A stretch of DNA of 39,572 nt from Labilibaculum filiforme. GTDB lineage: Bacteria > Bacteroidota > Bacteroidia > Bacteroidales > Marinifilaceae. Shown here piece after piece: positions 1 to 39,572 of this stretch; the first letter of the stretch is position 1, and every line of letters starts with the position of its first letter. The stretch covers positions 1 to 39,572 of the forward strand of contig NZ_MVDD01000028.1 in the NCBI RefSeq assembly GCF_002843315.1, given 5' to 3'. The translations under genes were made by a program, and so were the position numbers. The notes under the pieces were generated by a model, which ran no database searches, had not been told where the DNA came from, and saw only the letters and a program-made list of their open reading frames with translations.

Positions 1-579
1 GTAATTAACAATAAACACTCGAATTTACATGTATTTTATACAAATGTAATCATTTAATTAAAGTAATACATTACGATACACAGTCTAAAACACTGATTTC
101 TAGAATATAACATGTGATTTCTTTTAATTATATTTATTAACTGAATAAACCAGTAGTTGGAAACTTACGATTAATATTGTAAGTCCTATTTGAGCTAATA
201 ATGTTACGAATGTGATTTACATTTATAAACTGGCAGTTGCAAGTTTAATTTTACACTTCTTTTTCAAGGTGCAGATTTGTAAACGTCTTGTTTTACAAAG
301 TTCAACTTTGTAAAATGACTTTTTGTAAACATTCTGTCATTAATTTTAGAATTCAATTACAGATAGTATGAATTTTAGGTAATATTTGTAAACAAGTCCC
401 TATTACTTTTTACGTATTTAATTCTAAGGAGCTTAACTAGACGTGGAGAACGCTATATATCACACTTATTCAAGCAGATATCGCGTAAAATTAAGAAGTG
501 TAAATTTGAGGAGATTAGAAGAAACTGCTTTATAAAAATCAATTTTGTGCTTTGTAAACAAAAAGCAAGTATAAAAAGA
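1..579. other. Gene-free region with short repeats
   Basis: No convincing reading frame is seen on either strand. The stretch is very AT-rich. It holds four exact same-strand copies of TTTGTAAAC (276-284, 322-330, 385-393, 551-559) and two near copies (222-230 TTTATAAAC, 307-315 TTTGTAAAA). Two loosely matching segments around 145-167 and 223-247 (both AAAC..G.AGTTG..A) look like a degenerate direct repeat. It lies downstream of the minus-strand membrane-protein gene, so it may be a 3' region plus a regulatory region of a gene outside the window. Confidence 0.6.
291..315. repeat. Perfect inverted repeat (hairpin)
   Basis: TTTTACAAAG and CTTTGTAAAA form a perfect 10-bp stem around a 5-nt loop TTCAA. 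A short T-rich run follows on the plus strand (316-324). It could be a terminator of an upstream plus-strand gene outside the window or a protein-binding dyad, since its right arm overlaps one of the TTTGTAAA words. Which of the two cannot be decided here. Confidence 0.5.
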
Positions 580-957
580 TTAATTATTCTTACGAGGTGG
601 TTTTCTAAGTTTTAAATAACCAATAAATAATATATATGTGGCAAAAACAACAATTACAATTCGTAATATTAAATTTTGGTTGCTAACTTGATTGTTGGAA
701 AGAATATCGCGTGATAATGCGGGAATCATAAAAATTAGCAAGCCAAATACTAAGGCTAGCTGTATGTATAAAAATACAATTTTAAGCTTTTCTTTTGTTG
801 TTGAAGTAGAAGACGAAATTACTAATTTACTTTTTGCTTGCTTCCCCTTATTTTTTATAGGTTTAGGAGCTGGTTTACTTAGTCTTTGTTTTAATTTGTG
901 TCCTAATACAAATGCTAAAACACAAATTCCGACCAAAATGTAAATTTCATTATTCAT
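580..957 (-). CDS. Small hypothetical membrane protein
   Basis: A 125-residue protein with about three hydrophobic segments (residues 5-20, 60-80 and 97-116). The first is followed by a very basic, Lys/Pro-rich linker (KPAPKPIKNKGK) and a Ser/Thr stretch. No family is recognised. Its ATG lies only two bases after the stop of the metalloprotease gene upstream on the same strand, so the two are probably co-transcribed and perhaps translationally coupled. The C-terminus is basic (RKPPRKNN), suggesting a cytoplasmic tail. The real-gene call rests on the coupling, the membrane-segment pattern and normal composition; function is unknown. Confidence 0.6.
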   Translation of the reverse strand: MNNEIYILVGICVLAFVLGHKLKQRLSKPAPKPIKNKGKQAKSKLVISSSTSTTKEKLKIVFLYIQLALVFGLLIFMIPALSRDILSNNQVSNQNLILRIVIVVFATYILFIGYLKLRKPPRKNN

Positions 958-959
958 AC

Positions 960-1682
960 TTAATAGATTGTTATAGAATATTTTTTAATTTCTTTTCTTT
1001 TTCGTGCTAATTCAGGACAATGATATGCTAATAATTGATAAAATTCGCTGGAATGATTCTTCACTTTAGTATGGCATAGTTCATGTAATATTACCATATC
1101 GCATAAGTCGGATGGTAATCTCATTAAGTGAAGATTTAGGTTTATTTTATTATCATAGGAACAGGATCCCCATCGACTTTTTGTGTTTTTAATTTTGACA
1201 GATTGAAATGTAAATCCACACTCTTTAGCAAGTTCCTTAATTCTATTCGGCAAATAGTGATTAGCCTCTCTGTGCAAAGTTTCAAGAATTGCACGTTGTA
1301 TGAAAAGTTGTAATTCTGCATTTTGAATTTCGGTATTGACTGGATACTTTACCTCTAGTATTCCATTTAAGAGCTTAGCAGAAAAGTTACTCACATTCTC
1401 AGAGCAAAGCTTCAGCTGATGAAAACGTGTTTTAAAAAGGACCTCTGGAGTAAAAATGCTTTGTTTTTCCTCTTTTAGTTTTGTTTTTGCTTTATTGCTA
1501 ATAATCCATGCTTTGTTTTGCTTTGCAAAATTAATAGCCTCGGTATAGCTTATTCCATAAGGTACATTCACCCAAATTCCTTTTTTAGGTGCAATTCTAA
1601 CGGATAAACGTTTAAATTTTTTACTCTTTTTAAAGAGGATATCTCCAATATCCTCTAACAGGACAATTTTTTCTTCGGGCAT
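960..1682 (-). CDS. YgjP-like zinc metallopeptidase (M48/DUF45 family)
   Basis: A 240-residue protein of the YgjP/DUF45 family of predicted zinc-dependent metallopeptidases. The family hallmark TKSRWGSC lies at residues 167-174. The zinc site HELCH is at 200-204, with further His210 downstream, so His200, Glu201 and His204 are the expected metal and catalytic residues. There is no signal peptide, so it is probably cytoplasmic. Length is normal for the family. The ATG directly abuts the T-run of a hairpin (1689-1709), and no other good start is visible before the conserved region; this placement is odd. It appears to be transcribed with the small membrane protein after it. The physiological substrate of the family is not known to me. 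Confidence 0.85.
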   Translation of the reverse strand: MPEEKIVLLEDIGDILFKKSKKFKRLSVRIAPKKGIWVNVPYGISYTEAINFAKQNKAWIISNKAKTKLKEEKQSIFTPEVLFKTRFHQLKLCSENVSNFSAKLLNGILEVKYPVNTEIQNAELQLFIQRAILETLHREANHYLPNRIKELAKECGFTFQSVKIKNTKSRWGSCSYDNKINLNLHLMRLPSDLCDMVILHELCHTKVKNHSSEFYQLLAYHCPELARKRKEIKKYSITIY

Positions 1683-1688
1683 AAAAAA

Positions 1689-1709
1689 AGCTTTGCTGTA
1701 CGCAAAGCT
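1689..1709 (-). terminator. Hairpin with T-run abutting a start codon
   Basis: AGCTTTGC and GCAAAGCT form a perfect 8-bp stem with loop TGTAC. On the minus strand seven T residues follow and run straight into the ATG of the metallopeptidase gene. It reads as an intrinsic terminator for the 95-residue upstream gene, but its position would also place a terminator or attenuator immediately before the next start codon. Confidence 0.6.
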
Positions 1710-1733
1710 ATCAGAAATATCTTTTGAAAGAAA

Positions 1734-2021
1734 TTATTTCTCCTTAATTAAATTACTCAATTTAGTAAAAGATTCGTCTACATTTTTGAACAAATCGGTA
1801 TATACGGCCTTGTAGTAAGCTCTAACCAGTTTTGGATTGTCTTTACCATCAGGATGATTTACACGAGCAATTAGTTGATTGCGTGAAACAATTGTATTCT
1901 TAACAATTTCCATTACTTCTTCCTTATTTTCAGGATGTAAATAATTGTAATTGTAGCAATCTGAGATTACCTCAAAGCTAAGGTAATCGATATCCTTTTT
2001 TAAGCGTTTTCTACTTGCCAT
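1734..2021 (-). CDS. Short conserved-looking hypothetical protein
   Basis: A 95-residue soluble, charged protein starting MASRKRLKKDIDYL. It has no signal peptide or membrane segment and looks mostly alpha-helical. The composition (many Lys, Asp, Tyr, Asn) matches neighbouring genes. I recognise no catalytic motif and assign no function. It stands as its own unit: 159 bases separate it from the sigma-factor gene upstream, and a terminator-like hairpin follows its stop. It resembles small Bacteroidota-specific hypothetical proteins, but that is a general impression rather than an identified family. Confidence 0.65.
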   Translation of the reverse strand: MASRKRLKKDIDYLSFEVISDCYNYNYLHPENKEEVMEIVKNTIVSRNQLIARVNHPDGKDNPKLVRAYYKAVYTDLFKNVDESFTKLSNLIKEK

Positions 2022-2180
2022 ATCTATATTTTTGAATAAGTGATATAACAGATGATACTGTTATTCGTGCACAAAGATAATAAACACTTATTAATAATCC
2101 TTACGCTACTTTAAGGAATATTTATCCATCCAAAAGTTCATCACTTTAATATTATTTCGATAGAGAGTATAATAGTTTAA

Positions 2181-2675
2181 TTAGGAAAAATCTTTAAGAC
2201 TTTGCATTAATATCTTTCTACCCTGAAAAATACGACTTTTTATCGTTCCAATTGGTAAATCTAACTCTTCAGCAATTTCACGATATTTGTATCCTTCAAT
2301 AAACATACGAAATGGCTCCCTAACAGACTGCTCTAATTTGTTAAATTCCTGCACAATATCATTATAATTTTGTGTCGACATTGGATTATCATAGCTCACA
2401 TTTAAAATTCCTGCGTGACTTTTTGTTTCGTGCATCATCCATTCTCGTTGCTTGATTTTTCGCCTGTAGGTGTTGATAAAGATATTTTTCATAATGGTGA
2501 AAACCCATGCCTTTAAATTACTATGTGTAAATTTAGTTCTATAGGTAATAGCTTTCAACACTGTATCCTGACATAGATCCAGGGCATCATCCGGATTTGA
2601 AGTTAGCCTGTAGGCATAGTACTTTAGTTGTTGGTCAAGGCTAACAATATGTGATTTAAATTCTATTGTTGTCAT
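2181..2675 (-). CDS. ECF-type RNA polymerase sigma factor
   Basis: A 164-residue sigma-70 family factor of the ECF group. Region 2 spans roughly residues 10-80, with the typical DALDLCQDTVLKA and LKAWVFTIMKNIFINTYRR segments that bind core polymerase and the -10 element. Region 4 spans about 105-160, with the helix-turn-helix YREIAEELDLPIGTIKSRIFQGR. There is no region 1.1 or 3. No anti-sigma gene is adjacent. The nearest upstream gene on the same strand is a CarH/LitR-like MerR regulator, from which it is separated by a terminator-like hairpin, so it probably has its own promoter. A 7-bp dyad (2689-2707) sits just before its start. In several Bacteroidota similar MerR-sigma pairs are linked to light or carotenoid control, but no pigment gene is present here. 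Confidence 0.9.
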   Translation of the reverse strand: MTTIEFKSHIVSLDQQLKYYAYRLTSNPDDALDLCQDTVLKAITYRTKFTHSNLKAWVFTIMKNIFINTYRRKIKQREWMMHETKSHAGILNVSYDNPMSTQNYNDIVQEFNKLEQSVREPFRMFIEGYKYREIAEELDLPIGTIKSRIFQGRKILMQSLKDFS

Positions 2676-2688
2676 GATTTTTATTTTT

Positions 2689-2707
2689 TTTAGTTTGTTT
2701 AACTAAA
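2689..2707 (-). promoter_or_regulatory. Dyad upstream of the sigma-factor gene
   Basis: TTTAGTT and AACTAAA form a perfect 7-bp inverted repeat around TGTTT, 14-32 bases before the sigma-factor start codon. It is a candidate operator or 5'-UTR hairpin. The binding protein is unknown; the neighbouring MerR regulator is one possibility. Confidence 0.35.
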
Positions 2708-2781
2708 TTACAAAAAACATGAACAAAAAGCAATGATTTATTTTTAAGTATCGGCATTATTAATCGGTTATTCTAAATAAG

Positions 2782-2824
2782 AAAACCTCAAAGCCCTCCT
2801 ATTTAAGGATGAATTTGAGGTTTT
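2782..2824 (-). terminator. Intrinsic terminator after the MerR gene
   Basis: AAAACCTCAAA (2782-2792) pairs perfectly with TTTGAGGTTTT (2814-2824); an inner TCCT/AGGA pair may extend the hairpin. It follows the stop of the MerR gene on the minus strand and is followed by T-rich sequence. Confidence 0.65.
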
Positions 2825-2860
2825 TACAATTAAAATAAAATAAGACAAAGAGATATTTTA

Positions 2861-3745
2861 TTATTCTAACTTAGTCACATATTCTTTAAAATCCATCAAT
2901 GAGGATACTATTTTAACTTTTACATGCTTTTTAATAATTTGATTTTTCAGCTGAAATCCTGTAATTACGATATCTATAGGATCGAAATTTTCGGTTAATG
3001 AGACGATGTAATTATTTAATTCAGATTCACTTATTGGAGTAATAAAAGAGGTAAATAATCCATCGGGATGATAAGTAGCAACCACTTTCTGTAAATCGGA
3101 AAATGGAAGGTTTTGCCCTAAATATAAGGTTTTTATGCCGTATTTTTTTGCAATGTAATTGTAGAACAGTATACTTATTTCATGTAATTCATCTTCTTTC
3201 AGGAAAAAAATAATTTTTTTTGCATTTTCTTTACTTCCTCCAGAGAGTGAATCAATGGCTGCAAAAAGTTTTTGACGAATTAAATTTGAAATAAAATGTT
3301 CCTGTGCTGGGCTAATTGTTCCAATCTGCCATAATGTTCCAATTCGCTGAAAAAAGGGAAATAGAATTTGAAAGGTTGTCTCCTCCATCCCTTTAGCAAG
3401 CAAGCATCGGTTTAGTATCGATTCAAAAAGATCTTCATCAAAATTAATGGTTGCCAGTATAAGTTTATCGATACTGATATCTTCTATATTAATAGATTTG
3501 GATAACTCCAAAATATTGGTTTCAAGATCAATATCTCCCATTTTTGCCAGGTGAGAAATTTTAATTCCAGATGCATTAAGCATAGAAATATTGAGTAGCT
3601 TTTTTAAGTCTTCATCAGAATATAAGCGAATGTTAGTTTCTGTTCGTTCCGGCTGTATAATCCCATACCTTCTCTCCCACACTCTTATTGTATGTGCTTT
3701 TATTCCAGTTATTTGCTCAATATCTTTTATTGAATATCTACTCAT
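2861..3745 (-). CDS. MerR-family regulator with B12-binding region (CarH/LitR-like)
   Basis: A transcriptional regulator of about 294 residues. The N-terminal winged HTH (residues 1-70, YSIKDIEQITGIKAHTIRVWERRYG) is MerR-type. The middle part carries the W-x9-E-H motif (Trp139, Glu149, His150, within LWQIGTISPAQEH) typical of the helical cap domain of CarH-like cobalamin photoreceptors. The C-terminal Rossmann-like part has ELHEIS, aligning with the DxHxxG cobalamin-ligand motif and keeping the His (188), with D to E and G to S changes. In the family, adenosylcobalamin binding and light control tetramerisation and DNA release. I prefer the ATG at 3745 over an in-frame GTG three codons upstream. 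A dyad TATCG-TTA-CGATA lies just upstream. The family call is strong; B12 and light response is inference. Confidence 0.87.
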   Translation of the reverse strand: MSRYSIKDIEQITGIKAHTIRVWERRYGIIQPERTETNIRLYSDEDLKKLLNISMLNASGIKISHLAKMGDIDLETNILELSKSINIEDISIDKLILATINFDEDLFESILNRCLLAKGMEETTFQILFPFFQRIGTLWQIGTISPAQEHFISNLIRQKLFAAIDSLSGGSKENAKKIIFFLKEDELHEISILFYNYIAKKYGIKTLYLGQNLPFSDLQKVVATYHPDGLFTSFITPISESELNNYIVSLTENFDPIDIVITGFQLKNQIIKKHVKVKIVSSLMDFKEYVTKLE

Positions 3746-3775
3746 TGAATTCACCTTATTATTAGCAGGATAGTT

Positions 3776-3788
3776 TATCGTTACGATA
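3776..3788 (-). promoter_or_regulatory. Candidate autoregulatory operator of the MerR gene
   Basis: TATCG-TTA-CGATA is a perfect 5-bp dyad about 30 bases upstream of the MerR-type start codon. On the minus strand it lies immediately after TTTAGATTTAC, which resembles a weak Bacteroidota -7 element (TAnnTTTG). A regulator binding here could block its own promoter. The assignment is inference from position and symmetry. Confidence 0.35.
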
Positions 3789-3809
3789 GTAAATCTAAAT
3801 AAAAAATAT

Positions 3810-3836
3810 AAAACCTACAGTGTTCGTGTAGGTTTT
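3810..3836 (-). terminator. Intrinsic terminator after the FAS1 lipoprotein gene
   Basis: AAAACCTACA (3810-3819) and TGTAGGTTTT (3827-3836) form a perfect 10-bp stem with a 7-nt loop, eight bases after the FAS1 gene stop. The minus strand continues T-rich. Confidence 0.75.
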
Positions 3837-3844
3837 ATTCGTAT

Positions 3845-5632
3845 TTACTCTGGCATCAGAACTTTGTCAATTACATGAATCACTCCATTGGTTCCTTGAA
3901 CGTTTGTTGCAAGTACATTTGTATTTTCATTGATAACAACCCCTGAACTTACTTCAATATTAAGTTGATTTGTATCGTTTAATGTTGATACCATTCCGGT
4001 AGTAACATCTTCGGCTCTAACATTTCCCGAAACAACATGATAAAGTAAAATTGGTGTTAATGTTTCAGCATCCAGGTCTTCAATTCCCGAAACTCCCAAT
4101 TCTGTAAATAATGCTTCGAAGGCATCATCTGTTGGTGCAAATATTGTATAAGGACCATCACCACTTAAGGTACCTGCTAAATCGGCTTTCACAACTGCAG
4201 CTACTAAATGTTCAAAAGTTGGATCTGCAATTGCTATTTCTACAACATTTGGAGGAAGTAGAACCTTATCAACAATGTGAACTACTCCATTAAAAGCTTC
4301 TATATCGGCAGTTGTTACGGTGGTTTCTTTGTTAATTTTCACATTACCATCTACTTCAATTCTAAGTGAAACAGGATCATTGTTTGGACTATCCGTACTT
4401 AAGGATTCCAAATAACCAGTACTTAAATCGCCAGCCATTTGTTTACTTCCGATAACGTGGTATAATAATATTTGAGTCAATGCATCAACTGATAAATCAG
4501 CAATTCCTGACACTCCTAGTGTGTTAAATAATTCTTGAAAAGCCGCATTTGTAGGAGCAAATACAGTAAATGATCCTTCAGAATCGAGGGTTTGCACTAG
4601 ATCAGCCTTATCGAGAGCTGCTACCAAATTGGTAAAATCACTATTTCCAGCTGCAATATCTGCTATTGATTGAGGCTCTTCTTCCAATTCTGGCACAATT
4701 ACCTTATCAATTACATGAACAACTCCATTTTTAGCTTGAACATCTGTTGCTATTACATTGGAATTTCCGTTTAAAACAACCCCTGATCCTGCTGTATTAA
4801 TATCGAGTTCAAAATTTGAATTTAATGTCGAAACGGTACTAGTAGTAACATCTGTGGCCCTAACATTTCCAGAAACAACATGTGCTAAAAGTATGGGAGT
4901 TAAAGTTTCCACACTAATATCAGCAATACCTGAAACCCCTAAATTTGTAAATAGTTGTTCGAAAGCACTATCATTTGGCGCAAAAATAGTAAAAGGGCCT
5001 TCCGCTTTTAATGCATCTACAAGATTGGCTTTAACAACTGCCTCCACTAAATGAGTAAAAGAACTATTCGCAATTGCAATGTCAACAACCGTTGGGGGCA
5101 ATAATACTTTATCAACAATATGGATAACTCCATTTGATGCCATAACATCTGCTGTTGTAACATTGGACGATCCGTTAATTTGAACTCCCGATTCTAAATC
5201 AATTAGCAATTTAATTGCATAATCACCTGGAGTAAATAGACTTAGCGTTTCTACATAACCACTTGATAATTGTGTTGATTTTACCTCTGTACCAATTACG
5301 TGATAGAGTAAAATTGGGGTAAGAGCTTCTGTACTAAGATCGGAAATACCCGAAACACCCAGCATTGTAAAAAGATCTTCGAAAGCGTCATTGGTTGGAG
5401 CAAAAACAGTAAAAGAACCGGATCCATCTAAAGTGCTTACTAAGTCTGCTTTGCTTAAGGCCTCAACAAGAATAGAAAAATCAGCATTTCCTACTGCAAC
5501 ATCTACTATTGTTTCTTCCATAGGAATAGGCTGATTATCATCGTCGTCATCAGAACAAGCGGATATAGTAAAAGCTAAAAAACTAAATAGGAAAAATATT
5601 CCCAAATTAAATTTGTAATTCCTGGATTTCAT
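3845..5632 (-). CDS. Lipoprotein with four fasciclin (FAS1) domains
   Basis: A surface or periplasmic lipoprotein of about 595 residues. The chosen ATG (5632) begins MKSRNYKFNL with a clean signal peptide ending in the lipobox TISAC (Cys26); a start 15 codons upstream would put extra residues before the signal peptide and lies inside an inverted repeat. Asp-rich residues after the Cys (SDDDDDN) fit the Bacteroidota signal for export to the cell surface. Four FAS1 domains follow at about 43-178, 179-316, 322-462 and 463-595, each with the H1-like FAPTNDAF motif and the H2-like GVIHIVDKVL motif. Domains 1 and 3, and 2 and 4, are most alike, suggesting duplication of a two-domain unit. FAS1 domains mediate adhesion to matrix or other cells; the partner is unknown. 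Confidence 0.93.
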   Translation of the reverse strand: MKSRNYKFNLGIFFLFSFLAFTISACSDDDDDNQPIPMEETIVDVAVGNADFSILVEALSKADLVSTLDGSGSFTVFAPTNDAFEDLFTMLGVSGISDLSTEALTPILLYHVIGTEVKSTQLSSGYVETLSLFTPGDYAIKLLIDLESGVQINGSSNVTTADVMASNGVIHIVDKVLLPPTVVDIAIANSSFTHLVEAVVKANLVDALKAEGPFTIFAPNDSAFEQLFTNLGVSGIADISVETLTPILLAHVVSGNVRATDVTTSTVSTLNSNFELDINTAGSGVVLNGNSNVIATDVQAKNGVVHVIDKVIVPELEEEPQSIADIAAGNSDFTNLVAALDKADLVQTLDSEGSFTVFAPTNAAFQELFNTLGVSGIADLSVDALTQILLYHVIGSKQMAGDLSTGYLESLSTDSPNNDPVSLRIEVDGNVKINKETTVTTADIEAFNGVVHIVDKVLLPPNVVEIAIADPTFEHLVAAVVKADLAGTLSGDGPYTIFAPTDDAFEALFTELGVSGIEDLDAETLTPILLYHVVSGNVRAEDVTTGMVSTLNDTNQLNIEVSSGVVINENTNVLATNVQGTNGVIHVIDKVLMPE

Positions 5633-5676
5633 ATCATTATTTTTTAATGGTTCAAACAGGAAACAAATCAAATTCA

Positions 5677-5714
5677 TTTTTGTTCATTTGTTTTTAAGAA
5701 TGAATGAACAAAAA
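5677..5714. repeat. Perfect 12-bp inverted repeat before the FAS1 gene
   Basis: TTTTTGTTCATT (5677-5688) and AATGAACAAAAA (5703-5714) are perfect inverted copies separated by 14 bases, between the symporter stop and the FAS1 start. No clear T-run follows on the minus strand, so an operator or a 5'-UTR structure is as likely as a terminator. Confidence 0.5.
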
Positions 5715-5729
5715 TGAAAAAAAAATTTT

Positions 5730-7037
5730 TTAACTAACGGAATTAGATTTTTTGACTGAAATTGAATCTGAATTTAATTTTCCTTCGCTAGTTGCAACTA
5801 TCGTAGCAACTGTAGCATCTCCTGTCACATTGACTACGGTTCTAAGCATATCAAGAGGCCTATCAATTCCTAATATTAATGCTAAACCTTCAATGGGAAT
5901 TCCCACTGATGTTAAAACAATGATTAACATGACAATACTACCACCAGGAACTCCTGGAGAGCCAATAGATGCAATTGTAGCGGTAGCTACAATTAGTAAC
6001 TGATCGTATATATCTAGGTCTACACCAAATACTTGCGCTATGAAAACAGCCGCAATAGCTTGATAGCAGCTTGTTCCGTCCATATTAATAGTAACGCCAA
6101 CGGGTAAAACAAAACTGGCAACTTCGCTGGTAACTCCTATTTCTTTTTCAACACATTCCATAGTAACCGGTAAGGTTGCGGCACTTGAGCTTGTTGAAAA
6201 GGCCAATAATTGAGCTGGTGAAATTGCCTTGTAAAAATTGGTGTATTTAATGGGTGTAAATATTTTCAGAAACAAAGGATAGATTATAAATATCATTACT
6301 AAAAGTCCTAGTATTACCGTTATTGCGTACAATCCTAAAGCAGAAAATAAATCTAAATCACCAGAAAAATCGACAATTAATCCTGCAATTAATGCGAAAA
6401 CACCATAGGGAGCAAACATCATGATAAAGTCAATTATTTTAAGAATAATTGCATCTATCCCATCAAAAAATTCACGAACAACTTTAACTTTCTTTTCTTC
6501 TAAAATAACCATAGCTACACCAAATAAAATGGCAAAAAATATGATTTGAAGCATTTTAGAATTATCTGTTGCTGCCTGAAAAAAATTGGAAGGAACAACA
6601 TCAACCAAAAATCGGAGCGGAGACTCATTTTTTAAATCGGAAGCTTGATTCTTCTTTAAGTCAATAGTTGCATGATATTTTTCTTGTAATTCAATTTTTT
6701 TATGGTCGGGAAAAGTATTGCCAGGCTCTATTGCATTTACTAAGAGCAAGCCAAAACTAACTGCAATAACTGTTGAAAGAACGTATAATGAAATAGTTTT
6801 AATTCCTATTCTTGATAATTTAGAAATGTTGGAAAGACTAGATATTCCTTTTACTAAGGATACAAAAATTAATGGAACAGCAATTAATTTTAAAAGGTTT
6901 AAGAAAATTACTCCCCATGGTTTGATCCAATCATTTGTGAACTTTGAAAATTCAAAATAAACGGCAATTAATCCGGCTATAATTCCAAATGCCATTCCAA
7001 CTAGTATTTTCACATAAAGAGGTAATCTTTTCCACAT
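5730..7037 (-). CDS. Dicarboxylate/amino acid:cation symporter (DAACS, GltP/DctA type)
   Basis: A 435-residue inner-membrane carrier of the glutamate/dicarboxylate:Na+ or H+ symporter family. It shows eight or so hydrophobic segments and the family signatures: the serine-rich SSSAATLP of hairpin 1 (near residue 282), NMDGTSCYQA of TM7 (near 316), and GSPGVPGG of hairpin 2, which form the substrate and cation sites. Length is typical. A charged insertion around residues 105-145 (KKIELQEKYHATIDLKKNQ) sits between early helices, where the family varies. Substrate (glutamate, aspartate, succinate or related) cannot be read from sequence. It is a single gene between the PPIase gene and the FAS1 gene, both on the same strand, with gaps of about 100 bases on each side. 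Confidence 0.93.
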   Translation of the reverse strand: MWKRLPLYVKILVGMAFGIIAGLIAVYFEFSKFTNDWIKPWGVIFLNLLKLIAVPLIFVSLVKGISSLSNISKLSRIGIKTISLYVLSTVIAVSFGLLLVNAIEPGNTFPDHKKIELQEKYHATIDLKKNQASDLKNESPLRFLVDVVPSNFFQAATDNSKMLQIIFFAILFGVAMVILEEKKVKVVREFFDGIDAIILKIIDFIMMFAPYGVFALIAGLIVDFSGDLDLFSALGLYAITVILGLLVMIFIIYPLFLKIFTPIKYTNFYKAISPAQLLAFSTSSSAATLPVTMECVEKEIGVTSEVASFVLPVGVTINMDGTSCYQAIAAVFIAQVFGVDLDIYDQLLIVATATIASIGSPGVPGGSIVMLIIVLTSVGIPIEGLALILGIDRPLDMLRTVVNVTGDATVATIVATSEGKLNSDSISVKKSNSVS

Positions 7038-7094
7038 AATTGAGAGAATTATTTTGTTAAGCTTTAAAGATAATGGATAAGACTATAAAAACAA

Positions 7095-7121
7095 AGCCCG
7101 AAAACCATTGGCTTTCGGGCT
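7095..7121 (-). terminator. Intrinsic terminator after the SlyD-like gene
   Basis: AGCCCGAAA (7095-7103) and TTTCGGGCT (7113-7121) form a GC-rich 9-bp stem. On the minus strand a TTTGTTTTT run follows. It lies between the SlyD-like stop and the symporter start. Confidence 0.85.
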
Positions 7122-7140
7122 GAATATCTTTTTATTTTAA

Positions 7141-7683
7141 TTAGCATCCACATCCGCTACCGCATCCTCCGGTATCGCAACTTCCGCTACCACATCCTCC
7201 TTGAGGAGCATATGCTTCTTTCATTTCTTCTTCTGATGCATCTCTAACTTCGATAACTTCTCCTTTGAAGAATAAAGTATCTCCTGCAAGAGGATGATTA
7301 AAATCCATTTTGATGGTTGCATCTGAAACTTCAAGAACGATACCGTTCATTCTACGTCCCGAATTATCTTGCATTGGAACTACATTTCCTTCTGCAATAA
7401 CTTCTGAATCAAATTCACCATTAACTTCAAATATATTTTTTGGAAGATCAATCACAGCTTCTTCTGATGCCTCACCATAAGCTTCTTCAGTATCCAATTT
7501 GAAATCGAAAGAATCTCCAACTTTTAAGCCCATTAAATTCGCTTCAAATTTTTCCAACATCTGTCCAGCACCACATAAATAGGTAAGTGGAGTTTCTGCT
7601 ACTGCTTTTTCAATAATCTCTCCTGAAAGATCAGTCTTTAATTCATAAATAACTGAAACAACCTTATCTTTTGAAATTGTCAT
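7141..7683 (-). CDS. SlyD-like FKBP peptidyl-prolyl isomerase with Cys-rich tail
   Basis: A 180-residue cytoplasmic FKBP-type peptidyl-prolyl cis-trans isomerase of the SlyD group. The split FKBP domain (about 1-65 and 125-150) encloses an IF chaperone insert (about 66-124). The family signature DFNHPLAG near residue 128 is intact. The tail, GGCGSGSCDTGGCGSGCGC, has five cysteines in 19 residues separated by Gly and Ser. This replaces the His-rich metal-binding tail of E. coli SlyD and probably binds metal ions such as nickel, zinc or copper. The gene stands alone, with a strong terminator after it. The isomerase call is secure; metal binding by the tail is inference. Confidence 0.92.
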   Translation of the reverse strand: MTISKDKVVSVIYELKTDLSGEIIEKAVAETPLTYLCGAGQMLEKFEANLMGLKVGDSFDFKLDTEEAYGEASEEAVIDLPKNIFEVNGEFDSEVIAEGNVVPMQDNSGRRMNGIVLEVSDATIKMDFNHPLAGDTLFFKGEVIEVRDASEEEMKEAYAPQGGCGSGSCDTGGCGSGCGC

Positions 7684-7810
7684 AATATCTTTTTTTATTT
7701 ATTATATCCTTAATTTGAACCTCGAATAAGAAAATTCTGTACAAAGAAAGTACAATTATTTCTTTATTCAAATAAAAAAGGAGTTGATAGTCTAAAATTA
7801 TTTATTTATT

Positions 7811-8296
7811 CTACTTGTAAAGTTTTGGATTTAAAGCATCGGGTCTCCAATTATACAGAAAGGATTTAAGTTTCTCGTAATCGTAGGCTTTATCTTGTTC
7901 CAAATTACCTGTATTTTGTGTGTGTAGTCGCTCCCCATCTCCATTTAACACAAGCATTACTGGGAATCCAAAACGCTGAGGATAACCAAGTTCTGCCAAT
8001 GCATCTAAGTTTTTATTCTCTACACTATAATTTACTTCCAAAAAAATGTAATTATCTTCTACTAATTTATTTAAAGAAGTTTCGGTTTGCAGATAATTAT
8101 GCATTTTTATACACCAAGGGCACCAATTACCTCCAATTTGTAGTAATACATGTTTTCCTTCTTTTTTAGCTTTACTAACAGCTTTTGCAATTTCATATTT
8201 GCCATTGAGTGATGGATCGTAAGGTTTTTGCCCCATTGAGATCAAACTACAGACAAGAAATAGGCTAAGTAAAACTGCAATTTTTTTAGTTTTCAT
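7811..8296 (-). CDS. Secreted thioredoxin-fold protein (CPWC)
   Basis: A 161-residue thioredoxin-family protein. An N-terminal signal peptide (MKTKKIAVLLSLFLVCSLIS) directs it to the periplasm. The redox motif is Cys59-Pro-Trp-Cys62 within GGNWCPWCIKM, and a cis-Pro is present in FGFPVML. The spacing and the HVLLQIGGNWCPWC context resemble the thioredoxin_7/DUF255-like group of thiol-disulfide oxidoreductases. It likely reduces or isomerises disulfides of exported proteins, but the substrate is unknown. It is divergent from the biotin operon, sharing a 191-base intergenic region. No lipobox is evident. Confidence 0.87.
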   Translation of the reverse strand: MKTKKIAVLLSLFLVCSLISMGQKPYDPSLNGKYEIAKAVSKAKKEGKHVLLQIGGNWCPWCIKMHNYLQTETSLNKLVEDNYIFLEVNYSVENKNLDALAELGYPQRFGFPVMLVLNGDGERLHTQNTGNLEQDKAYDYEKLKSFLYNWRPDALNPKLYK

Positions 8297-8314
8297 GTTT
8301 GTGTTTTAAATTTG
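8284..8314 (+). promoter_or_regulatory. Weak candidate promoter for the bio operon
   Basis: A -7 element matching TAnnTTTG exactly (TAAATTTG, 8307-8314) is preceded, 19 bases earlier, by TTTT rather than TTTG. If used, the transcript would carry a leader of about 165 bases before bioA. Other starts closer to the gene cannot be excluded. Confidence 0.25.
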
Positions 8315-8487
8315 TGGTAATTTAAATTAAATTGAAGGCAAATCAAGTAAAATTGATCGTTTTAACGAACAAATAACATTTCAATACTTTACTTATGCAT
8401 CGTATGTTGTAAAAATACTATCGTATTGGTACGGTTTAGAAGGATAAACCCTAGTTTTACAAAGAATTTACATGAAAAATAACTTCT

Positions 8488-9777
8488 ATGTCGGAACAGT
8501 TTAAGTCATCGGATCTCGTTTTTGATAGAGATCATATTTGGCATCCATATACTTCAATGCATAATCCACTTCCAGTATTCCCTGTAGTTTCGGCTGACGG
8601 TGTGCGACTAAAATTGGATTCGGGTCAAGATATTATTGATGGGATGTCTTCATGGTGGTGTGCTGTCCATGGATATAATCATCCTGTTTTAAATGAAGCG
8701 ATTCAAAGTCAATTAAAACAGATGTCGCATGTGATGTTTGGTGGTATTACTCATCAACCAGCAATTGAATTGGCGAAGTTATTAGTAGCCATAAGTCCTA
8801 AAGGAATGGAAAAGGTATTCTTTAGCGACTCTGGTTCTGTATCGGTTGAAGTGGCGATGAAAATGGCACTTCAATATTGGTTTACTAAAGGAAATCGAGC
8901 AAAGAATAAATTTTTGAGTATTCGATCAGGATACCATGGAGATACTTTTAATGCCATGTCTGTATGTGATCCTGTAACAGGAATGCATGAAATTTTTAGT
9001 GGTGTTTTACCTATTAATTACTTTGCCGAATCGCCAAATTGTGGTTTTTACGAGGATTGGGATCCTAATTCATTTCAATCTATGCAGAATCAAATTGACA
9101 TGCATCATGAAGAGCTTGCCGCTATTATCTTAGAGCCTATAGTTCAAGGTGCTGGAGGGATGAAATTTTATCATCCTCAGTATTTGGTAGAATTGCGAAG
9201 AGCATGCGACAAGTATAACATACTGCTCATTCTCGACGAAATAGCTACTGGGTTTGGTAGAACCGGAAAATTTTTCGCCTGCGAACATGCTAATATATCT
9301 CCAGATATTATGTGTGTTGGAAAGGCTATTACTGGTGGATATTTAAGCTTTGCTGCTACCTTAACTTCTCAAAAAATAAGCGATGGAATTTCTGCAGGTG
9401 TTCCAGGTTGTTTTATGCATGGTCCAACTTTTATGGGAAATCCTTTAGCCTGTGCTGTTGGTGTTGCAAGTATCAATTTACTATTAAAATCCTCCTTTTT
9501 AGAGAAAGTTAATCGTATCGAAAAACAATTAATCTTGAATCTATCGAAGGCAAAAGAATTAAAACAAGTAAAAAATGTAAGAATTTTAGGTGCTATTGGA
9601 GTAATTGAAATGAAGGAGCCAGTAAATATGGCTTTGATTCAAAAACAATTTGTCGAGAATGGAGTTTGGGTGCGTCCATTCGGAAAATTAGTATACATTA
9701 TGCCACCTTTTATAATAACTAACGAAGATTTATCTTTTCTTTGCCAAGCTTTGGTTAAAGTTGTCGCAATGCAATAA
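8488..9777 (+). CDS. bioA: Adenosylmethionine-8-amino-7-oxononanoate aminotransferase
   Basis: Biotin synthesis enzyme converting 8-amino-7-oxononanoate (KAPA) to 7,8-diaminopelargonate with S-adenosylmethionine as amino donor, PLP-dependent. At 429 residues it has normal length. Visible features are the N-terminal HIWHPYTSM and [15 protein letters not shown] substrate-site motifs, the PLP-phosphate [15 protein letters not shown], the Asp of [14 protein letters not shown] (Asp250), and Schiff-base Lys279 in VGKAITGG. It is first in a five-gene operon and six bases precede bioF. The trip SWW near the N-terminus distinguishes BioA from other class-III aminotransferases. Confidence 0.96.
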
Positions 9778-9783
9778 ATTAAA

Positions 9784-10905
9784 ATGGATCAAAAACTAAA
9801 TAAATACAAAGAGGAATTACGACAGCTTGAAGAGTTGGGAAATCTTCGTGCTTTAAAAATGATTTCAGAGAATAACTACAAAATCAACCTCTCGTCTAAT
9901 GATTATTTAGGAGTTAGTAAAAAGAATATCCCACGTCCTAAAGGAAATTCTTTTGGCTCTGGATCATCGCGTTTATTAACCGGAAATTTTAAAGAATATG
10001 AGTTATTGGAGACAGAATTGGAAAATTTGTATGGTCGTCCTTCCCTATTTTTTAATTCAGGATATCACGCCAACATAGGTATTTTAGCTGCTTTAGCTGG
10101 TAAAGACGATTTAATTGTATCCGATAAACTTAATCATGCTAGTATTATTGATGGAATTCGTTTGAGTAGTGCCGAACAAATTCGATTTAAACATGCTGAT
10201 TACGATCACTTAATACATATTTTAACTTCTAAAAGGAAAGACTACAATCGCGTTTTTATTGTAAGTGAATCTGTTTTTAGTATGGATGGTGATGAAGCAG
10301 ATCTTTTACAACTAATCGAGATTAAAAAACGTTTCGATTGCTTTCTGTATATCGATGAAGCTCATGCTTTGGGAGTTAGAGGAATTAAAGGTCTTGGTTT
10401 ATCCGAAGAAAAAAACTGTTTAAATGAGATTGATTTATTGATTGGCACTTTTGGAAAAGCGATGAACTCAATTGGTGCTTACGTAATTTGCGATGCGATA
10501 CTGAAGCAGTATTTAATTAACAAAATGCGTTCTTTAATTTTCACGACCGCTTTGCCACCAATTGTGATTAGTTGGAACTACATCATGTTGAGAACCATTG
10601 TAAAAATGAAAATGGAGAGGGAACATTTACAGTTGATATCGGAGCAATTAAGAGAAGGCTTGTTAAATGCTGGTATTGACACAATGGGAAGTTCAAATAT
10701 TATTCCTGTTTTGGTTGGAGACAGTCAGAAATGCGTTAATTTAGCTGAGTATTTACAAAAAAAAGGATTTCTTGTATTCCCTATTCGTCCACCTGCTGTA
10801 CCTAAAGATTCTGCTAGATTGCGAATTTCGGTTTGTGCGGATATGGATTGGGAAGATTTGAATGAATTACCTGAATTGATAAAGAACTTTTGCAATGAAA
10901 ATTGA
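9784..10905 (+). CDS. bioF: 8-amino-7-oxononanoate synthase (KAPA synthase)
   Basis: PLP-dependent alpha-oxoamine synthase condensing pimeloyl-ACP with L-alanine to give KAPA. The protein has 373 residues. Motifs are the substrate-binding NLSSNDYLG, GSGSSRLLTGN, DEAHALGVRG (Asp191), and Schiff-base Lys225 in TFGKAMNS. Family members that make sphinganine or 2-amino-3-ketobutyrate look similar, but the position between bioA and bioG/bioC fixes the role. It overlaps bioG by 11 bases, so translation is probably coupled. Confidence 0.95.
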   Translation: MDQKLNKYKEELRQLEELGNLRALKMISENNYKINLSSNDYLGVSKKNIPRPKGNSFGSGSSRLLTGNFKEYELLETELENLYGRPSLFFNSGYHANIGILAALAGKDDLIVSDKLNHASIIDGIRLSSAEQIRFKHADYDHLIHILTSKRKDYNRVFIVSESVFSMDGDEADLLQLIEIKKRFDCFLYIDEAHALGVRGIKGLGLSEEKNCLNEIDLLIGTFGKAMNSIGAYVICDAILKQYLINKMRSLIFTTALPPIVISWNYIMLRTIVKMKMEREHLQLISEQLREGLLNAGIDTMGSSNIIPVLVGDSQKCVNLAEYLQKKGFLVFPIRPPAVPKDSARLRISVCADMDWEDLNELPELIKNFCNEN

Positions 10906-11596
10906 ATGGTTACACAAATCGGATAACGAAAAGTGCATTTTATTTATGAATGGCTGGGCTTGCGATGCAAAGCCTTTTCAAACTTTAGGCTCAAAAGATT
11001 TTGATGTTTTAATGTGTTTTGATTATCGAGAAATCATTGTCCCAAAACAAATTGAAAGACTTTTTGAAAACTATCAGGAAGTACATTTAGTTGCCTGGTC
11101 ATTTGGAGTTTATGTTGCAAATATGGTTTACCTTCCATGGAAGAATCTATTTGCAAGTAAAATAGCTATAAATGGAAGCTTACAGCCTATTGATAATTTG
11201 AAAGGAATTCCTCCAGCAATTTTTCAAGGAACTATTGATGGATTAAATTCTCAGACTATTGAGAAATTTTGGCTTAGAATGTGTGGAGGGAAAACGGAAT
11301 TTAATTGCTTTAAAAGGCATCTTCCAAAACGCGATATTGAAGATCAAAAAGAAGAATTAATTAGTTTCCATGAACTTGTACAAAATCATTTTATTGATTG
11401 GAATTTGTTTGATACTGTACTGTTAGGAAAAGAGGATCGAATATTTCCATTTACAAATTTAGAAAACGCATGGAGCGGTCAAAAAAATGTAATTAAGAAG
11501 GAAAATGCTCCTCACTTTTGTTTTTACGCTTGGAATTTGTGGGACGATTTAATGAAGGAATGTAAAGGTGAAGCATCAAAATATCAACAAAGATAA
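10895..11596 (+). CDS. bioG: Pimeloyl-ACP methyl ester esterase, BioG type (DUF452)
   Basis: A 233-residue alpha/beta-hydrolase-like protein of the DUF452/BioG family. It hydrolyses pimeloyl-ACP methyl ester, ending the BioC-dependent pimelate pathway, and stands in for E. coli BioH. The start FMNGWACDAKPF contains the oxyanion-side motif. The nucleophile is Ser69 in AWSFG. Asp181 (GKEDRIFP) and His207 (APHFCFY) complete a plausible triad. It overlaps bioF by 11 bases at its start and bioC by 29 bases at its end, showing tight operon packing. BioG rather than BioH is inferred from length, the NGWACD motif and the context. Confidence 0.92.
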   Translation: MKIEWLHKSDNEKCILFMNGWACDAKPFQTLGSKDFDVLMCFDYREIIVPKQIERLFENYQEVHLVAWSFGVYVANMVYLPWKNLFASKIAINGSLQPIDNLKGIPPAIFQGTIDGLNSQTIEKFWLRMCGGKTEFNCFKRHLPKRDIEDQKEELISFHELVQNHFIDWNLFDTVLLGKEDRIFPFTNLENAWSGQKNVIKKENAPHFCFYAWNLWDDLMKECKGEASKYQQR

Positions 11597-12335
11597 AGTA
11601 CAGAAAGGATTCGTAAAAAGTATCGAAACCTATCGCAAACATGCTATTGTTCAGGAAGCTATTGCCTCTAGGCTAATTAATGAATTGTTGCGTCAACCAA
11701 AAAAACACTTTCCCAGAGTGCTTGAAATTGGTTGTGGACCAGCAGTATTAACAGAAAAATTTTTCCAAAAATTTAATGCCGACTTATATTATGCAAATGA
11801 TATTGTAAAGGAATATGCAAACATTCTTAAGTCTATTCATTCCGATATACAATTTTTGGGTGGCGATATTGAAGCTATGGAGCTACCACAAAATATGAAT
11901 TTAATTATTTCAAGTTCCACTTTTCAGTGGTTCAACAATTTAGATGAATTTTTAACAAAAATTCATAAAGCTTTACAAGTCGATGGCCTACTTGTTTTTA
12001 GTACTTTTGGTCCCGATAATTTTAGAGAAATACGTGAAGTAAACGGCAAAGGATTAAATTATTTGTCGTTTGGAAAACTTGAACGACTTTTGTCGGAAAA
12101 ATTTGAAATTCTTTGGAGCGACAAGGAAACAATTACTCGGTTTTTCTCAAATCCTCTTGGAGTTCTTGCGCATATGAAACAAACTGGTGTAAATGGAATT
12201 CCTGGAAAAGCCTGGACAAAAACTGATTTGAAAAATTTTAATGAGGATTATCAAGATTTGTTTGGTACGGATTTAGGAGTACCTCTCACCTATCAACCTT
12301 TATATTTTATTGCTAAACCAAAAAAAATACATTAA
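11568..12335 (+). CDS. bioC: Malonyl-ACP O-methyltransferase
   Basis: SAM-dependent methyltransferase that masks the free carboxyl of malonyl-ACP so that fatty-acid synthase can build the pimeloyl chain. The 255-residue protein has class-I motif VLEIGCGPAVLTEKF at about residues 51-65 and the family segment SSSTFQWFNNLDEFL. The FSTFGPDNFREI region is characteristic of BioC. The start is GTG at 11568 inside the end of bioG (29-base overlap), the only start that preserves the conserved N-terminus (KDKVQKGFVKSIETYRKHA). Two bases separate it from bioD. BioC with BioG provides a complete BioC-type pimeloyl-ACP branch in this operon. Confidence 0.95.
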   Translation: MKHQNINKDKVQKGFVKSIETYRKHAIVQEAIASRLINELLRQPKKHFPRVLEIGCGPAVLTEKFFQKFNADLYYANDIVKEYANILKSIHSDIQFLGGDIEAMELPQNMNLIISSSTFQWFNNLDEFLTKIHKALQVDGLLVFSTFGPDNFREIREVNGKGLNYLSFGKLERLLSEKFEILWSDKETITRFFSNPLGVLAHMKQTGVNGIPGKAWTKTDLKNFNEDYQDLFGTDLGVPLTYQPLYFIAKPKKIH

Positions 12336-12337
12336 TA

Positions 12338-13021
12338 ATGCCAACCTATTTTATTGCAGGAATTGATACTGATACTGGTAAAACTTTTGCTACAGGCCTA
12401 ATGGCCAGATATTTATTGGAGTATAAAAAATCAGTAATAACTCAAAAGTTTGCACAAACCGGATGTAAAGGTATCTCTGAAGATATTTTAATGCATCGGG
12501 AAATTATGGGAATGGAAATACAGAATGTGGATAAAGATGGTACTACCTGTCCTTATGTTTTTGACTATCCAGCGTCTCCGCATCTTGCTGCTCAAATGCA
12601 AAATCAGGAAATAGATATTAAAAGAATAGAAAAATCGTCAACTATTCTGGCCAATCAGTTTGACTATCTACTTTTAGAAGGAGTTGGTGGGATGCATGTT
12701 CCTATTACGATGGATTATTCCTTGCTTGATTTCATGGAGGAAAAAAAATATCCAGTGATTTTAGTCACTTCTTCAAAATTGGGTAGTATCAATCATACCC
12801 TTCTCAGTCTTGAAATTGCAAAACATCGACAAATTCCAATTAAAGGATTAATCTATAATCAATATCCGGCAAACAGTGAATTTATTTTAAATGATTCCAT
12901 TAAAGTTTTTAAAACCTATTTGGAGAAATATGAATTTGATTGCCCAATTATTGAAATTCCCGAATTGAAAAAAAATGAAATGACAAAAGTTGATTTCGGG
13001 AAGTTGTTTTTTGCAAAATAA
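12338..13021 (+). CDS. bioD: Dethiobiotin synthetase
   Basis: ATP-dependent ligase that carboxylates 7,8-diaminopelargonate and closes the ureido ring to give dethiobiotin. The 227-residue protein begins with the P-loop GIDTDTGKTFATG (residues 8-20). It has the catalytic Lys and TG of KFAQTGCKG, and the LLEGVGGMHVPI motif that lines the substrate site. It is the last gene of the operon. No terminator hairpin is clear after it, and the final enzyme of the pathway, biotin synthase BioB, is not encoded in this window. Confidence 0.95.
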   Translation: MPTYFIAGIDTDTGKTFATGLMARYLLEYKKSVITQKFAQTGCKGISEDILMHREIMGMEIQNVDKDGTTCPYVFDYPASPHLAAQMQNQEIDIKRIEKSSTILANQFDYLLLEGVGGMHVPITMDYSLLDFMEEKKYPVILVTSSKLGSINHTLLSLEIAKHRQIPIKGLIYNQYPANSEFILNDSIKVFKTYLEKYEFDCPIIEIPELKKNEMTKVDFGKLFFAK

Positions 13022-13421
13022 AAGCAAGTGAGTAAAATTAGAAAATAATTATTTCTTGAAGCCTTCGAGAAATGAAAATGCTGACCCTATTATAGCAAAC
13101 ATTATTTTTATGCAATTCTCAAGCACTTAAAACACCGTAAGAACCACCACAAAATCCTAAAATACAACACTTAACGTAAAATATACTGACTCCTTAACAA
13201 ATATCATTCTAGAAAAAAATATTCATTTTTTATATATTTCACCTAATTCTTATCAATTTTTGTTAATACAGAGCTAAAGATCCTAATATGCTTGTTTATT
13301 AGACGGATTTTAACTTTTTTTGTACTCGCTTATTTGTAATCATTCCACATAAATTAGCCAAGTCTTTTTGACTTGTGTAAGGGTAATTAATGGATGAAAA
13401 AATCGAATACATAAATTAAGA
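13022..13421. other. 400-base gene-free region
   Basis: No reading frame of interest is seen on either strand. It is very AT-rich. A weak dyad CTAATA/TATTAG (near 13292-13311) is followed by T-rich sequence and could end the bio transcript, and AAGTC-tttt-GACTT lies near 13359-13373 upstream of the reductase gene. No tRNA, riboswitch or convincing promoter was recognised. Confidence 0.5.
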
Positions 13422-14066
13422 ATGAGATCACACAAAGTTATTGAAATAAGAAATCTAACTTCTTCCACTTATGTAATAAGGATGGAAAAAAATGATTTTA
13501 CATTTACTACAGGGCAATACATAACCCTTGGATTTACAGGAAGTATTGATCGAAGAGAATACTCTATTTATAGTTCTGAAAACGATGATTTTCTAGAGGT
13601 ATTAATTAAAGAAGTGGAAAGTGGTTTAGTTTCAAAAAAACTAAAGCGATGTAAATCCGGCGATTATTTAGATGTGGACGGTCCTTTTGGACATTTCTCC
13701 TTAGAAGAGTCCGAAATTGATAAAAAGAAATTTCTTTTTATCGCAACTGGTACAGGAATATCTCCTATTCATAGTTTTGCTAAAACACATCCCGAAATGA
13801 ACTATCAGATACTTCATGGTGTTCGAATTGAGGAAGAGGCTTATGAAAAGCAAACGTATCCAAATGGAAAATATATTTTATGTACTTCTAGAGAAAAAAC
13901 AGGAGATTATCATGGTAGAGTTACCGATTATTTATTAAAAAATCCGATTCCCTCCGATACCGTTTGCTATTTATGTGGCAATTGTCACATGATTTATGAA
14001 GCTTACGATATACTAGAAAAACAAGGAATTACACTAGGTCCTATTCATACAGAAGTTTACTTTTAA
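13422..14066 (+). CDS. Ferredoxin-NADP reductase-like flavoprotein
   Basis: A 214-residue compact FAD/NAD(P)-dependent oxidoreductase. The FAD domain carries the RxYS motif (Arg45-Glu-Tyr-Ser48) and DVDGPFGHF. The NAD(P) domain has ATGTGISPIHSF (about 108-119) and the CGNCHM motif (185-190) near the C-terminus, and the protein ends in EVYF. There is no [2Fe-2S] ferredoxin domain, so it must pass electrons to a separate carrier. It is eleven bases upstream of the miaB-like gene and probably co-transcribed with two radical-SAM enzymes. A role supplying electrons to their Fe-S clusters is inferred from context only. Confidence 0.87.
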   Translation: MRSHKVIEIRNLTSSTYVIRMEKNDFTFTTGQYITLGFTGSIDRREYSIYSSENDDFLEVLIKEVESGLVSKKLKRCKSGDYLDVDGPFGHFSLEESEIDKKKFLFIATGTGISPIHSFAKTHPEMNYQILHGVRIEEEAYEKQTYPNGKYILCTSREKTGDYHGRVTDYLLKNPIPSDTVCYLCGNCHMIYEAYDILEKQGITLGPIHTEVYF

Positions 14067-14077
14067 GAAAAATAAAA

Positions 14078-15421
14078 ATGAAATATCATCTTGTATCATT
14101 AGGTTGTCAAATGAACGCTTCTGATGGAGAAAGAGTTCGTTCGGTAATCGAAAACATGGGCTACCAATGGACAGATAAAGAGGAAGAAGCTAATTTAATC
14201 GGAATTTTAGCTTGTTCTGTTCGTCAAAAAGCAATCGACAAAGTTTATTCTAAAATTCATAAATGGAATTTGTGGAAAAATAAACGAAATCTAATCACCT
14301 TTGTTTCTGGTTGTATTCTTCCATCGGATTTGGATAAATTTCTCAAGTTATTCGATGTAATTTTTCAGATGAAGGACTTGCCTAAGTTGCCAGAAATGAT
14401 TCAGCAGTACGGCGTAACTACCCCTATAGGACTGCAACAAGGTTTTGATGCTCACAATGATAATATTTCCGAATTTTGGCATGTAAAACCCAATTACACC
14501 TCAGAATTTGAGGCATTTATCCCTATTCAGAATGGTTGTGATAAATTTTGTTCTTTTTGTGCGGTTCCCTACACCCGCGGGCGTGAGGTTTCTCGCCCTT
14601 CCGATGAAATTGTTGAAGAAGTTAAAAGTTTAGTTGAAAATGGATTCAAGTCGATTACGTTACTTGGACAAAATGTGAATTCTTATGGATTGGATAAAAA
14701 AGGAGAAGAAATAGATTTTCCGGAACTCTTACGTAGAATTGGAGACTTAGGAAATCAATTGAAGAATGAATTTTGGGTTTACTTTACTTCTCCGCATCCG
14801 AGGGATATGACTGACGAAGTAATTGAAGTAATTGCACAATATAAATGTCTTGCTAAACAAATTCACCTGCCTGTTCAATCGGGTGATGACAAGGTTCTAA
14901 TTCATATGAATCGGAAGCATGGAATGGAAAAATACCGACAAATTGTACATACAATTAAACGTTTAATTCCAGAAGCAACCTTATTTACGGATATTATTGT
15001 TGGTTTTACAGGAGAAAATGACGAACAATTTGAGAATACGAGAAAAGCAATGAGTGAATTTGAATACAATATGGCGTATATTGCAATGTATTCGCCTCGA
15101 CCAGGGGCACTTAGTCATCGTTGGTTTGATGATATTAGTCTTGACGTAAAAAAAGAACGACATCGAATTTTAACTCAGGAATTAAAAATTCATTCTAAAA
15201 AGTACAATGCTTCTATGGTAAATAAAACTTTTCGTTTGTTAGTGAAAGGTGTGGCAAAACACGAAGGATACCTTGCCGGATTAACAGAAGGACGTATTAA
15301 TGTTCGATTTTTATCTGAAAATAAGAATTTAATTGGACAATTTGTAGATATAAAAATTACATCAGCCGCCGATTTTTCAGTAGAAGGCGAACTGATTACA
15401 ATAAAAGAAAGTGTAGCGTGA
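14078..15421 (+). CDS. miaB: Divergent MiaB-type tRNA methylthiotransferase
   Basis: A 447-residue radical-SAM methylthiotransferase. The N-terminal UPF0004 domain has the three auxiliary-cluster cysteines Cys10 (LGCQMN), Cys46 (ACSVRQ) and Cys79 (SGC). The radical-SAM CxxxCxxC is Cys154, Cys158, Cys161 in NGCDKFCSFCAVPYTRGRE. A TRAM domain ends the protein. The VPYTRGRE and LGQNVNSYG motifs point to MiaB, which converts i6A37 to ms2i6A37 in tRNAs reading UNN codons. The N-terminal part (SLGCQMNASDGERV, ACSVRQKA, no GCMAER) differs from what I expect of usual Bacteroidota MiaB, so it may be a second or transferred copy. It overlaps mtaB by four bases. Confidence 0.87.
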   Translation: MKYHLVSLGCQMNASDGERVRSVIENMGYQWTDKEEEANLIGILACSVRQKAIDKVYSKIHKWNLWKNKRNLITFVSGCILPSDLDKFLKLFDVIFQMKDLPKLPEMIQQYGVTTPIGLQQGFDAHNDNISEFWHVKPNYTSEFEAFIPIQNGCDKFCSFCAVPYTRGREVSRPSDEIVEEVKSLVENGFKSITLLGQNVNSYGLDKKGEEIDFPELLRRIGDLGNQLKNEFWVYFTSPHPRDMTDEVIEVIAQYKCLAKQIHLPVQSGDDKVLIHMNRKHGMEKYRQIVHTIKRLIPEATLFTDIIVGFTGENDEQFENTRKAMSEFEYNMAYIAMYSPRPGALSHRWFDDISLDVKKERHRILTQELKIHSKKYNASMVNKTFRLLVKGVAKHEGYLAGLTEGRINVRFLSENKNLIGQFVDIKITSAADFSVEGELITIKESVA

Positions 15422-16698
15422 AGAAAGTGGCGTTTAAAACCTTAGGGTGTAGATTAAATCAATACGAAACAGATGCCTTAGCATCTCAATTTCAGGATAA
15501 AGGTTATAAATTGGTTCAATTCGACGAAGCAGCTGATGTTTATGTAATTAACTCATGTACAGTAACGCATCAAAGCGATCACAAGTCGAGAAACTTTATT
15601 AACCAAGCCAACAGAAGAAATAAGGATTCTGTTTTAGTAGTTACAGGTTGCATGGCCAATAATGCTAAGGAAGAGCTGGAAAATAGAGAAGAAATTAACT
15701 ATGTGGTTGAAAATGATCAAAAAACTTCTGTTTTTTCTTTAGTGGATGCACATTTTAAAGGAGAAATTGTTCATCCATCGAAACTAAATACCGACTTGTT
15801 TTCCTACGGAGCTACAGATAAGGGCTTTCATACACGAAGTATGATTAAAATACAAGATGGTTGTGATAATTTTTGTACGTTTTGTATCATTCCTTCCGTT
15901 CGGGGAAGAGCAGCAAGTAGACCAATTCAGGATATTTTAAAAAATATTCGTGATGTAATTTCGCAAGGAGCCAAAGAAATAGTAATTACTGGTGTGAATA
16001 TTGGCAGATATGATTTTGAAGGATATAAGTTTGATGATTTAATTGAACAAATTCTTGATCTTGATGGTGATTTTAGGCTTCGAATCTCCTCGATTGAACC
16101 AGATGGTTTTGGAGCTAAATTCCTTGGACTTTTAAATCATCCAAAAATGACACCGCATTTACACTTGTGTTTACAAAGTGGATCTGAATCTGTTTTGCTT
16201 CAAATGAGAAGGATGTATACAGTAAAAAGATTTAAAGAAATTGTACAGGTTATAAGAGCTAAAAATCCCGACTTTAATATTACAAGCGATATAATAATTG
16301 GTTTCCCTGATGAAAGTGAGGAGGATTTTTCTGCAACTTGTGATGTAATTAAAGAATTAAATTTCGGACATGTTCATACTTTTAAATATTCCGTTCGGAA
16401 AGGAACAAGAGCTGAACGAATGCCTAATCAGATTGATGAAAGAATAAAAACGAATAGAAGTGAAATTCTAAGAGATTTATCGGAGGAAACAAAGCTTAAT
16501 TACCGAAAAAGCTTTATTGGCTACTATCAATCTGTATTAGTTGAAAAAATAGATGGAGAAATTGCTGGTGGTTATGGAGAACATTATATTCCAGTTCAAT
16601 TCACTGGTAAAGAGATACAAAAAAATCATTTCTACCAGGTGAAAATTACTGGGATTGAAAATGGATCGGATCCTATTTTAATAGGTGAATTGGTATAA
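15418..16698 (+). CDS. mtaB: tRNA t6A37 methylthiotransferase MtaB
   Basis: A 426-residue radical-SAM methylthiotransferase that adds a methylthio group to t6A37 to form ms2t6A in tRNAs reading ANN codons. Auxiliary cluster cysteines are Cys11 (LGCRLNQYE), Cys47 (SCTVT) and Cys78 (TGCMA); the radical-SAM triad is Cys149, Cys153, Cys156 in QDGCDNFCTFCIIPSVRGRA. LGCRLNQYE, NSCTVT and IPSVRGRARS-like wording separate MtaB from MiaB and RimO. A C-terminal TRAM-like segment is present. It starts with GTG overlapping the miaB stop (GTGA), indicating translational coupling. A strong hairpin follows its stop by about 30 bases. Confidence 0.93.
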   Translation: MKKVAFKTLGCRLNQYETDALASQFQDKGYKLVQFDEAADVYVINSCTVTHQSDHKSRNFINQANRRNKDSVLVVTGCMANNAKEELENREEINYVVENDQKTSVFSLVDAHFKGEIVHPSKLNTDLFSYGATDKGFHTRSMIKIQDGCDNFCTFCIIPSVRGRAASRPIQDILKNIRDVISQGAKEIVITGVNIGRYDFEGYKFDDLIEQILDLDGDFRLRISSIEPDGFGAKFLGLLNHPKMTPHLHLCLQSGSESVLLQMRRMYTVKRFKEIVQVIRAKNPDFNITSDIIIGFPDESEEDFSATCDVIKELNFGHVHTFKYSVRKGTRAERMPNQIDERIKTNRSEILRDLSEETKLNYRKSFIGYYQSVLVEKIDGEIAGGYGEHYIPVQFTGKEIQKNHFYQVKITGIENGSDPILIGELV

Positions 16699-16729
16699 TT
16701 AAAAAAAATACTACTTAAAAATGAACTGT

Positions 16730-16766
16730 ACCCCAAAAGTTGGACATAACTTTTGGGGTGTTTTTT
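16730..16766. terminator. Bidirectional terminator resembling an IS3-family end
   Basis: ACCCCAAAAGTT (16730-16741) and AACTTTTGGGGT (16748-16759) form a perfect 12-bp stem with loop GGACAT; GTTTTTT follows on the plus strand, and T-rich sequence follows on the minus strand. It lies between the convergent mtaB and Usp genes. The left part, TGAACTGTACCCCAAAAG, extending to TTGGACA, looks like the terminal repeat of IS3-family elements, yet no transposase is nearby. Confidence 0.85.
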
Positions 16767-16778
16767 ATTGTATCATTC

Positions 16779-17903
16779 TTAGTGAAATACCAATATTGGA
16801 ATGTGAGTATTTATAAATAGTTTTCTAGACATTTGACCAAAAAATAAACGCTCTAATAAATTGTGTTTTCTTGCTAAAATCGCAATCATACCTATATCAT
16901 TTTTTTGTACGAATGTCTCAATTCCTTTCATTTTTTCCTCAAATTGTATAATTGAACAGTTAACATTTGAATCTCCTAAAGTTCGATGTAAATATTTTTT
17001 TAAGACCTCCATTTGGTGTTGTCCCATCACATTATCATCTTCCACATCATCAAAATGAACACAATGGATTTTCATATCATATGGTTTTGTAATAAATTTA
17101 AGATTTGCAATCGATTTAAAATCAGCCTTGTCGAAATTAGTAGCATACATGATATTATTAATACACTCAAGGTCAACCGGTTCCCCTTGATCCGATAAGA
17201 TAAGAACTGGTACCTCGCAGTCTTCAATAACATTAGAAACAACACTCCCCAAAAGATTTGTAGTTCCGGCAGTCTCCCCACGGCTGCCCATAATTATTAA
17301 ATCTGGTTGGTAACTATTACAAATATTTAATATTTCAGAAGAAGCTGTTCCCCCACTCAACTTATAATCCACCTCTATTCCATCAAATTTTTCGAGTTCC
17401 AATTTGTTACGCATATCGTAATATAATTCCTTTAACCTAGCTTTGGCATTCTTTTCAACTTCCGAAAGTACTTCAACCACCGTAGCATTATAGGTATAAC
17501 TATCGGAAAAAGGAACCGTTTCGATAGCTGCCCCGAAATAGGTATGAAATAGTAAAATATCAGCATTGAATTTTTTTGCAATACTCATTGCATACTCACA
17601 CAATCGGGGCGAAAAATCAGAGAAATCTACAGGTACTAAAATACGGTTTACCTCTATTTTTTGTTGTGGAAATTCCTTTTCGAAATCTTCTTGTGCATAA
17701 CTTAATTCTAATTCCTCTATTATTTTTAACGCCTTAGCCAAATTCTGTGCATTTATCCTTAATTTTACACCACCCCCAATAGCCGATTGAATTAAATTAA
17801 GATTCTTCAGAAAGCATTGCACTCCTTCTGATTCTAATCGAGTTTTAAGCAACTGTGCTCTGGAGTAGCTATAAGTTGCTAATGTTATCATCCTGTCCTT
17901 CAT
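16779..17903 (-). CDS. DUF2007-UspA fusion protein
   Basis: A 374-residue cytoplasmic protein of three parts. Residues 1-70 (ITLATYSYSRAQLLKTRLES to the LRINAQNLAKAL segment) resemble DUF2007, a small domain with a signal-transducing-protein label. Residues about 88-240 form a UspA domain with the nucleotide-binding motif G-x2-G-x9-G-S/T (GSRGETAGTTNLLGS near 204-219). Residues 245-374 form a second, degenerate Usp fold without that motif, ending IPILVFH. Tandem Usp proteins help cells survive stress, often by binding ATP or AMP. The fusion to DUF2007 is unusual to my knowledge. The gene is alone, convergent with mtaB and divergent from rpsF. Confidence 0.83.
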   Translation of the reverse strand: MKDRMITLATYSYSRAQLLKTRLESEGVQCFLKNLNLIQSAIGGGVKLRINAQNLAKALKIIEELELSYAQEDFEKEFPQQKIEVNRILVPVDFSDFSPRLCEYAMSIAKKFNADILLFHTYFGAAIETVPFSDSYTYNATVVEVLSEVEKNAKARLKELYYDMRNKLELEKFDGIEVDYKLSGGTASSEILNICNSYQPDLIIMGSRGETAGTTNLLGSVVSNVIEDCEVPVLILSDQGEPVDLECINNIMYATNFDKADFKSIANLKFITKPYDMKIHCVHFDDVEDDNVMGQHQMEVLKKYLHRTLGDSNVNCSIIQFEEKMKGIETFVQKNDIGMIAILARKHNLLERLFFGQMSRKLFINTHIPILVFH

Positions 17904-18046
17904 AGCTGTGAGTTTTGTTAATCCTTATTATAAGATACAAAAAAAAAGTTAAAGCCAATAGGAGTATTTTATGGATATGAAAATGTTGTTTAAAATAGGA
18001 TTATAAGAATAATATCTGTGTTAAATCGTAATAAATCTTTAGCATT

Positions 18047-18078
18047 CTTGAAATATCAAAAAAGAATCGTTAATTTTG
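18047..18078 (+). promoter_or_regulatory. Promoter of the ribosomal protein operon
   Basis: TAATTTTG (18071-18078) matches the Bacteroidota -7 consensus TAnnTTTG. CTTG (18047-18050) lies 20 bases upstream in the -33 position. The predicted leader of about 45 bases contains a small hairpin, TTACTT-ATT-AAGTAA (18097-18111). Placement just upstream of rpsF, in a region free of genes, supports it. Confidence 0.6.
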
Positions 18079-18131
18079 CGGCTCAATAAAAAACAGTTAC
18101 TTATTAAGTAATTAATTAAACAATTAAAGTT

Positions 18132-18479
18132 ATGTTGAATCATTATGAAACCGTTTTCATTGTAACTCCCGTTTTATCTGAGGCTCAGGTAAAGGAGGCG
18201 GTAGAAAAATTTAAAGCCCTTATCATCGAGAATGGTGGTGAGATGGTTAATGAGGAGAACTGGGGACTGCGCAAGCTGGCTTATCCAATTCAAAAGAAAA
18301 GCACTGGTTTTTACCAATTGCTTCAATTTGATGCTCCAGGCGACGTTATCGAGAAATTGGAATTGAATTACAGACGTGATGAAAGAGTCATCCGTTTCTT
18401 AACTTTCAAACTTGATAAGTATGCTTTTGAGTATTCAATCAAACGAAAAGGAAAACTTAAATCTAAAGAGGAGAAGTAA
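18132..18479 (+). CDS. rpsF: 30S ribosomal protein S6
   Basis: A 115-residue S6 protein. The opening [18 protein letters not shown] and the segments [20 protein letters not shown] and [18 protein letters not shown] are standard S6. It binds 16S rRNA with S18 in the platform of the small subunit. It is first in rpsF-rpsR-rplI, and the next start follows its stop by three bases. Confidence 0.98.
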
Positions 18480-18482
18480 GCT

Positions 18483-18752
18483 ATGGCACAGAATCAATCA
18501 GAAATCAGATATTTGACACCTCCGTCAGTAGAGATTAAAAAGAAAAAGTATTGTCGTTTCAAGAAAAACAAGATTAAATTCATCGATTATAAAGATCCTG
18601 AATTTTTGAAAAAGTTTTTGAACGAACAAGGAAAAATTTTACCTCGTCGTATCACCGGTACTTCTTTGAAATATCAAAGAAAGGTAGCTACAGCTGTTAA
18701 ACGTGCTCGTCACATTGCATTGCTGCCATACGTAACTGACATGATGAAATAA
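18483..18752 (+). CDS. rpsR: 30S ribosomal protein S18
   Basis: An 89-residue S18 protein. The S18 signature is plain: [43 protein letters not shown], and the [11 protein letters not shown] ending. A single Cys in the CRFKK region remains of the zinc-ribbon-like site of some S18 proteins. It lies in the platform partnered with S6, which explains the gene order. 22 bases precede rplI. Confidence 0.98.
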
Positions 18753-18774
18753 TCTTTAAACTGGAGGAAACGAA

Positions 18775-19218
18775 ATGGAAGTAATCTTAAAACAAGATAT
18801 TCATAGTTTAGGATATATGAATGACATCGTAGTTGTAAAAAACGGTTACGGTAGAAATTATTTAATTCCTAAAGGAATAGCTATTTTGGCAACAGAATCG
18901 GCTAAGAAAATGAATGCTGAAAATATGAGACAAAGAGCTCATAAAGAAGAAAAAATCAAAAACGAAGCTTTAGAAGTTGCTAAAAAACTTGAAGGTGTTA
19001 CCTTAAGTGTAGGTGCTAAAACTAGTACTACTGGTAAAATTTTCGGTTCTGTTAACAATATTCAAATTGCTGAGGCATTAATTGCTCAAGGATTCGAAAT
19101 TGACAGAAAAGTGATTGTAATTAAGGATGCAGTTAAAGAGATCGGTAAATATACCGCAACCATTAAACTTCATAAAGAAGTTAAGGTTGATATCGAATTT
19201 GACGTTATTTCTGAATAA
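18775..19218 (+). CDS. rplI: 50S ribosomal protein L9
   Basis: A 147-residue L9 protein. The N-terminal domain MEVILKQDIHSLGYMNDIVVVKNGYGRNYLIPKG is shown in parts by the motifs VVKNGYGRNYLIPKG and ATESAKK; a long central helix (about 40-75) joins it to the C-terminal domain that begins VTLSVGAKTSTTGKIFGSV. L9 binds 23S rRNA and extends from the large subunit, helping frame maintenance. It is last in the operon and is followed by a strong terminator. Confidence 0.98.
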   Translation: MEVILKQDIHSLGYMNDIVVVKNGYGRNYLIPKGIAILATESAKKMNAENMRQRAHKEEKIKNEALEVAKKLEGVTLSVGAKTSTTGKIFGSVNNIQIAEALIAQGFEIDRKVIVIKDAVKEIGKYTATIKLHKEVKVDIEFDVISE

Positions 19219-19288
19219 TCGCTTCGATAAATAATTAATTTAAGTTTATAACAGACAAACTTAAATCTTTTCAAACAAACAGATTAAG

Positions 19289-19321
19289 ACCACTCCGATT
19301 AACGCTTGGAGTGGTTTTTTT
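19289..19321. terminator. Terminator after rplI
   Basis: ACCACTCC (19289-19296) and GGAGTGGT (19308-19315) form a perfect 8-bp GC-rich stem followed by seven or more T residues on the plus strand. The T-run overlaps the stop codon of the convergent CAP-domain gene. Confidence 0.9.
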
Positions 19322-19844
19322 ATTCCTTAGGTTTTCCAAAGTCCTGAGTCCAATAATTTTCTATTCGCCCCACTCCCATCTCTGTAAAATTCGGATTCAT
19401 TATATTGGCACAATGTCCTTGACTAGTTAACCATGCATTTATCACATTTTCTTCGGTCGAGTAACCTAGTGCAATATTTTCTCCTGCGTTATTGTAATTG
19501 TAGCCCGCAGCATTCAATCGATCAACAAATTTGTCACCATTAAAGGAAGTATGGCTAAAAAAGTCATTATCCTTCATATCTTTACTATGCTTAAGTGCTG
19601 CAGCCTCCAACGTACTGTTCCAAGTAACCGCGCCAACCGGAGGATAGTAGGTAGTTTCGCAAGTGGTTCCAGAAGCTCTTACTTCATTTACCATATCCAA
19701 TAGTTTTTGAATATCGATATTGTTTGTATCGATAGGATCGTCAAAGTTTGTATCAATGTTATCGTCAAAATCAATATCGTTTTGCGAACACGAGCCAAAA
19801 ATGCCTATAAATAACAAGCAGGCAAAATAAAACGTTTTACTCAT
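19320..19844 (-). CDS. CAP/SCP-domain lipoprotein
   Basis: A 174-residue secreted lipoprotein. The signal peptide MSKTFYFACLLFIGIFGSC ends in a lipobox with Cys19, and an Asp/Asn-rich spacer (FDDNIDTNFDDPID) follows, consistent with surface exposure. The rest is a CAP (SCP/PR1) domain: LLDMVNEVRASG, LEAAALKHSKDM, FFSHTSFNGDKFVDRL, AGENIALGYS and GHCANIMNPNFTEMGVG. Bacterial CAP proteins of this YkwD type have no agreed function; hydrolase or lipid-binding roles are proposed in the wider family. It is a monocistronic gene converging on rplI and divergent from a promoter for the next plus-strand gene. Confidence 0.92.
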   Translation of the reverse strand: MSKTFYFACLLFIGIFGSCSQNDIDFDDNIDTNFDDPIDTNNIDIQKLLDMVNEVRASGTTCETTYYPPVGAVTWNSTLEAAALKHSKDMKDNDFFSHTSFNGDKFVDRLNAAGYNYNNAGENIALGYSTEENVINAWLTSQGHCANIMNPNFTEMGVGRIENYWTQDFGKPKE

Positions 19845-19853
19845 ATAAAATAA

Positions 19854-19884
19854 TTTGAAAGACTAAGAATGTAAATTAAGTTTG
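19854..19884 (+). promoter_or_regulatory. Consensus Bacteroidota promoter
   Basis: TTTG (19854-19857), a 19-base spacer, and TAAGTTTG (19877-19884) match TTTG-N19-TAnnTTTG exactly. Transcription would start near 19891 and give a leader of about 160 bases before the secreted-protein gene at 20054. Confidence 0.65.
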
Positions 19885-20001
19885 AATTTAGTACTCCGAA
19901 AGATAGATATTTTCTATATTTCATGGTGATTAAACGCTAAATTTAGATGGATATTATAAATTGTTAGAATAATGCAATTTATTATTTTCAACTTAAAGGA
20001 T

Positions 20002-20032
20002 TATGTGTAATTTTAACTACTAATTACACATA
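20002..20032 (+). repeat. 11-bp hairpin in the leader of the secreted-protein gene
   Basis: TATGTGTAATT (20002-20012) and AATTACACATA (20022-20032) are perfect inverted copies around a 9-base loop, 21 bases before the start codon at 20054. No T-run follows, so an operator or an mRNA structure affecting translation or stability is more likely than a terminator. Confidence 0.5.
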
Positions 20033-20053
20033 GAAAGCTACCAAATTCTGTTT

Positions 20054-20758
20054 ATGAGGATATTTTATACCATATTACTTTTATTTTCGATTGCCTTTTC
20101 TTCTTTCGGACAAAGAGAAAATACCTATCTGCCTTCAAAGAGAAATTTTAGGATTAAGTACGTTTCGTACGATTCAAAAGACCGAAAACAATATTCAGAA
20201 GTTTGGCAATTAGTTGGAAAATCGAAGTCTGATGGATTAATTCAATATAATATCGAATCGGAAATTACAACTAAAAAGCACAGTATTTTTTATCAGTATT
20301 TCCGATTGGTTAGTAATGATTCCATTTTTTTTATTGGATCGGAACGATATATGGATCCTATCAAATTGGATTCCTATCAAAGGATGGTAATAAAAATATC
20401 ATCGGATAGTGTAGCTATTCCTATAAAACCAAAAATCGGACAAATGTTACCAGAGTCCTGTTGCGAAGCTAGTATATTAAGAGGAACAGGCTCAGTATTG
20501 ATGTCGATGACTGTTTTACTTGTGAATAGAAAGGTAGATGCTGTTGAAACAATTAAAACGCCAGCTGGAAGTTTTACTTGTTTTAAAATTTCCTCGGAGA
20601 AACTTACTTTCGGAGGAATTTCGAAGAGTAAGACAAAGTTATTTGAATGGTATGCGGTTAATGTAGGATTGGTTCGTATGGAAGAACGTCATTTAAAAGG
20701 GAAAATAATTTCGTATAAGGTATTGGAATCTTTGGCAGAAGATTTTTTACTCCCTTAA
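20054..20758 (+). CDS. Secreted protein, possibly TapB/DUF3108-like
   Basis: A 234-residue protein with a signal peptide (MRIFYTILLLFSIAFSSFG, cleavage near residue 20) and a beta-rich mature part. The stretch TPAGSFTCFKISSEK, followed by EWYAVNVGLVRMEE, is typical of the DUF3108/TapB-like group, in which a lipocalin-like barrel is suspected. No catalytic residues are visible; adjacent CysCys (residues 137-138) stands out. It has a consensus promoter, a long leader with a hairpin, and no obvious operon partner; cobB follows after 131 bases. The family call is moderate, and function is unknown. Confidence 0.65.
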   Translation: MRIFYTILLLFSIAFSSFGQRENTYLPSKRNFRIKYVSYDSKDRKQYSEVWQLVGKSKSDGLIQYNIESEITTKKHSIFYQYFRLVSNDSIFFIGSERYMDPIKLDSYQRMVIKISSDSVAIPIKPKIGQMLPESCCEASILRGTGSVLMSMTVLLVNRKVDAVETIKTPAGSFTCFKISSEKLTFGGISKSKTKLFEWYAVNVGLVRMEERHLKGKIISYKVLESLAEDFLLP

Positions 20759-20889
20759 GCTTCTGTATTCTTGACTCTAATCTCATTTAGTGTACCATCT
20801 ATTCAATTCCCTCCGAAATAAATTCAAAATCATGTCTTAATGCTAAGATTATTGATATATTTTTGAATTTTCGATTTTGAAAGTTTACT

Positions 20890-22188
20890 ATGAATAAGAA
20901 AGCTCAATTTTTGATTGCTGCACCTTCCAGCGGTTCAGGAAAAACAACTATAACTCAAGGTTTACTTCGTTATCTAAAAAATAGCGGACTTAATGTACAA
21001 CCATTCAAGTGTGGTCCAGATTATTTAGATACCAAACATCATGCTTGGGCGGCTGGAAATGTTTCTATTAATCTAGACACTTTTATGAGTAGCAAAACTC
21101 ATGTTAAGGATATTTACAATAAATATTCTGATAGGGCAGCTATTTCGGTTGTTGAAGGCGTAATGGGCTTATTTGATGGAGCAAAAAAAATGGAAGGCAG
21201 TTCGGCCCAAATTGCTGAATTATTAGATATTCCAATTATACTTGTAGTAAACGCGAAAGCAACCGCTTATTCTGTTGCGCCCCTATTATTTGGATTTAAA
21301 AATTTTTATCCAGGAATTAAAATAGCGGGAGTAATTTTCAACTTTGTAGGTAGCGAATCTCATTATCAGTTTTTAAAAGATGCTTGTGAAGATGTTGGAG
21401 TAAGTCCTTTAGGTTATGTACCTAAAAATGAAAAACTTCATTTGCCTTCGAGGCACCTTGGTTTACAGGTTTCAGATGTAAGTCAGTACGATTCTATTAT
21501 TGAAGAAATAGCAAAACACATCGCCAAAACGGTTGATATTGACAAACTAATAGAAATAACAACGATTCCATTTAAGGAATCACAAATAAAGAGCGTTAAC
21601 ACAAAAGGGAAGCTTAAAATTTCCGTTGCGCGGGATGAAGCTTTTAACTTTACGTATCATGAAAATTTAGCTGCTCTCGAAAATTTAGGAGTTGTTACAT
21701 TTTTTTCTCCCCTTAAGGATAAACAATTGCCACCAACCGATTTGCTATATTTTGCTGGTGGTTATCCTGAACTTTATTTGGAGGAATTAAGTTCAAATAA
21801 ATCAATGAAAAATTCGGTTAAAGAATTTTGCTCAAATGGCGGTCGTACTCTAGCCGAATGTGGTGGCATGATGTATTTATGCGATAGTATAATTGATTCT
21901 GATTCCAATGAATTCCCTATGGTTGGCTTTTTGCACCAAAAAACAAGTATGGAGAATATGAAATTACGTTTGGGGTACCGTAAGGTACACATCGATGAAG
22001 CTATTTTTTATGGACATGAATTTCATTATTCACATATTAAAAATCCGCTTAAGAATTTAGCTATTGGAGAAATATATTCGGCAAGAGATAAAAAAATGGA
22101 TACCTATCTGTTCAGAAAAAATAATACAATAGCCTCGTACATTCATTTTTATTGGGGAGAAAAAAACATTATGGATTTACTGTTTTGA
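20890..22188 (+). CDS. cobB: Cobyrinate a,c-diamide synthase
   Basis: A 432-residue CobB/CbiA enzyme that amidates the a and c side chains of cobyrinate (or hydrogenobyrinate) with glutamine and ATP in cobalamin synthesis. The N-terminal dethiobiotin-synthetase-like domain has P-loop APSSGSGKTT (11-20) and CGPDYLDTKHH (41-51). The C-terminal class-I glutamine amidotransferase domain begins near 243, with nucleophile Cys324 in ECGGMMYL and GHEFHYSHI near the end carrying a likely catalytic His. No other cobalamin gene and no cobalamin riboswitch are seen; only 131 bases precede it. It converges on the fructosamine-kinase-like gene with five bases between the stops. Confidence 0.93.
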   Translation: MNKKAQFLIAAPSSGSGKTTITQGLLRYLKNSGLNVQPFKCGPDYLDTKHHAWAAGNVSINLDTFMSSKTHVKDIYNKYSDRAAISVVEGVMGLFDGAKKMEGSSAQIAELLDIPIILVVNAKATAYSVAPLLFGFKNFYPGIKIAGVIFNFVGSESHYQFLKDACEDVGVSPLGYVPKNEKLHLPSRHLGLQVSDVSQYDSIIEEIAKHIAKTVDIDKLIEITTIPFKESQIKSVNTKGKLKISVARDEAFNFTYHENLAALENLGVVTFFSPLKDKQLPPTDLLYFAGGYPELYLEELSSNKSMKNSVKEFCSNGGRTLAECGGMMYLCDSIIDSDSNEFPMVGFLHQKTSMENMKLRLGYRKVHIDEAIFYGHEFHYSHIKNPLKNLAIGEIYSARDKKMDTYLFRKNNTIASYIHFYWGEKNIMDLLF

Positions 22189-22193
22189 ATTTT

Positions 22194-23063
22194 TTAATGC
22201 AAATATGACCATACTAACTTGACAGCCTGTCCGTAATAACTGTTTCCAAACAAATTTAGATGATTAAGAACATGATATAAAAGATAGATATTCTCTCTAT
22301 AATCATATCCTTGCGGGAGGGGCTTCTTTTTTTGATAGGAAGTATAAAAATCATCTCCAAAACCTCCAAATAGTTTAGTCATGGCCAAGTCGGCTTCCCG
22401 ATGTCCATAATAAACTGCAGGATCAATTAAACAGGGATTCGAATCTTGATCACAAATAAAATTACCATTCCATAAATCGCCGTGCAATAAAGTTGGTTTC
22501 TCCTCACTTCCTTCTAATATTTCTTCTATTCGCCCTTCTAGAACCAGGAATCCATTCTTTAATTCATTCCCAACCAAACCCTTACTTTCGGCGAGTTTAT
22601 ATTGGTATAGTAATCGCTTGTTATAGTAAAAATCGCACCAACTATCTAGTTCAGTATTTACAGCAATATTTAATTGAGGTGTGGCTCCTACATAGTTATC
22701 TTCCTTAAATCCATATTTCCCTGCATTTATTTTATGTAAAGAAGCTATTTGTTTCCCAAAACGACTAAAAAAATCTTTATCTTTTTTACCCTCTTCAATA
22801 AACTCAAGCAATAATATATCGGTATCTACGTGTAAAACTTCTGGAACCCTTATACAGCCACTTTTCCGTATTTCCTTTAAACCGTTGGCTTCTTTAAAAA
22901 ACATATTGTTGAAATAAGGTTCCGTTTTTAAAAAAGCATAATGACCATTCTCAAACCTAATTTGATTAGTTGTAGCAATACTCCCACCAGACACTGGTTT
23001 GAAACCAGTAATTTTGTTACCAATTAAATCTTCAATTCTAGAAAAAAAACTCTCAATTCTCAT
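22194..23063 (-). CDS. Fructosamine/ketosamine-3-kinase family protein
   Basis: A 289-residue kinase of the fructosamine-3-kinase family with an aminoglycoside-phosphotransferase-like fold. The glycine-rich start is KPVSGGSIATTNQIRF, followed by FLKTE with the ATP-binding Lys. The catalytic loop is LLHGDLWNGNF, and the metal Asp is in LIDPAVYYGHREADLAM. Family members phosphorylate sugar-amine (Amadori) adducts so that they fall off proteins or small molecules. Its start overlaps the stop of the tyrosine-phosphatase gene by four bases, so they are coupled. A pairing of this kinase with a low-molecular-weight phosphatase is frequently seen in bacteria and suggests a shared repair task. Confidence 0.9.
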   Translation of the reverse strand: MRIESFFSRIEDLIGNKITGFKPVSGGSIATTNQIRFENGHYAFLKTEPYFNNMFFKEANGLKEIRKSGCIRVPEVLHVDTDILLLEFIEEGKKDKDFFSRFGKQIASLHKINAGKYGFKEDNYVGATPQLNIAVNTELDSWCDFYYNKRLLYQYKLAESKGLVGNELKNGFLVLEGRIEEILEGSEEKPTLLHGDLWNGNFICDQDSNPCLIDPAVYYGHREADLAMTKLFGGFGDDFYTSYQKKKPLPQGYDYRENIYLLYHVLNHLNLFGNSYYGQAVKLVWSYLH

Positions 23064-23530
23064 GTTAATTCTTTAAGTAAATTTTCGCAGGCATCTTCGA
23101 TTATATCGAGTACTAATTCAAATCCTTCATCGCCGCCATAATAGGGATCGGGAACCGATTGGTAATTTGAATAACGAGAACAATAGTTAGTAATTAATTT
23201 TATCTTATTTAAATCGGCTTTATTTCTGGCTAAAGCTTTAAGTTCTTTTACATTTTGCTGATCCATTCCAAATATTAGATCGAACTTATCAAAATCAATT
23301 TCCGCATCAAATTTCCTTGCCAAACTCGTTAAATTATAATTTCGTTGTAAAGCATGTTTTCTCATTCTTTCATCCGCTTTATTGCCAGTGTGCCACCCAG
23401 CTGTACCTGCCGAATCACACTCAAACTTATCATTAAGTTGATTCGTTTTTATATATCCATTCATCACTGCTTCGGCACTTGGAGATCGGCAAATATTCCC
23501 CAAACAAACAAAAAGTAATCTCTTCTTCAT
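23060..23530 (-). CDS. Low-molecular-weight protein-tyrosine phosphatase
   Basis: A 156-residue cytoplasmic phosphatase. The P-loop V-Cys9-LGNI-Cys14-Arg15-S begins the protein, and the general-acid Asp (about 128) is in DPYYGG. Length and layout are normal for the family. Such enzymes dephosphorylate tyrosine kinases of polysaccharide export, but here the neighbour is a fructosamine-kinase-like gene with a four-base overlap, so a role in sugar-phosphate or protein-deglycation metabolism is as plausible. No tyrosine kinase gene is nearby. Confidence 0.93.
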   Translation of the reverse strand: MKKRLLFVCLGNICRSPSAEAVMNGYIKTNQLNDKFECDSAGTAGWHTGNKADERMRKHALQRNYNLTSLARKFDAEIDFDKFDLIFGMDQQNVKELKALARNKADLNKIKLITNYCSRYSNYQSVPDPYYGGDEGFELVLDIIEDACENLLKELT

Positions 23531-23943
23531 TCCTATTTATTTTAAATCCTTTAATTAAAGTATGAATAAGAATCCTAAAATGAAAATTTCCTCTATCAAT
23601 AAAAGAAAAAACTAAAGGAGTTTATTAATTAACTTATTCTATACTTATGTATTTTAGACCATGAAGTTACATTGTAATTTATTAGTTACATCGCTTATAG
23701 TAGTCACATTAATAATCTCATAATTAGCACTTAAAATGCCATTTGAGTGATTATGTATTTTGTATTGCGAAAAACTATCAGTATCCTAAAAATATTAATT
23801 TATTTACTTTATATAATAAAAGATACAAAATTGATCTATTGTTGCAATACAAAAAAATAAATAACATTCTATTAACAGAAAAATTAAGACCCATAACTCC
23901 TAATTAATATTTTTTTTATAAGTTTGTATTACAAAACTTCTAG
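23531..23943. other. Upstream region of the cysteine operon
   Basis: No gene is seen in this 413-base AT-rich stretch. It holds an inverted repeat, TTTTGTATTGC (23758-23768) with GCAATACAAAA (23844-23854), separated by 75 bases. A perfect -7 element TAAGTTTG (23920-23927) lacks a matching -33 TTTG. AAGTTT/AAACTT (23921-23926 and 23935-23940) forms a dyad across that element. These fit a regulated promoter for the cysteine leader and operon, but each is weak alone. Confidence 0.45.
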
Positions 23944-24123
23944 ATGGAAAGAGAACTATTGCACAACTCATATAATACTAAAATCCGAATCTCTTCGGAT
24001 GTATTGGTTATGCGTACCATTGATTCTCAATCTCCAATTTATTCCCAAAAATCTTATTCTATGCACTATCACAACAATCAGATATGTTGTTGCTGTTATT
24101 GTTTGGGTTATTGTTGTTGCTAA
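23944..24123 (+). CDS. Cysteine-rich leader peptide upstream of cysE-cysK
   Basis: A 59-codon reading frame starting at ATG 23944 and ending at TAA 24121. The last thirteen residues are ICCCCYCLGYCCC: eight of the last twelve codons are Cys (TGT or TGC). The rest of the peptide has none. In-frame ATGs at 24010 (M23) and 24061 (M40) would give shorter peptides, the last one 20 residues long, a typical leader size. The stop lies 103 bases before cysE. Runs of the codon of the pathway's product next to its biosynthesis genes are the mark of translation-dependent attenuation, so slow translation when Cys-tRNA is scarce could raise cysE-cysK expression. No classical terminator hairpin with T-run is seen between leader and cysE, so the mechanism may be Rho-dependent or act on translation. 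A perfect hairpin lies inside the frame. Alternative: a small metal-binding peptide. Confidence 0.72.
   Translation: MERELLHNSYNTKIRISSDVLVMRTIDSQSPIYSQKSYSMHYHNNQICCCCYCLGYCCC
23983..24000 (+). repeat. Hairpin inside the leader frame
   Basis: ATCCGAA (23983-23989) and TTCGGAT (23994-24000) form a perfect 7-bp stem with loop TCTC. It is the most stable small structure in the leader and lies about 110 bases before the Cys codon run, where it could act as a pause or a protective hairpin. Confidence 0.5.
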
Positions 24124-24226
24124 CAAAAGTTAAGCCACTACATAATAAAAAAATATTTCACTAAGAATTCTTCGATTTCATAAGTATTCTATATGTGTTT
24201 TTATCACGTTCTAAATCAAGAAAATA

Positions 24227-25066
24227 ATGTCCTATTTGTCTAAAGTAATGGAAGAATTACAAGCTTCCAGAGAAAATTCAGAATTCGACATGCCAGGTAG
24301 GGATTTAGCCCACCGGTTTGTTGAGGAAGCAATGAATTCTCTATTTCCTATTAATGCACGTCGATCTAATAGTTGCTACGAACAAGAGTCTTTACTATAT
24401 CAATTAGAATCTTTATTAAGATTGTTGCTACTGCCAGTAAAGAAAGAATTAGCAGTTCCTTTGGAAAAAATAACTCACGATTTTATGAAAACTTTGCCTA
24501 AAGTTTATCGTGATTTATTAATGGATGCGGAGGCAATTCAAAAATTTGACCCTGCGGCCCGAAACATTGGTGAAGTAATTATCGCCTACCCTGGTTTTTT
24601 TGCAATTATGGTTTATCGATTAAGTAATGTACTTTATCTTTTAGATGTGCCTATCATTCCACGTTTAATGAGTGAATATGCACATACTAAGACAGGAATT
24701 GATATTCATCCAGGGGCAACTATTGGCGAATCTTTTTTTATTGATCATGGAACTGGTGTTGTTATTGGCGAATCTGCAATCATTAAAAATAATGTAAAAA
24801 TTTATCAGGGAGTAACACTTGGAGCATTACAAGTAAAAAAGAGCTTGGCAAAGAAAAAAAGACATCCTACCGTTGAAGATAATGTCATAATTTACTCAAA
24901 CACAACAATTCTGGGTGGTGACACAGTAATTGGTAGGAATAGCATTATAGGTGGTAACGTTTGGTTAACATCAAGTGTAGAATCCGATAGTATTGTATAT
25001 CACAAGCATGAAACTAAGGTAAGAACAAACCTTGATGAAAGTAAAATCATAAATTTTCAAATATAA
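24227..25066 (+). CDS. cysE: Serine O-acetyltransferase
   Basis: A 279-residue enzyme that acetylates L-serine with acetyl-CoA to O-acetylserine, the first step of cysteine synthesis. An N-terminal helical domain (about 1-150) precedes a left-handed beta-helix of hexapeptide repeats (from about 157): [20 protein letters not shown] in parts, then [16 protein letters not shown] and [18 protein letters not shown]. His161, Asp173 and His174 are the expected catalytic region. The C-terminal ending NFQI resembles the CysE tail (often ending in Ile) that docks into CysK, although that is inference. The gene begins 103 bases after the Cys-rich leader and is followed by cysK after 11 bases. Confidence 0.95.
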
Positions 25067-25077
25067 ATACGAATAGT

Positions 25078-25989
25078 ATGAAATTAGATAACATTTTAGA
25101 AGGAATTGGTAATACGCCCGTAGTAAAATTAAATAAGGTTTTTGGGAAGAATTCTAATGTTTGGATGAAATTGGAAAGATCAAATCCGGGAGGAAGTATT
25201 AAAGATAGAATAGCATTATCAATGGTTGAGACTGCTGAAAAAAATGGATCTCTCACTAAAGGATCTGTAATTATAGAACCTACTTCGGGTAATACAGGGG
25301 TTGGTTTGGCTATGGTTGCAGCTGTGAAAGGATACAAAATTATTCTAGTAATGCCTGAATCCATGTCGGTTGAAAGAAGAAGTTTAATGGCGGCGTATGG
25401 TGCTGAATTTGTTCTTACACCAAGAGAGCTTGGTATGAAAGGTGCCATCCAAAAAGCAGAAGAGTTACTTGCTAGCAATGAAAAATCATGGATGCCTTCC
25501 CAATTTGATAATGAGGCAAATACTGAGATTCATAGAACTACCACAGCAAAAGAAATTATTGCTGATTTCCCTAATGGTATAGACTATTTGATTACTGGTG
25601 TTGGAACAGGTGGTCATATTAGTGGAGTAGCTGAAATTTTAAAAGTGAAATTTCCAAAACTGAAGGTTTTTGCAGTAGAACCAGAAGCTTCCCCAGTAAT
25701 TGCAGGAGGTGCGCCTGGTCCTCACCCCTTACAGGGGATTGGTGCTGGTTTTATCCCAAAAAATTTGAATACAAAAATTTTAGATGGTAGTATTTCGGTT
25801 GGAAAAGAAGCCGCTTATTCAAAAGTAAAAGAATTGGCTGTATCAGAAGGAATTTTGGCAGGAATTTCAACAGGAGCTTCGCTTGCTGCGATAGAAAAAA
25901 AGCTTGCTGAAGTTGAAGAAGGCGTTACAGTACTTACATTCAACTATGACACAGGAGAAAGATACCTATCGGTTGATGGTTTGTTTTAA
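25078..25989 (+). CDS. cysK: Cysteine synthase (O-acetylserine sulfhydrylase)
   Basis: A 303-residue PLP-dependent enzyme that joins O-acetylserine and sulfide to L-cysteine. Schiff-base Lys42 is in [11 protein letters not shown], the substrate loop is PTSGNTG (68-74), and the phosphate-binding loop is [10 protein letters not shown] (near residues 180-190). A C-terminal SxG-type PLP pyridine contact is in GISTGAS. Length and motifs fit CysK rather than cystathionine beta-synthase. It follows cysE closely (11 bases) and ends in a good terminator, so cysE-cysK is a two-gene operon behind a leader peptide. Confidence 0.96.
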
Positions 25990-25995
25990 ACATAC

Positions 25996-26023
25996 AAAAA
26001 GCCCTCAAGTTTGGGGGCTTTTT
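25996..26023. terminator. Bidirectional terminator after cysK
   Basis: AAAAAGCCC (25996-26004) pairs with GGGCTTTTT (26015-26023) around a short loop; T residues follow on both strands, so it serves both cysK (+) and the convergent plug-domain gene (-). Confidence 0.85.
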
Positions 26024-26050
26024 AAGTTTATTTTACCTTTCTCGTTAATT

Positions 26051-26731
26051 TTATTTTCTAGTCCCTTTTTTTGTTTTAATTACAACTACCCCATTGGCTC
26101 CTCGCGATCCATACATTCCAGATTCACCAGGACTTAATATTTTAATACTTTTGATAGTTGATGTTGCCAAATCGGAAAGTGAACTAAAATCTAAAATCAT
26201 GCCATCAATTTCAATTAAAGCTTCGTTTGGGCCATTTAAAGATCGTCTACCTCGAATTATAACTCCATTATATTCTACACTTACCCCTGGATATTTATCC
26301 GTAATAATTTGCACTGCATTCGTATAACGAGAGTAATCAGGATTATTTTTTGAATATTGTATAGCTGCAAGGAGTTGTTTTGGATCCTTAATGTGTCCGG
26401 ATTCAACAGCTAACTTTCGATATTTTTTTGAATTTTTTATTTGAAGGATTACCTTATTAGAAATAGAATCCCCTATTAAATCTTGACTATTAGCAACAAA
26501 TCCATTTGCGCTTACATTAACTTTTTCGTTTGATTCTCCTTCGAAACTAAAATACCCTTCCGAATCACTTTTTACAATTTGTTTTGAGCTGAATACGGTT
26601 ATTTCGGCATTGATTACTGGGATACTGTCAAAAACAAGTACCTGACCGAGGTAGCTTGTCTTTTGGCTATAAGCGGATGAAAAAAGAGATGAAAATAGAA
26701 TTAATAATCCGTAAACAATTAGGTTTTTCAT
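26051..26731 (-). CDS. TonB-plug domain protein without a barrel
   Basis: About 226 residues. I chose the ATG at 26731 because it gives a clean signal peptide (MKNLIVYGLLILFSSLFSSA, then YSQ); a start twelve codons upstream would add a hydrophilic leader. Residues 25-100 form a carboxypeptidase-regulatory-like beta-sandwich (GQVLVFDSIPVINAEITVFS, SEGYFSF). The C-terminal 80 residues look like the plug of TonB-dependent receptors (NGVIIRGRRSLNGPNEALIE in parts, SGMYGSRGANGVVVIKTKKG), and the protein ends there: no 22-strand barrel follows. So it is secreted, but it cannot be a transporter. It lies at the end of the sensor gene string. A secreted plug-only role is unknown; a fragment of an ancestral SusC-like gene is the alternative, but the neat stop and normal composition argue for a real gene. 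Confidence 0.83.
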   Translation of the reverse strand: MKNLIVYGLLILFSSLFSSAYSQKTSYLGQVLVFDSIPVINAEITVFSSKQIVKSDSEGYFSFEGESNEKVNVSANGFVANSQDLIGDSISNKVILQIKNSKKYRKLAVESGHIKDPKQLLAAIQYSKNNPDYSRYTNAVQIITDKYPGVSVEYNGVIIRGRRSLNGPNEALIEIDGMILDFSSLSDLATSTIKSIKILSPGESGMYGSRGANGVVVIKTKKGTRK

Positions 26732-26787
26732 TTTCTGATAATTTTGATTCGCTACAGAAATCTGCACTGGTTTATTATAAGACTAAT

Positions 26788-29700
26788 TTAATTTGAAATA
26801 CGAATCCCCATAACCGTAATATCATCCAATTGCTCTGTACCATTCATCCATTTCTCCATTGTATTTTCTAAAATGGTTTTCTGAACCATCATAGGTTTTT
26901 GATGGATATCTAATAATACATTTCTAAATTGACGCGTAGTAAATTTACGATCATTTTCACCTCCAAACTGATCTGGATATCCATCTGTGTATAAGTACAA
27001 CATATCATCTGAATGCAAAGCAATTTTATGATTAGTAAAGTCGACATTGTTTTGATGATAAATTCCAATCGGCATTCGATCAGCCTTTAGTACAATTATT
27101 TTATTGTTACGTATTAATAAAAGAGAATTAAAAGCTCCTGAAAAAGTTAAGCTATTTTTATCATGGTCAATCACTATTAATGAAATATCCATCCCATCAC
27201 TTGGTGTGGTATCTTCATGACTTTGGCGAAGCGATATGATAATATTTTTTCGTAATTGATTTAAAATTTCATTTGCCTCTGTTATTTGTTTATGATTTAC
27301 TATTTCATTAAGAAGAGTAACCCCTAACATACTCATAAAAGCTCCAGGAACACCATGACCTGTACAATCAGCTAATGCAACTATTGTTTTATTATCTACT
27401 TTCGTTAACCAATAAAAATCACCACTAACAATAGCTTTTGGTTTATTTATTATAAAACTATCCTTTAAAACTTTCTCTAAATATTTGGTTGGGGGAATAA
27501 CTGCTGCCTGAATTTTACTTGCATATTTAATACTATCAGTAATGTCTTCATTCGCACTTTTAATAAGATCTCTTTGTTTTTCAATTTCTTCTTTTTGTTT
27601 TACTACTTCGATGGTTCTTTTCCTTACCTTCTCTTCCAAAATTCGATTTTCCCGCTTCAATTTTTTCTCTCTATTTTTAATGTAGAGGACAATAGAAATA
27701 ATAGTAAGAAAGAAAAGAGCTAAATAGAACCAAGCCTGTTTCCAAAATGGTGTTTTAATATAAATATTAATATTTACAGGAAATTCACTAGTAATACCAT
27801 CTCCATTGGCTGCCTCTAATATAAACTTATAACTACCATCATTTAAACCATTAAAAGTAACCTCACTAATTGCTGAGAAGTCGGTCCATTTTTCGTCATA
27901 TCCTTCGAGCATATAACGATACTCCACCAATTTTGGCTCCTTAAAATTAATCCCAACAAATTCGATTTTAAGTTTATACCTTCCAGGTGGCAATACCACT
28001 TTTGCACTTACAGGTACAGATTCATCGTTAATTTTAATGGATTTAATTTTGAGTACAGGAGGAGAAGTCTTCAGCTTCTCAAGAGATGGAGTGAATTTTA
28101 AAATTCCTTGATTCATTCCAAACCAAAGGTTATCATTTTTTTCCCTAAATGCTGAATTTACCTGAAATTCGGCACTCTTACTTATACCAATATTCTCTTG
28201 AAGGAGTTTTATTTCATAATTTGACACCTCGATTCGACTCAATCCTCCGCGATGTGCTATCCACATTCTATTTTGATGATCGGGAGTTAAAGAATAGCAA
28301 TAATCAGATAAAAGACCTTCATTGGAGGTTAAATTAATAATAGAATCATCTTGATAAACAAAAACACCGTTTCCTAAGGTTCCCACCCAAATATTTCCTT
28401 TAGAATCTTCTGCAATAGAACGGATATTTATAAAAGAATTTGCTGCAGATAAATTAAACTTTGCTATTTCATTATTTTCAATAAAAGCAATAGAATTACT
28501 TAAGGTTGACAGCCAAATTCGATTTTTAGAATCTATTAGTATATGGTTTACACAATTGTGTGGCAAGCCACCATTACTCATTGTATACCAATTAAATATA
28601 TTTGTTGATAAGCTGTATCTACAAGCTCCTTTTTTGGTTGCAATCCATATGTAATCCTTATTTCCTGTTATAGAATTTATTGAATTCTCTAATATTCCAT
28701 TGGCAATAAATTGACGAGCCAACTTATCCTCTTGAATATTCAATCGATAAACACCATTTTTTTCTGTACCAATCCATAAGTCATTTTCATTTCTAGGATA
28801 CAAAGCAGTTATTTTATCGAAAGGTAAACCTCGGTAACTATCAAAAAGACGGAGGTCTTTGTGGTTTAAGATATTTCTTCGTATTAAACCTTTCTCGGAA
28901 CCAAACCATTCGTATTTTGTATCGATAGAAATTGCAGATATTTCAGTGCCATATAGTTCTTCTTGCGGGGAATAAAAGGTGTAAGCTGGATCAATTAAAC
29001 GCGCTAAGCCTTTTCCGTAAACACTTAGCCATATATTTCCTTCAGAATCTTCAAAAACGAGTTTAATATTGTCGCTTTGAAGGCCATTTTTTGAATTGAA
29101 GGTTTTATCTAAATGAAAACCGGATGCATCTTTCACCAGTTTATGAACTCCTTCGCCAAATGTAGAGATCCATAAGTTGCAATTATTATCCTCGAAAATA
29201 TCTTGAATCCCTTCCATTTTTATCGCAGAACTCTCCCCTATATTTGTGGTATTAAACCCTTCTTTTGTAAGTTCTAAATAATAAATATTGTTAGTGCCAC
29301 TTAAAATAAAGAAGCCTTTTCCATCTCTACTTTTACAAATACGATTAATTCTATTTTGATTAAGTTCAGTAATCTCCTTAATAATCTCAATTTGATTGTT
29401 TTCGTTTATTTTGCAGTGCTTTAACCCATCAATAGCTCCTACTAAAAGTTCATTTGAATTAACAAACTCAAATGAAAAAACAGGAAATGCGCCATCCGAA
29501 AAAATAACAGGTTCAATTTTTTCATCTTTACCGATATAGAGTAATCCCTCGTTTTGATTGGAAAACCAAATAGTTCCTGAATTATGCAAATGAATATTGG
29601 TTACACTACTTTTTGTGGTAGTAGTAGGAATAAATTTGTGAAAACCATTCTTACTTTTGAAACTTAAATTTCCATTCATATGTCCAAACCATTCCCCTTT

Positions 29701-29982
29701 AGGACTATTTAAATTGCAGGTTATAAAATTTCCAGCAAGAGAATCAGACGTATCGAAAAGGGTGAAATTGATTCCATCAAAGCTTGCCAATCCATCTCCG
29801 GTTCCAATCCATAGATAGCCTTCTGAACTTTGACTTATCGTGTACACATAAGCTTGGGGAAGACCTTGCTCGACCCCATAAGTAATAAATTTATTATCTT
29901 GAGCTTTAAGCGTTTCCTGAAATAGGAAGAGTAAAGTTAAGGATAATAAGATTTGTAATATAAACTTTTGTGTTTTTTTCAT
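26788..29982 (-). CDS. Propeller/Y_Y_Y sensor with PP2C (SpoIIE) phosphatase output
   Basis: A 1064-residue membrane sensor. After a signal peptide (MKKTQKFILQILLSLTLLFLF), a periplasmic regulator-propeller domain with repeated WIGT-like blades (about 30-660) is followed by a Y_Y_Y domain (about 665-740) and a single membrane helix near 745-765. A coiled coil of Lys/Glu-rich residues (REKKLKRENRILEEKVRKR) leads to a cytoplasmic PP2C-type SpoIIE phosphatase domain (about 830-1064). Its metal-binding aspartates remain: SGDFYWLT, ADCTGHGVPGAF, DGMDISL, YTDGYPDQ and DDITVMGI. It therefore should dephosphorylate Ser/Thr in a partner, as in partner-switching. It lies 73 bases after the histidine kinase gene and shares its N-terminal sensor architecture. 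Confidence 0.9.
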   Translation of the reverse strand: MKKTQKFILQILLSLTLLFLFQETLKAQDNKFITYGVEQGLPQAYVYTISQSSEGYLWIGTGDGLASFDGINFTLFDTSDSLAGNFITCNLNSPKGEWFGHMNGNLSFKSKNGFHKFIPTTTTKSSVTNIHLHNSGTIWFSNQNEGLLYIGKDEKIEPVIFSDGAFPVFSFEFVNSNELLVGAIDGLKHCKINENNQIEIIKEITELNQNRINRICKSRDGKGFFILSGTNNIYYLELTKEGFNTTNIGESSAIKMEGIQDIFEDNNCNLWISTFGEGVHKLVKDASGFHLDKTFNSKNGLQSDNIKLVFEDSEGNIWLSVYGKGLARLIDPAYTFYSPQEELYGTEISAISIDTKYEWFGSEKGLIRRNILNHKDLRLFDSYRGLPFDKITALYPRNENDLWIGTEKNGVYRLNIQEDKLARQFIANGILENSINSITGNKDYIWIATKKGACRYSLSTNIFNWYTMSNGGLPHNCVNHILIDSKNRIWLSTLSNSIAFIENNEIAKFNLSAANSFINIRSIAEDSKGNIWVGTLGNGVFVYQDDSIINLTSNEGLLSDYCYSLTPDHQNRMWIAHRGGLSRIEVSNYEIKLLQENIGISKSAEFQVNSAFREKNDNLWFGMNQGILKFTPSLEKLKTSPPVLKIKSIKINDESVPVSAKVVLPPGRYKLKIEFVGINFKEPKLVEYRYMLEGYDEKWTDFSAISEVTFNGLNDGSYKFILEAANGDGITSEFPVNINIYIKTPFWKQAWFYLALFFLTIISIVLYIKNREKKLKRENRILEEKVRKRTIEVVKQKEEIEKQRDLIKSANEDITDSIKYASKIQAAVIPPTKYLEKVLKDSFIINKPKAIVSGDFYWLTKVDNKTIVALADCTGHGVPGAFMSMLGVTLLNEIVNHKQITEANEILNQLRKNIIISLRQSHEDTTPSDGMDISLIVIDHDKNSLTFSGAFNSLLLIRNNKIIVLKADRMPIGIYHQNNVDFTNHKIALHSDDMLYLYTDGYPDQFGGENDRKFTTRQFRNVLLDIHQKPMMVQKTILENTMEKWMNGTEQLDDITVMGIRISN

Positions 29983-30055
29983 TCAGCTTACTTAACAATA
30001 AAACAACTTAACGAGAAATAGTGTTTACTTCTTTTTCGGGAGCATTTAACTAAAC

Positions 30056-33000
30056 TTAATTCCCGGCAGGCAAAGTAAAATAAAAATACGAGCCTTCCCC
30101 TGGAACCGATTCTACACCTATTTTTCCTCCTAGTAAACTCACCATGCTTTTTGAAATGGCTAAACCTAATCCTGCCCCACGGTATAATTTTTTCCAATTA
30201 TCCCGACTCTCCTTCCTAAACCGTTCAAATATTACTTCCTTTTGATCTGGAAATATCCCTATACCCGTATCTTTCACAAAAAACTTAACTATTCCGTTTT
30301 TATGATATACAATTCCAAAATCAATGGAACCATTTTCAGTAAATTTTATAGCATTTCCAATTAAATTAGATAGAATTTGTTTCAATCGCAATGGATCTGA
30401 TTGAATAATTAAATTGGTATCTTTTTCAAGATAGTTAAGAACAACATTTTCTAGTTTTAATTCGGATAATTTCTTTACATGAACAGTATATAATTCGGTT
30501 AATATTTCATGCAAATTACATTCCTGAATTTTAATTTTAAGTTGTCCTGCTTCAATACTTGAAACATCCATAATATCATCAATTAATGATAATAAATCAT
30601 TAGTATTCGATCTTAGAATTGATATATATTTGCTTTTGGAAACTGGATTTATATCTGGTTCTTGCAACATTCCCGAAAATCCAATAATAGCATTTAAAGG
30701 CGTTCTTATTTCATGAGACATGTTGGATAAAAAGGCCGTTTTAAGTCGATCGGATTCTTCGGCTTTCTCTTTCGCCAAGATTAACTCTTTCTCGGTTCTT
30801 TTTCTTTCTTTTATTACTTCTTCTTTAGCTATTACTTCTCGAGTTTTATCGTCTAAATTTTTAATTAAATTCCGTTGAATTCTTTTTAAATTTTTCTCGC
30901 GTAGTATAACTGTGATATAAATTGCAACCATTAGGCTTATAAAACTTACGATTTGAAACCATGTTTTTTGCCACAAAGGGTATTTAATTTTTATTTTAAA
31001 GTTTAAAGGCTCTACCGATTTTATTCCATTACTATTGGTAGCATTTAACTGGAAATTATAGGTCCCCGAACCTAATTGCTTGTACTCAGCTACCCGTTTA
31101 TTATCGGGGTTCGACCATTCTTGTTCGTACCCATTTAACACGTATTGATATTTAATAAGCTCCGGTTCATTTAAGTTAATTCCTTTAAAACCAATCTGAA
31201 TTTTATAATGCCCCGAAGGCAAAACTAGGTTTTTATTAATCGGATATTCATCTCCATTTACACGTAAGGATGAAATTTCTAAGTTTGGTGGAACCACATT
31301 AGCTACTTCTTTTGAAATAGCATAAGTGTAAATTCCTTGATTAGATCCAAATAATAAGGTATTTTCTTCACCAATGGCTGTAGCATTCTTATTAAACTCA
31401 ATGGAAGAATTTATGCCCGCATTTTTTTGAAATGTTTTCACATGATAATCAGAAAGTCGAATTTGACTAATCCCACCTCTATGAGTAGCCCAAACATGAT
31501 TTTCATCCCGATTTAAGGAGTAACAATAGTCAGACAATAAACCATGCTGATAATTGATATTCATTATTGAATCCTTATTCAACACATATACGCCATTTCC
31601 CTGAGTTCCCACCCAAATTAGTCCATTATGATCTTCTAAAACAGAGGAGATATTGAGAAGACTATTTCGGTTTGCTAAACGAATATTGGTTAATTCGTCG
31701 TTCTGAATATAGGATAATGTATTACTAAGTGTTCCTACCCAAATTCTGCCTTTATGATCTTTTATAAGATGATTAACAGAATTATGCGGAAGTCCTTCTT
31801 CCTGCATTGTATACCACTTTTTTTCATCGGAAGTAACTTTATATCTGCAAAGTCCTTTTTGGGTGGCAATCCAAACATATTGTTTTTCGCTTACTATCGC
31901 ATTAATCGATTTCTCTAAATTTCCAAGACGCAGGAATTGAGGCTTAATTTTTTCTGTTGCGTAATTGAGGCGGTAAATTCCCGATTTTTCAGTTCCAATC
32001 CATAGCTCTTTATCATTCCAATCTGCAAGAGCTGTAATTTTTTCATTTTCTAAAATACCATTCACATCATAGGCTTGTAGAACCTTATTTGTTTTTGAAT
32101 CAACTTTTAAAAGCTCTGTTCCGGTTCCAATCCATTTTATATCATTTTTAATACAGATGGAATGAATACTATTACTATATCTATCTTCATTGAAATTTAT
32201 GAATGAATTTGCTGATGATACCAAGCGACTTATACCACCTCCGTATTTTCCTATCCAAACATTTCCTGCTCTGTCTTCGAAAATAGACTTTATAGAATTC
32301 GTTTGAAGGCCATTGTCTTTATTGTACTTTTCAATTACTGGAAATTCTATATTTGTAGAAATATAAAGCTTACAAACTCCACTTTCTAAAGAGCTTATCC
32401 ATAAATTTCCATTTTTATCTTCGCATAGTGTTTGTGCTCTTAAAAAATCATAATTAGTGGCTATTTTATCTACTTCATACTGGTCAGAATCTAGTTTTAT
32501 TTGATATAAACCATCATTTTCAGTTAGAATATAGAAAATATCACTTACTTGAGATTTTACGATATCAACTATTTTATTCGTAGGAATTTCATCAATATCA
32601 TTCGTTACTTCTATTCTTTTGTTTGTAGTTATCTTACACAATTTAACCCCTTCAGATGTTCCAACCAGTAATCTGTTCTCGTCAACAAACTTAAAGGTGA
32701 AAACAGGTTGCTCGAAAGAATTCTGATACAAATTTTCTTTTGAAGATTCACTTTTTAATTTTACGAAACCTTTATTTTGACTCGCAATCCAAATATTCTC
32801 ATTACAATCTAACTCAATATCAACGATACTGCTTGTTTCATTTATAAAATATCTAAAAGTAGCTCCATCATAAAAACTCACACGTCCATTTAAGTGGCCA
32901 AACCATAATCCTGTTTTAGTTTTAAGACTGCAGGTTATAAAATCACCACCAAGTGAATCTTGTTCGGTATAATTTCTAAATGTATATCCATCATACTTTG

Positions 33001-33187
33001 ATAAACCATTTCCGGTACCAATCCACAAATTCCCTTTCGAATCTTGCAGGATATTATACACATAGGCCTGCGCTAATCCATCGTCTACATTATAGTTAAT
33101 AAATCTGTTTTCTTGTGAAAAGGAGAAAATAGGGCTTATTAGAAAAAGTAGCGCTAAAAGTTGGATCAAAATTGTATTCTGTTTCAT
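30056..33187 (-). CDS. Propeller/Y_Y_Y sensor histidine kinase
   Basis: A 1043-residue membrane histidine kinase. A signal peptide (MKQNTILIQLLALLFLISPIFS) is followed by a periplasmic regulator-propeller domain (about 25-650, blades ending in WIGTG, WIGTEKSG, WVGTQGNG), a Y_Y_Y domain (about 655-730) and a membrane helix near 740-765. A coiled coil precedes HisKA with the H-box SHEIRTPLNAI (phosphoacceptor His near 823), then HATPase_c with N-box NLIGNAIKFTENG, G1 DTGIGIF and G2 GAGLGLAIS. There is no receiver or AraC domain at the C-terminus, so it is a classical kinase, not the hybrid form common for such sensors. No response regulator gene is in the window. Its ligand is unknown; the family senses external molecules. 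Confidence 0.92.
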   Translation of the reverse strand: MKQNTILIQLLALLFLISPIFSFSQENRFINYNVDDGLAQAYVYNILQDSKGNLWIGTGNGLSKYDGYTFRNYTEQDSLGGDFITCSLKTKTGLWFGHLNGRVSFYDGATFRYFINETSSIVDIELDCNENIWIASQNKGFVKLKSESSKENLYQNSFEQPVFTFKFVDENRLLVGTSEGVKLCKITTNKRIEVTNDIDEIPTNKIVDIVKSQVSDIFYILTENDGLYQIKLDSDQYEVDKIATNYDFLRAQTLCEDKNGNLWISSLESGVCKLYISTNIEFPVIEKYNKDNGLQTNSIKSIFEDRAGNVWIGKYGGGISRLVSSANSFINFNEDRYSNSIHSICIKNDIKWIGTGTELLKVDSKTNKVLQAYDVNGILENEKITALADWNDKELWIGTEKSGIYRLNYATEKIKPQFLRLGNLEKSINAIVSEKQYVWIATQKGLCRYKVTSDEKKWYTMQEEGLPHNSVNHLIKDHKGRIWVGTLSNTLSYIQNDELTNIRLANRNSLLNISSVLEDHNGLIWVGTQGNGVYVLNKDSIMNINYQHGLLSDYCYSLNRDENHVWATHRGGISQIRLSDYHVKTFQKNAGINSSIEFNKNATAIGEENTLLFGSNQGIYTYAISKEVANVVPPNLEISSLRVNGDEYPINKNLVLPSGHYKIQIGFKGINLNEPELIKYQYVLNGYEQEWSNPDNKRVAEYKQLGSGTYNFQLNATNSNGIKSVEPLNFKIKIKYPLWQKTWFQIVSFISLMVAIYITVILREKNLKRIQRNLIKNLDDKTREVIAKEEVIKERKRTEKELILAKEKAEESDRLKTAFLSNMSHEIRTPLNAIIGFSGMLQEPDINPVSKSKYISILRSNTNDLLSLIDDIMDVSSIEAGQLKIKIQECNLHEILTELYTVHVKKLSELKLENVVLNYLEKDTNLIIQSDPLRLKQILSNLIGNAIKFTENGSIDFGIVYHKNGIVKFFVKDTGIGIFPDQKEVIFERFRKESRDNWKKLYRGAGLGLAISKSMVSLLGGKIGVESVPGEGSYFYFTLPAGN

Positions 33188-33198
33188 TCAGATTATTA

Positions 33199-34194
33199 TT
33201 AATTCTTCTTTTTACCAATAGCTTTCATTCTAATTTTTGGAGTATAAACAGGAACGCCTCCAATGGGTATTGAAAAGAAAGGTAAAGCTTCTCCGTACTG
33301 ATTTTTAATAGATATAACCACATTATTATTTTTCACTAGTGCGTTACGACGTTTAATAAATTGAATTTCCAGGGAGGAGTTTTGCTCGCGCTCGCTAATT
33401 GGAAATTTATTTCTTATCCACTGATTCTCAGTCGATAAATCACAAAGCATTCCATTTTTTGCAATCGAATTAATTCTAATATAACCATCGTTATCCCAAT
33501 CAAAATTCGTTACTTCAACTGAAATAGTTCTATCATCTGCAAACGGATAAATTTGTGAAATATCATTCATATCATTCGAAAGGCGAAAAGTATATTCATA
33601 AGTGAAAATATTTCCCCCTTCCACCTCTTTGTTTTCCTGAGCATTGGTACTTAAGAAAAAGCGATAAAGATTCCCATCATCACCAGATTTTCCTGTAACA
33701 ATTACTTTAAAAACACGGCCTCCAAATTTTTCTATCATTTCACCTTCGAAAGGGTTAAACGGACCAAAAGTATACCAATCGTTATCGTACTTATGGTCGT
33801 TATCAAAATTCTTCGAATTCAAAAGGTTCCCGCTATCAAATTTACCTATTGGATCAATATTCTGGGCATCTTCATTTGACCAACACTCGAATCCTCCGTA
33901 AACAGAGAAATTGACTGTTGTATTATATTCTCCCTTTTGTTCATCATTCATCCCTCCAATTTCAGGGTCATATACTCGAATATAGACAGGTTCGGTATGA
34001 GTTTCCGGAATTAGGAAAAAATAAACTTGACAAAAATCATCATCTCCCCAAGATGTTTCGGCATCGGCTCCAAAAGTAACCAGATATGGTATATTTTCTT
34101 CCACCGCCGGAACAGCCTGAGCATTTACCATGGCGTTATTTAAAAACGTTAGGTATATTATAAAACAAAAGATGAATGTTTTAAATTTTGTCAT
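33199..34194 (-). CDS. Unknown secreted protein in the SprF-linked operon
   Basis: A 331-residue protein with a signal peptide (MTKFKTFIFCFIIYLTFLN) and a mature part rich in beta-strand-like stretches and aromatic and acidic residues (AETSWGDDDFCQVYFFLIPE, PFNPFEGEMIEKFGG, SVEVTNFDWDNDGYIRI). It has few Cys and no transmembrane helix or lipobox. The C-terminus is basic (RMKAIGKKKN). I recognise no domain. Its gene is 11 bases before the histidine kinase and 23 bases after the OmpA-like gene, so it belongs to the same transcript and might be the periplasmic or surface ligand-binder of the sensor pair. This is inference from position alone. Confidence 0.75.
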   Translation of the reverse strand: MTKFKTFIFCFIIYLTFLNNAMVNAQAVPAVEENIPYLVTFGADAETSWGDDDFCQVYFFLIPETHTEPVYIRVYDPEIGGMNDEQKGEYNTTVNFSVYGGFECWSNEDAQNIDPIGKFDSGNLLNSKNFDNDHKYDNDWYTFGPFNPFEGEMIEKFGGRVFKVIVTGKSGDDGNLYRFFLSTNAQENKEVEGGNIFTYEYTFRLSNDMNDISQIYPFADDRTISVEVTNFDWDNDGYIRINSIAKNGMLCDLSTENQWIRNKFPISEREQNSSLEIQFIKRRNALVKNNNVVISIKNQYGEALPFFSIPIGGVPVYTPKIRMKAIGKKKN

Positions 34195-34217
34195 TTTTGT
34201 TAAGATTTTAAATTTAC

Positions 34218-36317
34218 TTATTCCTTTATTACTTTGAATTCCAGCCTATTCATATCGCCTTTCATTCCAGCCTCTTCAAATGTTGTTTCGTATACCGCAG
34301 TTCGTAATCGTACTGTATCAACTCCGCGTTCAACAAGATAATCAGCAATTAGTTGAGTTGCTTTTCCTGCAATATCAAAATTACCACTATTTGCTTTACT
34401 TATATGTACTCCTATTTTAAGTTCAATTAATGGATTGGTTAAAAGGATTTTTAATAAACGATTTAGAATTGGTGTTGCTGAATCAGACATTGTTTGCGTT
34501 TCCGCTTCGATATAAGAACATTGAAATTGGGAGGAAAGAGCTTGCAATTCTTTTTCAATTAAATGCATTTTAGCATTGCTTTTCCTCCTTGAATTTAAAT
34601 GACTTTTTAATGCTAATGCCTTTGCAGGATTACTATTTAGATCGTGTTCAAAATCTTCATACATTTCTTCGTACTCCTTAGCAAATTGTTTTTCTTTCTC
34701 GAAAGATTCGAAAAAGACTAAACTAAAAGCTTTCATTGTGCTAATTCCGTTAGAGGGAAGCTGTACAAGTTTTGATTTCCTAAAACTTGTCTCATTAATT
34801 TGTTGTTGCCCAATAAAGCTTTCTCCTGTCGATGAAATGTTTCTTTGTAGATTTGAATCTTCTAAATTCATTGGTATTAAGGCTGTTGGATTATCATTAA
34901 TTGTAATTGTTTTCTCAACACATATTTTTTTGCGACATCCCAAACTATCTTTTTCACTTAAAATACCTAAAATTACCTTATAGTCTCCTTCCCTATTGTA
35001 ATAATGATTTACATCGATTCCTTCATCGAGGAAACCATCTCCAAAATCCCAATAATAGTTCGCGATATCAACAGTAGGAAGATTTGTTTTAGAAGCTTCA
35101 AATTTTATTGGATGCATAGATAACGATTCATCTACACAACTAATATAGGCTTGTTCAAAATCGAGAAGTTCAAATTCATACTTTGTTTGTTGCAGAAATA
35201 CTTCTCCTGTTCGCTTATCGATAATATTTAATTCTACCTCGTAGTTTCCTGGTCCCTCGTAACAATGTTCGGCCTCTTTGCCTTTTATTTTCATACCATC
35301 ACCAAATACCCATTCGTAATAAGTGTTTAGCGTATCTAGGGGAGTATAATATTCATCGTAAAACAGAAAACAATATTGATTCTCTTTTAAAGTGTCGCAA
35401 TTGGAAAACTGTGGAAACTTGGTTCGAAATTCATAAATGTCATCGTTTCCCTTTCTATTACTAGAAAAATAACCACTTTCAAAATTGCAATCGGTGATTA
35501 ATCCAAAATCATCAAATTCAGAATTAATGGGAGCTTTAATAGGAAGTATTTTTTGCCACTTCCCATTCTTTTTAATGCTCGAAAATATATCTAAACCACC
35601 TAAACCTTTATGTCCATTAGATGCAAAAAATAATTCTCCTGAAGCTGAAATAAATGGAAAGCTTTCATTCCCTTTCGTATTAATTTCATTCCCTAAATTT
35701 ATTGGTTTACTCCAAGTATTATTAACTTTTTCGCACATGTAAATATCCAAGCCACCAAATCCACCTGACATATCAGAAACAAAAAACAATTGTGAGCCAT
35801 CTTTGCTTAAAGAAGGCATTGTAATATGATGATTCTTACTATTGTATTCAAAAGCTTTGGGTTCATTCCAAACAGTTCCAATTAAATGGGAAGTGAATAT
35901 ACCCAATTTGTTTCTATCATCTTTAGTATCTCTTTTTTTGCTATTTACTTCATTATTTCGCGAAAATAGGATGATAGAATCATTAGCTCCAAAACACGCA
36001 GGACCATCATTAAAATTTGTCATTAATTCTACAGACAGAATAGCTGGAGCTTTTCCTAAACTATCTCCTTGGATTGGAACATAGAACATATTGAACAATT
36101 CTTTATCTTCTGGAGTTGAGAAGGTTACAAAAAGATCTGTTCTTCTGTTTGAACAAAATACCAATCCTTCTTTATAGTATGCAGAGGAATACTCATCATC
36201 TTTTTCGGAAGAAAATGGGGCCTGTTTCACCTCATAATTATCTGCTTGTCCACTTGCAAAAAAAGTAGAAAACAGAATGGATAGAACTAGGAGTATCGTA
36301 GTAAAAAATCTATTCAT
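34218..36317 (-). CDS. PD40/PKD/OmpA-like secreted protein
   Basis: A 699-residue protein with a signal peptide (MNRFFTTILLVLSILFSTFFASG). Residues about 25-300 hold PD40-type (WD40-like) propeller repeats: GLVFCSNRRTDL, SLSKDGSQLFFVSDMSGGFG, GELFFASNGHKGLGGLDIFS, ESGYFSSNRKGNDDIYEF. Two PKD-like domains follow (about 310-480; YYEWVFGDGMKIKG and NYYWDFGDGFLDEG). The end (about 590-699) resembles an OmpA C-terminal domain (LLTNPLIELKIGVHISKA, IADYLVERGVDTVRLRTAVYE), but the peptidoglycan-binding NxxLSxxRA motif is missing. Bacteroidota T9SS accessory proteins such as PorE share PD40 plus OmpA, and this protein sits beside PorP/SprF, so it probably links that outer-membrane partner to the cell wall or another surface complex. 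Confidence 0.82.
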   Translation of the reverse strand: MNRFFTTILLVLSILFSTFFASGQADNYEVKQAPFSSEKDDEYSSAYYKEGLVFCSNRRTDLFVTFSTPEDKELFNMFYVPIQGDSLGKAPAILSVELMTNFNDGPACFGANDSIILFSRNNEVNSKKRDTKDDRNKLGIFTSHLIGTVWNEPKAFEYNSKNHHITMPSLSKDGSQLFFVSDMSGGFGGLDIYMCEKVNNTWSKPINLGNEINTKGNESFPFISASGELFFASNGHKGLGGLDIFSSIKKNGKWQKILPIKAPINSEFDDFGLITDCNFESGYFSSNRKGNDDIYEFRTKFPQFSNCDTLKENQYCFLFYDEYYTPLDTLNTYYEWVFGDGMKIKGKEAEHCYEGPGNYEVELNIIDKRTGEVFLQQTKYEFELLDFEQAYISCVDESLSMHPIKFEASKTNLPTVDIANYYWDFGDGFLDEGIDVNHYYNREGDYKVILGILSEKDSLGCRKKICVEKTITINDNPTALIPMNLEDSNLQRNISSTGESFIGQQQINETSFRKSKLVQLPSNGISTMKAFSLVFFESFEKEKQFAKEYEEMYEDFEHDLNSNPAKALALKSHLNSRRKSNAKMHLIEKELQALSSQFQCSYIEAETQTMSDSATPILNRLLKILLTNPLIELKIGVHISKANSGNFDIAGKATQLIADYLVERGVDTVRLRTAVYETTFEEAGMKGDMNRLEFKVIKE

Positions 36318-36337
36318 ATTTTGCGTTCTTATTTTTT

Positions 36338-37258
36338 TTATAGGTTTCTAGGACTGTTAACCTTAATTGTATATTTGAAATCATACCGAATCATTAATTC
36401 ATGAGAACCAATCTTATATTTGCTTAATTTACTTGAATTAAAATCGGCTGCATATCCTAATTGAAACTGCTTGTTTAATTGAATTCGAAACATTCCTTTA
36501 AAAAGTTTCTGCTCACTATTATAAGCAGTCCCAATGGAATATTTTTCCATATAAACAAGTTCGCCCATCAGAATCATATCTAATTTATCTTCTTTTTGAT
36601 ATTTAAACATTGCTGATGGAATCAACTGTAAATTCTGTTGCAGATCGAATACATAATCTCCACTAATTATATAATTGTATTTTGAAAAATCATTTCGAAC
36701 TTCGTATTTATCTCTTGTTGATCGATAAGTATAAGAAAGCATATAGGGGATGGAAAAGCCTATATGATACTTTTTGGAGGAATAATACACACCCATACTA
36801 ACTTCGGGAATTAAATAGGTTGGAGAATTATTCTGAATCAGCTCATCACTAGTATCATTAGCCTGCAATTCTGTCCAAGCGGTATTCATCATGAAAAATC
36901 CACCACCTAATCCTAGTGCCAAATTACCTTTTCTCATTTTTATTTTGAAAGAGTAATTCCCAATTACACTTGTTTCATTACTTACTCCTATTTCATTATT
37001 GATTATGGAGATTCCTAATCCCATATTTTGCTTTCGCATTGGAGAATGAGCAGAGAATGATAATGTTTTTGGTGCTCCTTGAAAGCCAACCCATTGATTC
37101 CGGTATAACATAGTAGCACTTAAAGCATCTCCACTTCCAGCCATGGCTGGGTTTAAAGCTATTGGATTAAAAATATACTGGTTCGTAAATTGGGTGTTCT
37201 GCCCAAATAGAAACAGAGGAACAAGAAGCCAAAATGTAATAATAATTATTGTTCTCAT
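36338..37258 (-). CDS. PorP/SprF-family outer membrane protein
   Basis: A 306-residue outer-membrane protein. A signal peptide (MRTIIIITFWLLVPLFLFG) precedes the family hallmark start QNTQFTNQYIFNPIALNPAMAGS, here with NPIALNPAMAG and YRNQWVGFQGAP, a motif almost diagnostic of the PorP/SprF family of type IX secretion. The remainder alternates amphipathic strands (GLGISIINNEIGV, YHIGFSIPYMLSY), matching a beta-barrel. Such proteins partner with specific CHU_C-domain cargo encoded next door and anchor or export it. Here the cargo is the repetitive protein one base upstream. The pairing is typical of Bacteroidota. Confidence 0.93.
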   Translation of the reverse strand: MRTIIIITFWLLVPLFLFGQNTQFTNQYIFNPIALNPAMAGSGDALSATMLYRNQWVGFQGAPKTLSFSAHSPMRKQNMGLGISIINNEIGVSNETSVIGNYSFKIKMRKGNLALGLGGGFFMMNTAWTELQANDTSDELIQNNSPTYLIPEVSMGVYYSSKKYHIGFSIPYMLSYTYRSTRDKYEVRNDFSKYNYIISGDYVFDLQQNLQLIPSAMFKYQKEDKLDMILMGELVYMEKYSIGTAYNSEQKLFKGMFRIQLNKQFQLGYAADFNSSKLSKYKIGSHELMIRYDFKYTIKVNSPRNL

Positions 37259-37259
37259 T

Positions 37260-39445
37260 CTATCTTTTTAAAACAATACAGCCTTTAAAAACTTTGTTAG
37301 TTTTTAATTTTAGCACATAAAAATATGTATCTGGTATTAATTCATTTCCATTCCGATCCAGTCCATACCAATTGTTATTATAATTTGAATCGGTAAATAT
37401 TTCTATTCCATTTCGATTAAAAATGGTTAAGTGAACTTCCTCTAAACTTTCAGTTCCTCTAATAACGAAAAATTCATTTTTCCCATCTCCATTAGGGGTT
37501 ATAACCGACGGAATAAATAAGTTATCCACACTTAATTTTACATCATCATAATCGCTACAGAATTGATTTGTTTCTGTCCAGCGAAGAATATTTTCACCTA
37601 AGCCCAACTGATCTACACTGGTAGTTGCTGTAAATTCATCATATAAATTGGCAGATCCACTTAATACGGTCCATTGTCCAGTTCCTGTAGTAGATAGAAC
37701 AGCATTTAACTCTACTTTTTCCGCAAATTCCATTTTTATATCTGTTCCAGCATTTGCAATTGGTTGTTCCTGAAAAGTGATTTCAACAATATCACTATCG
37801 GAACAATTACCACTTGTTTCGGTCCACATAATTTGATAAGTATCGTAAGTATCCACTTTAATTAATGCATTAGGAGAATTAGAATTCGGTATGAATTGAA
37901 CATTACCAACTCCTGATATTTTTTTCCAAACTCCTAGTCCCACACTTGGATTTGCTTCAAGGGAATACTCCAAACCACATTGTTCTGCACTATAACCAGC
38001 ATTAGCTAGCGGTTGTTCGTAAAAATTTACGATTATTTCATCACTACTGAAACAAGTTCCATTATTTTCTGTCCATCGAAATGAATACGTACCATAACTA
38101 TCAACTGTAAGTTCGCAATTCGATGAAATGGAATTTGGTATGAAACTTACATTTCCTGGTCCTGAAACTTTGGTCCAAATACCATCACCAAAACTAGGAA
38201 TAGCCTCCACAGTATAGGTTAAACCACATACATTTCCACTTGAACGCGTATTGGCAATTGGTTGTTCGTAAAAGTTAACATCAATTATTTTCGAATCCGT
38301 ACAGTTTCCATTTGTTTCCGACCATAAATATTGATAAGATCCATAAGCATTAACGGATACAGTAGCTTTAGGAGAGCTATTGTTAGGGAAAAAAGTAGAT
38401 ATTCCTGATCCTGAAACTTGTGTCCACTTTCCAGAGCCTGCACTTGGAATTGCACTAAATGTAAAATTTAAATCACATTCATCTCCACCAACACCAGCGT
38501 TAGCTATAGGTTGCTGATAAAAATTAACTATAATTTCATCATAATCTGTACAGTATCCATTTACCTCAGTCCATCTTAATTTATAAGAACCATAAGTATC
38601 TGTTGTAACAATTGCATTGGGAGCATTCTCATTAGGCGAAAAAGTAAGATTTCCAGAACCAGAAATTTTAGTCCAAGTGCCTATTCCAAAACTTTCTCTT
38701 GCTAACAGATTATAGTCAAAATCACACTCATCACCTCCAACTCCTGCATCTGCCAGTGGTTGTTGATAAAAACTAACACTTATAGTATCGCTATCTGTAC
38801 AAGCATCATTAACTTCTGTCCATGCAAACTGATAAGTATCGTAAACATCAACAGTTACTGCAGCATTTGGAGTATTGGCGTTTGGATTAAAAACAGCATT
38901 ACCCAATCCACTTATTTTTGTCCAGGTACCAATTCCAATACTTGTTGTTGCTGATAACGTAAAATCAAGATCACATTCGCTACCTCCTATTCCAGCATTT
39001 GCAGAAGGTCCAGCAGTAAAAGTGATATTTATATCATCACTAGCTGAAGAACAGGAAGGATTTTCAACTGTTTTGGTTAGCGTAATAACTCCTGATTCTC
39101 CAATTCCAAAATTATAAGTTGGGTTATCAATGCTGGTATCATTAAAGGTTCCAGTACCACTGGTACTCCAAACTATATTACCATTACTGGATGTGCTACC
39201 TGTAACCGTATAACTACTACTTCCACAGATAGTTTCATCTTCTCCTGCATAAGAAATAGGAGATTGATTATAGTTAACAGTTATATTATCTGAACTTACA
39301 CAGGCTCCATTAGTAATGGTCCATTGATACACATATGTTCCATAAGTACTTGTAGTTACGGTAGTATTTCCGGATGTACTCATGCTAAAAATACTTGAAC
39401 TTGGACCAGATATTTGTGACCAAGAACCGTTCCCGATAGTTGGAG
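37260..39445 (-). pseudogene. Repetitive secreted protein with CHU_C domain, 5' end cut off by an IS
   Basis: The reading frame is open from its stop at 37260 up to at least 39445. It carries about seven tandem beta-sandwich modules (each about 80 residues) with shared residues WTKISG...F.P, VDTYGTY, RWTE.NG.CSD and QQPLANAG..ECDL. A C-terminal CHU_C/gliding-motility domain (VITPNGDGKNEFFV, FNRNGIEIF, NELIPDTYFYVLKLK) gives a type B T9SS sorting signal. An internal ATG at 39383 is not a natural start, since module residues continue upstream (GSWSQISGPSSSIFS and, before it, TPTIGNG). The match ends around 39445 where the left end of an IS3-family element begins; a stop TAA occurs upstream in frame. 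The N-terminal part and signal peptide are missing here, so the product cannot be exported unless the missing piece lies beyond the IS and is repaired. Confidence 0.85.
37530..39445 (-). repeat. Tandem Ig-like module repeats (about 245 bp)
   Basis: Direct repeats at protein and DNA level begin near 37758, 38008, 38257, 38508, 38751 and 38995, giving a period of about 245 bases (about 82 residues). The start of each unit is the block reading P-[IL]-A-[ND]-[AT] after QQ or EQ. The last unit before the CHU_C domain and the first two units are the most divergent. Confidence 0.7.
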
Positions 39446-39572
39446 TATAATACCCTAAGAAAATTAGACCAGGAGCTTAATTGAAAAATAATGTAAATTA
39501 AACTCATGGAAAAAATGAAAAGAACACGTCGTAAATTTAGCTCAACATTTAAAGCAAAAGTTGCAATAGAAG
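39446..39572 (+). mobile_element. Left end of an IS3-family insertion sequence (partial)
   Basis: The sequence from about 39446 (ATAATACCCTAAGAAAATTA and on to GACC) resembles IS3-type terminal repeats (ACCCC..AAAGTT.GACA). The transposase orfA starts 60 bases further on. The window ends before the rest of the element. The exact left end (between about 39444 and 39450) is approximate; it is set by the loss of match to the repeat modules. Confidence 0.75.
39506..39572 (+). CDS. IS3-family transposase OrfA, N-terminus (partial)
   Basis: The first 22 codons are visible: start ATG at 39506 (or the Met at 39515) with KRTRRKFSSTFKAKVAIE, which is the typical beginning of IS3-family OrfA, a helix-turn-helix protein that acts with OrfB in transposition through a programmed frameshift. 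The rest lies past the window end. The gene is on the plus strand, opposite to the interrupted adhesin gene. Confidence 0.85.
   Translation, partial: MEKMKRTRRKFSSTFKAKVAIE

Follow-up and report, generated by a model that had tools for sequence, protein, structure and literature searches.

In the trp and his attenuators, a leader carrying codons for the end product is translated first, an early hairpin forms in the transcript, and an antiterminator and a terminator follow. The tna operon of E. coli is Rho-dependent, and there the nascent TnaC chain together with free tryptophan arrests the ribosome. Attenuation across bacteria was reportedly the subject of work by Lopatovskaya in 2010, and the mycobacterial cys leaders are said to be 'leaderless', going by the title of a 2020 paper by Canestrari. 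For Actinobacteria, a paper of 2005 described terminator-less leaders of cys genes that carry Cys runs close to the stop, and its authors, in the part considered here, weakly suggested Rho (PMC1262725). In Rhodobacterales, the uORFC-8-2 motif precedes cysS (PMC8632094). For Flavobacterium psychrophilum leader-peptide attenuation has been noted for amino-acid operons, with pheA and hisG among the conserved 5' elements (PMC9723704), and leader-like small open reading frames are reported from B. thetaiotaomicron (PMC7366714); cysteine is not named in the parts of these two reports considered here.

We investigated a window of 39,572 nt, the complete contig C28 (NZ_MVDD01000028.1) of the 5.2 Mb genome of Labilibaculum filiforme, in which a preliminary description had pointed to a short frame rich in Cys codons ahead of genes for serine acetyltransferase and cysteine synthase. 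Comparison with related genomes indicates that this leader very probably exerts cysteine-sensing control over cysE-cysK by ribosome-mediated attenuation. Of the leader-peptide attenuation originally suggested, the cysteine-sensing control is strongly supported by this comparison (conserved run, frame and position, a covarying hairpin and textbook relatives), whereas for the readout several mechanisms compete.

Like the Actinobacterial cys leaders, as far as the part of the 2005 paper considered here describes them, the leader is a short open reading frame with poly-Cys codons near its stop, followed by cysteine genes and without a conserved terminator hairpin. The clade of the window (Labilibaculum, Marinifilum and Ancylomarina) differs from them in its phylum, in leaders of 50-60 codons, in a covarying hairpin inside the leader and in a spacer of ~100 nt; its predicted short 5'UTR also contrasts with the mycobacterial leaders, which are 'leaderless' by title. 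In the described part, the likeness to the Actinobacterial poly-Cys leaders is one of layout only. With trp and his the clade shares end-product codons, an early hairpin and, presumably, a leader that is translated first, while the antiterminator and terminator of those systems have counterparts in distant Bacteroidia; the clade itself has no canonical terminator or antiterminator, and its hairpin lies well ahead of the control codons. The uORFC-8-2 motif likewise places tandem Cys codons in a leader before a cysteine-related gene, but in the part of the report considered here this gene is cysS, not cysE, the Cys codons are two, and a terminator stem with a U run is present. The tna operon has in common an untranslated stretch after the leader stop, where Rho could act, but depends on arrest by TnaC and tryptophan, whereas the window leader is proposed to sense a shortage of charged tRNA. 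The leaders of F. psychrophilum are alike in phylum and general kind and differ in that cysteine is not named, again in the part considered.

In the open-access literature, a scope that leaves subscription papers and supplements outside and does not prove absence, we found no report of cysteine attenuation in Bacteroidota. This agrees with the initial remark that such leaders are not established in the phylum, yet the ordinary terminator-based form is apparently present in several Bacteroidia lineages. It agrees also with the suggestion that control without a terminator would be new, but only as regards Bacteroidota, as terminator-less Cys leaders have been described in Actinobacteria since 2005, according to the part of that paper considered here (PMC1262725). 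New here are the covarying leader hairpin, the Cys leaders with terminators in other cysE upstream regions, and the clade layout of a terminal run without a terminator. The locus provides Bacteroidota with a putative cysteine sensor that is defined by sequence and open to simple reporter tests. Moreover, Cys attenuation before cysE is indicated in several lineages of the class, and terminator-based and terminator-free forms ahead of the same gene provide a natural contrast.

The leader frame and its conservation

As first described, the 59-codon frame is open from its ATG, carries eight Cys codons among its last twelve and ends 103 nt ahead of the cysE ATG (24227). The features of the locus are collected in Table 1. 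CysK scores above the cut-off of NCBIfam TIGR01139; the best family match of CysE is TIGR01172, under the cut-off at 158.7 vs 210.65 bits. No Rfam family matched the window at gathering score, and the single Rfam match, at chance level, lies on the other strand upstream of the leader. Divergent from the cysE operon, genes for a fructosamine kinase and a low-molecular-weight tyrosine phosphatase (22194-23530) overlap by 4 nt.

Table 1 Features of the cysE-cysK locus in window coordinates.
Feature	Position	Strand	Remarks
Conserved upstream box, TTAACAgAAAnnATTaaGAC-like	23872..23890	+	21-row alignment of upstream regions, by eye
Putative Bacteroidota -7 element, TAAGTTTG	23919..23926	+	Consensus TAnnTTTG
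Leader ORF	23944..24123	+	ATG start, 59 codons, end ICCCCYCLGYCCC-TAA; kept in 25/25 clade loci
Leader-internal hairpin, ATCCGAA-TCTC-TTCGGAT	23983..24000	+	Leader nt 40-57; covariation and recoding
Cys-codon run, proposed sensor	24085..24120	+	8 Cys in 12 codons
H1, small hairpin over end of last Cys codon and stop, GCTAAC-aaaa-GTTAaGC	24119..24135	+	Window z -1.37
Untranslated spacer, 103 nt	24124..24226	+	15 C, 9 G; no canonical terminator
Weak hairpin at the H2 site of relatives	24164..24190	+	No U-tract; z +0.8; not the best fold
cysE, serine O-acetyltransferase, 279 aa	24227..25066	+	Profile match
cysK, cysteine synthase A, 303 aa	25078..25989	+	Profile match
Canonical intrinsic terminator 3' of cysK	25996..26023	+	Terminator scan; local example of an ordinary terminator

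We searched the CysE protein in 56 genomes of the family, obtained a match in 33 and examined 30 of the 38 match rows. A leader stands upstream of cysE in 22 of these 30 loci, all from the close clade, cysE being intact in 21 and broken in one (L031); the eight loci without a leader encode more distant serine acetyltransferases (52-60% identical). It is likewise carried by 18 of 18 named clade loci, mostly on the same contigs, with L104, L107 and L112 additional. Among the matches listed (80 of 318 relatives), the window CysE shares 96-97% identity with its counterparts in Labilibaculum species and in one Marinifilaceae MAG; Marinifilum and Ancylomarina are the next nearest.

The preliminary description had recommended a comparison of cysE upstream regions in relatives and had named loss of the Cys run or its frame in close relatives as evidence against regulation. 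Run, frame and position are kept in 25 of 25 clade loci, all with a frame of 50-60 codons, although these leaders are not independent, two of them being identical (L017 and L016) and others nearly so. The last Cys occupies the final or penultimate codon in all 25 (23 rows by script, L017 and L031 by eye). Where cysE is intact (24 loci), 92-104 nt separate the leader from the cysE start aligned with the window ATG; L019 has an additional in-frame cysE ATG 51 nt further upstream. Translational coupling by overlap, which had been offered as one mode of control, is unlikely with such spacers. In Ancylomarina euxinus (L111, 2716-2898), 12 consecutive Cys codons are followed by FTSCC, so the length of the run varies by whole codons while the frame is retained. 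In L031 (G036:C22, Marinifilum group), cysE contains stops and a frame change and the Cys leader is intact; the copies of its relatives are intact.

Further comparisons use 23 rows, leaving out L017 and L031. The motif TAnnTTTG, matching the Bacteroidota -7 consensus as given in the part of the report considered here (PMC7366714), is found in 22 of 23 clade loci, 17-20 nt ahead of the leader ATG; L024 lacks its last G. The position of this box would give a putative start site with a 5'UTR estimated at ~11-14 nt, and the leader would then open the transcript as its first frame. The conserved box further upstream may serve as a -33 element or bind an activator.

A covarying hairpin inside the leader

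The leader hairpin can fold at the same leader position in 23 of 23 leaders. In 17 gapless rows from the Labilibaculum and Marinifilum groups, 98.3% of cells are paired and two-sided changes occur at 4 of 7 pairs. The covariation score is 0.424 compared with a shuffled mean of 0.167, and 0 of 500 shuffles reach it; related rows may beat shuffles without structure, but the slid registers, all well short of this score, and the recoding argue otherwise here. Synonymous recodings fold less stably than the real hairpin, with z negative in all 23 leaders (mean -3.1, p < 0.05 in 19). Six Ancylomarina rows have an equivalent hairpin with a longer loop and weaker support (36 of 500 shuffles). As evidenced by covariation and recoding, the hairpin appears to be under selection at the RNA level. 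It lies ~85 nt ahead of the Cys run, and from this position it is probably a pause hairpin for RNA polymerase that lets the first ribosome catch up. A hairpin H0, in which the Cys codons would pair with codons preceding the run, was also considered and dropped; the complementarity is largely driven by the amino acids, with a mean z of -0.97 after synonymous recoding.

Cys leaders ahead of cysE in more distant Bacteroidia

Outside the clade we gathered 180 cysE upstream regions (29, 60, 62 named and 29, each a part of a longer match list) and used 174, the other six being too near a contig end or without an ATG. They are mostly from Bacteroidia; 15 of the 62 named loci are outside Bacteroidota by title, and many are Lutibacter. 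A leader was defined as an ATG frame of 8-70 codons that ends 20-160 nt before cysE and contains CCC or CC..CC. The 174 regions hold 14 such leaders where dinucleotide shuffles give 0.23, a comparison that is partly after the fact because this wider definition was fixed once leaders with CC..CC were known; the narrower first count, triples only, gave 8 vs 0.12 in 146 loci. None of the 14 belongs to the 15 non-Bacteroidota loci. The same count for other residues was highest for leucine (8, with 6.1 expected), and glutamine (2 vs 0.13), alanine (2 vs 0.5), arginine (3 vs 1.3) and methionine (1 vs 0) rose above expectation through one to three loci each.

Of the 14 regions with a leader, 11 contain a canonical terminator, compared with 10 of the 160 without (Fisher 1.3e-9); three of the latter ten (L175, L253, L250) have Cys-bearing leaders outside the definition. 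We analyzed 12 terminator-bearing leaders for an antiterminator, namely the 11 and L250, which were chosen for their terminators. In 12 of 12, the sequence with the best complementarity to the 5' arm of the terminator begins 10-20 nt past the last Cys pair, approximately the expected leading edge of a ribosome stalled at the Cys pair, and it beats plain base shuffles, the controls used here, at p <= 0.05 in 10 of 12. These leaders look like textbook attenuators. Terminator-based Cys attenuation appears to occur in several Bacteroidia lineages, and the readout in these more distant relatives would most likely be an ordinary antiterminator/terminator switch.

In the terminator-bearing leaders the last Cys pair is followed by 5-18 codons, or by 3 in the case of L250. 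For the terminal-run leaders (Marinifilaceae, L066, L226 and L258, a weak case with a TTG start that was used for spacer composition only) the finder sees no canonical terminator. L250 is the exception to this association, with a run three codons from the stop and a terminator. C minus G ranges from -6.9 to +6.7 per 100 in the spacers of the terminator-bearing leaders, while the spacers of L066, L226 and L258 together are C-rich (13.4, 13.1 and 7.5 per 100), a difference that partly reflects the C/G balance of terminator hairpins.

L066 (565-708) comes from another family of the order and has a leader with a terminal Cys run (CSCWRCCCSC) before cysE-cysK and a very C-rich spacer. L226 (547-630 on the cysE strand) has the short leader MLHLSFIAFSFCCCRCCK; by eye, a hairpin with eight T behind it takes its 5' arm from the last Cys codons of this leader. 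L226 is possibly a half-way case, a candidate attenuator with a single hairpin, where the terminator would be blocked directly by the stalled ribosome. L087, one of the 14 and located by eye inside the end of an upstream coding frame, looks like chance. L259, which has a GTG start, likewise resembles a chance occurrence. L073 and L071 were set aside; they lie 207 and 214 nt upstream, and no terminator was seen in them by eye.

Candidate readouts and other explanations

For the window we propose the following course of events. Transcription would start ~11-14 nt before the leader ATG, and the hairpin at 23983-24000 would hold RNA polymerase until the ribosome arrives. With ample Cys-tRNA the ribosome would pass the Cys codons, reach the stop and depart, and transcription would mostly end in the naked spacer. 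With scarce Cys-tRNA, ribosomes would stall in the terminal Cys run and transcription would proceed into cysE-cysK. In the clade the stop step would operate without a canonical terminator and antiterminator, and Rho-dependent termination would be its likeliest device on account of the C-rich, G-poor spacer. The proposal is built on features of the sequence (the leader, the Cys run, the spacing, the covarying hairpin, the missing terminator and antiterminator and the spacer composition), from which we infer leader translation, pausing, stalling and Rho.

We assign the readout of the window's clade to Rho only tentatively, with somewhat less than even confidence. The assignment fits the missing terminator, the spacer composition and the terminal Cys run. 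As had been stated at the outset, there is no clear terminator hairpin, and our terminator scan of the window spacer found no canonical one. Rho-dependence, already proposed then, is compatible with the C-rich spacer and with the rho gene present in the genome. C exceeds G in 22 of 23 clade spacers. Per 100 nt, C minus G averages 8.1 over the 23 spacers and -0.7 (sd 4.2) in 38 control intergenics, which are other 5' intergenics of the same named loci and hence related, not independent; 19 of 23 spacers lie above the control 95th percentile of 4. The leader body before the Cys run, at 10.4 per 100, is equally C-rich, and the spacer reaches only +1.2 in its middle third, so C-richness is not special to the spacer. 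The simple picture of a ribosome masking a rut site is incomplete; when stalled at the first Cys codon, the ribosome would not reach over the spacer. Against the Rho model also counts a hairpin, H2, near the middle of the spacer of most relatives, which the model leaves unexplained.

The cysteine attenuators ahead of cysE in Bacteroidia may be divided, again with somewhat less than even confidence, into two forms. The classical one would have internal Cys codons, an antiterminator and an intrinsic terminator. The other, represented by the window, would combine a terminal run with a covarying pause hairpin well ahead of it, lack an antiterminator and terminate by Rho in a C-rich spacer; among Rho-dependent amino-acid attenuators it would be the first to be described for this phylum. 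If the Rho reading is true, the link between translation and termination in these bacteria becomes directly testable.

Alternatively, the stalled ribosome could refold the spacer and free the cysE start, with no early stop of transcription. Such translation attenuation is possible but rather unlikely. It agrees with the lack of a U-tract terminator in the spacer and with the hairpins between leader and cysE, H1 over the stop and H2 in the spacer; in some relatives H2 or the Cys-run sequence can pair with the cysE start. Translation attenuation has also been stated for cysteine genes of M. smegmatis in 2026, in the part of the report considered here (PMC13236596). However, none of the pairings with the cysE start is, by eye, common to all three genera, and the 3' end of H2 lies ~30-45 nt short of the cysE ATG in most relatives. 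H1 was dropped as a general element, its z being above zero in 8 of 9 Labilibaculum-group rows (all but the window); it is strong in 6 of 8 Marinifilum-group rows and fair in most Ancylomarina.

H2 could itself act as a degenerate terminator, which would make the locus an attenuator by intrinsic termination. We regard this as unlikely. In most relatives H2 folds more stably than its shuffles (mean z -1.75, with 21 of 23 negative) and shows a few two-sided changes (two pairs in Ancylomarina, one in Labilibaculum), one Ancylomarina tail has 6 T in 8, and attenuators of the intrinsic-terminator type appear to exist in more distant relatives. Yet over the 23 loci the tails hold 1-6 T in 8, with A or C as the first base in 17, the Labilibaculum rows covary modestly (score reached in 33 of 500 shuffles) and the window H2 is no better than shuffles (z +0.8). 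An antiterminator upstream of H2 and complementary to its 5' arm was found at p <= 0.05 in 0 of 23 clade loci, which within the reach of this test indicates that the clade is without an antiterminator-terminator switch.

Apart from these readouts, the frame might encode a working Cys-rich peptide that binds metal or acts in redox binding rather than a regulatory leader, which is highly improbable. The frame is present in all 25 loci, with some N-terminal and NNNQ residues conserved. For 42 within-group leader pairs, dN/dS is undefined in 2, >1 in 3 and 0.14-0.86 in the rest, and peptide constraint is strongest in Ancylomarina, where the whole peptide gives 0.14-0.46. Without the shared Cys codons, by contrast, dN/dS is >1 in 7 of 42 pairs and 0.44-0.89 across much of Labilibaculum and Marinifilum. 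These values fit a leader in which the Cys codons matter most, yet perhaps others too. Further evidence against a working peptide is that it matches no Pfam or NCBIfam model, that the hairpin is apparently maintained at the RNA level and that the frame is always ahead of cysE in the clade loci examined. Finally, a chance Cys run in an AT-rich intergenic stretch is of negligible probability: TGT repeats occur elsewhere, such as G000:C11:85726-85797, a tract that makes the reversed pattern about equally common on one strand, but the run keeps its place in 25 of 25 loci despite drifting spacer sequence, and the more distant loci give the partly after-the-fact 14 vs 0.23.

In the genome of the window, the pattern TGYTGYTGYTGYNNNTGY has 27 matches, 19 of them inside one TGT tract, and among the eight loci inspected, which cover the distinct match places, only the window's Cys run precedes a cysteine gene. 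No Cys leader was found ahead of the eight PALP-family genes of the genome, cysK among them, or ahead of 12 cysS genes from the family (one from this genome), so the leader is not a general cysteine-regulon device here. L040 (G000:C3:5562-5579) and L042 (G000:C9:10069-10086), which have no match in Rfam, are near-identical, each with a 24-codon TTG frame and CCCCEC near its end. The TGT tract on C11 comprises ~24 units directly after a 448-aa gene (L043) and is probably a simple repeat.
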